Virus record (IMG/VR): IMGVR_UViG_3300020463_003399
Span: 25,561-89,560 of that record
Strand: one strand, 5' to 3'
From: a virus
Length of the DNA stretch: 64,000 bases
Part shown: positions 1 to 64,000 of the stretch, piece by piece
Numbering within the stretch: the stretch's first letter is position 1
Layout: every line of letters begins with the position of its first letter
The notes under the pieces: model-generated
Told to the model about the DNA's origin: nothing
What the model saw: the letters and a program-made list of their open reading frames with translations, nothing else
The model's database searches: none
Made by a program: the position numbers and the translations under genes

Positions 1-4
1 TTCC

Positions 5-13
5 GATAAATAG
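5..13 (+). promoter_or_regulatory. T4-late-type promoter box upstream of tail sheath gene
   Basis: GATAAATAG matches the T4 late promoter core TATAAATA at seven of eight positions. It lies about 60 bases before the sheath ATG, leaving a leader that contains a good Shine-Dalgarno (AAAGGAGAAA). The same box recurs before most virion genes in the window. Confidence 0.7.
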
Positions 14-74
14 TAGTAGCAATTACATTAATTGTAATATAGTAATTAAGTAATTAAGAAAAAGGAGAAACAGA

Positions 75-2756
75 ATGCCTACATTAGTATCACCGGGCGT
101 GTCAGTTACAGTAGTCGATGAATCGCAATATGCGGCGGCTACTCAAGGTACACTTCCACTAATAGTTGTTGCAACGGCAACAAACAAAACAGACGCATCT
201 GGTTCAGCTATCGCTTCTGGAACATTGGCCGCAAATGCCGGTGTTGCATATCTTGTTTCTTCACAACGAGAATTAGTTGAGACTTTCGGAGAACCTAAGT
301 TCTACGAAGTTGGCGGATCGGTTGTGCAAGGAGCAGAAACGAGTGAATATGGTTTATTATCCGCTTATCAATATCTAGGTGTATCAAACAACGCCTATGT
401 TATGAGAGCAAATGTAGACTTAGCACAGTTAGAAGCAACTACAACTGAACCTGCAGGAGCAATCGCGGCTGGAACATATTGGCACGACACATCTAAATCT
501 TCTTTTGGAATCTTTAGGCACGACGGTACAGACTGGGTTGCTTATACTCCAAAAGTTTTGACAGATGCACCTGGAACAGGTGATGTCGAAGCCATCAACG
601 CAGACGGATTTGCTTCACCAACAAACACATATGGAGCGGCAGGCGAGATTGCAATCGTAGCCTCAACCGCAAAAATCACTTACTGGGAAAAAGTTGGTGT
701 AAACTGGGTCGTATTAGGCGACACCGGTTCAGCCGATTTCCAATTTTCAAGATTTGCACCTACAACACAGTCAGACGGATCAACACCATTATCAACTGGT
801 AATGTTTATGTACGTTTAACAAAACAAGGTGGAGGTATTGACTTTGGAGTTTCAGTATATGATGCAACATCAGGATTATTTACGGCGGTTCAAGCACCAA
901 TGTATTCTACAGATGACTTAGCAAGTGCAGATTTAATCGACACAGGCGATGTATATGCTAGATACAATGCTACACAAGGTTTTGTAGAACTACGTAGACA
1001 CACTGGTAAAGCACAAACACAAATTACATCAGGTGTTATTCCAAGCACTACATCTATCACTGCTGACTTTACAGTAGAAGGTGTACAGTTTCAACCAAAT
1101 GCATCTACACTTGATGCACTAATCATTTCAATGCAATCAAATTCATCTTTGAATGCGGCAAATGTAAATGTTGAAAAAGTTGGATCTAACAAAATCAGAA
1201 TGACTAAATCAGATGGTAAAGAACTTAATGTTAACTTTACATCAGGCTTTGGTGCATTAGGATTTGCACAATCTGATAATGTAGATAGTGTTTGGGGTGA
1301 CTTATCATATGAAGCCAAATCTACACAACCAACAGGTGTTGTAAGTGACGGTACTCTATGGTACAATCCAGACTTAAAAATTGAGATTTTGAAAAATACA
1401 TTTGACGGTACAAACATGGTATGGAATAGATACACATGGTCAGAAGACGCAGATGGTTTACTAGGTACAGAACTACAGTTACGTACAGGTATGCCAACAG
1501 CCCGTAAAGATGGAACAAGTCCATTACAAGCGGGTGATATATGGGTCGATGGCGATGAGTTACCATATCCAGCAATCTATCTATATGATGGTACAAAGTT
1601 TGTTAAACTAGATAATGCTGACCAATCATCACTTAACGGTGTTGTATTTGGACATTATCATGATGAGGCACCGTACGATGCAAACGGTAATTTCGTATCA
1701 CGTACACCTCACTCATTAACACCAAACGCAGAATTACACCCAGAAGGCATGTTACTAGTTAACATGGATTACTCTACATACAATGTTAAAAAATATGTAA
1801 GTAACAAATGGGAATGGGCATCAGGTCTAAACTTAGATGGCTCAGGTAAATTCGGCGCACATGCACAACGTCACATGGTTGTAGAAGCTATGCAGGCGGC
1901 AGTTTCAAGCAATGATGGTATACGTTCAGAAGCCGTATACTTTAACTTGATTGCGGCACCAGGCTACTACGAACTAATGGATGAAATGATTGCACTAAAC
2001 AAAGATAAGAAAGAAATCGCATTTGTAATCGGTGACACACCGTTACATCTAAAATCAGATTCTTCTTCTCTTAAGAATTGGGCAACAGATAACGTTCCTG
2101 CAGAAACATATGCAGGTGTTTATTACCCACATGGTCTATCTACAGACTTATCAGGTAATGATGTTGTTATCCCTTCATCAGCGGTAGCATTACGTACTAT
2201 TGCATTTTCAGACCAAGTATCATTCCCATGGTTCGCACCAGCAGGCTTGACACGTGGTGTTGTAACTAACGCAAGTAGAGTTGGTTATGTAAACGATGAA
2301 AATGAGTTTACACAAGTTAAACTAAGCAATGGTCAAAGAGATGTTCTTTACACAAGTCGTGTGAATCCAATCGCAGACCTTCCAAATCAAGGTCTAGTAG
2401 TTTATGGTCAAAAGACAACACAGGCATTTGCATCAGCACTTGACCGTATCAATGTTGCAAGACTTACAAACTACATGCGTTTCAACTTGGATCAATTATC
2501 TCGTGGTTTCTTATTTGAAATGAATGATAAAATCACACGTGATAATATGCGTGATGCAGTAGAACGTTTCTGTGGTGAGTTAGTCACACAAAGAGGTCTA
2601 TTTGACTTCTTAGTAGTTTGTGACGAATCAAACAACACACCAGCACGTATCGATAGAAATGAATTATATGTTGATGTAGCTATTCAACCAGCTAAAGCAG
2701 TAGAATTCATCTATATCCCGCTACGTATCAGAAATACTGGCGAATCTCTAGCATAA
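75..2756 (+). CDS. 18: Tail sheath protein (gp18-like)
   Basis: This is the contractile tail sheath protein, which polymerises around the tail tube and contracts on infection. The N-terminus (MPTLVSPGVSVTVVDES) is typical of T4-like sheaths, and the last 150 residues hold the conserved core with YGQKTTQAF, RINVARL and IPLRIRNTGES. At 893 residues it is longer than T4 gp18 (about 660); the extra length is a beta-rich, repetitive middle part (residues about 130-550) with several phrases of the type 'G(T/D)xWYNPDLKxE', probably surface-exposed insert domains. It has its own late-type promoter and is followed directly by a strong terminator, so it is likely transcribed as a single-gene unit suited to a very abundant protein. 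Confidence 0.93.
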   Translation: MPTLVSPGVSVTVVDESQYAAATQGTLPLIVVATATNKTDASGSAIASGTLAANAGVAYLVSSQRELVETFGEPKFYEVGGSVVQGAETSEYGLLSAYQYLGVSNNAYVMRANVDLAQLEATTTEPAGAIAAGTYWHDTSKSSFGIFRHDGTDWVAYTPKVLTDAPGTGDVEAINADGFASPTNTYGAAGEIAIVASTAKITYWEKVGVNWVVLGDTGSADFQFSRFAPTTQSDGSTPLSTGNVYVRLTKQGGGIDFGVSVYDATSGLFTAVQAPMYSTDDLASADLIDTGDVYARYNATQGFVELRRHTGKAQTQITSGVIPSTTSITADFTVEGVQFQPNASTLDALIISMQSNSSLNAANVNVEKVGSNKIRMTKSDGKELNVNFTSGFGALGFAQSDNVDSVWGDLSYEAKSTQPTGVVSDGTLWYNPDLKIEILKNTFDGTNMVWNRYTWSEDADGLLGTELQLRTGMPTARKDGTSPLQAGDIWVDGDELPYPAIYLYDGTKFVKLDNADQSSLNGVVFGHYHDEAPYDANGNFVSRTPHSLTPNAELHPEGMLLVNMDYSTYNVKKYVSNKWEWASGLNLDGSGKFGAHAQRHMVVEAMQAAVSSNDGIRSEAVYFNLIAAPGYYELMDEMIALNKDKKEIAFVIGDTPLHLKSDSSSLKNWATDNVPAETYAGVYYPHGLSTDLSGNDVVIPSSAVALRTIAFSDQVSFPWFAPAGLTRGVVTNASRVGYVNDENEFTQVKLSNGQRDVLYTSRVNPIADLPNQGLVVYGQKTTQAFASALDRINVARLTNYMRFNLDQLSRGFLFEMNDKITRDNMRDAVERFCGELVTQRGLFDFLVVCDESNNTPARIDRNELYVDVAIQPAKAVEFIYIPLRIRNTGESLA

Positions 2757-2782
2757 TAATAGAGAAAATAACAAATTTATTA

Positions 2783-2811
2783 AAGCCCCTTAGAAATAAG
2801 GGGCTTTTTTA
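2783..2811 (+). terminator. Rho-independent terminator after tail sheath gene
   Basis: A perfect 10-bp stem (AAGCCCCTTA / TAAGGGGCTT) with a GAAA tetraloop is followed by a run of T. It starts 27 bases after the sheath stop codon. Confidence 0.92.
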
Positions 2812-2841
2812 TTAACTACAACTTTAATTCCAAACATATTT

Positions 2842-2850
2842 GATAAATAC
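2842..2850 (+). promoter_or_regulatory. Late-type promoter box for tail tube gene
   Basis: GATAAATAC lies 45 bases before the tube ATG, just after the sheath terminator. A Shine-Dalgarno (TTAGGAGAC) follows before the start codon. Confidence 0.75.
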
Positions 2851-2894
2851 TCTTATAAACAAAGAAGTTTCGAAACTTTTTAGGAGACAAAAAA

Positions 2895-3494
2895 ATGGCA
2901 AGAACATTAAATACTTTCGGTGTACCTACAGATTCCGGTGATGGAGTTACTGGCTCAGGTATTCTACAGCCAAAACTGAATTATCGTTTCCGTGTACAAG
3001 TTGCAGGTTTCGGTGGTGTATCAACAAATACTACTGAATTCACAAGACAAGTTATGAACGTAACTAGACCTAAAATCACACACGAATCAATTCCAGTAGA
3101 TTCATACAATTCACGTATGTACATGATGGGTAAACATACTTGGGAACCTATCACAATTACTTTACGTGATGATATAGCTAACAACTTAACAAAACTAGTT
3201 GGTAGACAAGTACAGTCTCAGTTGAACCACAGAAATCAAGCTGGTCCGGCGGCAGGTACTAACTATAAGTTTTCTACACTAATTGAAATTTTAGATGGTA
3301 ACTCAGGTAACCCTAACGAACAATGGCAACTAGAAGGTTGTTTTGTTCAGAATGCAGATTATTCTCAATCAGACTACTCAGTTTCAGATCCTGTGACAAT
3401 CGCACTAACACTACAGTACGATAACGCAGTATTCACTGACACTGAAATTATGCCTGATATTGCTTTTACAAATAATTCAAGCATTCTTGGTTAA
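2895..3494 (+). CDS. 19: Tail tube protein (gp19-like)
   Basis: This is the major tail tube subunit that stacks in hexameric rings inside the sheath. The size (199 residues) and order immediately after the sheath gene fit the T4 family (gp19, 163 residues). The sequence shows the tube-fold pattern: an early strand LNYRFRVQVAGFGG, then ESIPVDSYNSRMYMMGKHTW followed by EPITITLRDD, and a C-terminal strand pair around GCFVQNADYSQSDYSVSD. Its own late-type promoter and a good AGGAG sequence support high late expression. The downstream gene at 3513 shares the same pattern of motifs. Confidence 0.88.
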   Translation: MARTLNTFGVPTDSGDGVTGSGILQPKLNYRFRVQVAGFGGVSTNTTEFTRQVMNVTRPKITHESIPVDSYNSRMYMMGKHTWEPITITLRDDIANNLTKLVGRQVQSQLNHRNQAGPAAGTNYKFSTLIEILDGNSGNPNEQWQLEGCFVQNADYSQSDYSVSDPVTIALTLQYDNAVFTDTEIMPDIAFTNNSSILG

Positions 3495-3512
3495 TCTTTG
3501 AGGTAGTCAACT

Positions 3513-5135
3513 ATGGCTAAATCTAAGCAAGGCGGTCAGAACAAGCAAGGCAATATTGTTTTTCAGGACAATAAAAATGCCGTAACAAGATTTGGGTTCG
3601 GCGGTGTCGGACCCATCACTCTTGCACCTAAAACAGGTGAGATGTTTTACATTGAGTTTCATGACTCAGCCGGCACCAATAAAAAACTTCCATACACTAG
3701 ATTTGCAAAAGGGGTAGGTGGTATTTCAGTTGTCACTCAATCTCAACCAGTCGATAGATATGGTAAACGTGTGTATGTTCCTACACGTGTAGATTTCCCT
3801 GAAGTTCAATTATCAATGTATGATGTTGTTGATGGACAGATGTTTGATTTCGCAAATCAGTTATATGAACAGTTCTTTAGAAATTCATCAATGCAAACTG
3901 ATTCAGCTAACATTGAAAATGCAATCGATTCAAATCCAGATACAAACATGGGTAGAAAGTTTTCTGAAAAAGGAAAACTCTTTCATCAAAGTTTAGAAAA
4001 GATAGTAGTATTTCATTTCTTTGGTAATCTTGATGGTTCAACTGGTGAAAGTCAATTTTCTCAAAATGAGAGAACAGTACCAAGAAGTGGTAGTTTACAA
4101 AAAATAGAAATAATAAATCCATTAGTAACTAATATCACATTCCCACCAAGTGACTATTCAGATGGTACTCTTAGAACTATAGAGATATCAGTACAACCAG
4201 AAAACGTTAAATTTGAAACAGTTAAGGATAGAGTAACATTCCCTGATTGGTTAATGAACGGTTTACCAGTTGAAATAGAAACTGCAATAAGTGATTTAGA
4301 AAGTGGACAATATTCTACATTCAAGACAAAGTTTTTAACAGATAAACTAAATCAGTTAATCAGTAAAAACGCATTTGATGGCGATGAGACTTTTGTACCA
4401 AATACAAATGAGGCATATCAAAGTGCGTTGAACAGTAGACAAAAATTTAATGCTCAAAATACCCTTATAAATCAACAAAAACACGATGAGTTAGCGAAAC
4501 TTTACAATGCTACACAACAAAATAATCTATCTACATTAGGTAGACAAGATGGCATCGATCCAAATCAACAATTTACACCAGAACAATTAGCAGGATTCTC
4601 TAGTGTATTAGATGCACAGAATGAAATAGCAGAAGCAGAGTTTGAGGAAGCAAAATCAAGACAAGGTTTCTTAGAAGTTCTTCCTACAGAACCTAGATTT
4701 AGTGATCCTTTTGTACCAGAAACCAAATATCCTCAAGTGGCAGATTTTGCAAACTTAGGAAATACATATGATGGTGGTACAGGAAGATACGGTGGAAGTA
4801 ACTTTGGTGGAGCAATAAAAAATGAATTAGTAAATGCTTTCTTCAATGGAAGAAGTATAAATTGGGGTAACATAAGAGATTCAGCGGCACAAGGTATTCT
4901 AGGAAATACTAATATAGGATCATTACAAAATTTAAGTAAAACATCTCAGAGTAAATTCGGTATCGCAGGAGATATTGTTAGAGATGGAATTCTTAGATCC
5001 TCAACTGCTAGTGGAGGACAGATACAAACCACAACTGTTCCTTCAAACATAAATGCTAATTCTTCCAGCACTGTTTTAAACAATGCACAATCAAGTATTG
5101 CTAATTTAAAAAACTTAACAAATGGGATTAGATAA
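3513..5135 (+). CDS. Tail-tube-like baseplate or tube-initiator protein (candidate gp54/gp48 role)
   Basis: I do not recognise this by name, but residues 40-230 repeat the tube-protein layout of the gene before it: VDRYGKRVYVPTRVDFPEV then QLSMYD parallels VDSYNSRMYMMGKHTW then TITLRD, and LQKIEIINPLVTNI with TIEISVQPENVKFE parallels the C-terminal strands. The second half (about 300-540) is low-complexity, rich in Asn, Gln and Ser, with a coiled-coil-like stretch near 365-390. A tube-fold core with an extension suggests a protein that joins the tube to the baseplate or caps it, as gp54 and gp48 do in T4. It overlaps the next gene by one base (ATGG at the stop). Confidence 0.5.
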   Translation: MAKSKQGGQNKQGNIVFQDNKNAVTRFGFGGVGPITLAPKTGEMFYIEFHDSAGTNKKLPYTRFAKGVGGISVVTQSQPVDRYGKRVYVPTRVDFPEVQLSMYDVVDGQMFDFANQLYEQFFRNSSMQTDSANIENAIDSNPDTNMGRKFSEKGKLFHQSLEKIVVFHFFGNLDGSTGESQFSQNERTVPRSGSLQKIEIINPLVTNITFPPSDYSDGTLRTIEISVQPENVKFETVKDRVTFPDWLMNGLPVEIETAISDLESGQYSTFKTKFLTDKLNQLISKNAFDGDETFVPNTNEAYQSALNSRQKFNAQNTLINQQKHDELAKLYNATQQNNLSTLGRQDGIDPNQQFTPEQLAGFSSVLDAQNEIAEAEFEEAKSRQGFLEVLPTEPRFSDPFVPETKYPQVADFANLGNTYDGGTGRYGGSNFGGAIKNELVNAFFNGRSINWGNIRDSAAQGILGNTNIGSLQNLSKTSQSKFGIAGDIVRDGILRSSTASGGQIQTTTVPSNINANSSSTVLNNAQSSIANLKNLTNGIR

Positions 5136-5404
5136 TGGCGTTTGACATTGATGTACTAAAAGCTAAACTAACAAAGAAAGGCTTCACAGATGAGAAGGCT
5201 AATATATTTGCTAGAGAGTTAGTCAATGTAGCAAGGTCCTATGGTTTAAGTCCATACAATTTAGTTGATGAAATCAGTTCAGATTTCAAACTCAATGACT
5301 TGGGTTCATTCATAATTAATAGCACTTTGCGATTTGGTTATCAAACAGGTAAAATAAAACCTCAAAAGCCAAATAAATATGTCGCAAGGGCTATAATTGA
5401 ATGA
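5135..5404 (+). CDS. Small conserved-context protein between tube-like protein and gp4
   Basis: An 89-residue protein of unknown function, mostly helical in composition, with no membrane segment. Its start overlaps the stop of the upstream tube-like gene by one base and its stop overlaps the gp4 start (ATGA), so all three are translationally coupled and probably co-produced late. Position suggests a virion or assembly role; I see no motif that would fix it. Confidence 0.6.
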   Translation: MAFDIDVLKAKLTKKGFTDEKANIFARELVNVARSYGLSPYNLVDEISSDFKLNDLGSFIINSTLRFGYQTGKIKPQKPNKYVARAIIE

Positions 5405-5862
5405 GACAAAAATATCATCAAGGAAAATACACTATAAAAAACCCACAGAAGTATTCTGGGAAGGGCGAACCTACCTTTAGAAGTAGTTGGGAATATACTT
5501 TTATGAATTTCTGTGACGATAACCCAAGTGTAGTAGCTTGGGCAAGTGAACCTTGCAAAATAACTTATCAAAATCCTTTAAATGGGAAAGTAACTGCATA
5601 TGTTCCTGATTTTGTAATAGTATATATGGACAAAAAAGGAAATAAGAATGCAGAGTTAGTAGAAATTAAGCCATCATCACAATCTAATCCAGAACTTGCA
5701 CGAAGACGTACTGATAAAATGGCAGTTGTACAGAATTATGCTAAATGGGATGCGGCAACTCATTGGGCAAGAAAAAGAGGTATGCGTTTTCGTGTACTTA
5801 ACGAAGGTGATATCTATCAAAACACTAGAAAACCGAAGCCTGTTAGAAGAAAGAAAAAGTAA
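5401..5862 (+). CDS. 4: Head completion protein / putative end-processing nuclease (gp4-like)
   Basis: T4 gp4 (also called gp50) completes DNA-filled heads before tail joining and has a PD-(D/E)XK nuclease-type fold. The sequence shows the family core: RSSWEYTFMNFCDDNPSVVAW near residues 27-47, YVPDFVIVYMDKKGN near 69-83 and LVEIKPSSQSNP near 86-97; the D..EIK pattern is the expected nuclease triad. At 153 residues it matches the family length. The C-terminus is strongly basic (RKPKPVRRKKK), consistent with DNA binding. Coupled by overlap to the gene before it. Confidence 0.82.
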   Translation: MRQKYHQGKYTIKNPQKYSGKGEPTFRSSWEYTFMNFCDDNPSVVAWASEPCKITYQNPLNGKVTAYVPDFVIVYMDKKGNKNAELVEIKPSSQSNPELARRRTDKMAVVQNYAKWDAATHWARKRGMRFRVLNEGDIYQNTRKPKPVRRKKK

Positions 5863-5873
5863 AGTTAGAAGTT

Positions 5874-5882
5874 AATAAATAG
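5874..5882 (+). promoter_or_regulatory. Late-type promoter box before terminase small subunit
   Basis: AATAAATAG sits 29 bases before the ATG of the gp16-like gene, in the short gap after gp4. A GAAAGG sequence follows as a modest ribosome-binding site. Confidence 0.65.
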
Positions 5883-5902
5883 AGTAATGAAAGGCATTAC
5901 AT

Positions 5903-6421
5903 ATGACCAAAAAACTAGAAGAAACATTTAATATATCTGACGGAGAGGAAGAAGATAAGAATACTCCTACTATTGAAGAATCTCAAGAAATAACAGAATT
6001 ATTAAATACTGAAATCGAGAATACTGAAAAAATCGATGCCGCATTACCTATGGTGACTGACTTAAACGAGCATGATAGAGAAATGGATGATATTCATGCT
6101 AAAGCATTAAAGACATTTGAAGATTTACTACAATTAGGTATGAATGTCGAAGTACATGCAGGTGCAAAGATACTAGAAACTGCTAATCAACTGTTAAAAA
6201 CTGCAAAAGAGGCAAAAGACAGTAAAGTGGACAGAAAATTACGCATGATTAATCTACAACTACAAAAAGCTAAGTTGGATCATCAAAAAGATAGGGATAC
6301 TAGCAAATCAGACGATGAATTAGCTACTGAAGGCTCTTTAAATATCGATAGAAACGAATTATTGCGTAGAATTGCTTCTGCACAAGAACTATCAGATAAG
6401 GTAAAAGAACAAAATAAGTAA
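5903..6421 (+). CDS. 16: Terminase small subunit (gp16-like)
   Basis: The small terminase subunit regulates the packaging motor and recognises DNA for cutting. The 172-residue protein has an acidic N-terminal tail, then a long helical hairpin (about residues 50-120, containing DLNEHDREMDDIHAKALKTF and ANQLLKTAKEAKDSKVDRKL), the coiled-coil oligomerisation core seen in T4 gp16, then a tail with a second short helix. It lies close to the large subunit at 8876, separated by three virion genes, unlike the immediate 16-17 pairing of T4. Preceded by its own late box. Confidence 0.78.
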   Translation: MTKKLEETFNISDGEEEDKNTPTIEESQEITELLNTEIENTEKIDAALPMVTDLNEHDREMDDIHAKALKTFEDLLQLGMNVEVHAGAKILETANQLLKTAKEAKDSKVDRKLRMINLQLQKAKLDHQKDRDTSKSDDELATEGSLNIDRNELLRRIASAQELSDKVKEQNK

Positions 6422-6435
6422 AATATGAATAAAAT

Positions 6436-6444
6436 GATAAATAA
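6436..6444 (+). promoter_or_regulatory. Late-type promoter box
   Basis: GATAAATAA lies 30 bases before the ATG at 6466; a TTGGAG Shine-Dalgarno follows, which also supports that ATG rather than the in-frame TTG at 6454. Confidence 0.7.
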
Positions 6445-6465
6445 GAGTATACGTTGGAGTACAAC

Positions 6466-7032
6466 ATGAAAAGTTTTAAAGAATTTTTAACAGAATCAGA
6501 AAAAGAGCATAAAATGACTCTACGTTTTTGTTGTAATATAGATGAAAACGCAGAAGATAGAATCGAACAGTTTTTAGGCAAATATGATTTAAGAAATATG
6601 TCAAAAACTTCAAAGACACCTATCTCTAAAAATCCTATGTTCTTTAAAGATGTAGAAAATTCAGAAGTGTCTAAGATTGATGTAGTTACAGGTTACCCTG
6701 TATCGGCAGATATATTACGTCAACAATTAGCAGACCAATTAGGAATGCATATCAAACATGTAACAGTACATCCTGAGGGATGGGAACCAAAAGAGGAAGA
6801 AGAAAAAGAAGATAAAGAGCCTTTACTTACTTCCGAAGAAAAATCAGAATCAGATGACGGAAAAACATACGGCAGAACGTTCATTGATGATTTCTTAAAA
6901 ACTTTAACACCAAAAGAAACAGAAACACATGAAAATGAATTAAGCCCAAAAGAAAAAAGAGACCCGGCACCTGAGCAAATGGATAAAGAAGAAAAATCAA
7001 GTCCTTCTGTTATCTCAGGAGATGAAAAATGA
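6466..7032 (+). CDS. Virion or prohead protein with capsid-targeting-like N-terminus
   Basis: A 188-residue acidic protein. The N-terminus MKSFKEFLTESEKE closely resembles the short capsid-targeting peptide of T4 internal and prohead core proteins (MKTYQEFIAEA), which directs proteins into the prohead and is then cleaved. Residues about 17-105 form a globular part (LRFCCNIDENAEDRIEQFL, VVTGYPVSADILRQQL), and the last 80 residues are a highly charged, probably disordered tail. I chose ATG 6466 because of the TTGGAG upstream and the late box at normal distance. The stop overlaps the next start by four bases. Function unknown; a packaged or scaffold role is inference. Confidence 0.6.
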   Translation: MKSFKEFLTESEKEHKMTLRFCCNIDENAEDRIEQFLGKYDLRNMSKTSKTPISKNPMFFKDVENSEVSKIDVVTGYPVSADILRQQLADQLGMHIKHVTVHPEGWEPKEEEEKEDKEPLLTSEEKSESDDGKTYGRTFIDDFLKTLTPKETETHENELSPKEKRDPAPEQMDKEEKSSPSVISGDEK

Positions 7033-8306
7033 GTAAGCATTACAATTTAACTGTTACTGATGATAACGGCAAATCAGTTACTACTTCAAATACAAGCACA
7101 GAACATCCAGAAGAAGTTCTACGTATGATGCAACTTGCAGGTATGCAATCAGAACCACAATGTGGTATGGAAAGTGTTGAAGAAAATGAATATCAGCCTA
7201 CACCAGCTAACGATAAATTAGATTTAGAAGATTACTCTAAAAAGTCAGGCGAAAGCATTCCAAAGCAAAAGAAAAGTTTAGATAAAGCACCTTCAAGAGG
7301 TGATAACCCTCTAGAGTATTCTCTAGATGAAAATGAAATCTTTGAATCACTAATGAACGAATTTAAAGTCGATGTGGAAGAAGGTAAACTTAATCCAGGT
7401 CTTCAAGCATACTTAGATAAGAAAAAAGGCAAGAAAGACGATAAAGACGATAAAGAAAAAACTGATGAAAAAGCAAAACCAGATTTTGCTGACATTGATG
7501 GCGACGGTGATAAAAAAGAAACAATGAAAAAAGCCGCTAAAGACAAGTCTAAAAAAAAGGCTAACGAAGGCGTAGAAGAAATTTCCGAAAAAGTAATAAA
7601 GGAAGCGACTTGTGGTTGCAACCCTGAAGGTGATTGTTGTAAAGATAATCATTCTAAAGAAGAAATTGGTCAAGTTTGTGAGTGTTGCGGAAATGATATC
7701 GTAGCAGTTGCTAACGAAGAACAAATCAATGAAGAAAAATGTCGTTACTGCGGTGGCGATTGTCCAGATGATCCAAATCATGCATGTGATGGGTTCATAG
7801 GTGATATCGATAATTTATACGGATCATATGACAAAGACGATGAAGATGATATGGACGAAAATGCAGATTTAAACAGACTAAGAAAATTAGCAAATCTTCC
7901 AGAAAAAACTGACGAAGTACAAGAAGGCTCAGAAGTAGATGAAGTTAAAGCAATTCTAATGAGTTATCCAGAAGATGTTGAGAAAATGAAACAGATGGGT
8001 GATATAGATACTGGTTCACAACTTTACATGGATCTATTTGGATTCTATCAAGATGAAATGCCATACGGAACTCAAAAAGCTAGAGACGGTGACCCAGTAG
8101 AATGGATCATGAATAGACTAGATGATTTGGGTATGACGGAAGATAAACAAGTTGATGAAGTAGGACCATTAGCAGTGTTGGCACCAGTAGCGAAAGCAGT
8201 CGGTGGTGCATTGTTAAAGAAAGGCATCAAAGGAACGGCGGCACGTGCTGGAGCAAGTGCAGTTGCTAGTAAGATGATGTCTAAACCATCTTCAAACGTA
8301 CAATAA
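7029..8306 (+). CDS. Acidic, cysteine-rich virion-associated protein with EF-hand-like loop
   Basis: I do not recognise a named family, though the phrase DFADIDGDGDKKETMKKA (about residues 152-169) recurs in T4-like marine phage proteins as I remember them and resembles an EF-hand calcium loop (DxDxDG). Two cysteine clusters follow, CGCNPEGDCC and CECCGND, then CRYCGGDCPDDPNHAC, which look like metal-binding knuckles. The middle is very rich in Lys, Glu and Asp. The last 50 residues turn hydrophobic and small-residue rich (PLAVLAPVAKAVGGALLKKG), possibly membrane-active. It sits between a prohead-like protein and the large terminase gene. Confidence 0.55.
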   Translation: MSKHYNLTVTDDNGKSVTTSNTSTEHPEEVLRMMQLAGMQSEPQCGMESVEENEYQPTPANDKLDLEDYSKKSGESIPKQKKSLDKAPSRGDNPLEYSLDENEIFESLMNEFKVDVEEGKLNPGLQAYLDKKKGKKDDKDDKEKTDEKAKPDFADIDGDGDKKETMKKAAKDKSKKKANEGVEEISEKVIKEATCGCNPEGDCCKDNHSKEEIGQVCECCGNDIVAVANEEQINEEKCRYCGGDCPDDPNHACDGFIGDIDNLYGSYDKDDEDDMDENADLNRLRKLANLPEKTDEVQEGSEVDEVKAILMSYPEDVEKMKQMGDIDTGSQLYMDLFGFYQDEMPYGTQKARDGDPVEWIMNRLDDLGMTEDKQVDEVGPLAVLAPVAKAVGGALLKKGIKGTAARAGASAVASKMMSKPSSNVQ

Positions 8307-8318
8307 TCCTTATAATCC

Positions 8319-8327
8319 AATAAATAC
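8319..8327 (+). promoter_or_regulatory. Late-type promoter box
   Basis: AATAAATAC occurs 50 bases before the ATG at 8377, shortly after the preceding stop codon. Confidence 0.65.
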
Positions 8328-8376
8328 TAGTGCAATAATGCACAACAAAACCACCTTAGGTAAAGAGGAGACAATC

Positions 8377-8793
8377 ATGTACGATAAAGAAATGATGATA
8401 CAAATGATGGAAGACCTTCAGCATCAAGCATCAGAAATGGAAAAGAACGTTAAAGATATGCTAGAAGCAGAAGGAAGAGCATGTGGTGTTGAACTTGATA
8501 AAAGAAAAAATGCACGTGACCTTATGGAAGAACTAGTAGAACACCAGGACAGTCAAGATGATGCACCAGCAATGACATGGGCATATGTACCAGAAGAACA
8601 GGTTAACTATGATACTCATGCAACAGATTGGACTACAGACATGCATACACAAGCACTATACGAAACAGGTGCAGATATGACACATCACGAAGATGATTGG
8701 GAGAACGATGATATGGAACCTGCAGAAGATATTCATGATACATTGCCTAGTGATGTAGAACCAATGGACGATGAAACTGAACATAAAGAATAA
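8377..8793 (+). CDS. Small acidic protein of the packaging region
   Basis: A 138-residue acidic protein rich in Met, His and Asp, with no recognisable domain. The start at 8377 follows AAAGAGGAGACAATC, an excellent Shine-Dalgarno; the in-frame ATG at 8338 has none and lies only about six bases after the predicted late transcription start. The N-terminal 45 residues look like an amphipathic helix (EMMIQMMEDLQHQASEMEKN). A terminator follows, so this is probably a single-gene late unit. Function unknown. Confidence 0.6.
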   Translation: MYDKEMMIQMMEDLQHQASEMEKNVKDMLEAEGRACGVELDKRKNARDLMEELVEHQDSQDDAPAMTWAYVPEEQVNYDTHATDWTTDMHTQALYETGADMTHHEDDWENDDMEPAEDIHDTLPSDVEPMDDETEHKE

Positions 8794-8813
8794 ATTCATC
8801 AAAAACTTAAATA

Positions 8814-8843
8814 AGAGCAGGCATTTTCTTGTCTGCTTTTTTT
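8814..8843 (+). terminator. Rho-independent terminator
   Basis: An 8-bp stem (AGCAGGCA with TGTCTGCT, one G-U pair) and a six-base loop are followed by seven T. It lies just before the large terminase promoter box. Confidence 0.75.
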
Positions 8844-8846
8844 ATG

Positions 8847-8855
8847 CATAAATAT
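8847..8855 (+). promoter_or_regulatory. Late-type promoter box for terminase large subunit
   Basis: CATAAATAT lies 29 bases before the ATG at 8876 and right after the upstream terminator. The first base differs from the commonest version in this genome (G). Confidence 0.55.
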
Positions 8856-8875
8856 AATTAAATGAGTATTTAATT

Positions 8876-10435
8876 ATGGCAGATTTAACTAAAAAAGCAT
8901 ATCAAAAAACACAGTTTAGCAATCAGCAATTACTAGATTTTAGTAAGTGTGCAAATAACCCTTTCTATTTTCTGAATAATTACTTTAAGATTCAGCATCC
9001 TACAAAAGGTAGTATGACATACGATGCATATGAATTTCAAAAAGGACTGTTACACTCTTATCACGATTACAGATTTTCTATTTCTATGTTAGGTAGACAG
9101 ATGGGAAAATCTACCTCTGCGGCTGGATATCTTTTATGGTTTGCAATGTTTAATCCTGACCAAACTATTTTAATTGCGGCTCACAAATATTCAGGTGCCC
9201 AAGAAATCATGCACAGAATTAGACATGCTTATGAATTATGCCCTGACCATATTAGAGCAGGTGTTACAAGTTATAATAAAGGTAGTTTAGAGTTTGACAA
9301 TGGTTCACGTATCATAGCACAAGCAACTACAGAAAATACAGGTCGTGGTCTTTCAATTTCTTTACTATATTGTGACGAGTTTGCATTCGTTAGACCTAAT
9401 ATTGCAAAAGAGTTCTGGACTTCAATATCTCCTACTCTAGCAACAGGTGGTAAAGCAATTATTACTTCAACACCAAACTTAGATGATGACCAATTTGCTC
9501 TCATATGGAGTGGTGCTAATAAAAATATAGATGAACATGGTAATGAAAAAGAAACAGGTATTAATGGCTTTAAACCATTCAAAGCTATATGGGACGAACA
9601 CCCTGATAGAGATAATGAATGGGCAAAAGAAGAAAGAACACGTGTAGGTGAAGAAAGATTTTTACGTGAACACGAATGTCAGTTCATTGCTTTTGATGAA
9701 ACTTTAGTAGATAGTATTAAACTATCTCATTTATCAGGCAAAGAACCTCTTATGAAAACAGGACAGGTCAGATGGTATGAAAAAATTAATAAAAATTCTA
9801 CTTACATTGTTGGTCTTGATCCTGCTATGGGTACTGGAGGAGATTATTCAGCAATCGAAGTTTGGAGTTTACCAGAACTAGTACAAGTTGCAGAATGGCA
9901 AAGTAATCGTACAGATGTTAGAGGTCAAGTAAAAACAATGCATGACATACTAACTATTCTGAAAGAAGAAATGGCTGAACTTGGAAATAATAGTCCAGAA
10001 ATATATTGGTCAGTTGAAAATAACTCATTAGGCGAAGCCTCTCTTATAGTAATTGAAGAAATGGACGAAGATAAATTCCCTGGTGAATTCTTACATGAAC
10101 CAAAGAAAAAAGGAATACAGAAAGCAATAAGAAAAGGCTTTACTACTTCATATAAAACAAAAATTACTGCATGTATGAAAATGAAGTCTTGGATAGAAAG
10201 CGATAAAATGGTTCCTCTGAGTAGAAATTTAATCAGAGAATTAAAAACATTTATAGCAAAGGGTAAAAGTTTTGAGGCAAAATTGGGGGAAACAGACGAT
10301 TTAGTATCTGCAACACTTTTATGTATACGACAAATACAAGTAATATCACGATTCGATGAAGAATTTATGGAGACATTAGGGGAATCATTGGATAGTGATG
10401 ATAATTACAATGACCCTCTTCCTGTGATAATTTGA
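8876..10435 (+). CDS. 17: Terminase large subunit, packaging ATPase-nuclease (gp17-like)
   Basis: The motor that pumps DNA into proheads and cuts headfuls. The N-terminal ATPase carries a Walker A variant LGRQMGKST at residues 72-80 and Walker B ISLLYCDEFAF near 161-171, with the coupling motif TSTPN near 198. The C-terminal RNase H-like nuclease starts at GLDPAMGTGGDYSAIEVW (Asp315), with a second acidic site in SVENNSLGEA (about 379) and a third in GETDDLVSA (about 484). Length 519 is somewhat shorter than T4 gp17 (610) but all motifs are intact. The start has its own late-type box but only a weak ribosome-binding site. Confidence 0.95.
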   Translation: MADLTKKAYQKTQFSNQQLLDFSKCANNPFYFLNNYFKIQHPTKGSMTYDAYEFQKGLLHSYHDYRFSISMLGRQMGKSTSAAGYLLWFAMFNPDQTILIAAHKYSGAQEIMHRIRHAYELCPDHIRAGVTSYNKGSLEFDNGSRIIAQATTENTGRGLSISLLYCDEFAFVRPNIAKEFWTSISPTLATGGKAIITSTPNLDDDQFALIWSGANKNIDEHGNEKETGINGFKPFKAIWDEHPDRDNEWAKEERTRVGEERFLREHECQFIAFDETLVDSIKLSHLSGKEPLMKTGQVRWYEKINKNSTYIVGLDPAMGTGGDYSAIEVWSLPELVQVAEWQSNRTDVRGQVKTMHDILTILKEEMAELGNNSPEIYWSVENNSLGEASLIVIEEMDEDKFPGEFLHEPKKKGIQKAIRKGFTTSYKTKITACMKMKSWIESDKMVPLSRNLIRELKTFIAKGKSFEAKLGETDDLVSATLLCIRQIQVISRFDEEFMETLGESLDSDDNYNDPLPVII

Positions 10436-10442
10436 TAAATAC
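10434..10442 (+). promoter_or_regulatory. Late-type promoter box overlapping the gp17 stop
   Basis: GATAAATAC begins inside the TGA stop codon of the large terminase gene and lies 30 bases before the next ATG, with AAAGGAA as Shine-Dalgarno. Confidence 0.72.
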
Positions 10443-10463
10443 ATCTATAAAGGAATTTATAAA

Positions 10464-11909
10464 ATGGCTGTTAATTATTCAACAATCGCAGAAAAAATTA
10501 TGCGTTTTATTCAAGGAAATGGTCTTTCTTTGAAAATGTTTGATTCGTCAAATGGTAAAAGTGTGTCTACTCCAGATGATGCACGATTTTTCTATATCGA
10601 TGAACCAAATATGATGGTAACAATAGACGAATCTTCAAAAGAGATAAAGTTACATTTAGGAGAAGGCGTTGATATTGATAAACCAAAAGCAGAAAAAATA
10701 ATGAACAGTCTTAAAAAACTTTCAAGTGAGTATATGTTAGATTTTGATGTTAGGTCTTTTGGCAAACACATCGAACCAAAAAACTATGCTTACAAATTAG
10801 ACAAAAATAAGGAGCAGACTATGAGTGATGTATTCAATGAAGGTATGTCCAAATTAGAAGGATCTTCACGTACTAGTCGCCAGACACTGGAAAATGTAAG
10901 ACTAATCGTCAAACACCGTGCGCCAGTAAACGAGGAGCAACGTGGAGCACGTTCTCGTAACATTTCATCAATCTTTGTTGAAAATGCAGACGGTGAACGT
11001 TTCAAGTATCCGTTTAAACATTTAAATGGTGCTAGAGCAATGGCGAGACACGTATCACATGGTGGTGTACCTAGCGACATGGTGGGCGAAGCAATTATAG
11101 AACTATCAACTAACTTATCAAAGTTAAAAGAATTTATGAATGTTGTTAATAAGCAATCTCTTATTAATGAAAACAATCGTTCAGTTGTACTAAATGTAAA
11201 ACGTAGAATGGAATCGATTAAAGAATCTATCAAACGTGTACAAGGTGCAAAAGGGTATCAAGCATTTGTTGAAAAACTAGCTATCAAAGAGCAAGAAGAA
11301 AACAAAGCTGAGATTACAGAAGATACAGTAGATAACTACGTTAAAAAATTTACTAAAACAACTTTTGAAGAATCATTAAGAGAAGTTTTACCATTAATTC
11401 ATCGTATCAATGAAGAAGAAATGGAAGATAATCGCATGAATCAAATTCAAACAGTAATGAGCATAATTACTGCAAAGGATAAAAAGACAGGCGACAAAAT
11501 GAATCGTATCTACTTCCCAGGTCGTACTGATGGTTTTGATTTTGATAAAATTAAAAAACAATACGCAGAACCTCGTTCTAAGGATGAAGCAGAAGAACAG
11601 AAGAAAATGAAACTTGCTTTACAGATTGATGATTTAGCACACCGTGTAGACGTTGATGCTAGAGATGACAAGAAACGTAAAAACAAAGGTCATGATAGAG
11701 CGGCTGAATTATCAAACTTCTTAGGTGATGTTGCAGATGATATTCGTGCAGGAACAAACTTAACACAAGACAAATTAAAACTTGCAGGTTATCTTATGAA
11801 GTTATCTAAATCTGCTACAGAAAACGAAGAAGTTCAAGCACAGAACATCGAAGAAAAATTCGATACAATGCTATCAGAAGCATTTTCGAAGTTTGAGATA
11901 CCGGCGTAA
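10464..11909 (+). CDS. Large virion structural protein, unnamed
   Basis: A 481-residue protein with its own late promoter next to the terminase gene, so very probably a virion component. I cannot assign a T4 counterpart. Residues 1-115 are a mixed alpha/beta region; from about 118 (MSDVFNEGMSKLEGSS) on it is almost entirely helical, including RRMESIKESIKRVQGAKGYQ and a highly charged stretch KKTGDKMNRIYFPGRTDGF then KRKNKGHDRA. An internal start at 10821 (MSDVFNEGM) is preceded by AAGGAG, so a shorter product covering only the helical part could also be made. Confidence 0.6.
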   Translation: MAVNYSTIAEKIMRFIQGNGLSLKMFDSSNGKSVSTPDDARFFYIDEPNMMVTIDESSKEIKLHLGEGVDIDKPKAEKIMNSLKKLSSEYMLDFDVRSFGKHIEPKNYAYKLDKNKEQTMSDVFNEGMSKLEGSSRTSRQTLENVRLIVKHRAPVNEEQRGARSRNISSIFVENADGERFKYPFKHLNGARAMARHVSHGGVPSDMVGEAIIELSTNLSKLKEFMNVVNKQSLINENNRSVVLNVKRRMESIKESIKRVQGAKGYQAFVEKLAIKEQEENKAEITEDTVDNYVKKFTKTTFEESLREVLPLIHRINEEEMEDNRMNQIQTVMSIITAKDKKTGDKMNRIYFPGRTDGFDFDKIKKQYAEPRSKDEAEEQKKMKLALQIDDLAHRVDVDARDDKKRKNKGHDRAAELSNFLGDVADDIRAGTNLTQDKLKLAGYLMKLSKSATENEEVQAQNIEEKFDTMLSEAFSKFEIPA

Positions 11910-11914
11910 TAGAT

Positions 11915-12220
11915 ATGATTATAACAATTATTGGTGAGCAAGAGTTTGTTAAAACTACAGAAACTACAGTAAGTGATGCTAAAAGAGTTTATATATCTTG
12001 GGCAAAAGAATCTGTAACTACTGAAGGTAAGTATATCGAACATAAAGAACTTACTGACAAAACTCAGCCATATGACGAATCTACAAATCCATATGTATCA
12101 ATTGGTAAAGTATACATGACTAAAGAGCAACCTATTGTTATAAGAAAGTATCCAACAGACGTTCTTATATCAAACGTAGGATCAAATGTCATATCAGCGA
12201 CACCGATTTTCGATAGATAA
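11915..12220 (+). CDS. Small late protein, unknown function
   Basis: A 101-residue, beta-rich protein starting five bases after the upstream structural gene and ending just before a terminator, so it is the last gene of that late unit. No motif recognised. The strand pattern (MIITIIGEQEF, VYISWAKESV, PIVIRKYPTDVLIS) would fit a small virion decoration or fibre-attachment domain, but that is only a guess. Confidence 0.55.
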   Translation: MIITIIGEQEFVKTTETTVSDAKRVYISWAKESVTTEGKYIEHKELTDKTQPYDESTNPYVSIGKVYMTKEQPIVIRKYPTDVLISNVGSNVISATPIFDR

Positions 12221-12242
12221 TATTCAAAAAATTCAATAAAAT

Positions 12243-12268
12243 AGGGGCGTTTTGGCGCCCCTTTTTTT
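12243..12268 (+). terminator. Rho-independent terminator closing the packaging unit
   Basis: AGGGGCG pairs with CGCCCCT around a TTTTGG loop, followed by a run of T. It separates the late virion block from the gp32 replication block. Confidence 0.93.
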
Positions 12269-12305
12269 ACCCACAAAAAAATTTCAAAAAATTCGTATTT
12301 AATGC

Positions 12306-12334
12306 TTGACTTTGCATAAAAAGATAAGTATACT
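12306..12334 (+). promoter_or_regulatory. Sigma70-like promoter of gp32 gene
   Basis: TTGACT and TATACT are separated by 17 bases. The transcript would have a leader of about 75 bases before gp32. Confidence 0.8.
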
Positions 12335-12335
12335 T

Positions 12336-12403
12336 AGTACATGTTTGAATATATTTTTGTAATATGTACTCAGGCTAATATAAAACTAATACAGGCTAAT
12401 ATA
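12336..12403 (+). promoter_or_regulatory. Structured gp32 leader with direct repeats; candidate autoregulatory site
   Basis: The leader holds a 7-bp hairpin (AGTACAT at 12336-12342 with ATGTACT at 12364-12370) followed by two exact 12-base direct repeats CAGGCTAATATA at 12371-12382 and 12392-12403, 21 bases apart, ending at the Shine-Dalgarno. In T4, gp32 represses its own translation by binding a pseudoknot plus AU-rich single-stranded leader. That this element does the same job is inference. Confidence 0.5.
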
Positions 12404-12414
12404 GGAGAAATATA

Positions 12415-13440
12415 ATGGCAACTTTAGCAGAAATACGTGCAAAACTTCTTGCACAAGACTCTAAATCGGCAGACAATGCCAACGCAAATCGTGGGGTAGA
12501 CGCAATCTATCCTTTCTGGAATATGGATACTGATTCAACATCAGTTATTCGTTTTCTCCCAGATGCGGACAACTCAAATACATTTTTCTGGCGTGAACGT
12601 CAAATCATTAAGATGCAATTCCCTGGTGTAAAAGGTGGGGATACGTCTAAGCCAGTTACTGTACAAGTTCCGTGTGTGGAAATGTGGGGTGACACGTGTC
12701 CAGTTCATGCTGAGATACGTCCTTGGTTCAAAGATCCAGCAATGGAAGACATTGGAAGAAAGTATTGGAAAAAACGTTCATACATCTTTCAAGGTTTTGT
12801 TGTAACGGATCCTATGAATGAGGAAACTCCTGAAAATCCAATACGTAGATTTGTAATTGGACCTCAAATTTTTAAACTTCTTAAATCTGCTCTTATGGAT
12901 CCAGATATGGAAAATCTTCCAACTGACTATGATGCAGGTACAGATTTTCGTTTAACGAAAACTCAAAAAGGTCAATATGCTGACTACTCAACTTCAAATT
13001 GGGCACGTAAAGAACGTTCTCTAAATGAAGAAGAACGTAAAGCTATTGAAACTCATGGGTTATACGACTTAAACGAGTTCATGCCAAAACGTCCTAGTGA
13101 TGAAGACTTACGTATCATCATGGAGATGTTTGAATCATCAGTTGATGGTAACTTGTATGATCCAGAGAAGTTTGGTTCTTATTATAAACCATATGGTTTG
13201 GATTTGGGTAATACAAAATCAACTCCAAAAGCAGAGGCAACAACGAAAGTTGCTGAAACTACTACTGCTCCAGTTCAAGAAACTGCTCCAGTTCAAGAAA
13301 CTCCTGCTCCAAAGGCAGAAGTTAAGGCTGAACCAGCAATGGCTGAGGCAACAACTGCACCAGCAACTGCTAGTGTAAGTAATGGTAGTACAGACGCCGC
13401 TGATATCCTGGCGATGATTAGAAATCGTAAATCTGATTAA
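12415..13440 (+). CDS. 32: Single-stranded DNA-binding protein (gp32-like)
   Basis: gp32 coats single-stranded DNA in replication and recombination. The N-terminal helix MATLAEIRAKLLAQDSK is the cooperativity domain; the OB-fold core follows (IYPFWNMDTDSTSVIRFLPD, FFWRERQIIKMQFPG) with zinc-type ligands in VPCVEMWGDTCPVHAEIR near residues 86-103. The C-terminus (after about 265) is a flexible Ala/Pro/Thr/Glu tail ending MIRNRKSD, the region that recruits partners in T4. The tail holds an exact 18-base tandem repeat. It leads the UvsX-UvsY block and has its own promoter. Confidence 0.93.
   Translation: MATLAEIRAKLLAQDSKSADNANANRGVDAIYPFWNMDTDSTSVIRFLPDADNSNTFFWRERQIIKMQFPGVKGGDTSKPVTVQVPCVEMWGDTCPVHAEIRPWFKDPAMEDIGRKYWKKRSYIFQGFVVTDPMNEETPENPIRRFVIGPQIFKLLKSALMDPDMENLPTDYDAGTDFRLTKTQKGQYADYSTSNWARKERSLNEEERKAIETHGLYDLNEFMPKRPSDEDLRIIMEMFESSVDGNLYDPEKFGSYYKPYGLDLGNTKSTPKAEATTKVAETTTAPVQETAPVQETPAPKAEVKAEPAMAEATTAPATASVSNGSTDAADILAMIRNRKSD
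13267..13302 (+). repeat. 18-bp tandem duplication in the gp32 C-terminal tail
   Basis: Two identical 18-base units encode APVQET twice. The repeat sits in the disordered tail, so its copy number could vary without damaging the DNA-binding core. Confidence 0.85.
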
Positions 13441-13456
13441 ATCATCAATTAACTTA

Positions 13457-13478
13457 AGAGGGAGGGAAACCTCCCTCT
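13457..13478 (+). other. GAAA-tetraloop hairpin between gp32 and uvsX, no poly-U
   Basis: A perfect 9-bp stem (AGAGGGAGG / CCTCCCTCT) closed by a GAAA loop lies 17 bases after the gp32 stop. It is not followed by T residues, so it is unlikely to be a normal terminator; it may protect or process the gp32 mRNA 3' end or tune read-through into uvsX. Confidence 0.75.
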
Positions 13479-13497
13479 ACTATAAAAGGAGTAAAAG

Positions 13498-14589
13498 ATG
13501 CCAAGAGCATTTGATGTAAGTAAATTTAGAAAGAGCATAACAAAATCGGTACCCGGTGTTAGTGCAGGATTTCGTGATCCAGATACATGGGTATCAACAG
13601 GCAATTATTGTCTAAACAGATTAATTAGTGGAGACTTTCATAAAGGTGTTCCATTAGGAAAAGTAACAGTACTAGCAGGCGAAAGTGGTGCAGGTAAATC
13701 ATTTATTGCCGCAGGTAATGTTGTTAGAAATGCACAACAAAAAGGTATATACGTAATTCTTATCGATAGTGAGAATGCGTTAGATGAAAAATGGCTACAT
13801 GCGTTAGATGTAGATACAAGTGAAGATAAGTTATTGAAATTAAATGTAGCAATGATTGATGAAGTTGCTAAGATTATTAGTGATTTCATGAAAGGTTACA
13901 AAGACGATTACGCAGATGCAGATGATGAAGATAGACCAAAAGTACTCTTTGTACTTGATTCGCTTGGAATGATGTTAACACCAACAGATGTTGACCAATT
14001 CAATAAAGGTGATATGAAAGGTGATATGGGTCGTAAACCTAAGGCACTGGCGGCACTTGTAAGAAATTGTGTTAATATGTTTGGTGATTATAATGTAGGT
14101 ATGGTTGCAACAAATCATACATATGCATCACAAGATATGTTTGACCCTGATGATAAAATTTCAGGTGGTCAAGGATTTATCTATGCGAGTTCGATTGTTG
14201 TTGCAATGAAAAAACTAAAATTAAAAGAAGACGAGGCAGGTAATAAAATTTCAGAAGTACGTGGTATTAGAGCCGCTTGTAAAGTTATGAAAACTCGTTA
14301 TTCAAAACCTTTTGAAGGTGTGCAAGTAAAAATTCCATACGAAACAGGAATGGATCCGTATAGCGGTCTAGTTGATTTCTTTGAATCAAAAGGTGTTCTT
14401 GTAAAGTCTGGTAATAAACTTGCTTATACAACTTCATCAGGTGAGATAATGTCAGAGTTCAGAAAAAACTGGACAGGTGATAAACTTGATGTTATCATGA
14501 AAGAATGGGGAACAAAAGATTTCTACGATGAATCAGAAGAACTAGAGACTCTAGTAGAAGAAAAATTAGAAGTAAAAGAGGAAGCATAA
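13498..14589 (+). CDS. uvsX: RecA-like recombinase UvsX
   Basis: UvsX catalyses strand exchange for recombination-dependent replication. Walker A is GESGAGKS at residues 61-68, Walker B is the strand VLFVLDSLGMM near 148-158, and the region NHTYASQDMFDPDDKISGGQG holds the L2-type DNA-binding loop. At 363 residues it is close to T4 UvsX (391). The acidic C-terminus (SEELETLVEEKLEVKEEA) is typical. Its stop overlaps the next start (TAATG), tying it to the QueD-like gene. Good Shine-Dalgarno AAAAGGAG. Confidence 0.95.
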   Translation: MPRAFDVSKFRKSITKSVPGVSAGFRDPDTWVSTGNYCLNRLISGDFHKGVPLGKVTVLAGESGAGKSFIAAGNVVRNAQQKGIYVILIDSENALDEKWLHALDVDTSEDKLLKLNVAMIDEVAKIISDFMKGYKDDYADADDEDRPKVLFVLDSLGMMLTPTDVDQFNKGDMKGDMGRKPKALAALVRNCVNMFGDYNVGMVATNHTYASQDMFDPDDKISGGQGFIYASSIVVAMKKLKLKEDEAGNKISEVRGIRAACKVMKTRYSKPFEGVQVKIPYETGMDPYSGLVDFFESKGVLVKSGNKLAYTTSSGEIMSEFRKNWTGDKLDVIMKEWGTKDFYDESEELETLVEEKLEVKEEA

Positions 14590-15035
14590 TGAGTAAATAT
14601 TTTTCGACTAAGTGTTATGGGCATAACATCGGACTAAGTGCGGTGTTTAGACAGCCATTAGCACACTCACATTGTAAACTATTACATGGATATAGTTTAT
14701 CATTTAAATTCACATTTGGTTGTGATGAACTTGATGAACGTAATTGGGTAGTAGATTTTGGTGGACTTAAGCCTCTTAAAGCATGGCTTGAAGATACTTT
14801 TGACCACAAGGTTGTAATTGATGTAAATGATCCTAAAAAAAATGATTTACTATTACTAGAGACTCAAGGTCTTGCAAGTATTGTACAACTTGATGGTGTG
14901 GGGGTCGAAAAGTTTTCTGAACATGCTTGGCGAAAGGCAGACGAGTTAGTAAGGAAAATGACAGATAATCGATGTAGATGTATTCGGGTTGAATGTGCAG
15001 AACATGGCGCAAACTCGGCAATTTATGAGGTGTAA
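14589..15035 (+). CDS. QueD / 6-pyruvoyl-tetrahydropterin-synthase family enzyme
   Basis: Family members convert 7,8-dihydroneopterin triphosphate to a 6-carboxy- or 6-pyruvoyl-tetrahydropterin, the first step toward queuosine and other 7-deazaguanines. The sequence shows the catalytic Cys and zinc His block HSHCKLLHGYSLSF (Cys29, His33), DFGGLKPLKAWLEDTFDHK and the C-terminal Glu-His pair in CAEHGANSAIYEV. Position 35 is Tyr where E. coli QueD has a third zinc His (HGH); His12 could substitute. I believe a subgroup of the family shares HGY. No other queuosine or deazaguanine gene is visible here, so the pathway partner would be the host or genes outside the window. Confidence 0.82.
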   Translation: MSKYFSTKCYGHNIGLSAVFRQPLAHSHCKLLHGYSLSFKFTFGCDELDERNWVVDFGGLKPLKAWLEDTFDHKVVIDVNDPKKNDLLLLETQGLASIVQLDGVGVEKFSEHAWRKADELVRKMTDNRCRCIRVECAEHGANSAIYEV

Positions 15036-15260
15036 ATGTCTTCTATTGATATTGAAACAGTATTTGAATTATGGGAAAGAATAAAACCATGTGTACCAGC
15101 AAAAGACAAATTAGAAGTTGCAGAAATTTTTATTAAGGTAACAGACGAGGCTGGTGTACCAAAAGAAGATATAGAAGATTTAGTATCGCAAGATAAAATA
15201 TTAGAAGAGGCATTTGACCGATACTATGAAGATGATTATGAAGAAGAAGAGGAATGGTAG
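15036..15260 (+). CDS. Small acidic protein between queD-like gene and uvsY
   Basis: A 74-residue, very acidic protein (C-terminus YYEDDYEEEEEW) with no named domain. It starts directly after the QueD-like stop and ends three bases before uvsY, so it is part of the recombination operon. A role as a protein-DNA mimic or partner of UvsX or UvsY is conceivable from the charge but untested. Confidence 0.65.
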   Translation: MSSIDIETVFELWERIKPCVPAKDKLEVAEIFIKVTDEAGVPKEDIEDLVSQDKILEEAFDRYYEDDYEEEEEW

Positions 15261-15263
15261 TTT

Positions 15264-15731
15264 ATGAATTGGTATAGCGAAGTTGTAAAAAATTGGGGTA
15301 AGATTCCTGATATGGTTGATTTCTATGCTAATGAGTTATTAGAGGCTAGAAAAGAAGTCAAAATATATGGCAATGTGGAAAAGAACTCCACACAACTTCC
15401 TGCATATGTTGAACTACGATTTTCTCAATTACAAGAACTAGAGGCAGTACTAGAGCATCTTAATATTCAGTTACGAAAGAAAAGAAGTGAATACTTGAGA
15501 AAGTATCTAGAGAACTATAATAAGGCTCTCAGTTCACGTGATGCAGAGAAGTATGCAGATGGTGAGCAAGAAGTCGTAGCGATAAGTGAATTGATTAATC
15601 AAGTTGCTTATACAAGAAACCAATTCTTAGGTATAACTAAGGGATTTGAGATTAAACATTTTCAGTTAACCAACATAATTAAACTACGGGTTGCAGGAAT
15701 GGAAGATGCTGAAATAAACAATAGACATTAA
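15264..15731 (+). CDS. uvsY: Recombination mediator UvsY
   Basis: UvsY loads UvsX onto gp32-coated single-stranded DNA. The 155-residue protein is nearly all helical, with a basic helix (LNIQLRKKRSEYLRKYLENY) and the C-terminal phrase RNQFLGITKGFEIKHFQLTN, which parallels T4 UvsY's FCSGALDAIKSRGFAIKHIQ. Its place three genes after uvsX supports the call. Length is slightly above T4 UvsY (137). Confidence 0.75.
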   Translation: MNWYSEVVKNWGKIPDMVDFYANELLEARKEVKIYGNVEKNSTQLPAYVELRFSQLQELEAVLEHLNIQLRKKRSEYLRKYLENYNKALSSRDAEKYADGEQEVVAISELINQVAYTRNQFLGITKGFEIKHFQLTNIIKLRVAGMEDAEINNRH

Positions 15732-15734
15732 GAA

Positions 15735-15759
15735 TCTTGTATCTTGGTTAAATACAAGA
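15735..15759 (+). other. 8-bp hairpin in uvsY-nrdA gap
   Basis: TCTTGTAT pairs perfectly with ATACAAGA around a nine-base loop in the 57-base gap. There is no T run, so it is more likely an mRNA processing or stability element than a terminator. Confidence 0.5.
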
Positions 15760-15788
15760 CCATGATAGAAAGAGGATAGGGAGATAGA

Positions 15789-18092
15789 ATGACACAAATT
15801 CAAGTAGAAAAAAGGGACGGTAAAAGAGAACCGTTAGACTTGGAAAAAATGCACAAAGTGGTTATGTTTGCATGTGAAGACATTACTGGTGTTAGTGCAA
15901 GTGAAGTAGAATTAAAGTCTCATATACAATTTTATGATGGTATTAAAAGCGAAGAAGTACAAGAGACACTAATCAAAGCGGCATCCGATTTGATTTCAGA
16001 AGAAACACCCAACTATCAATGGGTCGCAGGAAATCTAGTTAATTATCATATTAGAAAAATGGTATATGGTGATTTTGAGCCTTGGCATATTCTAAAGGTT
16101 GTAGAAGCAAACGTCAAGGAAGGCTTTTATGATTCAGCATTACTAGAAGATTATTCTAAAGAAGAATGGGAAAAGATTAACGGATTTATTAAACATGAAA
16201 GAGATTTTGAAATTGCTTACGTAGGTATGGAGCAGTTTCGTGGTAAATATCTAGTACAAAATAGAGTTACTGGAAGATTATATGAAACTCCCCAAGTAAC
16301 ATATATTCTTATTGCGGCTACATTGTTTTGTTCTTATCCAAGAGAAATCAGATTGAAATATGTTAAAGATTACTATGATGCGATTAGTACCTTTGATATT
16401 TCTTTACCAACTCCTGTTATGGCAGGCGTCAGAACCCCTCAAAGACAATTTTCGTCTTGTGTTTTAATTGAGACAGATGACTCACTTGATTCTATAAATG
16501 CTACCGCAAGTTCAGTTGTTAAATATGTTTCACAAAAAGCAGGTATCGGTATTGGTGCAGGTAGTATTCGTGCTATCAATTCGCCAATTCGAAATGGTGA
16601 TGCCAGTCATACAGGAGTTATTCCTTTTTATAAACTATTTCAAGCAAGTGTAAAATCTTGCTCACAAGGTGGAGTACGTGGTGGTGCCGCTACTTTATAT
16701 TATCCAATTTGGCATTTGGAAGCAGAAGATTTACTTGTTCTAAAGAACAACAAAGGCACAGAAGATAATCGTGTACGTCATATGGATTATGGTGTACAGT
16801 TCAATAAACTTATGTACGAAAGATTGATTGCTGGTGAAGACATTACATTGTTTTCTCCAAGTGATGTTCCAGGTCTTTACACTGCTTTTTTTGAAGACCA
16901 AGATAAGTTTAGAGAATTATATGAAAAAGCAGAACGTAATAAAAAGTTAAGAAAGAAAGTTATACCTGCTATTGAATTGTTTTCAATCTTTATGAATGAA
17001 AGAAAGAATACAGGAAGAATTTATTTGATGAATGTAGACCATGCAAATGACCATGGTTCATTCTTACCAGAAGTTGCACCAATTAGACAATCAAATCTTT
17101 GTTGTGAAATTAATCTACCAACAAAACCATTAACACATATAGGTTGTGATGAAGGCGAGATTTCATTGTGTACATTGAGTGCTATTAATTGGGGTAATAT
17201 CAAAGATCCAGGTGATTTTAAAAAGCCATGTGATTTAGCAGTACGAGGACTTGATGCATTATTAGATTATCAAAAGTATCCTGTACTTGCGGCTGAGTTA
17301 TCTACTAATAACAGAAGACCTCTTGGTATTGGTATTATTAATTTTGCCTATTGGTTAGCTAAAAATGATACAAACTATTCAGATCCAGATTTACAATTAG
17401 TAGATGAATGGGCTGAGGCTTGGTCTTATTATCTGATTAAAGCATCTAATGAACTAGCAAGAGAAAAAGGTGCATGTCCTAAGACAAAAGAAACAAGATA
17501 TGGACAAGGCATCGTTCCTATGGATACACGTAAAGTTGAAGTAGATGAACTAGTAAAACACAAAGAAAGAAGAAAATGGAAAGAGTTACGCAAAAGTCTA
17601 GCAGACTATGGTATACGTAATTCAACTCTGATGGCTCTTATGCCTGCTGAAACATCAGCACAGATTTCAAATTCAACCAACGGTATAGAACCGCCAAGAA
17701 GCTATGTCAGTGTGAAGCAGTCAAAACACGGCGTTTTAAAGCAAGTTGTACCAGGGATTCACAAGTTAAAGAATAAATACGAGTTACTATGGGATCAAAA
17801 GTCTCCTGAAGGATACTTAAAGATTATGGCTGTTTTACAGAAATACATAGACCAAGGTATTAGTGTAAATACAAGTTATAACCCAATCTTTTATGAAGAC
17901 GAAAAGATTCCAATGAGTGTAATGTTACAACACCTTGTTATGTTTTACAAATACGGTGGTAAACAGTTATACTATTTTAATACTTTCGACGGACAAGGTG
18001 AAATTGATGTCAGTAAAGAAGGTATGAAAACAAGAGAAGAATTCGATACACAGGAGCAATATGATGATTATTGTGAAAGTTGTACGATTTAA
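15789..18092 (+). CDS. nrdA: Class Ia ribonucleoside-diphosphate reductase, alpha subunit (NrdA)
   Basis: NrdA reduces ribonucleotides to deoxyribonucleotides for phage DNA synthesis. An N-terminal ATP-cone (residues about 3-95, VEKRDGKREPLDLEKMHK) is kept, so activity control may be retained. Catalytic residues are visible: first redox Cys in FSSCVLIE, the NLCCEI loop (Asn, thiyl-radical Cys, Glu), the second redox Cys in LCTLSAINW, the radical-transfer tyrosine pair in QLYYFNTFDG, and the C-terminal Cys pair CESCTI that takes electrons from thioredoxin or glutaredoxin. Length 767 matches E. coli NrdA. The stop overlaps the next start. Confidence 0.96.
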   Translation: MTQIQVEKRDGKREPLDLEKMHKVVMFACEDITGVSASEVELKSHIQFYDGIKSEEVQETLIKAASDLISEETPNYQWVAGNLVNYHIRKMVYGDFEPWHILKVVEANVKEGFYDSALLEDYSKEEWEKINGFIKHERDFEIAYVGMEQFRGKYLVQNRVTGRLYETPQVTYILIAATLFCSYPREIRLKYVKDYYDAISTFDISLPTPVMAGVRTPQRQFSSCVLIETDDSLDSINATASSVVKYVSQKAGIGIGAGSIRAINSPIRNGDASHTGVIPFYKLFQASVKSCSQGGVRGGAATLYYPIWHLEAEDLLVLKNNKGTEDNRVRHMDYGVQFNKLMYERLIAGEDITLFSPSDVPGLYTAFFEDQDKFRELYEKAERNKKLRKKVIPAIELFSIFMNERKNTGRIYLMNVDHANDHGSFLPEVAPIRQSNLCCEINLPTKPLTHIGCDEGEISLCTLSAINWGNIKDPGDFKKPCDLAVRGLDALLDYQKYPVLAAELSTNNRRPLGIGIINFAYWLAKNDTNYSDPDLQLVDEWAEAWSYYLIKASNELAREKGACPKTKETRYGQGIVPMDTRKVEVDELVKHKERRKWKELRKSLADYGIRNSTLMALMPAETSAQISNSTNGIEPPRSYVSVKQSKHGVLKQVVPGIHKLKNKYELLWDQKSPEGYLKIMAVLQKYIDQGISVNTSYNPIFYEDEKIPMSVMLQHLVMFYKYGGKQLYYFNTFDGQGEIDVSKEGMKTREEFDTQEQYDDYCESCTI

Positions 18093-18691
18093 TGAACGAA
18101 GAATGGAGAAAAGAAAGTAGACTTTGTTATAGACCTGTCTGGCACAATAGCAATCATCCATGGGCAAAACGTCCAGATTTAAGTCATAGATTAGGATGGT
18201 TTAAGACTTGTGAACATACAAATGAAGAAGAACATTTAGGAGACACGTTTTATAATAACTTAGATAAAGTTTTTAATTTTGTAGATTTAAAAGTATCTAA
18301 TAAAGTAAAATTTGAAAACTATGAAAAGTTTTTAAAAACATGGGTCAAAAGAGCAAATATAAGAGTATGCATGTTGCATATTTCAAATAATAACTTAGAC
18401 GAAGATTTACTTGATTGTACATACTGGAAAGAGATTGTAGAATACTTAACCAAAAATGTACGAAATAAATGGATGCTAGAAATAGCAAACAAAAGAACAG
18501 AATTAAGCTACAAGCCAGTGGATCCTGGTTTGTTGAAAATGTATAGAGATTGTGGAAACCTGATTTTCATGTCAGTTAGACAAGAAGTATATGATTTAAA
18601 AAGAGCGGTTGATAAGACTCCTTTCCAAATAACGGAATCAATAATCAACTTTAAAGATAGAGTACCCAAGGAGTTTTGGGGTAATTTTTGA
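18092..18691 (+). CDS. Unknown protein inserted between nrdA and nrdB
   Basis: A 199-residue protein starting in the nrdA stop codon (TAATG), with no recognised family. It is rich in Trp, Asn and Lys, with phrases CYRPVWHNSNHPWAKRPDLSHR and KMYRDCGNLIFMS and several Cys. The reading could begin at TTG 18080, but ATG 18092 fits the overlap pattern seen elsewhere. Its place suggests co-expression with ribonucleotide reductase; whether it acts on that enzyme is open. Confidence 0.65.
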   Translation: MNEEWRKESRLCYRPVWHNSNHPWAKRPDLSHRLGWFKTCEHTNEEEHLGDTFYNNLDKVFNFVDLKVSNKVKFENYEKFLKTWVKRANIRVCMLHISNNNLDEDLLDCTYWKEIVEYLTKNVRNKWMLEIANKRTELSYKPVDPGLLKMYRDCGNLIFMSVRQEVYDLKRAVDKTPFQITESIINFKDRVPKEFWGNF

Positions 18692-18719
18692 GAAAGAAGT
18701 AAAATAGGAAATAAAAAAA

Positions 18720-19850
18720 ATGTCAGTATTCAATTCAGAAAATAAAGCGGATCACACAAAGGCGTTAGCATTTTTGGATCCATCAGGTGGCGTAACTATT
18801 CAAAGATATGATATGCTAAAATATAAACAGTTCGATAAGCTAACTGATAAGCAGTTAGGTTTCTTTTGGAGACCAGAAGAAGTAGATGTTTTAAAAGATG
18901 CAAACGATTTTAAAAATCTAACAGAACATGAAAAACATATCTTTACTTCAAATCTAAAAAGACAAATTCTTTTAGATTCAGTACAAGGTAGAGCACCTGT
19001 TGAGGCATTTTCACCTATTGTTTCTATTCCAGAATTAGAGGCATGGATTCAAACTTGGACATTTAGTGAAACAATTCATTCACGTTCATACACACATATT
19101 ATTCGAAATGTATATGCTGACCCATCAAAAATCTTTGACGAAATGATGGACATTAACGAAATTATGGATTGTGCGGATGATATTTCTAAAAACTACGATG
19201 AATTGATTGAAATGACTAGTTACTTCAATTTATTAGGTGAAGGTACTCATACTGTAAATGGTAAAAAGGTAAAAATATCAAAATACGAAATTAAAAAATC
19301 TCTTTATAAAACTCTTATGAGTGTTAATATTCTTGAAGGTGTTCGTTTTTATGTTTCATTTGCTTGTAGTTGGGCGTTTGCTGAACTTAAGAAAATGGAA
19401 GGTAATGCAAAGATTATTAAACTTATTGCACGTGACGAAAACTTACACTTAGCAAGTACTCAAACACTCTTAAAACTACTTCCAAAAGATGATCCAGATT
19501 ACATCAAAATTGCAAAAGAAACAGAAGAAGAATGTATTAAAATGTTTGTAGATGCAGTAGAACAAGAAAAAGCATGGGCTGAATATCTATTTAAAGATGG
19601 CTCAATGATTGGTCTAAATACGGCACTTTTAAATGAATATATTGAATGGATTTGTTGTAAACGTATGACGGCAATTGGTCTAAAATGTCCATATAAAGTC
19701 ACACAAGCTAACCCATTACCTTGGACACAAAAGTGGATTGCAGGTGCAGAAGTACAAGTTGCTCCTCAAGAGACAGAAATTTCAAGTTATGTTATTGGTG
19801 GTGTAAAACAAGATGTTGATAAAAAGACATTTGGCGGTCTTTCTCTCTAA
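18720..19850 (+). CDS. nrdB: Class Ia ribonucleoside-diphosphate reductase, beta subunit (NrdB)
   Basis: NrdB houses the di-iron tyrosyl-radical cofactor used by NrdA. The iron ligands and radical tyrosine are all seen: Asp in QILLDSVQG, Glu-x2-His-x3-Tyr in SETIHSRSYTHI, Glu in LEGVRFYVSFACSW, and Glu-x2-His in RDENLHLA. The C-terminus (KKTFGGLSL) is the probable NrdA-docking tail. 376 residues equals E. coli NrdB. The enzyme needs iron, which gives context to the phage's other iron-related genes. Confidence 0.96.
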   Translation: MSVFNSENKADHTKALAFLDPSGGVTIQRYDMLKYKQFDKLTDKQLGFFWRPEEVDVLKDANDFKNLTEHEKHIFTSNLKRQILLDSVQGRAPVEAFSPIVSIPELEAWIQTWTFSETIHSRSYTHIIRNVYADPSKIFDEMMDINEIMDCADDISKNYDELIEMTSYFNLLGEGTHTVNGKKVKISKYEIKKSLYKTLMSVNILEGVRFYVSFACSWAFAELKKMEGNAKIIKLIARDENLHLASTQTLLKLLPKDDPDYIKIAKETEEECIKMFVDAVEQEKAWAEYLFKDGSMIGLNTALLNEYIEWICCKRMTAIGLKCPYKVTQANPLPWTQKWIAGAEVQVAPQETEISSYVIGGVKQDVDKKTFGGLSL

Positions 19851-19966
19851 CGAGTCATCTTAATACACAACATTACAAATAAGATTAAACTTATTATTAC
19901 AAGTATTCCCATAGCCATTCCTATGACTAGGGAAAACTGGTCTAAGTGGTTAACAAGATTCGCCAT
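19847..19966 (-). CDS. 39-residue membrane peptide on the minus strand
   Basis: An ATG-initiated 39-residue frame encodes one clear membrane span (IGMAMGILVIISLILFVMLC) with a short polar N-terminus (MANLVNHLDQ) and basic C-terminus (KMTR). It reads against nrdB, whose last bases it overlaps. A perfect T4 late promoter core lies 22 bases upstream on the same strand and a GGAG is 10 bases before the start. Size and topology would fit a holin, antiholin or envelope-modifying peptide. Confidence 0.55.
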   Translation of the reverse strand: MANLVNHLDQFSLVIGMAMGILVIISLILFVMLCIKMTR

Positions 19967-19987
19967 ATCCAAGATTCTCCATATCCC

Positions 19988-19995
19988 TATTTATA
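19988..19995 (-). promoter_or_regulatory. Exact T4 late promoter core TATAAATA, minus strand
   Basis: TATAAATA on the minus strand is the exact T4 consensus, while most boxes in this window begin with G. It is placed to drive the 39-residue membrane peptide. Confidence 0.6.
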
Positions 19996-20025
19996 AAAGC
20001 TAGGGATTCCAACGAAAATTAAAAC

Positions 20026-20054
20026 TTGACAGATCCTTTGATTTATGATATTCT
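20026..20054 (+). promoter_or_regulatory. Sigma70-like promoter
   Basis: TTGACA and TATTCT are 17 bases apart. The -10 box rules out the in-frame ATG at 20045 as a start of the next gene. Confidence 0.85.
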
Positions 20055-20077
20055 ATACCATAAGAAAAGGAGGTACT

Positions 20078-20398
20078 ATGTTTAATTGGTTAAACTTGAG
20101 TACAAAAAAATCTTTTTCACAAGAAAAAGGAGAAACGATGAATACATCAAAACTAACAAAACAAGATAAACTTGTTAATGCTCTTAAAGATGGAGAGGCT
20201 TTAACGGAATCAGCAATGAAACACAGATTTTCTATTGCTAACCCTAGAGCGACAGTATCCGCATTGAGAATGAAAGGATACGCCGTATATGCTAACAAAA
20301 GCAAAAACGGTAAGACTATCTATAGATTAGGAGCTCCTTTAAGAAGAGTCGTAGCCGCAGGTTACAGGGCTCTTGCTGACGAAAAGGTGTTTGGGTAA
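20078..20398 (+). CDS. Small winged-helix-like DNA-binding protein
   Basis: A 106-residue protein whose core (KLTKQDKLVNALKDGEALTE, RFSIANPRATVSALRMKGY, VYANKSKNGKTIYRLG) reads as a helix-turn-helix with a beta wing, suggesting a regulator. Two starts have strong Shine-Dalgarno sequences: 20078 (AGGAGG) and 20138 (AAAGGAG), so two isoforms of 106 and 86 residues, differing by an N-terminal extension, may exist. First gene behind a strong early promoter. Confidence 0.65.
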   Translation: MFNWLNLSTKKSFSQEKGETMNTSKLTKQDKLVNALKDGEALTESAMKHRFSIANPRATVSALRMKGYAVYANKSKNGKTIYRLGAPLRRVVAAGYRALADEKVFG

Positions 20399-20412
20399 TA
20401 AACATTAACTAA

Positions 20413-20712
20413 ATGAGTCCCTGGCCCGGAGACGATATGCCGGATTGGCCTGATTGTCCAATATGCGGTATATCAATCGATGAATGCGAATGTCTCTGGG
20501 CCGGAGACAATTATATGACTAGAAAAATTAAAGTAAAAATTACAGACGATAAAGAGTTCACAGAAGAAAAAGAAGGTTTAGGATTAAAGAAAATATTCAA
20601 ATCTGTATCAGGTTCTGCACCTAAGGGAACAACACACTTAAGAGTAGAATATACTAATAGAAAAGGTACTCCAATTAATCGTTTAGTAAAAATTCCAAAA
20701 AATAAAGACTAA
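20413..20712 (+). CDS. Small protein with N-terminal zinc-knuckle
   Basis: Read from ATG 20413 it is 99 residues: a short segment with CPICG and CEC cysteines (residues about 15-27) followed by a basic, beta-rich domain (RKIKVKITDDKEF, THLRVEYTNRKGTPINRLVKI). An in-frame ATG at 20515, preceded by GCCGGAGAC, would give only the 65-residue C-terminal domain. The two segments before each ATG-like point are imperfect copies (CTGGCCCGGAGACGAT and CTGGGCCGGAGACAAT). Function unknown. Confidence 0.55.
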   Translation: MSPWPGDDMPDWPDCPICGISIDECECLWAGDNYMTRKIKVKITDDKEFTEEKEGLGLKKIFKSVSGSAPKGTTHLRVEYTNRKGTPINRLVKIPKNKD

Positions 20713-20728
20713 AAAATAGGCGAAAAAC

Positions 20729-20759
20729 TTGACAGAATCAAGAATCGTGCTATTATAAT
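20729..20759 (+). promoter_or_regulatory. Sigma70-like promoter
   Basis: TTGACA is followed after 16 bases by TATTATAAT, giving two overlapping -10 options (TATTAT or TATAAT). Confidence 0.82.
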
Positions 20760-20786
20760 TAAGTAATCAAGAGAGAGGTACTTAAT

Positions 20787-21206
20787 ATGGCTTATATTTC
20801 AACTAACGAAGTTAAAGAAGTTCGTAAATCACTTAAAGAAAAGTTCGGTAAAAATCTAAAATTTTCAGTAACACGTGACCATCATTCAAGTGTCAGTGTT
20901 TCTCTCATGGAAGGTGTCATTGATTTCTTTGACGGATCAATGGACATGACCGACAAATATTCAGGGCGAGTTCAAAAGTTTGATGGACATGCTCAAATCA
21001 ATCATTATCATACACATTTCTATGGTAAGCATGAACAGTTATTTAATGACATTAAAGATATTTGTCATACTGCTCCTGCTAAAGCAGAAGGTGGACGAGC
21101 ATATTATAATAACTCAGATGCAATGATTGATTATTTTGATACTGCATTTTACGTGCATATCAATGTTGGTAAATGGAACAAGCCTTACGTTCTTAAGGCG
21201 GCTTAA
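20787..21206 (+). CDS. LPD29-like domain protein
   Basis: A 139-residue protein beginning AYISTNEVKEVRKSLKEKFG then LKFSVTRDHHSSVSVSLMEG, which matches my memory of the 'large polyvalent protein associated domain 29' found in phage and mobile-element proteins. The function of that domain is not known to me. The rest includes a His-rich stretch (HAQINHYHTHFYGKHE) that could bind metal. Early promoter directly upstream; good GAGAGAGGT ribosome site. Confidence 0.6.
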   Translation: MAYISTNEVKEVRKSLKEKFGKNLKFSVTRDHHSSVSVSLMEGVIDFFDGSMDMTDKYSGRVQKFDGHAQINHYHTHFYGKHEQLFNDIKDICHTAPAKAEGGRAYYNNSDAMIDYFDTAFYVHINVGKWNKPYVLKAA

Positions 21207-21232
21207 TCTTAAATCAATAAGGGGATTCAAAA

Positions 21233-21493
21233 ATGAATCTAGCAGTAACTAATACCTTGGAAGGTGCCTTAAAACTCCGGCACCCTGTTTTCGTAACCTA
21301 CCGTGAAGATAATAAAGAAATCGTTGATTGGTATGCATTTGGTGAAGGTCTTGCAAAAGGCTCTGCCGATATGCGTAATGCCAAAGAAGGACCTGACAGT
21401 TATAACTTTACTAGTTGGGAAAAATATGTTATCATACGGGATAATTATAACAAACATATAATGCAATTAGAAGAAATTGAAAGACGTTTATAA
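21233..21493 (+). CDS. Small early protein, unknown function
   Basis: An 86-residue protein with an N-terminal beta-rich part (PVFVTYREDNKEIVDWYAFG) and a helical C-terminus (DNYNKHIMQLEEIERRL). It follows AGGGGATTC as ribosome site and its last base is the first base of the next gene, so it is co-translated with the HNH protein. No family recognised. Confidence 0.6.
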   Translation: MNLAVTNTLEGALKLRHPVFVTYREDNKEIVDWYAFGEGLAKGSADMRNAKEGPDSYNFTSWEKYVIIRDNYNKHIMQLEEIERRL

Positions 21494-22101
21494 TGCCAAC
21501 TTATAGAGGTGATACATACTCTAAACCCAGACCTGTTTGTCTGACAAAGGGGTGTACAAATTTAGCACATAATACTGCAAGTGCAGAAAATCCAAGATGG
21601 AGAAAATACTGCGGTACGTGTCATAATGTAAGAAGAAAGAATTTTCAAAGATTATCAGCAAATATAAAAAAGAGTAGTTATCCAACTTGTTGTATAAAAA
21701 ATTGTAGAAAGAAAGTAACTCTAATAGGAACAGACCATAACGGTAATTTGAAGTTTTCTCAATATTGTCAAAAACATGGAGGTACTCCTTATCATCTACA
21801 ATGGAGAAAAACTTATTGTGAGAATATAGATGGAAGACTTGGATTCGTATGCACAACAACTATTCCTTATGATCCGCCACTTCCTGAGAATATCAAATGG
21901 GTAGTAGATTATAGTTATCCACAACCCATGCTAGAAGTAGACCATATAGACGGGAACCCATTTAATGAACCTGTAGATGGCTCTAATTTCCAGACTTTAT
22001 GCTCATGTTGTCATAAGTATAAAACTTGGAAATCTGGTGATGGATTGACCGCAGGTAGAAAAAACATTAAACCAGCAAGTGTAATCGAGAAATTAAATTA
22101 G
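21493..22101 (+). CDS. HNH endonuclease-like protein
   Basis: The C-terminal part holds an HNH pattern: LEVDHIDGNPFNEPVDGSNF (Asp-His, then Asn) followed by QTLCSCCHKYKTW. The N-terminal half has two more Cys groups (CLTKGCTN..CGTCH and CCIKNCRKK..CQKHGG), which look like structural zinc sites. Family members are often free-standing homing endonucleases, but this gene is tightly packed with a one-base overlap to its upstream neighbour and no disrupted gene is visible, so a resident phage nuclease is equally possible. Confidence 0.78.
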   Translation: MPTYRGDTYSKPRPVCLTKGCTNLAHNTASAENPRWRKYCGTCHNVRRKNFQRLSANIKKSSYPTCCIKNCRKKVTLIGTDHNGNLKFSQYCQKHGGTPYHLQWRKTYCENIDGRLGFVCTTTIPYDPPLPENIKWVVDYSYPQPMLEVDHIDGNPFNEPVDGSNFQTLCSCCHKYKTWKSGDGLTAGRKNIKPASVIEKLN

Positions 22102-22110
22102 GTGAAAAAC

Positions 22111-22138
22111 TTGACAGATTACAGAATCATGATATAGT
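22111..22138 (+). promoter_or_regulatory. Sigma70-like promoter of AAA+ ATPase gene
   Basis: TTGACA and TATAGT are 16 bases apart, with a short leader to the ATG at 22172. Confidence 0.8.
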
Positions 22139-22171
22139 GTAAACATAATGATTAAAACGAAAGGTGAGAAT

Positions 22172-23179
22172 ATGAGTGAGAATCAGTTCGTAGCACAAAT
22201 CAACAAAGGTTTGTATAGAAATCAAAAAGTAAAAGGTGCGTTTCCAGTTATTTCAGAAATGAAACAAGCTAAGGACGGTAGTTGGTTTATTACTGTCAAT
22301 GCACAGGAAAGCAAATTCAAAAAAGATAAAATTAGGGTTAAAGTAGATCCTGAAAATGTTACAGTTTCAGAAGGTACTGTCGAATCAGTAAATGAAACAG
22401 ATGAACAGGCAATGAATAGGATTGCTGAAAGATTTAAAATCTTAGATGAAATGACCGAGGCAACAATCGATGGTCTTGTTAGAGGCATGGTAGTTTCAGG
22501 CCCTCCAGGTGTTGGTAAAACATTTGGTGTTGAACAAGTTCTTGAAAAAGATTCGTTGTTTGATATGATGGCTGATAAGCCACTAAGGCATACATTCGTA
22601 AAAGGTACAATGTCTGCTATCGGTCTTTATTCAACTCTTTACAAATACTCTGATCCAAAGAGTATTGTGGTACTAGACGATTGTGATAGTATCTTGTTTA
22701 ATGAGGATGCTCTTAATATTCTTAAGGCGGCACTTGATAGTGGTAAGAAGAGGAAGATTTCTTGGAACTCTGACTCACACTTCTTGAGAAGGGAAGGTGT
22801 CCCTGATACTTTTGAGTTCAAAGGTTCAGTTATCTTCATTACAAACTTAAAGTTTGACTATATGAGAGCAACTAAAATCAAGGATCACTTAGAGGCGATT
22901 CTTTCAAGGTGTCACTATCTTGATTTGACAATGGATACTGCTAGAGATAAGATTTTGAGAATCAAGCAGATTGCTAGAGACGGTGGTCTATTTGATACTA
23001 AAGGTCTTACTAAGGATCAAGAAGTTGAAATTATCAACTTTATGGTTGACAATCAAAAGAGACTTAGAGAAGTTTCTTTGAGAATGGCTCAGAAAATTGC
23101 AGACCTTAGAAACATGTCTAAGATGGGTGACAGATGGAAGTCACTTGCAGAGTCAACTTGTATGAAAAGAACTGCATAA
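22172..23179 (+). CDS. AAA+ ATPase
   Basis: A 335-residue single-domain AAA+ ATPase. Walker A GPPGVGKT is at residues 110-117, Walker B SIVVLDDCD at about 164-172, and the sensor-1 strand GSVIFITN near 219-226; arginine-rich FKG..LEAILSRC could hold the finger. An N-terminal 90-residue region (beta-rich, KKDKIRVKVDPENVTV) precedes it. I chose 22172 because AAGGTGAGAAT lies before it; ATG 22148 is only about four bases after the predicted transcription start. The partner or substrate is unknown. Monocistronic: own promoter and terminator. Confidence 0.85.
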   Translation: MSENQFVAQINKGLYRNQKVKGAFPVISEMKQAKDGSWFITVNAQESKFKKDKIRVKVDPENVTVSEGTVESVNETDEQAMNRIAERFKILDEMTEATIDGLVRGMVVSGPPGVGKTFGVEQVLEKDSLFDMMADKPLRHTFVKGTMSAIGLYSTLYKYSDPKSIVVLDDCDSILFNEDALNILKAALDSGKKRKISWNSDSHFLRREGVPDTFEFKGSVIFITNLKFDYMRATKIKDHLEAILSRCHYLDLTMDTARDKILRIKQIARDGGLFDTKGLTKDQEVEIINFMVDNQKRLREVSLRMAQKIADLRNMSKMGDRWKSLAESTCMKRTA

Positions 23180-23221
23180 TAAGGTTAATAAGGTTAGGTA
23201 GGCCAAACGGCCTACTTACAT

Positions 23222-23266
23222 AAGACGGATTGGGTTTCTCTCACTCACCTAATCCGTCTTTTTTTT
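23222..23266 (+). terminator. Rho-independent terminator after AAA+ gene
   Basis: AGACGGATTGGG pairs with CCTAATCCGTCT (one G-U) across a 13-base loop and is followed by T8. Confidence 0.9.
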
Positions 23267-23276
23267 ATTTGTAGTG

Positions 23277-23305
23277 TTGCAATCCCATTTAAATTATGTT
23301 ATAAT
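23277..23305 (+). promoter_or_regulatory. Sigma70-like promoter, start site at the ATG
   Basis: TTGCAA and a perfect TATAAT are 17 bases apart. The expected start falls only a few bases before the ATG at 23315, and no Shine-Dalgarno is present. Confidence 0.82.
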
Positions 23306-23314
23306 CTATATATT

Positions 23315-23656
23315 ATGAGTATTGAAGAAACAAAAGAAAAGATTATACAGAACCTTAAAGGCGTTCAAGACCCTGAAATGGGGTGTGACGTTTACAACTT
23401 AGGATTGATTTACGATATCAATGTAGGAGAAATGTCAGATGGCAAAAAGTATAGTAATATTACTATGTCTCTAACAAGTGCATTTTGTCCTGCGGCTGAT
23501 ATGATTGTAAATGACGTTAAAGGTGCGGCTCTAACTGTAGAGGATGTTATTGATTGTCAAGTCGAAGTAACATTTAACCCTCCTTGGGATCCCTCTAGAT
23601 TAACAGAAGAAGGTCATGCTTATTTAAATTACATGTATTCGGATCATATGGACTAA
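23315..23656 (+). CDS. MIP18/SufT-family (DUF59) Fe-S assembly protein
   Basis: The protein shows the MIP18/PaaD/SufT core: LKGVQDPEMGCDVYNLGLIYDI near the N-terminus and the conserved Cys in SLTSAFCPAADMI, followed by VEVTFNPPWDPSRL. Family members help mature Fe-S proteins and often sit with suf genes in bacteria. At 113 residues it is the usual single-domain length. The same phage carries SufB (52189) and YggX (59187), which makes an iron-sulfur role plausible. Likely translated from a leaderless mRNA; last base shared with uvsW start. Confidence 0.83.
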   Translation: MSIEETKEKIIQNLKGVQDPEMGCDVYNLGLIYDINVGEMSDGKKYSNITMSLTSAFCPAADMIVNDVKGAALTVEDVIDCQVEVTFNPPWDPSRLTEEGHAYLNYMYSDHMD

Positions 23657-25101
23657 TGAAAGATTGTATTATTAATATAAAAGATGAAGTCAATATCAAA
23701 CTAGAAGGATTAGATCCTGCTACACGTAGAAAGTGTTCTAATAAACTTAAGTATTTTCTTCCACATGCATATCACATGCCAGCTTATAAACTTGGTCGTT
23801 GGGATGGAACGGTTAGGTTCTGTGATGTTGGAGGTAGAACGTTCTTAAATTTACTAGATGATATTCTTCCAATAATCATGCAGGAAGGGTATGATATAAA
23901 AATTAATGATGCAAGAGAAAAACATGATTTAGTATTTGATAAGGTACAGGAAGATTATTGGGGTGATGCAGTATGGCCAGCAGGTCATGTATCAGAAGGC
24001 CAAAAGATACGTTTAAGAGACTATCAGGTAGATATAGTGAATAAGTTCATAGAACACCCTCAATGCTTACAAGAGGTCGCCACTGGCGCAGGAAAGACTA
24101 TAATAACTGCTACGTTATCTAGCTTAGTAGAAAAATATGGTAGAACTATTGTTATCGTACCAAACAAAGATTTAGTTAGGCAGACATTTGAGGATTACGA
24201 AAACTGTGGTCTAGATGTTGGTGTATATTTTGGTGACAAAAAAGATATTGGAAAGATGCATACAATATGTACTTGGCAGAGTTTAAATTCTTTATTGAAG
24301 AAAACTAAAAAAGGCGAAGATGATATTGATGCTTTTATCGAAGATGTAATTTGTGTTATGGTAGATGAAGTACATCAAGCCAAAGCAGAAGTATTAAAAG
24401 ATTTACTTACAGGTGTGTTTTCTTATATACCTATTCGATGGGGTCTAACAGGAACAATACCAAAGACAGATTGGGAGTCTGCATCTTTAAGAAGTTCATT
24501 AGGAGAAGTTATCAATAGATTGGCGGCAAAAGAATTACAAGACCAAGGAGTATTAGCAAAGTGTCATGTTAATGTTGTCCAAACTTGTGAAACTGCGGAC
24601 TATCCAAACTATCAAAGTGAATTAAAATTTTTATTAGAAGATAAGTCACGTATGAAGTATGTGGCAAATATGATTGAAGAAGTATCTAAGACAGGTAATA
24701 CTTTGGTACTTACAGGGAGAATTAGTAATGGTAATTTATTACAAGAGTTATTACCCGGTTCTGAGTTTGTTCAAGGCTCAATGAAAGTTGTAGATAGAAA
24801 AGAAACATACAACGATATTAATCATGCGACTAATTCTATAACTATTGCCACATATGGTGTGGCGGCAGTAGGGATTAACATTCCAAGAATATTTAATCTG
24901 GTACTACTTGAACCAGGTAAGAGTTTTGTCCGTGTTATACAATCAATAGGCAGAGGTGTTCGTATAGCTAAAGATAAAGATTTCGTACAAATATGGGACG
25001 TAACAAGTAGATGTAAATTCAGTAGGCGTCATTTAACAGAAAGAAAAAAGTATTATAAGGAAGCTGAATATCCTTTTACTATAGATAAGGTCAATTATTA
25101 A
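23656..25101 (+). CDS. uvsW: DNA/RNA helicase UvsW
   Basis: UvsW is a superfamily 2 helicase that remodels branched DNA and R-loops and helps switch replication modes. An N-terminal DNA-binding region (residues 1-110, LGRWDGTVRFCD) precedes the helicase core: the Q-type motif RLRDYQVDIVNKF, Walker A VATGAGKT at 141-148, DEVH at 237-240, GLTGT in motif III, and the C-terminal VIQSIGRGVR (motif VI). 481 residues compares with 503 in T4. Overlaps the SufT-like stop codon. Confidence 0.93.
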   Translation: MKDCIINIKDEVNIKLEGLDPATRRKCSNKLKYFLPHAYHMPAYKLGRWDGTVRFCDVGGRTFLNLLDDILPIIMQEGYDIKINDAREKHDLVFDKVQEDYWGDAVWPAGHVSEGQKIRLRDYQVDIVNKFIEHPQCLQEVATGAGKTIITATLSSLVEKYGRTIVIVPNKDLVRQTFEDYENCGLDVGVYFGDKKDIGKMHTICTWQSLNSLLKKTKKGEDDIDAFIEDVICVMVDEVHQAKAEVLKDLLTGVFSYIPIRWGLTGTIPKTDWESASLRSSLGEVINRLAAKELQDQGVLAKCHVNVVQTCETADYPNYQSELKFLLEDKSRMKYVANMIEEVSKTGNTLVLTGRISNGNLLQELLPGSEFVQGSMKVVDRKETYNDINHATNSITIATYGVAAVGINIPRIFNLVLLEPGKSFVRVIQSIGRGVRIAKDKDFVQIWDVTSRCKFSRRHLTERKKYYKEAEYPFTIDKVNY

Positions 25102-25103
25102 AA

Positions 25104-25607
25104 ATGAAAATATTAACTCCAGAAAATCACTGTTATGAAATGAACAGTTTACCAGAGAATGAAATAGAAGACATAAGATATTGTGTAATGGATGTAACAG
25201 ATAAAGCAGAACCAGATTTCTTTTTTATTCCATTAGTATTCATCGAAACATTTAATGCACCAAGTATAAGTCTTAATATTGGAAAACATCAAATAGAAAT
25301 GCCAATAGATTGGAATATATTAATAGGAGATAGAGATATAGGTGAACTAGAATTTGTGCCTCTTACAAGCATAAATGAAAGAACTTTTCAAACTATCTTG
25401 ACAAATCCTCTAGGAGGATTTACAATGACATGGGAAGACATAAAAGTAAACAATGTATTTGCAGATGTAAAATGGTTTTTTCCAAAGTTAAAGTATGGAC
25501 ATATTTTAACAGTTCCTTTAGAACATGGACCAAAACCAAAGTGTGCATATTTCGTTAAAGACTTGAATAGAATTCCAGACGTATTACATAGTTATGACTT
25601 TTTTTAA
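25104..25607 (+). CDS. Unknown protein downstream of uvsW
   Basis: A 167-residue protein, beta-rich in its middle (FFFIPLVFIETFN, SISLNIGKHQIEMP) with a C-terminal part ending LHSYDFF. It starts three bases after uvsW. No motif or family is recognised, but there is no sign of decay, and the codon use is like its neighbours. Confidence 0.6.
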   Translation: MKILTPENHCYEMNSLPENEIEDIRYCVMDVTDKAEPDFFFIPLVFIETFNAPSISLNIGKHQIEMPIDWNILIGDRDIGELEFVPLTSINERTFQTILTNPLGGFTMTWEDIKVNNVFADVKWFFPKLKYGHILTVPLEHGPKPKCAYFVKDLNRIPDVLHSYDFF

Positions 25608-25616
25608 GGAACTAGA

Positions 25617-26099
25617 ATGGCTGAAAAGATACCACTAAAAGAAATCTTAGGTGCGATGGATCGCAAAGATTTTGATTGGTTTTCTAGATTAAGTGACGAA
25701 AAGAAAAAGCAATGGAGCAGTTGGTTGTTTCTTAGATATGCCAGTAGTGCAAAAGGAAAAGATAAAGAAGAATTATTATTAAACACAAATGAATTTGTAA
25801 ACAAGTATTATAAAGACTTGTTCAAATATCCTGAGTTGATGTGGAAGTTGTTTTGTTTAACTAGTACAGGAAGAAGTCAATTTCATGAGTATATAAAGCC
25901 ACCTAACTCAAGAGTTAAAACTGATACAGTTTCGCAGTTTATTTTACGCATGTTTCCGCATATGAAAAGCGATGAAATAGATTTGTTTAGAAACCTGAAC
26001 AGTATTGACGATATAAAACAGATGGCTGTAGATTTAGGTCTAACTGATAAAGAACTTGACGAAATTTTTGGTAAAACTAAAAAGAGGAAAAAGAAATGA
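25617..26099 (+). CDS. Helical protein; weak resemblance to clamp-loader small subunit gp62
   Basis: A 160-residue, all-helical protein with a basic C-terminus (KTKKRKKK). The phrases LKEILGAMDRKDF and YPELMWKLFCLTSTGRSQFHEYIKPP faintly recall the layout of T4 gp62 (IIGAINNK, then FPECMPAVYAMN), but the likeness is too thin to name it. Context beside uvsW suits a replication role. Its stop overlaps the next start (ATGA). Confidence 0.45.
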   Translation: MAEKIPLKEILGAMDRKDFDWFSRLSDEKKKQWSSWLFLRYASSAKGKDKEELLLNTNEFVNKYYKDLFKYPELMWKLFCLTSTGRSQFHEYIKPPNSRVKTDTVSQFILRMFPHMKSDEIDLFRNLNSIDDIKQMAVDLGLTDKELDEIFGKTKKRKKK

Positions 26100-26344
26100 T
26101 GGAACCATATCACAATAAAGGCTTTGGCTGGGCATTTTTTTGGATTGTAACTTTGGGATTTGTTTTCCCGGCAGTTATAATGTTATCAATAGATGATGGC
26201 TGGGCAAAATATAAAGCCATGAGAGGATTTAGTGGTGATTGTTGGGAGAATAGTAAACATGAAAGAGTATGTAAAGACGACAACACCTGTCTCATAGGAA
26301 GAAACTTTTGCATACCAGAAAAATACAGATGGAGGTCTGAATGA
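26096..26344 (+). CDS. Small single-span membrane protein
   Basis: An 82-residue protein with one membrane segment (WAFFWIVTLGFVFPAVIMLSI, about residues 12-32) and a polar C-terminal domain with five Cys (CWENSKHERVC, CLIGRNFC) that could form disulfides if exported. Start and stop overlap neighbours, so it is co-translated. Function unknown. Confidence 0.6.
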   Translation: MMEPYHNKGFGWAFFWIVTLGFVFPAVIMLSIDDGWAKYKAMRGFSGDCWENSKHERVCKDDNTCLIGRNFCIPEKYRWRSE

Positions 26345-26553
26345 CAAATGACGAACTTATAACACATATTAGAGTACTTGAAACTGAAATCAAAGTACAG
26401 AAATCAAGAATTGAACCGCATGATACTGGTCATATTCACACTACTATAGGTGTTCTAGAAGATAGAGTAGAAGAACTTTTAGTAGAAGTCAAGAATGGTC
26501 CAGTGCCAGGCACAGTAAGAGCAGGCACATGGGTACCAGACATGCCAATGTAG
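26341..26553 (+). CDS. Small coiled-coil protein upstream of tRNA
   Basis: A 70-residue protein with a short coiled-coil (ELITHIRVLETEIKVQKSRIE, then VLEDRVEELLVEVK) and a Gly/Pro-rich tail. Its start overlaps the previous stop (ATGA). It ends 11 bases before the tRNA. Function unknown. Confidence 0.5.
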   Translation: MTNDELITHIRVLETEIKVQKSRIEPHDTGHIHTTIGVLEDRVEELLVEVKNGPVPGTVRAGTWVPDMPM

Positions 26554-26564
26554 TTCAACCGAAC

Positions 26565-26641
26565 GGACCCGTAACTCAGCTGGATAGAGTGCTTGTCTAC
26601 GAAACAAGATGTCGGGAGTTCGAATCTCTCCGGGTCCGCCA
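26565..26641 (+). tRNA. tRNA-Arg (anticodon ACG)
   Basis: A full cloverleaf can be drawn: acceptor GGACCCG/CGGGTCC, D arm ACTC/GAGT, anticodon stem CTTGT/ACAAG with loop CTACGAA, T arm GGGAG/CTCTC with loop TTCGAAT. The terminal CCA is encoded. Anticodon ACG reads CGT, and after A-to-I editing by a host TadA also CGC and CGA. CGT codons are frequent in the virion genes, so it may support late protein synthesis. Confidence 0.95.
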
Positions 26642-26654
26642 ATGAGTTTAATAT

Positions 26655-27326
26655 ATGTTTGATTGTAAATTTTGTGGGAAAACTTTTCAAAGAGAAAAGA
26701 CTCTTTCTGCCCATATGTGCGAACAAAAACGCAGATGGGTTAATAAAGATTCTAAGTATGTTAGATTAGGTTTTCTCGCATATAATCGTTTCTATGAATT
26801 GACTACACAAGGTAGTAAAAAAAGAACATATGAAGATTTTGCAAGAAGTAAATATTACACAGGCTTTACAAAGTTTGGTAAATATATGCTAGATGTAAAT
26901 GCAATCGACCCAGAAAAATTCGTTGACTTTGTTATAACAACAAGTGTAAAACTTGATAAATGGACAAGCGATGCAGTTTATGAAACATATATTAGAGAAC
27001 TTAATAAAAAAGAAACTGCCGAACGTGCAGTTGAAAGAGGCATCTTATTGATGCAACAATGGGCGAGGGAAAATGATAAACCGTATAATGTATTCTTTAG
27101 GGAGATTAGTAGGCCACGTGCTATACATTGGATCAAATCCGGACGCATTAGCCCTTGGATTATTTTTAATTCTGTATCTGGTAATGAACTTCTAAACAGT
27201 TTCAATGACCATGAATTAAATTTAATCAATGAATATCTTGAACCAACTTTTTGGACAAGAAAATTTGAAGTAAGAAAAGATGATGTATTATTTGTTAAAG
27301 ATATATTACAAAAGGCAGGTATTTAA
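26655..27326 (+). CDS. Protein with N-terminal C2H2-type zinc finger
   Basis: Residues 4-22 (CKFCGKTFQREKTLSAHMC) form a C2H-C type zinc finger, followed by a 200-residue helical domain (KSKYYTGFTKFGKYMLD, HWIKSGRISPWIIFNS). This layout is one I associate with T4-like marine phages, but I know no function; DNA or RNA binding is likely from the finger. It begins 14 bases after the tRNA with no Shine-Dalgarno, so its translation may depend on tRNA processing of the shared transcript. Confidence 0.65.
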   Translation: MFDCKFCGKTFQREKTLSAHMCEQKRRWVNKDSKYVRLGFLAYNRFYELTTQGSKKRTYEDFARSKYYTGFTKFGKYMLDVNAIDPEKFVDFVITTSVKLDKWTSDAVYETYIRELNKKETAERAVERGILLMQQWARENDKPYNVFFREISRPRAIHWIKSGRISPWIIFNSVSGNELLNSFNDHELNLINEYLEPTFWTRKFEVRKDDVLFVKDILQKAGI

Positions 27327-27328
27327 AA

Positions 27329-27520
27329 ATGAAATTAACAAATCAAAGTGACAAAGCAATTCTTGATAAACTTGAAGAAGTCGAAGAAAAAATCGATATA
27401 GCATTAAAAAGAATAGACACTTTAAATGAAAAGCTAAGTAAACATATAGATTTTATAGGTAAGACATACGATGGATTAAGAAGTCCTATCGATGCGGCTA
27501 AAAGATTTTTAGGAAGATAA
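27329..27520 (+). CDS. Small coiled-coil protein
   Basis: A 63-residue helical protein with heptad-like pattern (ILDKLEEVEEKIDIALKRID) and a basic end (AAKRFLGR). Starts three bases after the zinc-finger gene. Unknown function. Confidence 0.55.
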   Translation: MKLTNQSDKAILDKLEEVEEKIDIALKRIDTLNEKLSKHIDFIGKTYDGLRSPIDAAKRFLGR

Positions 27521-27521
27521 T

Positions 27522-27737
27522 ATGGGAACTAAAAAAGTATCAAGAGAAACAAGTAAAATGGTTCTAGTCAAGGAACATCCAGACACTAAAGAACTATATT
27601 TTGAATTGCCTCCTGGTATTTTAAGAAGTCTCGGTTGGACAGAAGACGATGAGTTAGAGTGGTATAAAACTCAAGACGATAATTGGGCTTTGAGAAAAGT
27701 CAAACTTTCGGAAGAACCTAAAATAAAAAAGGAATAA
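27522..27737 (+). CDS. Small AbrB/SpoVT-like protein
   Basis: A 71-residue protein whose core (LYFELPPGILRSLGWTEDDE then LEWYKTQDDNWALRKV) matches the swapped-hairpin AbrB pattern of 'I/LP..IL..LGW..GD.L......LRK'. That family binds DNA as dimers and often includes antitoxins or regulators. No toxin gene is evident beside it. Possible small transcription regulator. Confidence 0.55.
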   Translation: MGTKKVSRETSKMVLVKEHPDTKELYFELPPGILRSLGWTEDDELEWYKTQDDNWALRKVKLSEEPKIKKE

Positions 27738-27741
27738 TAAT

Positions 27742-28287
27742 ATGGGCTCAGATATGGATGATATTGATAATATGATTAAAAAGTATATTTACGAAAGTCC
27801 TGATGGCGGGAAAACAGTGTATCAAAGACCCTTTGGTGCACCTCATGAAGAAAGAGAACTTGTTCCAAGTCAAGAAGAAAGAGACAAAATGGACGACAAG
27901 GAACTTATGAGATTAGCACATGAGTATAAAGAGTTATGCGATGATGACGATGACATGACATTTGAATTAGATACATCAAATTCTCTATATGGTTTAGATA
28001 CAACAAATACTATAACAATGTCAAGTATGCCTTCAATGGGTATGACACATTCTTTTTCATCATCAGCGGCACATACTTTGACGATTGGTGATGGTTATAT
28101 GGATCCAGGCGATGATCCAATTGAAGAAATGGAAAAGAGATTAACTGCTATAGAAGATAGATTAAAGATACTAAAACCAGACCCTAACAAGCTAAAAGAA
28201 TATAAGATACTAGAAGGTCTATATGAACAGTATAAGGCGGCTGAGGCGCTTCTAAACGCACCAGGACCGGGCGATAAGAATGAATAA
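27742..28287 (+). CDS. Acidic protein with Ser/Thr/Met-rich linker
   Basis: A 181-residue acidic protein. Residues 70-120 are a low-complexity Ser/Thr/Met stretch (TITMSSMPSMGMTHSFSSSA), and the C-terminus is a coiled-coil (EEMEKRLTAIEDRLKILKP). No family recognised. Start follows AAAAAGGAATAATAAT; the stop overlaps the phosphoribosyltransferase start. Confidence 0.6.
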   Translation: MGSDMDDIDNMIKKYIYESPDGGKTVYQRPFGAPHEERELVPSQEERDKMDDKELMRLAHEYKELCDDDDDMTFELDTSNSLYGLDTTNTITMSSMPSMGMTHSFSSSAAHTLTIGDGYMDPGDDPIEEMEKRLTAIEDRLKILKPDPNKLKEYKILEGLYEQYKAAEALLNAPGPGDKNE

Positions 28288-28744
28288 GACTATTACTTAC
28301 AGTTGGCAAAATGTAGACAAAGCAATACAAACTATTGCTATGCAAATGTATGAAAGTCAATGGAGACCTGATTACATAGTAGGTATTACACGTGGAGGAT
28401 TAGTTCCAGCAGTAATGTTGTCTCATATGACTAATATACCAATGCATACTCTTTGTGTTCAGTTAGGTGCAGAAGGTCTTGAAGAAAATATTGAAAGCAA
28501 TATTAAAATGGCAGGCGATGCCATTAATGGTAAAAACATTTTAATCATTGACGATATCAATAGAGGCGGTGATGCATTAGAATGGATTATAAATGATTGG
28601 GCTTTATCTGAGGAATCCTTACATGGAAATGTTAAATTTGCTTCACTAATTATAGATCCAAATTCTAAAGTTGATACAGATTTTTTCTATGAAGAATTAG
28701 ATAATGAAAATGAAATGTGGGTCAACTTTCCTTGGGAACAATGA
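28280..28744 (+). CDS. Type I phosphoribosyltransferase
   Basis: The PRPP-binding motif is NILIIDDINRGGDAL (two adjacent acids, near residues 85-99) and the pyrophosphate loop is VGITRGGLVPAVMLS near 34-48; the overall pattern resembles xanthine/hypoxanthine phosphoribosyltransferases. It would use PRPP, which the phage can make with its own PRPP synthetase at 37301. At 154 residues it is complete. Base specificity cannot be read. Overlap with both neighbours suggests an operon. Confidence 0.82.
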   Translation: MNKTITYSWQNVDKAIQTIAMQMYESQWRPDYIVGITRGGLVPAVMLSHMTNIPMHTLCVQLGAEGLEENIESNIKMAGDAINGKNILIIDDINRGGDALEWIINDWALSEESLHGNVKFASLIIDPNSKVDTDFFYEELDNENEMWVNFPWEQ

Positions 28745-29529
28745 AACATATTATACCTGAACAACTTGAACAAGAAACACATCTATTAGAATATTTTGCA
28801 GGTACATATGGTGATTATGTATGTGGTATTATATCATATTCTATAGATGGTTACTATGATGATTATGTTGATTTAGAAGATGAAAGAAGATACTGGAAAG
28901 TAGAACATTCTCTAGTAAAGAGAAATAGATATTCATTAGGTCTCAGAGGCAACGGTTATGAGCATGTAGAAAACTATACAGATTTTATGTTGGCTCATAA
29001 AATATGGTTAGAATTTCAACCTCACTTTGATACAGTATCTCCAACAAAAGTATTATTCAATACACACCCAAGATTATACAATTCAAATTATAATGATCCT
29101 TTAATATATAGAACGATTACAAATAAATTTAAGAATACAAAAACAAAAATTATATCAATACCTTTAGAATTTGATGCTATATTTAAAGTTGCATGTAATG
29201 AATATTATACTAGTAGAATGCATAAGCTAGATGCTCCATCAGATTTAAAAGCATTTTATGGTATATTTAAATCACACGTAGATAAACAAAAAGGCATACT
29301 AAATCATATTCCAGAAGAACAACGTTTTGCTATAAATGATATAGATAAGCTATCACCAAAAGATATTGTATCATATGGCGATGTAGATAGAGAAAAGTTT
29401 GAACACTATCAGAAATTATACAACGATAAAAAGATGGATGTTTTAAACTGGCATACAAAAAGACTGTATGAAAAAACTAAAAAAAGTAGACCTGGATATA
29501 TTCTTGATTTAGAAAATTATCTAAAGTGA
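28741..29529 (+). CDS. Unknown protein, end of plus-strand operon
   Basis: A 262-residue protein starting in the previous stop (ATGA). It is rich in Tyr, Asn and Asp, with phrases EYFAGTYGDYVCGIIS, KVLFNTHPRLYNSNYNDPL and SRPGYILDLENYLK. No family is recognised; the mixed alpha/beta pattern could be an enzyme. It converges with the minus-strand hydrolase-like gene, overlapping by nine bases. Confidence 0.6.
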   Translation: MKHIIPEQLEQETHLLEYFAGTYGDYVCGIISYSIDGYYDDYVDLEDERRYWKVEHSLVKRNRYSLGLRGNGYEHVENYTDFMLAHKIWLEFQPHFDTVSPTKVLFNTHPRLYNSNYNDPLIYRTITNKFKNTKTKIISIPLEFDAIFKVACNEYYTSRMHKLDAPSDLKAFYGIFKSHVDKQKGILNHIPEEQRFAINDIDKLSPKDIVSYGDVDREKFEHYQKLYNDKKMDVLNWHTKRLYEKTKKSRPGYILDLENYLK

Positions 29530-30540
29530 TTCAATAAACTCTTTTAATATCTTTCTATCAACATAAGGTCTTATGTTGTGAGTTTGACTTTCTGATATCT
29601 TATAATCTATTTCTTTTATAGATAGATTTTCACATTCAAACTGTTTTATATAATGTAGAAAACTTACATAGTCAGTATCATATTTTCCATACAAATAGTC
29701 TACTTTGATATTTGGATAATCAGATAAAAATCTAAAAGGATCTATAATTTCATTATTAAGATTTAGCTTTTTAAATTTCCAACATCTTACTATATGCAAT
29801 ATTGCAGGATATATCATTGCTAACTGTTGGTCTTTTAAATGCTCTGGTCTATTATGCCATTTCATATATTGTTTAACCCAAGGAGAATGATTCCAAGAAA
29901 ATGTAGCTTGACCTCCTGTGAGAAATACATTTGTAACTATATCTTTTAAGTGATATGCAAGACTTAATGAACAAGCTACATGTTTTGAATCAGCATAGAT
30001 GACTACGTTTTTATATTCTTTTTTAATATACTCTCGTATTTGATTACAAGTTTTTTCTTGTGTATTGTTTTGTTCACTTACGCCTAACATCATTACACTA
30101 GGATATAATGATTCTGGATATCTAAATGGGTCTTCATTTACAATCAGTAAATCAGTATCTAAATTTATTATCTTATCACTTACATTTGTCAGTGGACTAG
30201 TTAATCTTCCTTCATGTCCTGCGTAACTAGTGAGTAATATAATTAGCTTATCATGTTCTTTGTTTGTCTTTTTCCAGCACATAGTAAAGTCTTTACTTAC
30301 ATTTTCAAAACGTTCTTCATCGTAAGTATGCACAATATCTTTATATGCGTCCCAACTTCCTGTATTGGCTCTACGCAGATAAGTGTCTGTTACATCTTTT
30401 TTGTATATTTTAGTATAGATATCTGTACTTGTTAAAGACTCAAGTTGTTTTATTTTGTCGTATATTAATGTTTCGTTCAAAAAGAAAAGGTCTACTTCAC
30501 TATCGAGGTCAACGTCTATACCACGTATATGTATTTTCAT
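29521..30540 (-). CDS. Putative alpha/beta-hydrolase-like protein paired with radical SAM enzyme
   Basis: A 339-residue protein I cannot place in a named family. The order of candidate residues fits an alpha/beta-hydrolase: a Ser in the strand-turn-helix VVIYADSKHVACSLSLAYH, an Asp in VDYLYGKYDTDYVSF and a His in SESQTHNIRPY; an earlier strand IILLTSYAGHEGR would carry the oxyanion site. The nucleophile turn lacks the usual GxSxG, so this is a hypothesis. It starts one base after the stop of the radical SAM gene and must be co-transcribed with it. Confidence 0.5.
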   Translation of the reverse strand: MKIHIRGIDVDLDSEVDLFFLNETLIYDKIKQLESLTSTDIYTKIYKKDVTDTYLRRANTGSWDAYKDIVHTYDEERFENVSKDFTMCWKKTNKEHDKLIILLTSYAGHEGRLTSPLTNVSDKIINLDTDLLIVNEDPFRYPESLYPSVMMLGVSEQNNTQEKTCNQIREYIKKEYKNVVIYADSKHVACSLSLAYHLKDIVTNVFLTGGQATFSWNHSPWVKQYMKWHNRPEHLKDQQLAMIYPAILHIVRCWKFKKLNLNNEIIDPFRFLSDYPNIKVDYLYGKYDTDYVSFLHYIKQFECENLSIKEIDYKISESQTHNIRPYVDRKILKEFIESL

Positions 30541-31479
30541 TTAGTATATACCTTCGTTTTCTTTTGCATGTTCGTAGAATGGTGCAAGTTTGAAGTTTTC
30601 TGTTATTCTGCCTCTACGTTTACTTCCTGGATCTGGGATACCACCTTCGTTATCTGTGTCCCAATTAGTTATTTTTACCCATCTTCCTCTATTCAACATT
30701 TTGTTACCTTCTCTTAATGGAAATAGAATACTGTTCTGTTCATTAAACTTATTGTAGTAAGGCACCCCATGAAAACTCCATATATAGTCCTCTGATATGT
30801 TAAACTGGTCTGCACATAGTTTTACTAGTCCATTCAATTTAATGTTACCATCTTTGTCTTTTTGATATCTACCAAGTTGACCAACGTTTTTAATTCTCAT
30901 CATTATGTTTCTGATGTTTTCTTTTTCTACGAGTTCTTTTAATTTCGCAGGAGCCTCATAGTTTATTTCAGGAATAATAATTGTACCTGTATTTAAATTC
31001 ATCTTTCTATCTACAATGTTACGAAGTGCTTTTAGTTTCTTTTTAGCACAACGCATTTCATCAATTTGTTCATACCAGTCATCATTATCAACACCATTCA
31101 AACTTAAAGTCACACTACGTAATCCTGCTTGAATTAGTGAATCTAAATATTTTGCATGTGATAATCTTAGACCATTTGATACTAATGTACAACTGTGTTT
31201 TCTTCCATCGGTTCTGCCATGCTGATAAACTGCACGAATAAACTCTGCACAGTCCTTAGCCATAGTAGGCTCAGCACCGATAATACGAATAAATGCTCTA
31301 CCACCTAATCTATCCATAAAGTCTTTGAATTTATCTAAATCCATATCAGGTGGTTCTCTGTTTGGTATGTAACAATTCTTACAAGTCATGTTACATTTAT
31401 GCGTTATATCAGCACAAATATCCACAAAGGTATTATTCTCTGGTTCTGTAATTTCATAATTAAAGAGTTTTATGCTCAT
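30541..31479 (-). CDS. Radical SAM enzyme with SPASM-less architecture
   Basis: The CX3CX2C motif that binds the 4Fe-4S cluster is at Cys29, Cys33 and Cys36 (DITHKCNMTCKNCYIP). A SAM-binding 'GAEPT' (RIIGAEPTMAKDC) and the strand SVTLSLNGVDND follow in the standard TIM-barrel order. The C-terminal 100 residues (from LVKLCADQFNISEDY) are short and have no twitch or SPASM Cys cluster, so only the SAM cluster is expected. The closest general pattern is MoaA/QueE/peptide-modifying enzymes. It is transcribed from a late-type box, unusual for a metabolic gene. Substrate unknown. Confidence 0.85.
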   Translation of the reverse strand: MSIKLFNYEITEPENNTFVDICADITHKCNMTCKNCYIPNREPPDMDLDKFKDFMDRLGGRAFIRIIGAEPTMAKDCAEFIRAVYQHGRTDGRKHSCTLVSNGLRLSHAKYLDSLIQAGLRSVTLSLNGVDNDDWYEQIDEMRCAKKKLKALRNIVDRKMNLNTGTIIIPEINYEAPAKLKELVEKENIRNIMMRIKNVGQLGRYQKDKDGNIKLNGLVKLCADQFNISEDYIWSFHGVPYYNKFNEQNSILFPLREGNKMLNRGRWVKITNWDTDNEGGIPDPGSKRRGRITENFKLAPFYEHAKENEGIY

Positions 31480-31490
31480 TCATTCGCCTT

Positions 31491-31499
31491 AATAAATAG
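31491..31499 (+). promoter_or_regulatory. Late-type box, plus strand, for 2OG-oxygenase pair and desaturase
   Basis: AATAAATAG lies 45 bases before the ATG at 31536, followed by TAGGAGAAG as Shine-Dalgarno. Together with the minus-strand box at 31509 it makes a divergent promoter pair. Confidence 0.6.
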
Positions 31500-31508
31500 T
31501 GTATAGAC

Positions 31509-31517
31509 GTATTTATC
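31509..31517 (-). promoter_or_regulatory. Late-type box, minus strand, for radical SAM operon
   Basis: GATAAATAC on the minus strand is the commonest form in this genome and lies 30 bases before the radical SAM start. Confidence 0.65.
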
Positions 31518-31535
31518 GTCCTAGGAGAAGCTAAA

Positions 31536-32141
31536 ATGTTAGAGCATTTATACAAATTTAACTATGATATTGATAGAGAGCAACTTGTAAAAGAGAACGA
31601 ATCAATGAGTGCAAGTGGCGATACTTCTTTACTTACAGTGAATACAGAACTAATAGAAAAAGTAAATGCAGGCAGAGAAACAGGAGAAGACATATTTCCG
31701 ACATATCATGATTTGAAAGATAAAGAGCAATGGGATAATATGGATACTCTAAAAATAAGAATGTTCGATGAATATAAATTTCAAAATGATTGTCCTGAGA
31801 TGAAAAGATTAACAATAGATTTTGGTAATATAATAGGAAGCAAAGATATAACTCCTTTCTTTGTACATCAAGAAAAAGATTCAGACTTTCCATTTCATAT
31901 AGATATGGGGTTTCAATGTGCTATAAATGTTATAGTAAAAGGTGGGGATACACCAATACTTTTTAGAGATAATGACGAAATACATGAGTATCATTACGAG
32001 AATGCTCTGCTAAATATATGTAATATTTTTCATAGTGTGCCTGTACAACAAGACACAAATCGCATGTTATTAAAATTTAGAATTAAAGATGTATCATATG
32101 AAGATGCATCAAAAAGAATGATGGAGCATTTTGGTGAGTAA
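31536..32141 (+). CDS. 2-oxoglutarate/Fe(II)-oxygenase-like protein A
   Basis: The double-stranded beta-helix pattern of Fe(II) oxygenases is present: His121-x-Asp123 in FHIDMGFQCAINVIVKGG, a distal His166 in FHSVPV and Arg176 in NRMLLKFRI as the likely 2-oxoglutarate anchor. The N-terminal 110 residues are unlike known families. It is a paralogue of the next gene: both share 'CAIN.I.KG..TPI.F', 'NALLN' and 'RML.K.RI'. Substrate unknown; hydroxylation of a lipid, peptide or sugar product of the neighbouring genes is possible. Preceded by a late-type box. Confidence 0.7.
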   Translation: MLEHLYKFNYDIDREQLVKENESMSASGDTSLLTVNTELIEKVNAGRETGEDIFPTYHDLKDKEQWDNMDTLKIRMFDEYKFQNDCPEMKRLTIDFGNIIGSKDITPFFVHQEKDSDFPFHIDMGFQCAINVIVKGGDTPILFRDNDEIHEYHYENALLNICNIFHSVPVQQDTNRMLLKFRIKDVSYEDASKRMMEHFGE

Positions 32142-32700
32142 TTCGATACAAGATATAGACTTTACAATAAACAAAGAAATGCTAATCGAAGAAAGTAAAG
32201 TTTGTGATTACGTACCTATCAATCGTGTAACTCTGAGGCGTGTAAAGATGGGAAGTTATGCAGAAACAAAAGGTAAGAAGTTTTCTGATTTTCTAAATGA
32301 AGAAGACAAAGATTGGTGGTTAAAGCAAAATACATGGCAATCTAGTATGAATGCAGATGCAGAAATGTTATTTAAAATGCCAGAAACTACAAGAATACTT
32401 GCACACTTTAAAGAGAAATTACAAACAGAAAATATTGAGGCAAACTTCTTTACTCAAAAACAAGGCACAAGTGTAAAGATGCACGTAGATGTTGGAACAC
32501 CATGTGCTATTAATTTTATTATAAAAGGCGAAGAAACGCCTATCGTATTTGAAGATGAAGGTACTTTCTTTTATAAAAATGCTTTGCTTAATGTAAGTAA
32601 AAAACATATGGTACCAGAACAAGAAACAACTGATAGAATGCTTTTCAAGTTAAGAATATTAGACTTAACTTTTGACGAAGCAAAGGAAAGGCTATGCTAA
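32134..32700 (+). CDS. 2-oxoglutarate/Fe(II)-oxygenase-like protein B
   Basis: A diverged tandem copy of the preceding gene, with His117-x-Asp119 (MHVDVGTPCAINFIIKG), His158 (KKHMVPEQ) and Arg168 (DRMLFKLRI). I start it at GTG 32134, seven bases after GGAG; a TTG lies one codon earlier. It overlaps the upstream stop and the downstream desaturase start, so the three are coupled. The two copies differ most in the N-terminal 100 residues, suggesting different substrates or a heterodimer. Confidence 0.7.
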   Translation: MSNSIQDIDFTINKEMLIEESKVCDYVPINRVTLRRVKMGSYAETKGKKFSDFLNEEDKDWWLKQNTWQSSMNADAEMLFKMPETTRILAHFKEKLQTENIEANFFTQKQGTSVKMHVDVGTPCAINFIIKGEETPIVFEDEGTFFYKNALLNVSKKHMVPEQETTDRMLFKLRILDLTFDEAKERLC

Positions 32701-33371
32701 ACAAAAGTCAGATATTCATATTACTACATCACATATCTTTAGCTATTGGACTTGCTATGTATGGCTTTCAGTGGCAATGGGCTATTGTAGTATTTCTATT
32801 CAGTATGTTTTGGGCATGGATAGTAGGCAATAATATAAATCACTATTACTTTGCACATGCAACATACAAAGATAGCTTAAAAAGTTATTTCTATACTTTT
32901 CTTTGTTTAACATCTGGACTAGGTTCACCTTTATCTTTTAGTGCATCACATAGACAACATCACAAATATACAGATACAGAAAAAGATCCACACTCACCTC
33001 ATCATATAGGCTGGAAACGTGTTTACTTTTTAGATTGGGCACCACAGAATATCAGTCGTGGAATAATTAGAGATTTTGTTAGAAGTAAGTTTCAAATATG
33101 GGTTCACAAACACTGGTATCAATTACACATTGGTATCGTAATTATCATTGCTCTTATAGATTTAAGACTATTGTTTTTTGGTCTTTCTCCAGGAGTTCTT
33201 TATAGTTTTCATAGTGGAAGTCTAACAAACACACTTTCTCATATAGGTGGAGAACATAGAAACGTTTGGTATCTAAGACCTTTTATTTGGTGGGGTTGGG
33301 CACATGGTGACCATCATAGTGGTAAGTTTGACAGATATAAAAGCAGTAGAGTCTATTCAGATAACTATTGA
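32694..33371 (+). CDS. Membrane fatty-acid desaturase
   Basis: An acyl-CoA/acyl-lipid desaturase of the membrane di-iron class. All three histidine boxes are present: His50-x4-His55 (HYYFAH), His86-RQ-HH (HRQHH, 86-90) and HGDHH (204-208); hydrophobic spans lie at about 10-45, 65-80, 140-165. SLTNTLSHIGG resembles the conserved Asn-His stretch of delta-9 enzymes. At 225 residues it is shorter than bacterial delta-9 desaturases (about 300) but the catalytic parts are intact. It introduces a double bond in acyl chains and uses iron and oxygen, like the two genes before it. Confidence 0.85.
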   Translation: MLNKSQIFILLHHISLAIGLAMYGFQWQWAIVVFLFSMFWAWIVGNNINHYYFAHATYKDSLKSYFYTFLCLTSGLGSPLSFSASHRQHHKYTDTEKDPHSPHHIGWKRVYFLDWAPQNISRGIIRDFVRSKFQIWVHKHWYQLHIGIVIIIALIDLRLLFFGLSPGVLYSFHSGSLTNTLSHIGGEHRNVWYLRPFIWWGWAHGDHHSGKFDRYKSSRVYSDNY

Positions 33372-33396
33372 CAATCAATATTAAAAAATGTATAAT
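33368..33396 (+). promoter_or_regulatory. Sigma70-like promoter
   Basis: TTGACA overlaps the desaturase stop codon; a perfect TATAAT follows after 17 bases. Confidence 0.87.
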
Positions 33397-33421
33397 ACAT
33401 ATATAATACGGAGTTGAAGCC

Positions 33422-33730
33422 ATGGCTGAAATGTTGAAACATTCAAATGTCAAAGAAAGATTAAAAAGACTTAGAGAAATAAGCGGTAAGGTAGAACATC
33501 TTAGAAGATTTCACAGTGACTTTGAAAACAAAGAATTTTTAAAATGGACACCAATAACTCATGAGGATATCAATTATGATAGACTTATTTTGTTTCAAAA
33601 AGCAGGATATGTTACTCAGTTAGTCGATTGGTGCAATACACATTGTCAAGACTATTATGTTGCGTATCAAGGAAAATTCTACTTTAAGAATGAAAATGAT
33701 GCCGCATACTTTACAATGTACTGGAAATAG
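33422..33730 (+). CDS. Small early protein
   Basis: A 102-residue protein with a basic helical N-terminus (KERLKRLREISGKVEHLRRF) and an aromatic C-terminal part (YYVAYQGKFYFKNENDAAYF). ACGGAG lies before the ATG. No family recognised. Confidence 0.6.
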   Translation: MAEMLKHSNVKERLKRLREISGKVEHLRRFHSDFENKEFLKWTPITHEDINYDRLILFQKAGYVTQLVDWCNTHCQDYYVAYQGKFYFKNENDAAYFTMYWK

Positions 33731-33738
33731 TATATAAT
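33710..33738 (+). promoter_or_regulatory. Sigma70-like promoter within the end of the upstream gene
   Basis: TTTACA and TATAAT are 17 bases apart. The predicted start is at or next to the ATG at 33745, with no Shine-Dalgarno. Confidence 0.65.
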
Positions 33739-33744
33739 AAAGAT

Positions 33745-34332
33745 ATGAAAGTACAAACAGATATTGATATTGATGTTGTCGATAGAGATAGTGTGCTAAC
33801 ACATTTTCGACACATAAATGCAAGTATTAAAAAAGGAAAAGAATATACAAAACATAACAGTGGTGTATATCTTCAACCTATTCCTTTTGATCCTATTTCT
33901 GAATTAGCAACTATAGAATACAAAGAGGCAGAAGAAAGAGGATATTTTAAATTAGATTTTCTCAATAATACTTTGTATGAAGGTATCAAAGATGAAAAGC
34001 ATTTAGATGAATTAATTGCAAGAGAACCTATCTGGGATTTATTGCAACACGAAGATGTGATTAAAAATCTAGTGCATGTACACAATCACTTAAATGTCTT
34101 ACAAGTAATGAAACCTAAAAGTGTTGAAGAATTAGCAGAAGTTCTAGCAGTGATTAGACCTGCTAAAAGACATTTACTTAATGAAAGTAAAGAAAAGATT
34201 AGTAGTGAAGTGTGGGTAAAACCCGATGATGGATCTTACTATTTCAAAAAAGCACATGCTATTGCATATGCATTAAGTATTGTAGTTCAGCTTAATCTAT
34301 TTTGCGAACAAGTTGAACAGAACGCCTCTTAA
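33745..34332 (+). CDS. Small protein resembling a fragment of DNA polymerase III alpha
   Basis: The 195-residue protein appears to be a condensed piece of the PolIII-alpha catalytic region: TDIDIDVVDRDSVLTHFRHI recalls the PDIDIDF motif with its two catalytic acids, YKEAEERGYFKLDFLNNTLY recalls the palm segment around the third Asp (LGLVKFDLLGL), and LKPKSVEELAEVLAVIRPAK recalls 'LKP.S.EDL..VIALYRPG'; HAIAYALSIVVQLNL recalls the later 'HS.AYG..AY'. It is far too short to be a full polymerase. A regulatory, inhibitory or templating-accessory role is open. Confidence 0.6.
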   Translation: MKVQTDIDIDVVDRDSVLTHFRHINASIKKGKEYTKHNSGVYLQPIPFDPISELATIEYKEAEERGYFKLDFLNNTLYEGIKDEKHLDELIAREPIWDLLQHEDVIKNLVHVHNHLNVLQVMKPKSVEELAEVLAVIRPAKRHLLNESKEKISSEVWVKPDDGSYYFKKAHAIAYALSIVVQLNLFCEQVEQNAS

Positions 34333-34696
34333 TACGTTTCTTAATAATATTAGATAGACTTGTTTCAGGACCCCATAGTACTTGGGTGTCTTTTGAATTC
34401 ATATTAAGTATCCAATTTCTATATAAACTTATCTGACTGCCTAAGAATAAATTGATAGGCATAAGTCTATTTGATTCCCACCACCATTGTTCACCTAACT
34501 CAATGAACTTTTTTCTTAACTTAGGTGATGGTATTTCTTCAAAGTTATACATTGAAGTTATCACTTGGTCAGAATTTATTATTATACCTAGATACTCTTT
34601 ATACTCTTTCTTATTACCGTACCTGACATACGAAAAGAAAGGATAATTTTCTTGCATCCATTTGACTTTATCTTGCTCCATCGTTATATTTAGCAT
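34292..34696 (-). CDS. Conserved-type phage protein on the minus strand
   Basis: A 134-residue protein on the opposite strand, converging with the PolIII-like gene (41-base overlap). The pattern YKEYLGIIINSDQVITSMYN, ELGEQWWWESNRLMPINLFL and KKRIKRRSVQLVRKID fits a family of uncharacterised phage proteins that I remember only as hypothetical. The upstream side has no clear Shine-Dalgarno; an alternative start is the ATG at 34681. Codon use and motif conservation argue that it is real. Confidence 0.6.
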   Translation of the reverse strand: MLNITMEQDKVKWMQENYPFFSYVRYGNKKEYKEYLGIIINSDQVITSMYNFEEIPSPKLRKKFIELGEQWWWESNRLMPINLFLGSQISLYRNWILNMNSKDTQVLWGPETSLSNIIKKRIKRRSVQLVRKID

Positions 34697-34719
34697 GGTT
34701 AGGAAAGTGGTCTCTGGGA

Positions 34720-34728
34720 GATAAATAC
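34720..34728 (+). promoter_or_regulatory. Late-type box five bases before an ATG
   Basis: GATAAATAC ends four bases before the ATG at 34733. Using the T4 convention (box at -13 to -6), the start would be the A of that ATG. Confidence 0.6.
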
Positions 34729-34732
34729 ATAT

Positions 34733-35533
34733 ATGATAAACGTCAATATGTATCAGTATGAAAGAGATATTGAAATTGCTTGTTTAGATGGTGACAATAC
34801 AAGCACTATGACAAACTACCTGGGGAATATGCCAATGTACGATGTAACACACAAACTTCATAAGGGTATTGATAATACTCTTAGATTTAAATTAAAAGAT
34901 ACAGATAGAAAACCTATCGATTTAACTAACAAAACTATTATATGGAAAATGTATGATAGGGAATCAAGAGAAAATGTACTATTCAAATACCTTACTGTCA
35001 CCAACGGAACCAAAGGTATGGCATCTTTAGTAGTTCCAACAACTGATACAATCATGCTTTCTCAGGGCTTTTATCAATTTGCAATGTATACAGTAGAAAA
35101 TGGTGTAGAACAAATCATCTATACAGACACAAATGACAACGCAAAGGGATCGATTGAATTAATTGACGATGTTTATCCAGAATTCGAACCATCACAAGAG
35201 TCAACTTCATTCTTTGATGATGGTAATTACTTTATATCTACTGCTTTTGATGGCTCAGGCAAGACATCAAAATCAAAATCAATACATACTTTAGCATTAT
35301 ACTTTGATGGTTTTACAGGTACAGTAGAAATACAAGGTGATTTAAGTGAACAACCAAGTAGTACTCATGACGATTGGTTCTTGATATCACCAAAACTATT
35401 TTCAAATCCATCGATTACTATCAATAACGAAACAGGCGTACAAGCATTTGTACTTGAAGCAAACGTAAATTGGATAAGAGTTCGATATACTGCGACAGCC
35501 GGAACAATTAAAAAAGTACTTTTAAGAAACTAA
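34733..35533 (+). CDS. Virion protein with baseplate-upper-protein-like N-terminus
   Basis: A 266-residue beta-rich protein. Residues about 35-135 (IDNTLRFKLKDTDRKPIDLT, IIWKMYDRESRENVLFKYLT, GFYQFAMYTVENG) have the Ig-like pattern of baseplate or receptor-binding N-terminal domains (BppU type); residues 165-266 form a second beta domain (LYFDGFTGTVEIQGDLSEQP). With a late-type box it is probably a tail or fibre component. GGGAG lies upstream of the box, so a transcript starting at the ATG would lack it. Confidence 0.6.
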   Translation: MINVNMYQYERDIEIACLDGDNTSTMTNYLGNMPMYDVTHKLHKGIDNTLRFKLKDTDRKPIDLTNKTIIWKMYDRESRENVLFKYLTVTNGTKGMASLVVPTTDTIMLSQGFYQFAMYTVENGVEQIIYTDTNDNAKGSIELIDDVYPEFEPSQESTSFFDDGNYFISTAFDGSGKTSKSKSIHTLALYFDGFTGTVEIQGDLSEQPSSTHDDWFLISPKLFSNPSITINNETGVQAFVLEANVNWIRVRYTATAGTIKKVLLRN

Positions 35534-35538
35534 TTCGC

Positions 35539-35567
35539 TTGACTTCCTGGTCCTAGTTTGCTATTAT
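35539..35567 (+). promoter_or_regulatory. Sigma70-like promoter of primase, start site at the ATG
   Basis: TTGACT and TATTAT are 17 bases apart; the ATG follows six bases after the -10 box and there is no Shine-Dalgarno. Confidence 0.75.
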
Positions 35568-35573
35568 ACTAGT

Positions 35574-36575
35574 ATGGACCTTCAGCAAAAAATATATCAG
35601 CATATACCTGGTAAGAATAGACAATCAAGTGGTGGTTGGCTTAGTTTCAACTGCCCTTGTTGTGTCGAGGAAGGCGAATCTCGACTAGATAATAGAATGC
35701 GTGGGGGTGTTCGAAGTGACGGTGACTCCATATCATACCACTGTTTTAACTGTGGATTCACTGCAAGTCATCGAAATGGCAGAATACTTAACAAGAAGTT
35801 TATAAAACTCATGCGTAATCTTAACATTTCTGAAAGTGATATAAAACGTTTACAGTTGGAAGCTATCCGTCAGAAAGAGTTATCTGAAGGTCCATACCTT
35901 TTTGCAAACAAAGTAAAGCAAATAAGAATACCAAAGTTTCAAGAAACTGAGTTGCCAGAAAACTCAGAAAAATTAGAAGTTCTTTTAGCACAAGACAATC
36001 CTTCAGAAGGTGCCATCTTTGCAGTTAAGTATTTGATTGATAGAGGTGTCTATGACCACATAGATAATGTCTATTGGTCTTCACATATGAATTTCAAAAA
36101 CAGAGTTATATTTCCGTTTATTCAAGGAGATGATATAGTTGGTTACACTGCACGTGATATAACTGGCAAGTCTTCTTCAAAATATATTACAAAATCTCCT
36201 AAAGCATTTTTGCACAACACAGACAAAATAAAAAGCAAGACTAAATATCTTATAGTATGTGAAGGCATTATAGATGCGTTAGCATTAGATTGTGTGGCTA
36301 TCACAAGTAACGAAGCCTCACAAGACCAAATTGATTATATCAATCAGTTTAGAGGCGAAGTGATTGTTTGTCCTGATAGGGATAAAGCAGGAGAGAAACT
36401 AATCAAACAAGCCCAGGAAAATGGCTGGAGTGTATCTTTTCCTATGTGGGAAGATGATATCAAAGATGCCGCTGATGCAATACAACGATATGGAAAGTTG
36501 TATACTTTAAAGAGTATCATAGATGCACGTATTAGCAACAACACTAAAATAAGTGTGAAAATGAGAATAGGATAA
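35574..36575 (+). CDS. 61: DNA primase (gp61-like)
   Basis: The primase makes RNA primers with the gp41 helicase (40623). A zinc-binding domain lies at the N-terminus (CPCC near residues 26-29 and CFNCGF near 60-65). The TOPRIM domain follows: YLIVCEGIIDALAL (catalytic Glu) near 222-235 and VIVCPDRDKAGEKL (Asp-x-Asp) near 262-275. 333 residues is close to T4 gp61 (342). Start is supported by the promoter position but without ribosome-binding site. Confidence 0.9.
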   Translation: MDLQQKIYQHIPGKNRQSSGGWLSFNCPCCVEEGESRLDNRMRGGVRSDGDSISYHCFNCGFTASHRNGRILNKKFIKLMRNLNISESDIKRLQLEAIRQKELSEGPYLFANKVKQIRIPKFQETELPENSEKLEVLLAQDNPSEGAIFAVKYLIDRGVYDHIDNVYWSSHMNFKNRVIFPFIQGDDIVGYTARDITGKSSSKYITKSPKAFLHNTDKIKSKTKYLIVCEGIIDALALDCVAITSNEASQDQIDYINQFRGEVIVCPDRDKAGEKLIKQAQENGWSVSFPMWEDDIKDAADAIQRYGKLYTLKSIIDARISNNTKISVKMRIG

Positions 36576-36578
36576 AAA

Positions 36579-37217
36579 ATGAAAAAGAAAATGACGATTA
36601 TTCCAGAGCCAAAAGAACAACCAAAACCAACTCCACCACCTCCAATGCCTCAACCGCCTGCTCCTCCAAAACTACCGGGAGAATACAGTAAAGACAATGG
36701 TGTTCTGTTTATGGACAAAGAGTTTAATCAAGAAAACTGCATGCCTTTGGTAAAAATGATTATTGAATATAATCTTATGCCAAAAGATAAAGCACCAAAT
36801 ACAATTCATCTGTATATTAATTCTCCAGGAGGGTTAGTAGATAGTTGTATGCATTTAATCGATACAATCAAGCAATCAAGAATTCCAGTTCATACATATG
36901 GTATGGGATCAATCGCTAGTTGTGGCGTCATGCTTATGATGTCTGGTGTAAAAGGTCATAGATATCTTACACACAATACTGCGGTCATGTCACACGAATT
37001 CAGTGGTGGGCAAAAAGGTCAGTATCATGATATGCTAGATAGTAAAAAGCATATGGATTGGACTAACGAAAAGCTATTAGAACATTATATCAAATGTACA
37101 GGTAAAACAAAAACTTACATTCGTAAGCATTTACTAGCACCAAAGACGGATCATTGGTTAACACCAGAAGAAGCGGTCAAACATGGTATCGCTGATAAAG
37201 TAATTAAGACTTATTAG
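36579..37217 (+). CDS. ClpP-like serine protease
   Basis: The catalytic triad is readable: Ser114 in GSIASCGVML, His139 in VMSHEFSGGQKG and Asp191 in KTDHWLTPEEAVKHG, plus the substrate-strand motif INSPGG at 80-85. Unlike host ClpP there is a Pro-rich N-terminal extension (residues 7-34) in place of the normal axial loop that docks with ClpX or ClpA, so the phage protein may act with different partners, mix with host ClpP rings, or process phage proteins such as the prohead. Starts three bases after the primase gene. Confidence 0.88.
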   Translation: MKKKMTIIPEPKEQPKPTPPPPMPQPPAPPKLPGEYSKDNGVLFMDKEFNQENCMPLVKMIIEYNLMPKDKAPNTIHLYINSPGGLVDSCMHLIDTIKQSRIPVHTYGMGSIASCGVMLMMSGVKGHRYLTHNTAVMSHEFSGGQKGQYHDMLDSKKHMDWTNEKLLEHYIKCTGKTKTYIRKHLLAPKTDHWLTPEEAVKHGIADKVIKTY

Positions 37218-37237
37218 ACCTTTTTTCAAATTTATCA

Positions 37238-37266
37238 TTGACAATCGACAATAAATTTGCTATTCT
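37238..37266 (+). promoter_or_regulatory. Sigma70-like promoter of the prs-psiE-proX-proW operon
   Basis: TTGACA and TATTCT are 17 bases apart. The leader carries GAGGTG before the prs start. Confidence 0.85.
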
Positions 37267-37300
37267 AGTAGTATTAAACTAGTTCAGAGGTGTAAAGTGT

Positions 37301-38269
37301 ATGAAAATTATATCTGGTAACAGTAATAGAGAATTGGCTCAATCTATTGCTGAACATTGTTTCAGTGATTTAGTGCCGGCTAACATTACTACATTCGCAG
37401 ATGGCGAGTGTAACATAGAATTTCAAGAAAACATTAGAGGTGAAGATGTTTTTATAATTCAAAGTACAAGTAGTCCAGTAAATGATAATCTAATGGAACT
37501 TATGATTATGATTGATGCGGCAAAACGTAGTTCAGCAAAAAGAATTACGGCAGTTATTCCTTACTTTGGATATGCAAGACAAGACAGAAAGAGTGCATCA
37601 CGTACTCCTATCTCTGCAAAACTTGTCGCTAACTTAATTACTAAAGCAGGTGCTGATAGAATTTTAACTATGGACTTACATGCTGGTCAAATTCAGGGCT
37701 TCTTTGATATTCCCGTAGATGATTTAACGAGCAGGTTGGTCTTTGTCAAAGATATCAAAAAGACTATTGGTGTCATTGACGATCCAGCAGTAAATCAAGT
37801 AGAAACAGTATTCGTTTCACCAGATGCTGGTGGTACAGTAAGAGCAAGAAAATTTGCTGATATGTTTCATGCCAATTATGCTATCGTTGACAAACGTAGA
37901 CCTGAGGCAGGAAAAAGCGAAGTAATGAATCTTATAGGTGATGTTAAAGGAAAACATGCAATTCTTGTAGATGATATAATTGATAGTGGTGGAACTTTAT
38001 GTAATGCCGCCAAAGCAATTATGGATCAAGGTGCAATGAGTGTTAGAGCATATATTACACATGGTGTTTTAACAAATGGTGCTTGTAAGAAAATTGAAAA
38101 GAGTGTGTTGGATGAATGCATTATCACAGACAGTATAAAATTTAATTGTCCTGATGGTTGCAAAAAGACACGTGTAGTTAGTGTATGTAGTTTATTTGGC
38201 GAAGCTATACGTAGAGTAAGTAATGAGGAAAGTGTAAGTAGTTTGTTTACACATAAAGTTCCTAATTAA
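37301..38269 (+). CDS. prs: Ribose-phosphate pyrophosphokinase (PRPP synthetase)
   Basis: Makes PRPP from ribose-5-phosphate and ATP, feeding purine, pyrimidine and NAD synthesis. Family motifs are intact: [20 protein letters not shown], the ATP loop [27 protein letters not shown], the flexible loop [15 protein letters not shown] and the PRPP site [14 protein letters not shown]. 322 residues is the full length. It heads an early operon with a PsiE-like protein and an osmolyte transporter, and complements the phosphoribosyltransferase at 28280 and ribonucleotide reductase. Confidence 0.94.
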
Positions 38270-38283
38270 TAGTAAGGGGTAAA

Positions 38284-38712
38284 ATGATTAGAGAGACAGA
38301 TTGGTCTAAGAAATTACATTGGACAACAACAGTAAGTGAAAAATTATTATTAGGTGTCGTAGGTACACTAACGATGGTTGCGGCTGGGTTAGACATTTAC
38401 GATATGATAATAGTAAAATTCAAAATTGAACTAGCAGATTTATTTCTGTTATTCATCTATGCAGAGATAGTTGGTATGGTAGGTGCCTTTTACGCAAGTA
38501 ATAGAATACCTGTCACGTTACCAATTATAATTGCAATAACGGCTTTATGTAGATTGATTGTTCTACACAGTAAAGAAGCCGAACCTCTCGTACTTGTTGC
38601 AGAGGCTGGTGCTATTTTAGTATTAGCTGGTGCGGCATATATGATGAGTCTTAAAGATAAACTAAGTCTAGAAAAAGCAGACTTACGAAAAAAGCAAAAG
38701 GTAAAACAATGA
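38284..38712 (+). CDS. PsiE-like phosphate-starvation-type membrane protein
   Basis: A 142-residue protein with four predicted membrane spans (about 22-44, 51-74, 80-96, 103-121). The segment LADLFLLFIYAEIVGMVGAF, then ITALCRLIVLHSKEAEPLVL, closely follows E. coli PsiE (LVVYFLYFEFIALIVKYF, then ITAIVRLIIVDHKSPLDVL). PsiE is phosphate-starvation induced but its function is unknown. Placed between prs and the transporter genes in one operon; start follows AAGGGGTAAA. Confidence 0.7.
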   Translation: MIRETDWSKKLHWTTTVSEKLLLGVVGTLTMVAAGLDIYDMIIVKFKIELADLFLLFIYAEIVGMVGAFYASNRIPVTLPIIIAITALCRLIVLHSKEAEPLVLVAEAGAILVLAGAAYMMSLKDKLSLEKADLRKKQKVKQ

Positions 38713-39701
38713 AAAAACTACTAAGTGTTCTTACGTTAACCGTAATGTTTCCCATTATGGCGTTCGCAGGAACTGTAAAAATCGCTGAGTTAAATTGGCA
38801 ATCAGGTTCAATGTTAGCAAATATCGATGCTATTATCATTGAAAAAGGATACGGGCATGATGTAGAAATCATTCCTGGAGGAACAGAAGTAACTATTAAC
38901 AGTATGCTATCTAACAGTACACCAGATATTTTTAGTGAGGCATGGGTTAACTTACTAGGTGCAGAGGCAAATACTGCATTATCGTCAGGTACATTAGGAC
39001 TAGTTACTAAAGATATTATTGCTGGTGCAGGCGAAGGCTTTTATATTCCAAGTTATATCTTGGAAGCAAATCCAGAACTAACAAGTTTTGAAGCCGTTCT
39101 AGCAAGACCAGATTTATTTCCACACCCAGAAGATCCATCAAAAGGTGCAATGATGATTTGCCCAGGCGGTTGGTCTTGTCAAAATCAACATATCAATTTG
39201 TTTATTGCATTTGATATGGAAGCAAAAGGCTGGAAACTATTAGATCCAGGTTCAGGTGCAGGAATGGATTCTGCATGGCAAGGAGCAGTTGCTAAAGAAC
39301 AAGCATTGTTTGGTTACTATTGGTCACCAACTGCATTAGTAGGTTCTCTAGGTATTGTTAAACTTGCATGGGATACACCATATGCTGGTGATGATAACTG
39401 GCAGAATTGTATTGCTCAACCGGCTGACACATGTTCAGACCCATTAGCAACTGCAATGCCTGTTGCTGAAACAGGAACAGTTGTAGTACCTGAAAATCTT
39501 ACAACAGGTGTACTACTTTATCTTGCTAAAAGAAAGATGCCAGAAGGTGTAACAGAAACTATGCTAGTGTTTGGAACTGAAAATCAAGCATCGGCAGAAG
39601 ATATGGCTGTTGAGTTTTTACGTTCATACCCAGAAGTATGGGAAAGATGGGTATCATCAAAAGCCAAAGAAAATATTTGGGCAACAGTATTAGCTGACTA
39701 A
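38709..39701 (+). CDS. proX: Glycine betaine/proline-type ABC transporter substrate-binding protein (ProX-like)
   Basis: An N-terminal signal peptide (MKKLLSVLTLTVMFPIMAFA) exports the protein to the periplasm. The mature part follows the OpuAC/ProX fold: KIAELNWQSGSMLANIDAII, PDIFSEAWVN, DPGSGAGMDSAWQGA, FGYYWSPTALVG. Family members bind quaternary amines such as glycine betaine or related osmolytes (choline, proline betaine, DMSP); the Trp and Tyr residues listed are candidates for the aromatic cage. 330 residues is full length. Overlaps the psiE-like stop by four bases and precedes the permease by nine. Confidence 0.9.
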   Translation: MKKLLSVLTLTVMFPIMAFAGTVKIAELNWQSGSMLANIDAIIIEKGYGHDVEIIPGGTEVTINSMLSNSTPDIFSEAWVNLLGAEANTALSSGTLGLVTKDIIAGAGEGFYIPSYILEANPELTSFEAVLARPDLFPHPEDPSKGAMMICPGGWSCQNQHINLFIAFDMEAKGWKLLDPGSGAGMDSAWQGAVAKEQALFGYYWSPTALVGSLGIVKLAWDTPYAGDDNWQNCIAQPADTCSDPLATAMPVAETGTVVVPENLTTGVLLYLAKRKMPEGVTETMLVFGTENQASAEDMAVEFLRSYPEVWERWVSSKAKENIWATVLAD

Positions 39702-39710
39702 GGAAACAAC

Positions 39711-40586
39711 GTGTCAAACTTTCCGCAGTTAGACAAGAGTACTATTGTCGAAATAAAGAAAGCAATAGACACGGCTTTTCGTAATTTTGCGAGTAGTTGG
39801 GGAGAGACTCTTACAGATGTTCTCTCTCCAATTCACTGGTTACTAGTTTACCTAGAAAAACTTTTACTTTTTACTCCATGGTATTTGTTTCTATTGCTTG
39901 TTTCTATATTGATATGGTATGTATCTAGAAATTATAAATTAGTAATAGGTTCTATATTAAGTCTTATATGCATAGGATTACTAGGCATGTGGGACGATAC
40001 TATGAGAACACTAAGCATAATTGTTGTTGCTACAACGATTTGTGTTCTTATTGGTATTCCAATTGGCGTATTGATGTATTATAAAAAGAAAGCAGAGAAA
40101 GTTATAACTCCTGTTCTTGATTTAATGCAGACGATACCTAGTTTTGTATATCTAATTCCAGTAGTAATGTTATTTGGTCTTGGAAAGATTCCAGGACTAA
40201 TTGCTATATGTGTATTCTCTATACCTCCAGTAATTAGATTTACAAACCTAGGACTAAAAGAAGTAGACCATGAATTAACAGAATCGGCAGATGCATTGGG
40301 AATGAAATGGTATCAGAAGTTAATTACTATTGAATTGCCTTTAGCAAAGCCTACAATATTTGGTGGCATCAATCAAACAGTTATGATGTCATTAGCAATG
40401 GTTATCATTGCATCAATGATAGGAGTTAGAGGATTAGGTTCACAAGTAATGACAGCCGTAGGAAATGGTTACTTGGGATTAGGACTGATAAGTGGATTGA
40501 GTATAGTTGCATTAGCAATTATAATAGATAGAACGATACAAGAATATAACAAAAGAAAAGATTGGCGAAAGTATGATAGGTCTTGA
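39711..40586 (+). CDS. proW: Glycine betaine/proline-type ABC transporter permease (ProW-like)
   Basis: A 291-residue integral membrane permease with at least six hydrophobic spans. The EAA loop that docks to the ATPase is present (ESADALGMKWYQKLITIELP), and IPSFVYLIPVVMLFGLGKIP is the standard ProW signature. Starts with GTG after AAGGAAAC. The partner ATPase (ProV) is not in the window, so the phage permease would have to use a host ATPase or one encoded elsewhere in the genome. Following ProX in the prs operon, it looks like an early-expressed auxiliary uptake system. Confidence 0.9.
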   Translation: MSNFPQLDKSTIVEIKKAIDTAFRNFASSWGETLTDVLSPIHWLLVYLEKLLLFTPWYLFLLLVSILIWYVSRNYKLVIGSILSLICIGLLGMWDDTMRTLSIIVVATTICVLIGIPIGVLMYYKKKAEKVITPVLDLMQTIPSFVYLIPVVMLFGLGKIPGLIAICVFSIPPVIRFTNLGLKEVDHELTESADALGMKWYQKLITIELPLAKPTIFGGINQTVMMSLAMVIIASMIGVRGLGSQVMTAVGNGYLGLGLISGLSIVALAIIIDRTIQEYNKRKDWRKYDRS

Positions 40587-40611
40587 CATTTGTATCGAAA
40601 GGAAATATAAT
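40583..40611 (+). promoter_or_regulatory. Sigma70-like promoter of gp41 helicase
   Basis: TTGACA starts inside the proW stop codon region; a perfect TATAAT follows after 17 bases and AAAGGAAT lies just before the ATG at 40623. Confidence 0.85.
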
Positions 40612-40622
40612 TAAAGGAATAT

Positions 40623-42056
40623 ATGAGAGAAAACATGTCAGAAATAAAAGAATATAGTCCAGATTTACAAAAGCTATTTGTTCAGTTTATGATAACTGAT
40701 CCAGAACTTTATTCAAGAGTTCGTAGTATTGTACAGCCTAGTTACTTTGATAGAAGTATGAGAAAGGTTGTAGATGTATTAGTAAATCACAGTGAAGAAT
40801 ATTCAACAGTTCCTACTCCTGATATTATCAAAGCACAAACAGGACAAGACATAGAAAAACTAGATAACATCAATCAACATACAGATTGGTTTATTGATGA
40901 ATTTGAAACTTTCTGTAGACATAAAGCAATCGAAAAAGCAATCATTGATAGTGCAGACTTACTTGAAACAGGTAAGTATGGTGAAGTAGAAACAAGAATT
41001 AAAAGTGCAGTACAAATTGGACTAGCACGTTCTCTTGGTACTGATTACTTTGAAAATCCTAGAGCAAGACTTGAAAAATTAAAAGATAACAATGGTCAGA
41101 TATCAACAGGCTGGAAAGTGTTAGATGATAAACTCTATGGTGGTATCAATAGAGGTGAGATTACAATCTTTGCAGGTGGTTCTGGTGCAGGTAAATCTTT
41201 GTTCATGCAAAACATGAGTTTGAATTGGGCACAACTTGGAATGAATGTTGTATACTTTACTCTTGAACTTTCAGAAGAACTATCAAGTATGCGTATGGAT
41301 GCGATGCTTACAGATAGAAGTACAAAAAGAATTTTTAAAGAACTAGATGATGTAGAGTTAACAGTTAAAACAAAAGGTAAACAATCAGGAATGCTTAGAG
41401 TTAAGTATCTTCCTTCAGGTTCTACAGTAAATGATTTACGTTCATATATAAAAGAATTACAAATACAAACAGGCAAACGAATAGATTGTATGTGTGTTGA
41501 TTATCTTGATTTGTTAATGCCAGCAACTAAAAAAGTTTCTGCAGGAGACTTGTTTATTAAAGACAAGTATGTAACAGAAGAAATTCGTAACTTTGCAATG
41601 GAAACTGAAACTGTTTTGGTAACTGCGTCACAGTTAAACAGAAGTGCAGTAGAAGAAATTGAGTTTGACCATTCACATATCGCAGGTGGTATTTCAAAAA
41701 TTCAAACTGCGGATAATGTTATCGGTATCTTTACAAGTCAAGCAATGAGAGAACGTGGTCAGTATCAGTTACAATTACTTAAAACACGTTCATCAAGTGG
41801 TGTAGGAAGTAAAATTAATCTAGTATTTGATAGAGATAGTTTGAAAATTACAGACGATAATTCAGAAGGATTTGATGATGGCGATGGCGCACAACTTTCA
41901 AGTACATTAAACATTGTTGACCAACTTAAGAAAAAGACTACAATAACCGCAGAAAACGTACAAAAAATAGAACAATCAGAAGAACAAACCGATGTTGCAA
42001 AGAATCTAAGAGCAATGCTAAAGACCAAAACACGTTCTCCTTTTGATGAAAACTGA
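40623..42056 (+). CDS. 41: Replicative DNA helicase (gp41-like, DnaB family)
   Basis: The hexameric helicase that unwinds the phage fork. An N-terminal DnaB-type domain (1-140) precedes the RecA-like core: Walker A AGGSGAGKS at residues 184-192, Walker B CMCVDYLDLLMP near 292-303, and TASQLNRSA (motif 3) near 337-345. 477 residues matches T4 gp41 (475). The first ATG (40623) lies very near the predicted transcript start; a second in-frame ATG at 40635 is possible. Works with primase at 35574. Confidence 0.93.
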   Translation: MRENMSEIKEYSPDLQKLFVQFMITDPELYSRVRSIVQPSYFDRSMRKVVDVLVNHSEEYSTVPTPDIIKAQTGQDIEKLDNINQHTDWFIDEFETFCRHKAIEKAIIDSADLLETGKYGEVETRIKSAVQIGLARSLGTDYFENPRARLEKLKDNNGQISTGWKVLDDKLYGGINRGEITIFAGGSGAGKSLFMQNMSLNWAQLGMNVVYFTLELSEELSSMRMDAMLTDRSTKRIFKELDDVELTVKTKGKQSGMLRVKYLPSGSTVNDLRSYIKELQIQTGKRIDCMCVDYLDLLMPATKKVSAGDLFIKDKYVTEEIRNFAMETETVLVTASQLNRSAVEEIEFDHSHIAGGISKIQTADNVIGIFTSQAMRERGQYQLQLLKTRSSSGVGSKINLVFDRDSLKITDDNSEGFDDGDGAQLSSTLNIVDQLKKKTTITAENVQKIEQSEEQTDVAKNLRAMLKTKTRSPFDEN

Positions 42057-42063
42057 TAAATAC
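42055..42063 (+). promoter_or_regulatory. Late-type promoter box
   Basis: GATAAATAC overlaps the gp41 stop codon and lies 29 bases before the ATG at 42084, with ACGGAG between. Confidence 0.75.
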
Positions 42064-42083
42064 AGTAGAACGGAGAAATACCC

Positions 42084-42332
42084 ATGGATAAACCACGTAA
42101 GAGTCTTTTTGAAGAATTAAACTCTCTTGCATATACAAATGAAAGAGAAAGATTCGTAGAACAAAAGGCTGAACATATTATTTCCGGTGCAATAAATCTA
42201 CTAGAATTCATTAATCGTGAGTTCGATGAAGAGGTTGCATCAGACTTATCTAAAAGATTAGTCAATAGTATACGTTCAAAAGATCCAAGAAAATTTCAAA
42301 GGGGTATAAAAAGTGTTAAGGTCAAGAAGTAA
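42084..42332 (+). CDS. Small late protein
   Basis: An 82-residue helical basic protein (AEHIISGAINLLEFINREFD, PRKFQRGIKSVKVKK). First gene of a late unit running through to 44899. Overlaps its neighbour by one base. Function unknown. Confidence 0.6.
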   Translation: MDKPRKSLFEELNSLAYTNERERFVEQKAEHIISGAINLLEFINREFDEEVASDLSKRLVNSIRSKDPRKFQRGIKSVKVKK

Positions 42333-42553
42333 TGGATTTAGAGCAACAACTAAAAAGATTAAAAGTTTTATCTGGTATATATAAGCCATATCAACCTGAG
42401 GAAACTCAGCAAGAAAATATATCTTATACTGGTACTGAAAAATCTCAACTTCAAAAGAAACATAATATACAACCTGGTACAGATGAATGGTTTAAATTAT
42501 GGTTTGCTAAGCCTTATCTAACTGGCGAAAGACCTTTTGGGGACAAAAAATGA
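42332..42553 (+). CDS. Small late protein with Trp-rich C-terminus
   Basis: A 73-residue protein: a helical start (LEQQLKRLKVLSGIYKPYQ), then a hydrophilic middle and PGTDEWFKLWFAKPYLTGER. The start motif 'KRLKVLSGI' resembles short leaders seen on phage virion proteins. Overlaps both neighbours. Function unknown. Confidence 0.55.
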   Translation: MDLEQQLKRLKVLSGIYKPYQPEETQQENISYTGTEKSQLQKKHNIQPGTDEWFKLWFAKPYLTGERPFGDKK

Positions 42554-43899
42554 AGATAAGAGATATTATAGGCAAAGGCAGGGAACGAAGATTTAGAGGC
42601 CCAAGAAAGCCACGTTTGAAACAAATAGGCTTTCATAAAAAGATGAAAAGCCTGTTAGATGCAGAATTACAAGAAGAAGACAAGAATACACACTTAGACC
42701 ACGCAGAAGAACTTGTGTTTATACAAGGCTCAGAAGGTATAAAAAGAGTAGTAGGAACGTTTACTAAACTTCTTAATACACTAGATGGTCAAGGCGGAGG
42801 CGATGCTATCACTACAAAATGGGATGGGTCTCCAGCCGTATTTGCAGGAACTGATCCAGAAGATGGAAAATTCTTTGTGGGTACTAAAGGTGTGTTTGCT
42901 CAGAAGGCAAAATTAAATAAAACATCAGACGATATAGAAACAAATCACCCTGATACAACTAAGAATGATGAACCTGTAAGTAAAGAAGGTCTACGTAATA
43001 AATTAAACGTATCATTAGACAGTTTAAAAGACTTAGGTATTGATGGTGTCTTGCAAGGTGACTTACTTTTCACTAAAGGCGATTTGAAACAAGTTAATAT
43101 CGAAGGCAAATCTCATATAGCATTCAAACCAAATACAATTACGTATGTTGTACCAGCAGATAGTGAAACTGCAAAAGAAATGATGGCGGCTGATATTGGT
43201 ATTGTATTCCATACAAGTTATTCAGGTAATAGTATGGAAGAAATGAAAGCAACATTTGGATTTGATGCTAGTAAACTAAGACCATCTTCAAAAGTTTGGT
43301 TTACAGATGCAAGAATTAAAGATGTTACAGGTCAAGTACAGTTATCTAAAGAGAACAGTGCAAAGATACGTTCAGCAATTAAAGAATTAAGTTCAATGTC
43401 AGTTGATGCTAATACATTCAAAGCATTAAATCAAAAAATTGGAGGCATTGAACTAGTAGATGCAATTAAGGCACATGCAAATAAACCAATTCGTTCAGGT
43501 CAAGCACTAGAACAAGATTCAAATAAATTTGCACAAGACTTTTTAGTTGCATTAGAACAAAAATTTGACGATGCAGTTGCTAAATTAAAAACAGGACCAG
43601 AAGGTAAAGCAGGTCAGGCAAAATTAACGGCTAAATCACAAGTATCAGAAATTATAAATAACAATAAGAAGCAAATCGCTAATATGTACAAAGCATATCT
43701 AAAAACTGAGGCAATTAAGATGATGTTTCAGCAAAAGATGAGAAACATAAAAGCGATAGACAGTTTTATTGAGCAACCAGACGGTTCACTTAAAGTTACA
43801 GATCCAGAAGGCTTTGTAATTGTTGACCATATTGGTAGAGCAATGAAGATTGTCGATAGATTAGAATTCAGTGCGGCTAATTTCGCACCAAGAGATTAA
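42550..43899 (+). CDS. Late protein with nucleotidyltransferase/ligase-like motif
   Basis: A 449-residue protein. Residues 85-250 follow the order of polynucleotide-ligase motifs: TTKWDGSPAVFAG (Lys90-x-Asp-Gly, motif I), KFFVGTKGVFAQK (motif Ia), DGVLQGDLLF (motif III-like) and SHIAFKPNTITYVV (motif IV-like). The second half is helical (KQIANMYKAYLKTEAIKMMF). Because it is in a late unit with virion genes, it may be packaged, an internal ligase or an enzymatically inactive structural relative. Motif I Lys and Gly are intact. Confidence 0.6.
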   Translation: MKIRDIIGKGRERRFRGPRKPRLKQIGFHKKMKSLLDAELQEEDKNTHLDHAEELVFIQGSEGIKRVVGTFTKLLNTLDGQGGGDAITTKWDGSPAVFAGTDPEDGKFFVGTKGVFAQKAKLNKTSDDIETNHPDTTKNDEPVSKEGLRNKLNVSLDSLKDLGIDGVLQGDLLFTKGDLKQVNIEGKSHIAFKPNTITYVVPADSETAKEMMAADIGIVFHTSYSGNSMEEMKATFGFDASKLRPSSKVWFTDARIKDVTGQVQLSKENSAKIRSAIKELSSMSVDANTFKALNQKIGGIELVDAIKAHANKPIRSGQALEQDSNKFAQDFLVALEQKFDDAVAKLKTGPEGKAGQAKLTAKSQVSEIINNNKKQIANMYKAYLKTEAIKMMFQQKMRNIKAIDSFIEQPDGSLKVTDPEGFVIVDHIGRAMKIVDRLEFSAANFAPRD

Positions 43900-43910
43900 G
43901 AGTTAGAACA

Positions 43911-44111
43911 ATGTTTAGTAAGAAATGCAAATTACACTTAGAACAAGTAGGCGAGACACGTTGGCAACACTTTAAACATGCAATGTGGGTATCGTGGCAG
44001 TTAGAAAAGTCGGCTTATGCATGTGCAATTCATGCCTTTGCTCCTCGTTGGTTTTCATCATATGCAAGTGGTAAATGTAACGAAGTATTACAATCAAGGA
44101 ATACAAAATAA
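43911..44111 (+). CDS. Small DUF6356-like protein
   Basis: A 66-residue protein (HLEQVGETRWQHFKHAMWVSW, LEKSAYACAIHAFAPRWF) of the 'H..QVGETY..H' type I recall as DUF6356, which has a short amphipathic or membrane helix. It shares its last base with the next start. The function of the family is not known to me. Confidence 0.55.
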   Translation: MFSKKCKLHLEQVGETRWQHFKHAMWVSWQLEKSAYACAIHAFAPRWFSSYASGKCNEVLQSRNTK

Positions 44112-44899
44112 TGAAACAGTATAAACACGAAAGCGAATTAAAGTTAGTAAATCAATTAACAGAGAGTAGATTATTCAGAACAAAACAAACTATGAATGCT
44201 CTTAACGTAAGTGATGCTGGTGAACTTGCATTTGCTTATATTATGCAGTTAAACATGATGAACAAAGATTATGAATTTGCACCATTGGCAAAAGACTATG
44301 CTAATAGAACAATCGCATATAGAAATTTTGACTACTTTAGAACAAGCGGAACTGATTTATATGCAACACTGCATCGTTTAATGGGTAAGAAGATAGAATA
44401 TACAGATCCAAGAGACCAGATTGCTATTTCAAGAATTAATTTAAAGAAACAGGATTTGTTAAGATACATGCAACATATAGGTGCAGGCAAATCAGATTCA
44501 GGATTTGAACAAAGAATGCTATTAAGATTTCAACGTGATTTAAACGTACAAGATGGTATGTTAAAGTCAATGAGAAGACTTATAGGTGATTGGGATAATC
44601 TAAATCAAAATCAAAAAGCACTAGTTACTACTAGAATGATGCAATATACACGTTCAAAAGCTATGCGTAGTGAGTTAATGCCAGCGTTAAAGGCGTTCCA
44701 AAAGCGTGGAAACTACATATATAAAGACACTAAGACTACAAAAGGTATCGTAAAAGACATTTGGGACAAGCCAATCACTAAAATTGCCGCTTTTGGCGGT
44801 GCAATGGTAGCCGCAAACAAAGTAGGTAAGGCTTTAGGTAAGACTTCATATCAAACTGGTAGAGGATCAGGACCAAGATATAAGAAATCTGGTCGCTAA
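44111..44899 (+). CDS. Virion-type protein with hydrophobic C-terminal segment
   Basis: A 262-residue helical protein ending with KPITKIAAFGGAMVAANKVG and a Gly/Arg/Lys-rich tail (TGRGSGPRYKKSGR). The tail and hydrophobic stretch could interact with DNA or membrane. It closes the late unit that starts at 42084. No named family. Confidence 0.55.
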   Translation: MKQYKHESELKLVNQLTESRLFRTKQTMNALNVSDAGELAFAYIMQLNMMNKDYEFAPLAKDYANRTIAYRNFDYFRTSGTDLYATLHRLMGKKIEYTDPRDQIAISRINLKKQDLLRYMQHIGAGKSDSGFEQRMLLRFQRDLNVQDGMLKSMRRLIGDWDNLNQNQKALVTTRMMQYTRSKAMRSELMPALKAFQKRGNYIYKDTKTTKGIVKDIWDKPITKIAAFGGAMVAANKVGKALGKTSYQTGRGSGPRYKKSGR

Positions 44900-44923
44900 T
44901 ATACCCAATTTTTTAACAAAAAT

Positions 44924-44932
44924 GATAAATAA
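44924..44932 (+). promoter_or_regulatory. Late-type promoter box
   Basis: GATAAATAA lies 62 bases before the ATG at 44986; TTTAGGAG follows as ribosome site. Confidence 0.72.
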
Positions 44933-44985
44933 ACGTATAGAGCAATACTTTTATAATGCTCAAGTAATTATTTAGGAGAACTAAA

Positions 44986-45249
44986 ATGGCAAAAGTACAT
45001 GAATCATATGATGCAGGTCAGTTTTTAACAGGTAACTTAAATCACTTTACAGTTACAAAAACTGGTATGGCATCTGGCGACATGAAAGCAATCGTAGAAA
45101 CAACTGGAACAAAAGCAACAGTTGTAATACTAGGTGCTATTGACGGTAACGATGTAAGAATTGCAGTAGAAAACAACGGCGCATGGGATGCCGCTGGTTT
45201 AGACGCGGCTCTAGGCGCTGACTTTACAGTAGCCGATTTCGCATACTAA
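44986..45249 (+). CDS. Small virion protein, N-terminal paralogue of the gene at 45530
   Basis: An 87-residue beta-rich protein. Its N-terminus (MAKVHESYDAGQFLTGNLNH then FTVTKTG) repeats that of the protein at 45530 (MARIHGAASAGENLSGNINF then YTMYVSG), so the two share a small domain. Own late box and terminator make it a single-gene, high-output unit, as expected for a decoration or abundant tail protein. Confidence 0.65.
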   Translation: MAKVHESYDAGQFLTGNLNHFTVTKTGMASGDMKAIVETTGTKATVVILGAIDGNDVRIAVENNGAWDAAGLDAALGADFTVADFAY

Positions 45250-45294
45250 TTTACCCCCCTGGACGTTAGTCCAACCCACACTTTGCGTGTATTA

Positions 45295-45322
45295 AAAGAC
45301 CCTCTAACGAGGGTCTTTTTTT
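45295..45322 (+). terminator. Rho-independent terminator
   Basis: AAAGACCCTC pairs with GAGGGTCTTT around TAAC and runs into T residues. Two smaller hairpins precede it in the 3' region: TGGAC/GTCCA (45260-45273) and ACAC/GTGT (45277-45290). Confidence 0.93.
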
Positions 45323-45344
45323 GGCTCCATATCCATATATAAAT

Positions 45345-45353
45345 GATAAATAC
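45345..45353 (+). promoter_or_regulatory. Late-type promoter box
   Basis: GATAAATAC lies 32 bases before the ATG of the 44-residue gene, just after the terminator. Confidence 0.72.
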
Positions 45354-45354
45354 A

Positions 45355-45372
45355 TATAACTATTTGGAGAAA
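45355..45372 (+). repeat. 18-bp leader repeat, copy 1
   Basis: TATAACTATTTGGAGAAA occurs here and, unchanged, at 45507-45524; each copy carries the Shine-Dalgarno of the following gene. This looks like a recent duplication of a translation leader. Confidence 0.85.
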
Positions 45373-45376
45373 TTAA

Positions 45377-45511
45377 ATGGTAAAAATTAAATTAGACATA
45401 CCTAGTGAAGTAAAACTTGCGACTAGCTTTAAATATTCTTCTTTTAACCCTTTAAGGATTGTATTTGCTGGTAACAAACGACCAAAGAATCAAAGTAAGA
45501 GATACTTATAA
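45377..45511 (+). CDS. 44-residue late peptide
   Basis: An ATG frame with TTTGGAGAAA at good distance and a late-type box upstream. The peptide is basic (MVKIKLDIPSEVKLATSFKY, then NKRPKNQSKRYL) with no membrane span. Its stop codon lies inside the second copy of the leader repeat. Too short for a family call, but promoter and ribosome site argue it is made. Confidence 0.55.
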   Translation: MVKIKLDIPSEVKLATSFKYSSFNPLRIVFAGNKRPKNQSKRYL

Positions 45512-45524
45512 CTATTTGGAGAAA
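45507..45524 (+). repeat. 18-bp leader repeat, copy 2
   Basis: Exact copy of 45355-45372, here serving the gene at 45530. No late box precedes this copy, so the gene is probably read from the promoter at 45345. Confidence 0.85.
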
Positions 45525-45529
45525 AGAAA

Positions 45530-45922
45530 ATGGCAAGAATACATGGAGCGGCATCGGCTGGTGAAAATTTATCAGGCAATATAAACTTCTACACTATGTA
45601 TGTAAGTGGTCTTGATATTACTACAACAGGAAACGTTGCAGACCAGACTCAACAAAACTTTGATGATGTTGTAAACATTATCAATCTTGTAGCACAGCCA
45701 ATCATAATGAATAACCCTATAGCAGTAACATTAAACGGACTAGCGCCATCATTAACAGGTGCAGGTTTCTTGTTTAAGTTTGCAGTAGAACATGGTAGGG
45801 TGTTCGAAAGAAACAATGATACAGTTTCTATTCTAAAAGAATTATTTGAAGGTATAACAATAGACGGTGTAACATTATCTATTCCAGCTAATACGGAATT
45901 TGTAATGTCCGATATACTATAA
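45530..45922 (+). CDS. Small virion protein, paralogue of 44986 with longer C-terminus
   Basis: A 130-residue protein sharing an N-terminal 25-residue motif with the gene at 44986 and then diverging (NIINLVAQPIIMNNPIAVTL, LSIPANTEFVMSDIL). Probably a small tail or capsid surface component. The two proteins may pack at equivalent positions. Confidence 0.62.
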   Translation: MARIHGAASAGENLSGNINFYTMYVSGLDITTTGNVADQTQQNFDDVVNIINLVAQPIIMNNPIAVTLNGLAPSLTGAGFLFKFAVEHGRVFERNNDTVSILKELFEGITIDGVTLSIPANTEFVMSDIL

Positions 45923-45935
45923 GGAAATATAAACA

Positions 45936-46184
45936 ATGCCTGATATTGAAACAAAACTAGCACAATTAGAAACAGAGAGTTTAGAAACTCATGTTGCAGT
46001 TGCACATGAAAGATTTAAAAATCTAGACACAAGCATTCATAGATTAGAAGGTCTTATTGAAAAGAATCAAGTTGAGACTAAAGAAGGTCTTTCTGAACTT
46101 AAGAAAATTATTATATGGGCTAGTTCAACATTATTTGCTACAATGCTATTAGCATTACTGACTTCCGTTTTTGGAGGTCTATAA
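45936..46184 (+). CDS. Coiled-coil plus C-terminal membrane span, XhlA/holin-like
   Basis: An 82-residue protein: a coiled-coil (FKNLDTSIHRLEGLIEKNQ) followed by one C-terminal membrane helix (IIIWASSTLFATMLLALLTS). This topology resembles haemolysin XhlA-type lysis accessory proteins. Lysis function is an inference from topology only. Shares its last base with the next start. Confidence 0.5.
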   Translation: MPDIETKLAQLETESLETHVAVAHERFKNLDTSIHRLEGLIEKNQVETKEGLSELKKIIIWASSTLFATMLLALLTSVFGGL

Positions 46185-46462
46185 TGCAAGTTGCAGAAGT
46201 ATATGATGATATCTTTGAGGCAAAATTAGTTTATGCACGTAAAGGTAAACAAATTGTACGTAAGTACAGATGTGGTAGCGGAAGACTAAAAGGTAAAACA
46301 GTTACTACACCAAGTGCGTGTTTTAAACCAGTTGATATTAAGAAAAGATTTACACTTGCAAGAACTAAAGCTAAAATGGGTGCAAGACTGGCAAGAAAGT
46401 CAAGAATGACTAAAAGAATGAACCCAGCAAGTAGACGATTAAAATCGTTAAATAGAAGATGA
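46184..46462 (+). CDS. Small, very basic protein
   Basis: A 92-residue protein with the last 45 residues rich in Arg and Lys (ARTKAKMGARLARKSRMTKR then MNPASRRLKSLNRR). Such composition suits DNA condensation in the capsid or binding to nucleic acid. Contains CGSGRLKGKTVTTPSAC. Position in a late virion cluster fits a packaged protein. Confidence 0.6.
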   Translation: MQVAEVYDDIFEAKLVYARKGKQIVRKYRCGSGRLKGKTVTTPSACFKPVDIKKRFTLARTKAKMGARLARKSRMTKRMNPASRRLKSLNRR

Positions 46463-46472
46463 GGATAATATT

Positions 46473-47381
46473 ATGGAAATTAAAAAACAATTAATAGATA
46501 ATATGAATGAAAGTTTCGATGATAAAGTTGCAGATATTTCCGATTTAGTTGGCGAGAAAGGTGAAGTTGTCAGAGACAGATTGAAAACTTTAAATTTCCG
46601 TGAATATATCGAATTATCAAAAGCAGTAAAACAAAACGATATGGAAGATGCAAGACGTATACTTGGTCTTGGTATCGAAGAAGCAGAAGAATATTCAGAC
46701 CAACAAATTAAGATGGCATTTGGAATTTTAAATGATCCAAGATACAAACAAGGCAACTACTCAGGTGCACATGCGGCTATTGAAAAAGTTGCAAAAGGAT
46801 TAGCAAGTCACCCAAGTGTAGCAAATGCACTTAGACGAGCAAACGAATCAGAAGAACAAATTGCAGAAGCAGAATATGAGTATGATGGTAAAGTTGCACA
46901 TATATCTCAAGATGAATTTAAAAAAGTACATAGTGATTTTAAAAATGATACACCAGGCGAAGAACGTATGGTTATTCTAGATCCTGAATCAGGTGCTACA
47001 ATTTCAGTACCAGTTAAGTTTATGAATGAAGACGAAGTACAAGAGTATAACACAGGCGGAACAATGTCACCCGGAGAAATGAGAGCCCAATCTGCAGGCG
47101 CACAACAGGCTCAACAACAACCAGGTCAAGAAATGAATCCACAAAATAAAACTAAAAAAGCACAAGCAATGATGCGTTTAGGTAAAAAGAATTTAGGTGG
47201 TGCAACTGCACAACAGGCCGCAGATGCATTAGATAAAGCAGGACAAGGTAAAGCACTTACACCAATTCAACGTAAGGCAATGGCTCAACAGGCGGCATCA
47301 GTTGACCAATTAGCGGCTGACCCAAAAACTGCAACACAGTTTAGAAATCTATTAAATAAACTAAACAATCAAGGAAAATAG
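46473..47381 (+). CDS. Gln/Ala-rich virion-type protein
   Basis: A 302-residue protein with an N-terminal helical domain (VVRDRLKTLNFREYIELSKA, MAFGILNDPRYKQGNYSGAH), a central beta-like part, and a Gln/Ala-rich C-terminus (AGAQQAQQQPGQEMNPQNK, RKAMAQQAASVDQLAADPK). Internal or scaffold function possible. No family recognised. Confidence 0.55.
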   Translation: MEIKKQLIDNMNESFDDKVADISDLVGEKGEVVRDRLKTLNFREYIELSKAVKQNDMEDARRILGLGIEEAEEYSDQQIKMAFGILNDPRYKQGNYSGAHAAIEKVAKGLASHPSVANALRRANESEEQIAEAEYEYDGKVAHISQDEFKKVHSDFKNDTPGEERMVILDPESGATISVPVKFMNEDEVQEYNTGGTMSPGEMRAQSAGAQQAQQQPGQEMNPQNKTKKAQAMMRLGKKNLGGATAQQAADALDKAGQGKALTPIQRKAMAQQAASVDQLAADPKTATQFRNLLNKLNNQGK

Positions 47382-47385
47382 TTTT

Positions 47386-47586
47386 ATGAGAGTAAGAGAA
47401 GTCTTAGGCGGAATTTATGTAATTATTACAGAAGAAGAAAATGAACTAGTTTCAAAATACTTCTCAGTAGATAATAAGTACGTGAGTGAAAGTCAATTAT
47501 CAGATAGGGAAACGATAGTAGCTGATAGATTGACACATAAAGGTGTTCTTATACCAACACTAAGAGGATATAAGACAGTTACATAG
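47386..47586 (+). CDS. Small late protein
   Basis: A 66-residue protein starting five bases after the preceding gene (MRVREVLGGIYVIITEEENE). Ends RLTHKGVLIPTLRGYKTVT. The 'MRVREVLGG' beginning is similar in kind to other short virion N-termini here. Function unknown. Confidence 0.5.
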   Translation: MRVREVLGGIYVIITEEENELVSKYFSVDNKYVSESQLSDRETIVADRLTHKGVLIPTLRGYKTVT

Positions 47587-47595
47587 GAGGACATT

Positions 47596-48222
47596 ATGAC
47601 GGCACCAACTAGAGCAGACGTAGGAGTGATGGCAAACATTCTTAAAGCTATGAAAGGCGATAAGACTAGCTTACGTGAATCTACAGAAGCTAATACTCAA
47701 GGCGGACAGGTAGATATATCACCTGGAGTAAAACAAGCTGATATCAAAGCAATGGAAAATATCATGAAAAATTTTTCCAGTGCTACATCAAACGTAGCTA
47801 AAAAGATTGCTACAACAATCAATGAATCCAAAAGAACTGAAAAAGGCGTACAAGTAGGATTTTACTCAGTAGATAAGAATTCTGATGAGGCACATGATAT
47901 TACGGATAGCAGAACAAATGATACTCTATTTGAAGGTATCCGTCTCTATGAAACTGCATATATCATAGTAAAACACTTAAATGAAGGTAAGAAAATCAAT
48001 TCAGAAGAGGTTACTAAGATAATTTCAGCAAATGCAGTCTTTGAAAAGTTCTATTATGATGCATTACAATTTAGAAATACATACAGGTCTGCTAAGAAAA
48101 GAGAAGATTTTGGTAGAATGGACATCTCAGAGGCTCGTTTCAGTAGAGCAAAATCAGAGGCCAACACTGCTAGAAAGCAAATTTTCGCTATATTTGAAAA
48201 AGTAGAATCCAAAAAATCATAG
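47596..48222 (+). CDS. Virion-type helical protein
   Basis: A 208-residue helical protein. N-terminal half polar and Thr/Ser-rich, C-terminal half with a regular helical pattern (EARFSRAKSEANTARKQIF). Start has ATAGGAGGACATT upstream, a very strong ribosome site, so the protein is probably abundant. Last gene of its unit before a new late box. Function unknown. Confidence 0.55.
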   Translation: MTAPTRADVGVMANILKAMKGDKTSLRESTEANTQGGQVDISPGVKQADIKAMENIMKNFSSATSNVAKKIATTINESKRTEKGVQVGFYSVDKNSDEAHDITDSRTNDTLFEGIRLYETAYIIVKHLNEGKKINSEEVTKIISANAVFEKFYYDALQFRNTYRSAKKREDFGRMDISEARFSRAKSEANTARKQIFAIFEKVESKKS

Positions 48223-48236
48223 AATTAATCTAAAAA

Positions 48237-48245
48237 GATAAATAC
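48237..48245 (+). promoter_or_regulatory. Late-type promoter box
   Basis: GATAAATAC lies 47 bases before the ATG at 48284. Confidence 0.73.
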
Positions 48246-48283
48246 ATAATATAACTATATTATTATGTAATGGGGCAATAACC

Positions 48284-49129
48284 ATGAGAAGTACAAATTT
48301 TTTTAAAACAGATACAATATCAGTATCTACACGATTGAATGAATATCTAAGGTCTAACTTTGGTTACGAAGTTGAAGGCGATTTAGATTCATTACGTGAG
48401 GCTAAAGCTAATCTTGAAGCCAAAAAACGTGAGATGAATGCTGATTATCAGAGCAAAGATTATGTAGAAACAATGCTTATGTTAGAAACAGTAAAAGCAT
48501 TATTGAAAGCACATCTTCCTGAAGGCGGCAAACATAAGTATGTTTCAGATGCACAACGCAAGGCAGTTCATGCCAAAAAAGCTGAGGAAACAAAGGAACC
48601 AAAAATGAAAAAAGAAGAAACTAAAGTTGAAGAAACCAAGGCTGAAAAGAAAAAGCCAGTGCAATGGCCTTCACAACCGTTAGAAGAATCACTTCTGGAT
48701 CAGTTAAACAAATTACTTGAAGGTGATGCGGCTGAGGCAGAAATCACAATGGCGGCACGTGGTATCGTAGACGAACTACAAGACGTTGTTGAGAAACTAG
48801 GTAAGATTCAAAACGACCAGTTAGGACCACTTGCAGATGAAATGGCTTACACACATGGACCTGAACAAGCTGAACAATTTAAATCTTCTGTTGACCAAGC
48901 GATTGCGGGTCTTTTAGACTCTGCACGTTCAACAAAAGATGCAGTAAATAATGCGGCTCTAGTAATTTCCGGTGAAGCACCAGCAGGCGACATGGAACCA
49001 GCACAAACAGAAATTGGCGGTGACATGGAAGACGATATGAAAGATGACATTGCGGCTGATTTATCAGGCGGAGATGAAGCATCTTCTGGTGAAGTTGATG
49101 AGCCTCTTGGCCGTTCAAAAAGAGACTAA
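48284..49129 (+). CDS. Late virion-type protein with Lys/Glu linker
   Basis: A 281-residue protein: a helical N-terminal domain (FKTDTISVSTRLNEYLRSNF), a Lys/Glu/Thr low-complexity linker (residues about 105-125), a helical middle domain (AARGIVDELQDVVEKLGKIQ) and an acidic Gly/Asp tail (IGGDMEDDMKDDIAADLSGG). Head-proximal or scaffold proteins often show this layout. No family named. Confidence 0.55.
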   Translation: MRSTNFFKTDTISVSTRLNEYLRSNFGYEVEGDLDSLREAKANLEAKKREMNADYQSKDYVETMLMLETVKALLKAHLPEGGKHKYVSDAQRKAVHAKKAEETKEPKMKKEETKVEETKAEKKKPVQWPSQPLEESLLDQLNKLLEGDAAEAEITMAARGIVDELQDVVEKLGKIQNDQLGPLADEMAYTHGPEQAEQFKSSVDQAIAGLLDSARSTKDAVNNAALVISGEAPAGDMEPAQTEIGGDMEDDMKDDIAADLSGGDEASSGEVDEPLGRSKRD

Positions 49130-49131
49130 AG

Positions 49132-49458
49132 ATGAAGTTGCTTAGTCTTTTAAATGAAGACAATAATTATCAAGCACAACTACGCAATGATTTAAATGCG
49201 TATCTTGTTCGCTTGAAAGCAAATGATATTGGTACAGTAGGTACCGAAATGATGGTTGACGAACTAAACGATATGGGCTACAGTGTTACTCCAGAAAGTT
49301 TAGTTGATATGTTAGCCAATAGTAAGTACATTAGTAAAGTTACTCTTGATACTATTGACTTGAAGGGAGCCCCATCCGTTCAAGGACAAGATGCAGATAA
49401 AGAAAAAGAGAAAGTTTCTAAACTTGCTATAAAAACTGCACAGAAGAGGATAAAATAA
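49132..49458 (+). CDS. Small late protein
   Basis: A 108-residue protein (LLNEDNNYQAQLRNDLNAYL, TEMMVDELNDMGYSVTPESL) with a helical body reminiscent of a small SAM-like or winged bundle and a basic end. Starts two bases after the previous gene and shares its last base with the next. Unknown function. Confidence 0.52.
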   Translation: MKLLSLLNEDNNYQAQLRNDLNAYLVRLKANDIGTVGTEMMVDELNDMGYSVTPESLVDMLANSKYISKVTLDTIDLKGAPSVQGQDADKEKEKVSKLAIKTAQKRIK

Positions 49459-49901
49459 TGGCGTTAATAATTAAAGGCGATACAAAAATCGTTTCAAAAA
49501 AAGAGGCAAAAGAGAAAGTTATAATTGAATCTGAAAAACAAAAGTCAAATGGATTAGAAGGACTGACTCCTGCAAGAAGGGAATTACGTCAAGAAATTCT
49601 AAACGCCAAAAGACATCGTGAATTTATGGCAAAAATTGCACATAACGAAGCAGTCAAAACTAAAGTCAACAACGAAGATGTAAAAGTAGTAATAAGTACA
49701 CCAGAGGTTGTTGTTGAGGCAAAACCAGTAGAAGAAAATATTATTCAAGATGCTAAAGCAGTATCTTTAGCTGGTAGACCAAATTTTGAATCTATGACTA
49801 AAAAAGAATTAGATTTATGGGCAGAAGAAAATCTAGGATTAACACTAGATAGAAGAAAGACAAAAGCCACATTGATTGAAGAAATCAATCAAAATATGTA
49901 A
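49458..49901 (+). CDS. Late protein with C-terminal HeH/LEM-like domain
   Basis: A 147-residue protein. The first 100 residues are charged and helical; residues 108-147 (FESMTKKELDLWAEENLGLT then RRKTKATLIEEINQN) match the helix-extended-loop-helix pattern (HeH/LEM, SAP-like) found in phage proteins such as Rho N-terminal-like domains and often binding nucleic acid. Role unknown. Confidence 0.55.
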   Translation: MALIIKGDTKIVSKKEAKEKVIIESEKQKSNGLEGLTPARRELRQEILNAKRHREFMAKIAHNEAVKTKVNNEDVKVVISTPEVVVEAKPVEENIIQDAKAVSLAGRPNFESMTKKELDLWAEENLGLTLDRRKTKATLIEEINQNM

Positions 49902-49909
49902 TTTTACAC

Positions 49910-49938
49910 TTGCAATCTCTTTAAAAATGTAGTATACT
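49910..49938 (+). promoter_or_regulatory. Sigma70-like promoter, start site near the ATG
   Basis: TTGCAA and TATACT are 17 bases apart; the ATG at 49948 follows nine bases later, with no Shine-Dalgarno. Confidence 0.77.
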
Positions 49939-49947
49939 AGTTGTACT

Positions 49948-50637
49948 ATGCTTAAAGAACAATACAAATACGAATCCCTAAAAAGAGTTGAAGTAGATGG
50001 TGTTAGACATTATCAGACACCTGATGGCAAACCCTTGCCAAGTGTTACTACTGTACTTGATGCTCTTAAAGACAAAACTGCATTACATGAATGGCGTAAG
50101 AGAGTAGGCGATGAGGAAGCAAATCGTATTATGAAACTTGCTACTGGTATAGGAACTCAAGTACACTTACATATTGAAAAGTATATTCTTGAAGAAGATA
50201 GACCAGGTGGCACAAATCTTATACATCAAATGTCAAAAGAGTTATCTGATATTGTCATTGAAAAAGGACTTTCAAATGTAGATGAAGTTTGGGGTACAGA
50301 AGTTCCATTATATTATCCTGGTTTATATGCAGGAACTACAGATTGTGTTGGAGTATGGAAAGGCAAACCAGCTATTATAGATTTTAAAACATCACGTAAA
50401 CCAAAAAAGAAAGAATGGATCTCAGACTATTTCTTACAAGGCTCAGCATATGCGGCCGCTCATAACGAAGTTTATGGAACTGACATAAAAACTACTGTAA
50501 TTATGATGATTGGTTGGGACAAGGAAGCAGACAATATGGGCAATTATCAAGAATTTGTTGTTGAAGACGATGAATTTGATAAGTTTAGTCTTGATTGGGC
50601 AGGCAAGGTTCAAGAGTATTTTGATAAATACAAGTAG
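49948..50637 (+). CDS. RecB/Cas4-like PD-(D/E)XK exonuclease
   Basis: A 229-residue nuclease-type protein. The catalytic signature is GTTDCVGVWKGKPAIIDFKT (Asp in GTTD, then DFK), with an upstream His in GTQVHLHIEKYI near residue 73 and a Gln/Tyr motif (LQGSAYAAAHNE) after. These match the order of RecB-like nuclease motifs. Likely a DNA exonuclease in phage recombination or host DNA breakdown. Early promoter within a late region. Confidence 0.8.
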   Translation: MLKEQYKYESLKRVEVDGVRHYQTPDGKPLPSVTTVLDALKDKTALHEWRKRVGDEEANRIMKLATGIGTQVHLHIEKYILEEDRPGGTNLIHQMSKELSDIVIEKGLSNVDEVWGTEVPLYYPGLYAGTTDCVGVWKGKPAIIDFKTSRKPKKKEWISDYFLQGSAYAAAHNEVYGTDIKTTVIMMIGWDKEADNMGNYQEFVVEDDEFDKFSLDWAGKVQEYFDKYK

Positions 50638-50653
50638 AATTTAGGAGTTTTAA

Positions 50654-51736
50654 ATGTCCACAACGAATAATGTTAAAATTTTACTAAGACGAGGTCTACG
50701 AAAAGACATAAGTGCAGATACACTGGAAACAGGTGAGTTAGGATTTACAAATGATACTAACCAACTATTTGTAGGTATTGATGATGCAGTTAACGAAGTT
50801 CAGTTTGACCCATTTGCAAATGCACAAGCAGTAATTCAATCTTGGTTAAACTCAGCGGATAACCCAGAGGCAGGCTTAACAGTTGACGAAGACTTAGTTA
50901 TTAGAAATGTTAGCGATGTAGATGCATTATTAAATGCAATGCATTATTATACACAAACTTTAGTATTTGATGGACAAGTAAATTTCACTTTAGGTGAAAC
51001 CCTAATTCAATATGAAGAAGATGATCCTGCTCCAAATCAAACTTGGAAGAAATTTACAGAAGGTGAAATCTTAACTTCAACAATCGATACAGTAAATAAC
51101 ACAACAACAATTACGGCAAAAGTTTCAGAGCAAGAACCTTTAGGTTTTTATAGTGAAACAGTATCAGACGAAGACGAGTATTATTTCTCTACTACAACAA
51201 CAGGCTCTATAGAACCTGTGAAAGCTACAAGTGTTAGCGGAGCAAGTGAGTTCATAGCGAGTTTATTTGGTAGAGCAAGAAAGAATGTAGAAGTTGTAAC
51301 AGAGAATACATTTAATCAAATGTTTACTGACCAACATCTTCAAGCATTAGATACATCTACAGGTTTACGTTCAAGTCTATACAAAAAAGAATTATCTGGG
51401 ACTGCTGGAACATTTTTATCTTATGATAAAAATATATGTACTACATTTTTTATTGATTACTCTTTAAAACAAGTAGGTAGTTCAGCTACTTTTGTCCGTG
51501 TTGGAACAATGAAAGTCATTAATGGAGTCCCTCAAGGTATAACTCAAGTTAAACTTACAGATGATAATACTGAAATTTGGCAAGATATTAATACAAACAA
51601 TACGGCAGATGTAGACGAATTTTCAAATATTGAATTCGTATCTGCGATTGATGGTGATAATGTCAAATTCAACTATACACAAGATGCAGGTTTTACTACA
51701 GAAATAAGTTATACTGTTAAACGATGGACAATGTAA
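50654..51736 (+). CDS. Tail-fibre-like protein with Mtd-type N-terminal domain
   Basis: Residues 6-45 (VKILLRRGLRKDISADTLET then GELGFTNDTNQLFVGID) match the short N-terminal domain found in phage receptor-binding and tropism proteins. The remaining 310 residues are beta-rich without obvious repeats. It is probably a tail-tip or fibre component that contacts the host. No variable-region or reverse transcriptase is seen nearby, so no diversity-generating system is suggested. Confidence 0.65.
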   Translation: MSTTNNVKILLRRGLRKDISADTLETGELGFTNDTNQLFVGIDDAVNEVQFDPFANAQAVIQSWLNSADNPEAGLTVDEDLVIRNVSDVDALLNAMHYYTQTLVFDGQVNFTLGETLIQYEEDDPAPNQTWKKFTEGEILTSTIDTVNNTTTITAKVSEQEPLGFYSETVSDEDEYYFSTTTTGSIEPVKATSVSGASEFIASLFGRARKNVEVVTENTFNQMFTDQHLQALDTSTGLRSSLYKKELSGTAGTFLSYDKNICTTFFIDYSLKQVGSSATFVRVGTMKVINGVPQGITQVKLTDDNTEIWQDINTNNTADVDEFSNIEFVSAIDGDNVKFNYTQDAGFTTEISYTVKRWTM

Positions 51737-52180
51737 ATGCGTGATAAAGCTACTTTGCTTTATGAGTGGCGTCAAATTAGATTAAACTTACAAAAAGAAT
51801 TCTCTCAAAAGCAACTTCAAGAATTAATAGATTGGCTAGCAAGACTAGATCCTGCAGTCCACGGTTTTAATTTTGATGACATGACTACTTGGCCTGATAT
51901 CTGGGAATATATAAACGAAGGATATTATACTAGAAGTGGAAATGGACTTGCTTGTTTATATACATTACATCATGCACAACCAGAGAAAGACAATCAGTTA
52001 TGGCTAGTTCATGATATGTATTATGGTGATATGTATTTGGTTGCGTACAGTGAAGGATACATACTAAATAGAGCGAACAATGAAATATGTGTTTATGAAG
52101 AAGTAAAAAAAGACTTGGATATTATAAAGAAATATGATGCAAGTGATATTATTACTACACTGAAATATAGTAGGGAATAA
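51737..52180 (+). CDS. Unknown protein between fibre-like gene and sufB
   Basis: A 147-residue protein rich in Trp and Tyr ([38 protein letters not shown]). No transmembrane span. Starts directly after the fibre-like gene and ends eight bases before sufB. May be a fibre chaperone or have an unrelated role; unnamed. Confidence 0.55.
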
Positions 52181-52188
52181 ATATAATT

Positions 52189-53625
52189 ATGGAAGCAATA
52201 GATAAACATTTAGAAAAAAGATACGAACAAGGTTTTGTAACAGAAGTAGAAGCCTATACATTGCCACCTGGATTAAACGAAGATGTGGTAACAAAGATAT
52301 CACAGTTTAAAAAAGAACCACAATGGTTATTAGACTGGAGACTTAAAGCATATAACAGATGGCTTAAAATGGAAGAACCCAAATGGTCTGAATTAGATAT
52401 TGAACCAATAGATTATCAATCTATATCATATTACTCTACACCAAAGCCTAAACTTAATTCTATAGATGAAGTTGATCCAGAAGTATTAGCAACATTTGAA
52501 AAATTAGGTATACCAACACAAGAACAAGCGGCTTTGGCAGGTGTGGCAGTGGATGCCGTGTTTGACAGTGTTTCAGTTGCAACAACATTTAAAGAAGAAT
52601 TATCAAAGCAAGGTATTATATTTGGTTCGTTTGGCGATGCAGTACAAGAGCATCCTGAACTAGTAAAAAAATATCTTGGTTCAGTAATACCAATTTCTGA
52701 TAATTATTTTGCTTGTTTAAATTCAGCAGTATTTACAGATGGTTCATTTTGTTATATTCCAAAAGGTGTAAGATGTCCTATGGAACTTTCAACATATTTT
52801 AGAATCAATCAAGCAAATACAGGACAGTTCGAAAGAACATTAATTATAGCAGAAGATGATAGCTACGTATCATATCTTGAAGGGTGTACTGCACCTGCTA
52901 GAGATGAAAACCAACTACATGCCGCATGTGTTGAAATTGTAGCAAAAGATAGAGCGGAAGTAAAATATTCAACTGTACAAAACTGGTATCCAGGTGATCC
53001 TGTAACTGGTAAAGGCGGAGTTTATAACTTTGTTACTAAAAGAGCATTGTGCAAAGGATTTAAAAGTAGGGTGACTTGGACTCAAGTTGAAACAGGTTCA
53101 GCACTTACTTGGAAGTATCCAAGTTGTATATTAAAAGGAGATGAGTCTCAAGGAGAATTTTATAGTGTAGCGATATCAACCGGAAGACAACAGGCTGATA
53201 CAGGAACAAAAATGATACACTTAGGTAAGAATACTACTTCAACAATAATATCAAAAGGCATTTCTGCAAAATATGGAAAACAAGTATATAGAGGAAGAGT
53301 CAAATTAAACAAACGTGCAGGAAGTAGTGCTTCCAAAAACTTTACACAATGCGATAGTATGTTGATTGGTAATAAATGTGCGGCAATTACTATTCCTTAT
53401 ATAGAGAATCAAGGCGCTGGTGCATCTATAAATCATGAGGCAACAACATCAAAAGTATCAGAGGAAATGATATTTTATCTTAGAAGTCGTGGTTTGGATG
53501 AAGAACAAGCAACCAATTTAATTGTTAATGGCTTTGTAAAAGACGTAATTCAAAGATTACCTATGGAATTTGCCGTTGAGGCTAATAAGTTATTAGAAGT
53601 AACACTTGAAGGCTCAGTTGGTTAA
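52189..53625 (+). CDS. sufB: Fe-S cluster scaffold protein SufB
   Basis: A full-length SufB (478 residues; E. coli 495). Diagnostic stretches include [75 protein letters not shown] and [20 protein letters not shown] (with the Cys that in E. coli receives sulfur) and [13 protein letters not shown]. SufB builds Fe-S clusters in a SufBC2D complex fed by SufS/SufE. SufC, SufD and SufS are not in the window, so the phage protein would join the host's complex. No promoter of its own: it follows virion genes. Confidence 0.96.
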
Positions 53626-53627
53626 AG

Positions 53628-53660
53628 AATAAATACGTATATAATTAACGAGATAAATAC
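53628..53660 (+). promoter_or_regulatory. Tandem late-type promoter boxes
   Basis: AATAAATAC (53628-53636) and GATAAATAC (53652-53660) lie 24 bases apart, before the ATG at 53670. The downstream box would start transcription within the Shine-Dalgarno, so the upstream one should serve translation better. Confidence 0.7.
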
Positions 53661-53669
53661 GAGAAGGAT

Positions 53670-53978
53670 ATGTTAAAACAAAAAAGATACGAAGAAAACG
53701 ATATTGTCACAGTTGTATTAACTGGTGGACAAGAATTATTAGGGAAGTTTGTTAGTGAAAGTGGAGAATATTTTATTCTAAAAAAACCATTAACATTAGT
53801 ATATGGAAAGCAAATTTCATTTCAACCATTCACTGTAACAGGTGATAGTAACAATGAAGTAGTTTTATATTCTGATAAGATAGTTTCAGTTTTACAAACA
53901 AACGAAGAAACAACAAAAGCATACACGGCCGCAACTGCAGGCGTGATTGCACCAGAGAAAAAAGGACTAATTACATAA
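53670..53978 (+). CDS. Small late protein with LSm-like N-terminus
   Basis: A 102-residue protein whose first 70 residues (NDIVTVVLTGGQELLGKFVS, ILKKPLTLVYGKQISFQPF) have the small-barrel pattern of Sm/LSm folds ('V.L..G.E..G.F'), followed by a flexible Ala/Thr tail. It overlaps the PAAR gene by one base, so it is probably a tail or baseplate part. The fold call is tentative. Confidence 0.55.
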   Translation: MLKQKRYEENDIVTVVLTGGQELLGKFVSESGEYFILKKPLTLVYGKQISFQPFTVTGDSNNEVVLYSDKIVSVLQTNEETTKAYTAATAGVIAPEKKGLIT

Positions 53979-54268
53979 TGCCTTTAACTGCTAGAACTAC
54001 AGATAAAACAACTGCACATACACCATGTGCTCCTGGAGAATGTAGTGCAGGATCAAACAATGTGTTTGTAAATAATTTGCCTGCATTTAGAGTTACAGAT
54101 AAAGATACACCTCACGGTTTTATTTTATGTGTGCCTCACGTTACTCCATTATCAGAAGGCTCACCAAACGTTTTTGTAAACAATTTACCTTTAGGTAGAT
54201 TAGGTGATGCGTTTAGTTGTGGGATCAAAGTTGCTAGTGGATCGCCAAATGTAATTACCAACGGATAA
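53978..54268 (+). CDS. PAAR-type spike tip protein (gp5.4-like)
   Basis: PAAR proteins cap the tail spike and pierce the host envelope. The 96 residues show a repeat of the form 'SNNVFVNNLPAFRVTDK' and 'SPNVFVNNLPLGRLGD', with Cys and His that can coordinate a metal (HTPC, CVPHV, FSCG). The N- and C-termini form the sharpened cone typical of PAAR. Its place beside baseplate-type genes supports the call. Confidence 0.82.
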   Translation: MPLTARTTDKTTAHTPCAPGECSAGSNNVFVNNLPAFRVTDKDTPHGFILCVPHVTPLSEGSPNVFVNNLPLGRLGDAFSCGIKVASGSPNVITNG

Positions 54269-54272
54269 CACA

Positions 54273-56012
54273 ATGGCAAGTGAAGCGGAACTAGAGAGAC
54301 TTTATCAAGAGTTTGTTTTAAGAGGTGGCGGAGCATTTACTTTTTCTAACGTAAATCAAACTCCTGCACAATTTTATAGCAGTACTGCTGGTAATACTTT
54401 AACTCCAACTCAACAAGCATTTCTTGAACAACAACAATTACAATTCAATAGACAATCAGCATTAAGTACTATTGCAAACGAACTTTCAGGCAATAACTTT
54501 ACTAATCCATATATTTCACGTGCAGATAATAGTATAGGATTAGTAGGTACGTTTGCTAATACTTTAGGACTTGTAGGTGGTATAGGTGCTATCGGTACTG
54601 CATTAGGAAACTTTAGTGATTTAGAAAAGGCGGCAATCTTTGCAGGTGTTTTATCAGCAACAGGTATTGACTTAGATAAAGTGCTAAAAATAGGAACTAT
54701 AGGTGCATTAGCTATAGCAATGTTCAATAGTTTAAAAAATCATACTGCAGGTCAGATGGGTAATTTACCTCAGACATTATCAGATGCTAGTGCGTTAGCA
54801 GGTATGAATGCACAGTTTGGTGAACAACGTGAAAGTTGTTCATTCTTCAATGAAATACTAGGAGTTCTAAGTGGTGCGTTTGATGGTTCAATGGATTTTA
54901 TTGATAAAGCATTTGAAAAATTAAATGGATTTATGAAAGATACTGGCATAACTGGTGTACTAGATGATATAGCAAGTGCAATAGGAAGTGCAGGAAGTGT
55001 TATTGGTGATGTTATAAGTGCGATTGGAGATGTAATAGGACAAGTAACAAATGCAATAAGTTCAGCATTGGGTGAAGTGGGTAGTTTAGTTGGTAAAGTT
55101 ATAAATGCAGTAGCAGATATAACAAATCAAATTGCAAACGAGGCGGCAAAGTTATTAAATCTTGCTACAGAATTAGCAAGTAAGGCATTAGCATTAGCAA
55201 TGGCGGCCGCGGCATTAGACCCATGTCAAATGGCAGTTATTCTTAATACTGGTAGTCAAGATATGAAGAACGCAGTAAACAAATTGAATACAAATATGAG
55301 TAATGATTCTGCTATACCTACACAGATAGATTCAAGAGCAAACGCAGACACAGTAATAAAAACTATGGATCAAGCAAAACAAGAAGCATCACAATCAAAA
55401 GGTGTTCCTCAATCTCCATTTACAGAAACTGGAAAAACTCATTTACCTTTAGATGCATACATACATAATCTGTTCGAAGAAATTACAGGAATATTCGGAG
55501 ATACTTTTGAAGCACTTGAAAATGCAGTAGGTGGTACAAAGATTGCCCCTATAGCAAATACAGGTTCATCAGCATCTTCATCTACACCTAATCCTCATAA
55601 AGATAAAACTACTACAACAATATCAAGTGATGCATGGAAGCAATGGCAGACAAGTTATTCAAATGGTCTATTTGCTTTAAAGAGAGATTTGAAATCATTG
55701 AAAGTTACAATTTCAGATGCAGTAGCGAATAAGTCTTTTTCTACAGAAGACTTAAAAAAACAAGCAGTTATTTTAGCAGAACAATTATCGACAAACGAGT
55801 TAAGAGTTTCTTCTGAATTAAAAAGAGCAAACAAGCAATTAACATATGAGTCAGAAGGAAATAAATTTAGAATTCAAACTAGAGAAGATGAAAAAATGGC
55901 ATTGTTAAATTCTAATATTGGACCTGCTACAGAGAGATTAATCATAAGACTTAATAGAGAATTAGCATCAGCAAGAACTAGCTGGAATTCTATTGACCAG
56001 AATGTGCGATAA
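54273..56012 (+). CDS. Large hydrophobic-repeat virion protein
   Basis: A 579-residue protein next to the PAAR gene. Residues 80-160 and 215-315 contain long Gly/Ala/Ile/Val stretches (VGGIGAIGTALGNFSDLEKA, ASAIGSAGSVIGDVISAIGD), like amphipathic or membrane-inserting helices. The second half has a helical domain (AWKQWQTSYSNGLFALKRDL) and coiled-coil. It could be an injected or membrane-active tip-associated protein. No named family; shares a base with the next gene. Confidence 0.6.
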   Translation: MASEAELERLYQEFVLRGGGAFTFSNVNQTPAQFYSSTAGNTLTPTQQAFLEQQQLQFNRQSALSTIANELSGNNFTNPYISRADNSIGLVGTFANTLGLVGGIGAIGTALGNFSDLEKAAIFAGVLSATGIDLDKVLKIGTIGALAIAMFNSLKNHTAGQMGNLPQTLSDASALAGMNAQFGEQRESCSFFNEILGVLSGAFDGSMDFIDKAFEKLNGFMKDTGITGVLDDIASAIGSAGSVIGDVISAIGDVIGQVTNAISSALGEVGSLVGKVINAVADITNQIANEAAKLLNLATELASKALALAMAAAALDPCQMAVILNTGSQDMKNAVNKLNTNMSNDSAIPTQIDSRANADTVIKTMDQAKQEASQSKGVPQSPFTETGKTHLPLDAYIHNLFEEITGIFGDTFEALENAVGGTKIAPIANTGSSASSSTPNPHKDKTTTTISSDAWKQWQTSYSNGLFALKRDLKSLKVTISDAVANKSFSTEDLKKQAVILAEQLSTNELRVSSELKRANKQLTYESEGNKFRIQTREDEKMALLNSNIGPATERLIIRLNRELASARTSWNSIDQNVR

Positions 56013-56605
56013 TGATTTGGCTATTTGGTGAAACATCAGATTTTTCTAAATCTTTACTAAACGAACTAAAAAAGAAAAACGATGATATTGAAACGTTTGG
56101 TAGACGAAACATATCGTATATTGAATACGTAAGGTCAGAGATTAATCTAAATGAAACTCTCCCAGACAAAGTAATCGTAAATATAAATCTAAACCCACAA
56201 CTTTCGTTAATGAAAGGTGATAAGTGGGTCAAGCCTTTACAAGTTATATATTTTATTTCAGATTTACTTCAGGCTTTTTATGAGTCAGGTAAAGATATAA
56301 CAGTTGTATACATTACAAGTTCAATAGCAGTAAATCGTTCACCTGAAAAATATTTTCTAAAACATAAAGATTATATTTCTATTCGACAAACACAACAAGC
56401 TATGTGGTCTTCATATGATTTAAATAAACTTAAAGTATTAGGAGTTAGCCCTTCAAATATTGATGGTAAGAATATGCAAAAGTATTCTGAAAGAATAGTA
56501 GGGTTTCTCTATGATACGCCTCCTGTAAGAAAATCACTAATAGATTTAAGCTGGCACAATGGCACCAAAGATGAGTGGGTTGAATTGTACAAAGTTGATA
56601 AATAG
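56012..56605 (+). CDS. Short Rossmann-like (SDR-type) protein
   Basis: The pattern IWLFGETSDFSKSLLNELKK then NDDIETFGRRN fits the first beta-alpha-beta of an NAD-binding fold, although the usual GxxGxxG is absent. VVYITSSIAVNRSPEKYF followed by QAMWSSYDLNKL could be remains of the Ser-Tyr-Lys active site. At 197 residues it is short. Catalytic activity is doubtful; may be a degenerate epimerase. Confidence 0.5.
   Translation: MIWLFGETSDFSKSLLNELKKKNDDIETFGRRNISYIEYVRSEINLNETLPDKVIVNINLNPQLSLMKGDKWVKPLQVIYFISDLLQAFYESGKDITVVYITSSIAVNRSPEKYFLKHKDYISIRQTQQAMWSSYDLNKLKVLGVSPSNIDGKNMQKYSERIVGFLYDTPPVRKSLIDLSWHNGTKDEWVELYKVDK
56597..56605 (+). promoter_or_regulatory. Late-type box within the end of the previous gene
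   Basis: GATAAATAG ends four bases before the ATG at 56610. Its predicted start is the A of that ATG. Confidence 0.5.
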
Positions 56606-56609
56606 ATAT

Positions 56610-57290
56610 ATGCGTATAGAAGAAATCATACAATCATTTGAAGAAGGTATTAACGACCCTCACATTTTTAAAGCAGTATTCATGGCTGGCGGACCTGGTT
56701 CTGGTAAGTCATTTGTTGCTGATAAGATGTTGAAAGGTACTGGCTTGAAAATGGTAAACTCAGACCAAGTCTTTGAACTTATGATGAACAAAGACGGAAT
56801 TGAAATGACTCCAGATAATGTTGGTAGTGAAGAAGGTCAAGAAAGACGAGAAAGAGCAAAAAAACTTACAGTTAAAAGAAAAGATATTTTCTTAGATGGT
56901 AAACTTGGTGTCGTTATCGATGGTACTGGTAAAGACGTTATGAAGATTGGTAAGATTAAAGAAAGTCTTGAAAAGCTAGGTTATGATAGTATGATGCTTT
57001 TTGTTAATACTAGTTTAGATGTTGCACTACAAAGAAATCAAAAAAGAGATAGAAGTGTACCTGAAGACATGGTAAAAGACATGTGGAAACAAGTACAAGA
57101 CAACATTATGAAATTTCAACAAATGTTTGGTGCTCCAAACTTCTATGTTGTCGATAATTCAGGCGGACTAGAAGATCCAAATAGACAGAAAAACTTTGTT
57201 AAAGTAGATAGAGCGATTGATAAATTCTTAGTTCAACCTCCAACAAAACGTGTCGCTAGAGATTGGATTCAAGCAAATACCCGAAAATAA
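56610..57290 (+). CDS. P-loop kinase / zeta-toxin-like protein
   Basis: A 226-residue P-loop protein with Walker A GGPGSGKS at residues 27-34 and the lid-type phrase QRNQKRDRSVPEDMVKDMWK. The substrate-side VNSDQVFELMMNKDG and a Walker B-like GVVIDGTGKD fit zeta-toxin or polynucleotide-kinase-like small-molecule kinases. I chose ATG 56610; it overlaps nothing but lies five bases after the stop codon of the previous gene. No antitoxin is visible. Possible nucleotide or sugar kinase. Confidence 0.72.
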   Translation: MRIEEIIQSFEEGINDPHIFKAVFMAGGPGSGKSFVADKMLKGTGLKMVNSDQVFELMMNKDGIEMTPDNVGSEEGQERRERAKKLTVKRKDIFLDGKLGVVIDGTGKDVMKIGKIKESLEKLGYDSMMLFVNTSLDVALQRNQKRDRSVPEDMVKDMWKQVQDNIMKFQQMFGAPNFYVVDNSGGLEDPNRQKNFVKVDRAIDKFLVQPPTKRVARDWIQANTRK

Positions 57291-57293
57291 GCA

Positions 57294-57322
57294 TTGACAA
57301 CCACACATAAATATTGTATTCT
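57294..57322 (+). promoter_or_regulatory. Sigma70-like promoter with overlapping late-type box
   Basis: TTGACA and TATTCT are 17 bases apart; the spacer contains CATAAATAT (57306-57314), so the gene may be read at both early and late times. Confidence 0.75.
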
Positions 57323-57345
57323 TATAGAAAGAATATAGGTGAAAA

Positions 57346-58215
57346 GTGTCAGAAATCATAGAACAATTTAAAAAGTATAGAAAGCAGATAGACTTAGAGT
57401 TTCTATCAGATACCCATGTGCATTATTGTACGCCTTGTTATGGTGGACAAATATCAGAAGGATTTTTTCGTTCTTGGTCAAAAGCACATATGACGTATAC
57501 AAAATACGGCATTCCATATTCAGTAACTACATCAGCAAATGAATCTTTAGTAACAAGAGCAAGATGTCATATGGTTGCGTATATGATGGCAAATCCAAAA
57601 GCTACACACTTAATGTTTATTGATGCAGATATTAACTTTGATTGTATTGATATTTTACATATGGTACAACATGATAAAGATATTATTGTAGGTGCATATC
57701 CAAAGAAAGATTTAGATTGGCGTGAGTTTGAAAGAAAAGTACTTCAAGGTAAACAACGTAGTGTTGAAGAATTGAAATCATTAGGTTCTAAGTATGCATT
57801 AAATTTTGATTGGATTGTAAACGAAGAAACTAATGAAAGAGAAATTGACGTAAAAGACGGATTGATAAAACTAAAAGATGCGGCTACAGGATTTATGTTA
57901 ATCAAACGTGAAGTATTTCTTAAAATGATGGACGCATATCCTGACTTATATTTTCATAATGATTTAGAATTACCAGAAAACGAAGCCAAATACACTTATC
58001 TATTTTTTGATGCTATGCATGAAAAAGAAACAAAAAGATATCTATCAGAAGATTATGCTTTTTGTAGAAGATGGCAAGCATTAGGTGGCGAGGTTTGGTT
58101 AGATCCACTTATTAAACTGGATCATATAGGTCACTTTACGTTTCCTGGTGAAATCAGTAAATTGTTTATGTCAACAAATAGTACTAACTCACCCTCAGAT
58201 GAGTTAGATACTTAA
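57346..58215 (+). CDS. GT2-type glycosyltransferase
   Basis: A 289-residue glycosyltransferase of the GT-A fold: the metal/sugar-nucleotide motif is FIDADINFD (Asp93-x-Asp95) and a later acceptor or base motif is LSEDYAFCRRWQALGG. It begins with GTG at 57346 after TAGGTG. Related phage enzymes modify DNA bases or surface glycans. Ends before the minus-strand mini-gene cluster. Confidence 0.8.
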   Translation: MSEIIEQFKKYRKQIDLEFLSDTHVHYCTPCYGGQISEGFFRSWSKAHMTYTKYGIPYSVTTSANESLVTRARCHMVAYMMANPKATHLMFIDADINFDCIDILHMVQHDKDIIVGAYPKKDLDWREFERKVLQGKQRSVEELKSLGSKYALNFDWIVNEETNEREIDVKDGLIKLKDAATGFMLIKREVFLKMMDAYPDLYFHNDLELPENEAKYTYLFFDAMHEKETKRYLSEDYAFCRRWQALGGEVWLDPLIKLDHIGHFTFPGEISKLFMSTNSTNSPSDELDT

Positions 58216-58216
58216 G

Positions 58217-58264
58217 TTATTTTCCGTTAATAAAGTCTAGTTCGTCATCAGTGTAAGGCCACAT
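58217..58264 (-). CDS. 15-residue peptide with strong ribosome site
   Basis: A minus-strand frame of 15 codons (MWPYTDDELDFINGK) preceded by GAGGAG at ideal distance. It is very short, but the ribosome site is the best in this cluster, and the stop lies against the end of the glycosyltransferase gene. It could be a micropeptide or a leader for RNA stability. Confidence 0.4.
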   Translation of the reverse strand: MWPYTDDELDFINGK

Positions 58265-58358
58265 GATGCATCTCCTCTTTTCTTTTATTTTTTTTATCTA
58301 AAATACCTCTTCCAGCATCACTAGATATTATTATACTTGATACTAAACCTAGTATCAT
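58248..58358 (-). CDS. 36-residue membrane-type peptide (doubtful)
   Basis: A minus-strand frame starting MILGLVSSIIISSDAGRG and ending in a charged tail. It overlaps the 15-residue peptide in another frame and has no clear Shine-Dalgarno. Listed because the compact packing of this cluster would otherwise leave a gap. Confidence 0.25.
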   Translation of the reverse strand: MILGLVSSIIISSDAGRGILDKKNKRKEEMHHVALH

Positions 58359-58374
58359 AAAGATGCGAATGAAT

Positions 58375-58497
58375 TTAGGCTATCTCCTTGCCACACATTA
58401 AGTCTTTCGCTTTTTTGTGATGGCCTTGTCTTGCTAATTCAGTCGCCGCTCTCATACGTCCAATATGTTCAAACCATGCAAGTAATCTTTTAACCAT
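58375..58497 (-). CDS. 40-residue basic peptide
   Basis: A minus-strand frame encoding MVKRLLAWFEHIGRMRAATE then LARQGHHKKAKDLMCGKEIA. It has the look of short phage/bacterial helical peptides of DUF1127- or DUF3563-like type. The ribosome site (AAAGGTTGG) is weak. It lies four bases from the next upstream gene and keeps the tight spacing of this cluster. Confidence 0.45.
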   Translation of the reverse strand: MVKRLLAWFEHIGRMRAATELARQGHHKKAKDLMCGKEIA

Positions 58498-58500
58498 ATA

Positions 58501-58662
58501 CTAGATCCAACCTTTCAGATTTGGATTTACGTTACCGTATGTTAAATTCTTTTGTCTTTGTTCTAAGTCAACCAAATCTACAGAATTGCTTAGATAGACA
58601 TCAACTGGTGTAGTTGATTCCCAACCCCATTTAAAAGTAAAAAGTCTTTTTATAAAGTTCAT
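58501..58662 (-). CDS. 53-residue DUF3563-like peptide
   Basis: A minus-strand frame with GGAG nine bases before the ATG. The segment VDVYLSNSVDLVDLEQRQKN resembles the YLA.A.DL.DLE.R motif I recall for DUF3563, which occurs in small bacterial proteins of unknown function. Basic N-terminus MNFIKRLFTFKWGW. Confidence 0.55.
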   Translation of the reverse strand: MNFIKRLFTFKWGWESTTPVDVYLSNSVDLVDLEQRQKNLTYGNVNPNLKGWI

Positions 58663-58676
58663 TATTAGTTCTCCTA

Positions 58677-58859
58677 TTAGTTTTTAATTCTATTCGTTTT
58701 ATGCCAAGTTGGTGCTTTCCCTGTCAAACACATTTGTTCGTAGGCATACTTCCAATCTTTTTTGTATTCTGTTTTCGCCCATATCAAAAACTCTCTGTGG
58801 CGTGGCTTTTCACTATCCGCAAAGACATTAAGTAGGGCATCGAAAAAATTCGTTACCAT
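58677..58859 (-). CDS. 60-residue peptide heading the minus-strand cluster
   Basis: A minus-strand frame encoding MVTNFFDALLNVFADSEKPR then a Trp/Lys-rich part (HREFLIWAKTEYKKDWKYAY). GGAGTTAGAG lies directly before the ATG. It is the first gene behind the GC-rich structured leader at 58870-59020. Function unknown. Confidence 0.55.
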   Translation of the reverse strand: MVTNFFDALLNVFADSEKPRHREFLIWAKTEYKKDWKYAYEQMCLTGKAPTWHKTNRIKN

Positions 58860-58869
58860 TCTCTAACTC

Positions 58870-59020
58870 CGTTCCAAATTGTAGATGCTTAAGGTAAGCA
58901 ATACCCCGGTCTCTCCCGGCGCCGCTCTTGTAAGGCATGGGTTATGCCACGGTCTTTCCCTGTCGCCAACACAGTGTAAACTTTTGGGAAGTATCGCAAC
59001 TGTGTCCACTTCTATTTAGT
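58870..59020 (-). ncRNA. GC-rich structured leader or small RNA with imperfect internal repeat
   Basis: Bases 58860-59186 contain no convincing gene. The core (58904-58967) is about two-thirds GC in a genome near one third. Read on the minus strand it holds hairpins ACACAGT/ACTGTGT, GGCAT/ATGCC and GGTA/TACC, and two similar units, one with GGGAAAGACCGTGGCAT and one with GGGAGAGACCGGGGTAT, each followed by a hairpin. It lies directly upstream of the minus-strand peptide cluster. I cannot match it to a known riboswitch; strand and function are inferred. Confidence 0.4.
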
Positions 59021-59134
59021 CTAAATATGTTTGAAAAGTGACAGAATTACTGTTTTTTTTCGACAATCCCGGTATGTCATAAACGCAGGGCTAAAGCATA
59101 GCTTGTATAACTTATGAACATATCAATTTATCTA

Positions 59135-59163
59135 TTGCTTTTTGTTTCAGAATGTGATATTAT
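59135..59163 (+). promoter_or_regulatory. Sigma70-like promoter of the yggX operon
   Basis: TTGCTT and TATTAT are 17 bases apart, about 23 bases before the ATG at 59187. It starts a plus-strand operon of at least eight genes. Confidence 0.72.
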
Positions 59164-59186
59164 AGATATAATAATACGAGAAAACC

Positions 59187-59483
59187 ATGGAATATAAAAC
59201 AGTACATTGCGTAAAATATAACAAGGAACTACGTGCCTTAGATAAAGCACCTTTTCCAGGACCTGCAGGTAAAGAAATATTTGAAAAAGTTTCTGAACAA
59301 GCATGGAATGATTGGCTAAATTTTCAAACAATTCTTATTAATGAAAATAGATTAAATCTTATGGAAGAGAATGCAAGAGATTTTTTAACAAAACAAAGAA
59401 ATAAGTTTTTCTTTGAGCCAGGAGAATTAGATATGCCAGAACAATTTGTAGATCCTAACAAAGTGCCTGATTTGAAATCGTGA
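59187..59483 (+). CDS. yggX: Fe(II)-trafficking / oxidative-damage protection protein YggX
   Basis: The 98-residue protein matches YggX along its length: [57 protein letters not shown] and FFFEPGELD. YggX limits iron-dependent oxidative damage and supports Fe-S proteins. The conserved Cys is near the N-terminus (HCVKY). It is the first gene of the operon and ends with an overlapping GTG start of the next gene (GTGA). With SufB and the SufT-like protein it is the third iron-related gene of the phage. Confidence 0.92.
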
Positions 59484-60094
59484 CACTTACAGTTATTAAC
59501 AATGAGTATCCAGTATGGGAAGTACAAGGGTTTCATCTACCCGTATTAGATATAGAATGGCCAGAAGAAAACTTAACTGCTAGTAACCTGCCAGTGAATA
59601 AAAGGAGAGTACCTGCATCGTTAGATGAAAACAGTGACAATCATAGAAACTTTGCAAGACATTGGGATTCACATACGAAAGATATCTGGGAGCATTTGTG
59701 TTTAGATAACACTATAAAGAATGAACAACCAGAAATACTAGGTGCTTGGCCTAGAGGATTTAAAAATTTCAAATGGGGAGGTGCAATGCATTCTCTACAT
59801 GTTATAAAAGACAAAAACGAATTTAAAATGACTGGACATATGGATAATAGAGAAGTAGTAGGAGTATTGATTATCAATTTACAAGACAATCCTCCAGGTA
59901 CTGGAACTACTTTTCATACAAAACCATATTCAAAAAACGATGAAAATGTATGGTATGAAGGACCAACAGAGCAATTTTCTGGTATATTCATGATTAATAA
60001 TTGGAATACATGGCATAGTGTACGAAACATGAGTGGTAAAGATAGATATATTGGTTATCAGACTTTAAACATTGCCAGCTTTTTTAGAGGATAA
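59480..60094 (+). CDS. 2-oxoglutarate/Fe(II)-oxygenase-like protein C
   Basis: A 204-residue protein with the Fe(II) facial triad His120-x-Asp122 ([20 protein letters not shown]) and His179 ([13 protein letters not shown]), and Arg189 (KDRYIGYQ) for 2-oxoglutarate. It is not a close copy of the two oxygenase-like proteins at 31536 and 32134. Starts with GTG overlapping the yggX stop. YggX as neighbour fits an iron-dependent enzyme. Substrate unknown. Confidence 0.7.
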
Positions 60095-60095
60095 A

Positions 60096-60494
60096 ATGGA
60101 ACTTTACTTAAAAGAACACATATCAGAAGATTGCGTAAATTCAAATGGAACTGTTAGAGGTGCTAAGTTATTTCAAATGGCAGACGAAACTGCATTTTCA
60201 TTAATCAATGAAAAGTTCTCAAAATATAGAGAAAATATAATGGCAGTTACTAACTATGCAGATATGAAGTTTATTGCACCTATGTATAGATATGGGTTTG
60301 TTTTAGGATATGGTGAAGTAATAGATGTCAATCCAGCAAGGATAAATATAGGAATAGAACTAATGTTTAGAAAACCAAAAGACGTTGATTGGGTTAAGTG
60401 TCTAACTGGTACATTTAGTTTTTCTTGTATCAGTAGAGATACAAAAACCCTAAAACGATTGTCGAAAGAGGACATAAATGAAATTCAAGGCTAA
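60096..60494 (+). CDS. Hotdog-fold acyl-thioesterase
   Basis: A 132-residue single hotdog domain: the long helix GAKLFQMADETAFSLINEKF with the acidic catalytic-type ADETA, the strand ADMKFIAPMYRYGFVLGYGE and VNPARINIGIELMFR. This is the layout of 4-hydroxybenzoyl-CoA or YciA-type thioesterases, which hydrolyse acyl-CoA or acyl-ACP. AGAGGA lies before ATG 60096. It overlaps the epimerase gene by 17 bases. Confidence 0.75.
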   Translation: MELYLKEHISEDCVNSNGTVRGAKLFQMADETAFSLINEKFSKYRENIMAVTNYADMKFIAPMYRYGFVLGYGEVIDVNPARINIGIELMFRKPKDVDWVKCLTGTFSFSCISRDTKTLKRLSKEDINEIQG

Positions 60495-61389
60495 AGTCTT
60501 AGTTACAGGCGGTGCAGGATATATAGGGAAAGAAGTTGTAAATGAGTTGATAACCTCTGGATATGAGGTAACAGTTTTAGATAAAAAAGAAAATCCATTT
60601 GACCAAAAAGTAAGATACATACAGGGCGATTTACAAAATCCTGCTCGTTGTGTTATGGCAAGTGCAAATCAAGACTACGTAATTCATCTAGCGGCAAAAC
60701 CACGTATACCTGAAAGTTTTCATAATCCAGATGAATACTTTGAAAACAATGTAGACGGGACTAGAAATATTTTAACTGCCGCAAGTGCAGTAGGGGTAAG
60801 AAAGTTTGTATATGCAAGTAGTAGTTCAGTATATGGAAATAACCCTACTCCTCACAAACCATATCATAAACCAGATCCATTAAACTACTATGCAATGACA
60901 AAATTGTTTGGTGAGCATATGTGTAAACAATATAAGATTATGTTTAATCTTACGTTTACTATATTAAGATTCTTTACAGTTTATTCAGAAAATCAACCTA
61001 ATACAAATACAGGTGGATTAATGATTGGTAAGTTTGCAAGATTGGCTAAAGAAGGTAAGCCATTAACAGTACATGGTGACGGAAAATATCTGAGAGACTA
61101 TATTCATGTATCAGACGTAGCTAAAGCAGTAGTATGTTCTTTAGAATCAAAAGTAAGAAACGAAACTTTTAATGTAGGTACAGGACAAAATATATCAGTG
61201 AATGAAGTTGTTGATATGATAAAAGAAATCAAACCAGATGTTGAAGTAGAATACGAAGCACATCCTAAAGGATATGCAAAAGATACTCTAGCAGATATAG
61301 TAAAAGTCAAAAAGTTACTAGGCTGGAGTCCAACTATTATGCCACAAGAAGGTATCAAAGAAACACTTAAAAAATTATTACAAGAATGA
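60478..61389 (+). CDS. NAD-dependent sugar epimerase/dehydratase
   Basis: An extended short-chain dehydrogenase of 303 residues. The NAD-binding Gly motif is TGGAGYIG at residues 10-17; the catalytic Ser is in YASSSSVYG and the Tyr-x3-Lys at Tyr138-Lys142 (YYAMTK). The C-terminal part (LRDYIHVSDVAKAVV, FNVGTGQNISVNEVV) is that of UDP-sugar 4-epimerases. Probably alters a nucleotide sugar for glycan or surface modification, possibly with the glycosyltransferase at 57346. Stop overlaps the next ATG. Confidence 0.9.
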   Translation: MKFKAKVLVTGGAGYIGKEVVNELITSGYEVTVLDKKENPFDQKVRYIQGDLQNPARCVMASANQDYVIHLAAKPRIPESFHNPDEYFENNVDGTRNILTAASAVGVRKFVYASSSSVYGNNPTPHKPYHKPDPLNYYAMTKLFGEHMCKQYKIMFNLTFTILRFFTVYSENQPNTNTGGLMIGKFARLAKEGKPLTVHGDGKYLRDYIHVSDVAKAVVCSLESKVRNETFNVGTGQNISVNEVVDMIKEIKPDVEVEYEAHPKGYAKDTLADIVKVKKLLGWSPTIMPQEGIKETLKKLLQE

Positions 61390-61496
61390 CATTTTTTCAA
61401 GGATTAGGTTTGCTATTTATAGGACTAACAGTAATGTTAATTGCAGGTATAATCTTTTCAATAATAGTATCAAAACAACAAAAGAAGGACAAATGA
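61386..61496 (+). CDS. 36-residue single-span membrane peptide
   Basis: A frame opening in the epimerase stop codon (ATGA) and closing in the next start (ATGA). It encodes one membrane helix (LLFIGLTVMLIAGIIFSIIV) and a basic tail (SKQQKKDK). The double overlap argues that it is a real translated peptide. Function unknown. Confidence 0.65.
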   Translation: MTFFQGLGLLFIGLTVMLIAGIIFSIIVSKQQKKDK

Positions 61497-61801
61497 ACGA
61501 GTACGTAAAAAAACTAGATGAAAAAATAAAAGAATTGAATTCTACAAGAGTATTCAAGAAAGTTACTCCTAAGGGAGACTTATCTTGGTATGTCAAGTGG
61601 GTAGCAAGTTTTCTGATATTGTTAGCAGTAGTCTTTAGAAGTATTGGTGTTCATGAACTAGATATGTGGTTCAGTATACTTGGGACTTTAGGTTGGTTTT
61701 GGGTTGGAATGCTTTGGCACGATAGAGCATTAATTATGTTAAACGGTACATTGACTACTTTGTTAGCAATGGGATTAGTAAAATTATACTTTGGAGCGTA
61801 A
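61493..61801 (+). CDS. Small membrane protein
   Basis: A 102-residue protein with two or three hydrophobic spans (WVASFLILLAVVFRSIGVHE, WFSILGTLGWFWVGMLW, LTTLLAMGLVKLYF) after a charged 35-residue N-terminus. Start overlaps the previous stop; ends one base before the deformylase start. Unknown role. Confidence 0.65.
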   Translation: MNEYVKKLDEKIKELNSTRVFKKVTPKGDLSWYVKWVASFLILLAVVFRSIGVHELDMWFSILGTLGWFWVGMLWHDRALIMLNGTLTTLLAMGLVKLYFGA

Positions 61802-62311
61802 ATGAAATATAAACTGATAGATGAACAAGATCCAAGATTAAGACAAAGATGTGAGCCTCATAACATTACTAAAGAGACAGAGCAATTAGTATATGATATG
61901 ATTGTGACAATGGAAGAACACGATGGTATTGGACTAGCGGCACCTCAAGTTGGTGTAATGGAAAGAATATTTGTTATAGGTCACAAAGATACTGGATATG
62001 TAGTTTGTATAAATCCAACATGGAAAGCTATAGATGATGCAGAAAGAGAGTCATTTTTAGAAGGTTGTTTAAGTTTCCCTTTGTTAGAAATGAATGTATT
62101 AAGATATAATAAAGTACAATGTACATTTACTAATCTAAAAGGCGAAACATCAACTAAACAATTTACTGGTGTATGGGCTCAAGCAATACAACATGAACAT
62201 GACCACTTAGAAGGTATAACATTTGATACTAGAGTTCCAGAGAATATATTAAGTACTGCAAAAGCATTACGTAAAGAGAAATTAAAAAACATTAAAGATA
62301 GTGATGCATAA
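61802..62311 (+). CDS. def: Peptide deformylase
   Basis: Removes the formyl group from nascent proteins. The three motifs are intact: GIGLAAPQ at residues 42-49, EGCLS at 87-91 and QHEHDHLEG at 130-138 with the metal-binding HExxH. 169 residues is the bacterial full length. Phage deformylases are known in marine phages and may favour processing of viral or photosystem proteins in their hosts. Last base is the first of the next gene. Confidence 0.94.
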   Translation: MKYKLIDEQDPRLRQRCEPHNITKETEQLVYDMIVTMEEHDGIGLAAPQVGVMERIFVIGHKDTGYVVCINPTWKAIDDAERESFLEGCLSFPLLEMNVLRYNKVQCTFTNLKGETSTKQFTGVWAQAIQHEHDHLEGITFDTRVPENILSTAKALRKEKLKNIKDSDA

Positions 62312-63150
62312 TGAACTTTTCAGAGTATACATTACTCAGTGTTGGCGATAGTTTCGCATTTGGACAAGGAACTGTTCAACACCCTACTTTCATACAAGGA
62401 ATAAGTGCAGACTCAGATGATGAACAACGTCAAGAGTGGAAGAAAGTGTGCAACAGTAATTCTTATGTCAAGCATATAGAGACAGAACTAAACTTCAAAC
62501 AATCAGTAAATCTTGCACTACCAGGGTGTAGTGATGAATTGTCATTAATAAATCTAGAAGTTTGGTTAAAGAAAAATCCGAAAGAAAAAGTATTTCTACT
62601 TTTTAGTCTGACAGACCCACAACGACAAATATATTTCGATAAAGAAAAACAAGTAGACTTTCTCAATACATTTAAGTACACAAGTGAGATAGCTAAAGGA
62701 GGTGGGTTAGATTACTATTATGGTGTACTGAATAATGATATTAGTTTAACTTTTAAAACTTATCAGTTTAGAAAAACATTGAAACGTTTTCTTGATATAT
62801 CTAATATCGAACATTATATATTTTATCCTCGTGATAATATGGACGAAAGAATAGTAAAAAGAAGAAAGCACTGGAATAAAACAATAGATACAGGTATTGA
62901 CCATTGGAACAAACTTGGAATAGCAGAAGATTTTAAAGACTGGTTAAACAACATCGAAGATGAAAAAACGTTAGGTAATAACTATCTAACTATCAATAAA
63001 CTCTTATCCATAACAAAAGAAGTAACGATATTTGACTGGCTCAAAAAGTCAGGGAATCCGCTATCTTCTTACGATAATCATTACAATAAGTACGCACATA
63101 ATCAGATAGGAACGTTCATTTCCACACAAATAAGACAAATTAACGCATAA
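62311..63150 (+). CDS. SGNH/GDSL-type hydrolase
   Basis: A 279-residue protein with SGNH motifs: GDSFAFGQG (Ser14) at the N-terminus, ALPGCSDE with an Asn/Gly-type turn (NLALPG), and a C-terminal DNHYNKYAHN giving the Asp-x2-His pair. Such enzymes hydrolyse ester or acyl groups on lipids, glycans or proteins. With the neighbouring thioesterase, epimerase and oxygenase it suggests acyl-group editing of a glycan or lipid. Last gene of the yggX operon. Confidence 0.72.
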   Translation: MNFSEYTLLSVGDSFAFGQGTVQHPTFIQGISADSDDEQRQEWKKVCNSNSYVKHIETELNFKQSVNLALPGCSDELSLINLEVWLKKNPKEKVFLLFSLTDPQRQIYFDKEKQVDFLNTFKYTSEIAKGGGLDYYYGVLNNDISLTFKTYQFRKTLKRFLDISNIEHYIFYPRDNMDERIVKRRKHWNKTIDTGIDHWNKLGIAEDFKDWLNNIEDEKTLGNNYLTINKLLSITKEVTIFDWLKKSGNPLSSYDNHYNKYAHNQIGTFISTQIRQINA

Positions 63151-63154
63151 ATAT
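63146..63154 (+). promoter_or_regulatory. Late-type box overlapping SGNH stop codon
   Basis: CATAAATAT includes the TAA stop of the SGNH gene and is 49 bases before the next ATG. The leader holds a hairpin (CAGGG/CCCTG with AGA/TCT, 63159-63181) right before GGAAGGAG. Confidence 0.5.
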
Positions 63155-63194
63155 ATAACAGGGTAGAACAACTCTTCCCTGGAAGGAGAATACT

Positions 63195-63356
63195 ATGATT
63201 AAATGGATTAAGAATAGAAGTAAAGAAAGAACAACTTGGGACGGTGCAGTATGTATCGCTCTAGGTCTCATGATTTTATTTATGGCTCCATTGGCAAAAA
63301 TAGCGGCAGGTATTGCTATTGCCTGGGGTGCGTGGACTATCTGGAAATCAGAGTAA
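63195..63356 (+). CDS. 53-residue membrane protein
   Basis: A frame with excellent Shine-Dalgarno GGAAGGAG. It encodes a basic N-terminus (MIKWIKNRSKERTTWDG), and two closely spaced hydrophobic stretches (AVCIALGLMILFMAPLAKIA, then AGIAIAWGAWTIW). Topology of a small holin or membrane modulator; no direct evidence. Confidence 0.65.
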   Translation: MIKWIKNRSKERTTWDGAVCIALGLMILFMAPLAKIAAGIAIAWGAWTIWKSE

Positions 63357-63382
63357 ACACTAACTAAGGGAATGACACCCTG

Positions 63383-63607
63383 ATGACTGACGAATTCAGG
63401 AAAGAAGCATACAGACTCTTTTGGCTTGTTAAGGGCCATTTAGGGTGTCATACATGGTCAGATAAAGAAATTATCAAAATGGAAGATAGTTATTTTAGAA
63501 GGCTATGGATATCAGGAGGCAACGGAGCTCCGTTGTATGAGTATGAAGAAGGATTTGAAGAAGCATATGAGGCCCTGGAGTGGAAGAAAAACGAACACCA
63601 AGACTAA
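63383..63607 (+). CDS. Small acidic protein
   Basis: A 74-residue protein (MTDEFRKEAYRLFWLVKGHL, YEYEEGFEEAYEALEWKKNE) with an acidic end. No family. Overlaps the following gene by 28 bases. Confidence 0.5.
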   Translation: MTDEFRKEAYRLFWLVKGHLGCHTWSDKEIIKMEDSYFRRLWISGGNGAPLYEYEEGFEEAYEALEWKKNEHQD

Positions 63608-63840
63608 TTCTTTTATCTGAATTTCTAGACCAGAGTAAAAGAAAAGAACAAGAGATTACTTTTTACGAGAAAGAGTTAAAAGTAATAGAACAAAAGCTAT
63701 ATTGGCTACGCCGAGAAAAAGACTTAACAGAAACTATCATATCAATAATTTCACAAGAAAAAGTTTTAGATATCAAAGAAGAAATGGAAAAGAGACTATT
63801 AGATAATAAAGGCGCACCTGAAGATGAAGAACATATTTAA
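63580..63840 (+). CDS. Small coiled-coil protein
   Basis: An 86-residue protein with a strong coiled-coil (EQEITFYEKELKVIEQKLYW). The GTG at 63580 is the first start in frame; translation could be coupled to the previous gene. Unknown function. Confidence 0.5.
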   Translation: MEEKRTPRLILLSEFLDQSKRKEQEITFYEKELKVIEQKLYWLRREKDLTETIISIISQEKVLDIKEEMEKRLLDNKGAPEDEEHI

Positions 63841-64000
63841 AATTTTCAAAAAAGAAGAAAAAGTAGAAAAGAAAGAAATCAAAAAGAAATTCAATCACAG
63901 AACTAGAATTAATAGTGAAGACATGACAGACAAAGAAAAAATGGATAAAGGGTTTAACGGAAAATCCTATGTCATAAATGGAATAGAATATGATTTCTAA
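63824..64000 (+). CDS. 58-residue basic peptide at the window end
   Basis: A complete frame ending exactly at the last base of the window. It is rich in Lys (MKNIFKIFKKEEKVEKKEIK) with a polar C-terminus (SYVINGIEYDF). Overlaps the previous gene by 17 bases. Unknown function. Confidence 0.5.
   Translation: MKNIFKIFKKEEKVEKKEIKKKFNHRTRINSEDMTDKEKMDKGFNGKSYVINGIEYDF

Follow-up and report, generated by a model that had tools for sequence, protein, structure and literature searches.

Results

A GC-rich leader precedes a small-protein operon

The window, meaning the whole 64,000-nucleotide stretch of viral DNA analysed here, belongs to a T4-like myovirus as judged by its sheath, tube, terminase, SSB and RNR genes. 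The first-pass annotation had described a core of nearly two-thirds GC at the head of a minus-strand peptide cluster, and indeed no 64-mer of the window exceeds positions 58904–58967 in GC content (65.6%, compared with 34.2% for the window and 34.3% and 32.6% for the two flanks). The two similar units that it had noted were found on the minus strand, GGGAAAGACCGTGGCAT at 58944–58960 and GGGAGAGACCGGGGTAT at 58901–58917, at a spacing of 43 nt. Each is followed by a hairpin, GGCAT-AACCC-ATGCC (58934–58948) and GGTATTGCTTACCTTAAGCATC (58884–58905), respectively. The element also adjoins the first peptide gene as described, with 25 nt between the last hairpin and the ATG at 58859 (60-aa ORF, 58677–58859, minus strand). 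The functional element is longer than originally described, and extends from ACTAAATA at 59013–59020 through the Shine–Dalgarno sequence at 58867–58871. The features of the locus are:

59013–59020, minus strand: late-promoter-like octamer ACTAAATA; relatives carry the T4 late type NATAAATA
58969–59005, minus strand: 5′-terminal hairpin with arms ACACAGT and ACTGTGT, its first pair near the predicted transcript start
58944–58965, minus strand: first unit, a GRC linker plus a NANAGA-loop hairpin (GACA..GG-GAAAGA-CC) with a degenerate stem
58934–58948, minus strand: hairpin B (GGCAT-AACCC-ATGCC), then the conserved linker TTACAAG; the stem covaries in relatives
58906–58919, minus strand: second unit, the last NANAGA-type hairpin (CCGG-GAGAGA-CCGG), which covaries in relatives
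58884–58905, minus strand: terminal hairpin with core GGTATTGCTTACCTTAAGCATC (model R1, 59.1 bits, E 5.5e-24, the window itself being among the 28 training rows)
58867–58871, minus strand: Shine–Dalgarno CGGAG of the first peptide gene, read from the sequence
58677–58859, minus strand: operon gene 1, a 60-aa AKTEY-family peptide (family dN/dS, helix prediction)
58501–58662, minus strand: operon gene 2, a 53-aa DUF3563-like peptide ending in NLKGWI (Pfam PF12086, E=0.0017, a match under the curated cut-off), with an equal position in relatives
58375–58497, minus strand: operon gene 3, a 40-aa RAATELARQGHH..AKDLM peptide whose family is also third in relatives

The first NANAGA hairpin of the window copy is degenerate and has just 2–3 good pairs, in which it differs from relatives; model R1 gives a weak second match there, at 58943–58968. 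The H-type pseudoknot of relatives is absent from the window copy, and a search of this copy for an intrinsic terminator did not find one. Folding energy on the minus strand was only mildly better than that of shuffled sequences (z −1.48 for 201 nt and z −1.66 for the 83-nt core, compared with −0.07 on the plus strand), so the case for the element rests on comparison with relatives.

Several plus-strand neighbours caught our attention. The divergent gene at 59187–59483 encodes a YggX-family bacterial Fe(2+) trafficking protein (PF04362, E 4e-33), which is unusual for a phage. Positions 56559–57290 encode a P-loop kinase like zeta toxin and polynucleotide kinase (PF06414/PF13671), and an ORF at 61802–62311 has the peptide deformylase motifs GIGLAAPQVG, EGCLSFP and QHEHDHLEG by eye.

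The leader recurs in uncultivated marine phages

Scanning IMG/VR for one unit (GGGARAGACCGNGGYAT) returned 21 loci, 7 of which carried a second unit at 42–43 nt; with folding energy insufficient, it was this preserved spacing of the unit pair that led us to judge the element real. The terminal core GGTATTGCTNNCCTNAAGCAT, used as a query in turn, was present in near-identical form in at least 120 viral stretches, and further scans gave 203 copies and then 134 distinct leaders. These leaders, at least 134 distinct ones, come from sequences of uncultivated marine phages, including several contigs of more than 300 kb. The median length from predicted start to ATG is 171 nt across the 134 distinct leaders, and a common order is apparent: late promoter, 5′ hairpin, optional pseudoknot, NANAGA hairpins, terminal hairpin, AGGAG and ATG. 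The NANAGA hairpins number about one to five per leader and are joined by UGACR-type linkers; the optional H-type pseudoknot, which has an A-rich loop, occurs in 60 of 134. The terminal hairpin of relatives reads GGUAUUGCUnnCCUYAAGCAUC or variants thereof. Each of 17 contigs, ranging up to 342 kb, has a single full terminal element, which argues for an operon-specific element and not for a general feature of late mRNAs.

Among 84,980 prokaryote species genomes the leader was absent apart from three real copies on phage-like marine MAG contigs; the scan gave nine matches, of which these three were genuine, with about 7.5 expected by chance (our own estimate, for 18 fixed bases). The three MAGs (loci L141, L143 and L147) are labelled Neomarinimicrobiota and Flavobacteriales, and the contigs, one of them 335 kb, are probably binned phage DNA. 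Searches of 50,697 phage records by blastn with the core and with a richer relative, and by tblastn with the peptide, gave nothing relevant. The nearest cultured relatives by terminase (54%), the Pseudomonas phages Wroclawvirus PA5oct and Paride, had no match to the RNA or the peptide. A 204-aa flanking ORF used as a query returned zero relatives.

A predicted late promoter and a ribosome site bracket the element

A NATAAATA-like octamer lies upstream of 131 of the 134 distinct leaders, as TATAAATA in 81 and as ACTAAATA, the form in the window, in 7, which marks the operon as a predicted T4-type late transcription unit. The first predicted pair falls 4–5 nt past the promoter in 93 of 117 distinct relatives, and the mean minimum free energy of the 5′ hairpin is −9.7, compared with −6.1 when shuffled. 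We placed the start site according to what is established for T4 late promoters; with both promoter and start predicted from sequence, the first pair would sit about where a T4 late transcript begins.

At the other end, accessibility of the Shine–Dalgarno sequence was slightly lower than in control genes (0.445 versus 0.519, p=0.02), and pairing between the loop and the Shine–Dalgarno sequence showed no covariation (5.19 versus 5.24 permuted). A direct on/off switch is thus not visible. Masking of the ribosome site by the CCU of the terminal loop was considered, as the two are complementary, and was not adopted given these two measurements.

Stems covary around fixed loops

We delimited modules through their loops and linkers, never through pairing; because the shuffles used for comparison leave relatedness in place, shuffled values are controls, not probabilities. 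All 14 distinct 4-nt stem sequences of the NANAGA hairpins pair fully (shuffled mean 3.9). With 5-nt flanks 20 of 36 are fully paired, compared with 2.4 when shuffled, and the remaining 16 are mostly 4-bp stems or out-of-register 7-nt loops. The three pairs tested in the last hairpin all vary on both sides, with 100% of cells paired; double-change cells number 16 versus 2.1 shuffled, and the score is 0.291 versus 0.085. The pseudoknot GAGC-GAC-CUCA-GCUC-AGAAAAAA-UGAG is 96.7% paired compared with 22–37% on sliding, with 14 double-change cells versus 3.7, and hairpin B is fully paired in 16 of 26 distinct windows, with 4.8 expected. The terminal stem is invariant in the main variant, partly as a product of selection by the search pattern. 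Its variants are AUGCU/AGCAU, GGAUG/CAUCC and GAUU/AAUC, and their loop retains CC and AA. A GG preceding the core could pair with the loop CC; it is invariant in the main variant and gone in the others.

The first-pass annotation had proposed a structured RNA in the minus-strand 5′ leader of the peptide cluster and had named conservation and covariation in related phages as the test. The outcome is strongly positive: the stems covary, with a promoter on one side and a Shine–Dalgarno sequence on the other. A fixed NANAGA loop beside variable stems implies recognition of the loop.

The operon encodes AKTEY and DUF1127- or DUF3563-like proteins

The first gene is nearly always AKTEY, an undescribed peptide family, with DUF1127- or DUF3563-like small proteins next; AKTEY, DUF1127 and DUF3563 genes all occur as first genes among the leaders. 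To guard against circularity we also searched viral contigs by peptide, using a query alignment built from leader-linked peptides, so that some ascertainment persists; of 306 stretches, 280 proved to encode relatives, and we retained 80. These 80 loci comprised 47 with the exact core, 6 with a near core, 22 with a variant leader recognized by eye and 5 with none, that is, about 75 of 80 have a leader upstream. When the pseudoknot alone served as the query, 29 distinct loci were recovered. A known core is present in 26, the remaining 3 carry a new core variant, and each locus lies ahead of a small-protein gene: AKTEY in 24 cases and other small first genes in 5.

Of 17 large contigs, 15 have one AKTEY gene beside the terminal element. 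The other two bear the leader without AKTEY, which makes AKTEY alone unlikely as the proposed binder. The family is about 50–75 aa long and is under purifying selection (median dN/dS 0.31); prediction gives two helices with modest confidence, and searches of Pfam and the PDB yielded no convincing match in the former and none in the latter. Scoring 113 operons by motif, we found DUF1127 in 56 and DUF3563-like proteins in 38; the window operon has a DUF3563-like protein and no DUF1127.

A C-terminal tail N-L-K/R-G-W-V/I is common to DUF1127, DUF3563-like and AKTEY proteins (32, 13 and 7 cases, respectively), with examples in the operons of L024, L043, L051, L063, L072 and others. It looks as if a common signal had spread through unrelated small proteins. 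By eye, further genes after the peptides in the operons of L027, L124 and L043 seem to encode a pseudoazurin-like cupredoxin of the periplasm and a membrane protein of DoxX type, and about 661 nt past the core of L106 lies a phage-contig ORF matching ATP synthase subunit c (PF00137, E 2e-11).

The RNA resembles known leaders in kind and differs in design

In Rfam 15 the whole window has tRNA-Arg alone above the gathering threshold. The 600 nt around the element gave one irrelevant snoRNA match at E<=10, and searches of 6 and of 12 related loci gave a tRNA, or chance matches far under gathering scores. This agrees with the first-pass annotation, which matched the element to no riboswitch or ribozyme, and holds at permissive thresholds. 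We also considered and rejected a group I intron remnant: TTTAGACTAAATAG is similar to a P7 element, but neither a partner nor a core could be seen and Rfam was silent. The RNA family is new against every library searched, some published marine motifs being absent from Rfam (Ocean-VI, PMC2864571). Its general kind, a structured 5′ leader, is already known; its modular design is unusual.

The Downstream-peptide and glnA (glutamine) riboswitch RNAs (RF01704/RF01739) are likewise structured 5′ leaders, each ahead of a gene for a short peptide, and come from cyanobacterial and marine sequences (PMC2864571). They differ in sequence, fold and gene family: our leader shares the position ahead of a short-peptide gene but not the RF01704/RF01739 consensus, and it is a phage-only modular array with no Rfam match. 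The manA (RF01745) and wcaG (RF01761) motifs are also marine cis-regulatory candidates of T4-like phages (PMC2864571), found in T4-like cyanophages that in some cases carry metabolic genes, whereas the hairpin-array leader has no Rfam match.

Gene 32 of T4, T2 and RB69 has, as do some of the leaders found here, an H-type pseudoknot in a T4-type leader, upstream of the ribosome site. It is the nearest precedent for a leader pseudoknot that acts as an operator for a protein, in this case on an mRNA of unusual stability (PMC3014915). There, however, the gene encodes SSB and an unstructured A+U stretch follows, whereas here the pseudoknot, which covaries in 60 of 134 leaders and is missing from the window copy, precedes a hairpin series and an operon of small proteins.

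Two bacterial systems involve DUF1127. In Rhodobacter, the CcaF1 operon combines a DUF1127 protein with tandem similar RNAs, CcsR1–4, on one transcript, and CcaF1 binds RNA and takes part in maturing these four homologous sRNAs of its own operon (PMC12501420). Those RNAs are host-encoded and lie 3′ of the gene; the hairpin-array leader is of phage origin and lies 5′ of it, and DUF1127 is optional, present in 56 of 113 operons and replaced in the window by the DUF3563-like protein. In Sinorhizobium meliloti a long regulatory leader likewise precedes a DUF1127 gene, but it acts as an attenuator with a uORF and premature termination, and a hairpin array is absent (PMC12218461).

Discussion

We propose that the element is a cis-acting leader of a late mRNA in which the 5′ hairpin and modules protect the transcript and the loops and terminal hairpin bind a regulatory protein, a reading to which we give a probability of about one half. 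Variable stems, fixed loops, a varying number of modules and a single copy per contig together point to recognition of the loops and terminal hairpin by a factor. Transcription would begin at the T4-type late promoter, placing a stem-loop almost at the 5′ end of the RNA; often an H-type pseudoknot would come next, then the compact fixed-loop NANAGA hairpins, and then the near-invariant terminal hairpin just 5′ of the Shine–Dalgarno sequence of the small-protein operon. The 5′-terminal hairpin and stacked modules may shield this one late mRNA from 5′-end-dependent decay; a putative RNA-binding protein of phage or host may recognize the terminal hairpin and the fixed loops. Once bound, such a protein might set the duration or efficiency of operon translation, by analogy with T4 gp32 at its pseudoknot operator, and module count could tune avidity.

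Other readings share part of this evidence. Several small riboswitches have an H-type pseudoknot with an A-rich loop, as these leaders do, and a metabolite riboswitch with a tandem aptamer, controlling the small-protein operon through the terminal hairpin, could also account for the long conserved core and the two similar tandem units of the window copy. Downstream-peptide RNAs show that leaders of this sort can control short peptide genes (PMC2864571). We consider the riboswitch an unlikely explanation, if one to be taken seriously. Relaxing the Rfam thresholds to E<=1 to E<=10 still gave no relevant match, what repeats is a simple hairpin and not a multi-helix pocket, the first genes encode small proteins with no common pathway, and neither a terminator after the element in the window copy nor a Shine–Dalgarno switch was found. 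The earlier annotation had offered a tandem-aptamer leader or a small RNA: the leader stands, and the aptamer is unproven and fits poorly because module number varies, the pseudoknot occurs in fewer than half of the leaders (60/134) and the first genes differ. Rather improbable in our estimate is a passive stabiliser or insulator, whose structures merely stop 5′-end decay and keep the ribosome site clear. The predicted 5′-end hairpin in 93 of 117 relatives, the nearly continuous structure and the free number of modules would suit it, but it leaves unexplained the near-invariant NANAGA loops and invariant terminal stem beside free stems, as well as the restriction to one operon per contig.

The position of the copies, between a late promoter and a Shine–Dalgarno sequence, makes a leader more likely than a free-standing small RNA. 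An RNA processed out of the leader might instead act in trans, either as an sRNA or, as a decoy, by titrating ribosomes or an RNA-binding protein of the host. Arrays of similar hairpins with fixed loops suit a decoy, and the DUF1127 protein encoded in about half of the operons may aid processing, as CcaF1 does in maturing sRNAs (PMC12501420); but a Shine–Dalgarno sequence and a conserved ORF follow directly 3′ wherever that side is readable, and the window copy has no DUF1127, so we regard this reading as improbable. Attenuation, with AKTEY as a sensing leader ORF to whose translation the RNA structures respond, has a precedent in the upstream-ORF translation that controls the S. meliloti DUF1127 gene (PMC12218461), and AKTEY does lie directly upstream of DUF1127 or DUF3563. 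It is nevertheless very improbable: at about 50–75 aa and conserved as a protein, AKTEY exceeds the typical leader peptide, the conserved structure lies 5′ and not 3′ of its start, and a terminator was not found. The compact GC island with divergent genes on either side might suggest a site acting as DNA, whether as an origin or in packaging or recombination, or else a chance accumulation of GC. Covariation contradicts this reading, and it is scarcely credible: over 100 contigs combine transcript-sense compensatory changes with a late promoter at one end and a Shine–Dalgarno sequence at the other.

The protein-bound late leader that we favour can be taken further. We suggest, tentatively and with the odds against us, a new class of leader built like beads on a string, in which hairpins with identical loops form an expandable array, bounded 5′ by a pseudoknot or hairpin and 3′ by the near-invariant terminal hairpin, and a dedicated RNA-binding protein reads this array for post-transcriptional control of a small-protein toolkit. 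That protein may itself be among the small proteins that the operon encodes. The operon DUF1127 proteins offer a suggestive lead to mechanism, given the RNA binding of CcaF1 and its part in sRNA maturation (PMC12501420) and the regulatory leader of the S. meliloti DUF1127 gene (PMC12218461); the window copy lacks DUF1127, so it cannot be the general answer.

To our knowledge, few structured cis-regulatory RNAs are known in phages. In a 2010 review, the gene 32 pseudoknot was the only viral pseudoknot named for translational autoregulation (PMC3014915). The leader described here is found widely among uncultivated marine phages, often of jumbo size, its covariation is strong, and the operon that it marks encodes homologues of host DUF1127 proteins, which in bacteria bind either RNA or the phosphate sensor PhoR (PMC12501420). 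It provides a genome marker for its phage group and a directly testable RNA. If the beads-on-a-string view is true, large marine phages would regulate a small-protein toolkit post-transcriptionally.
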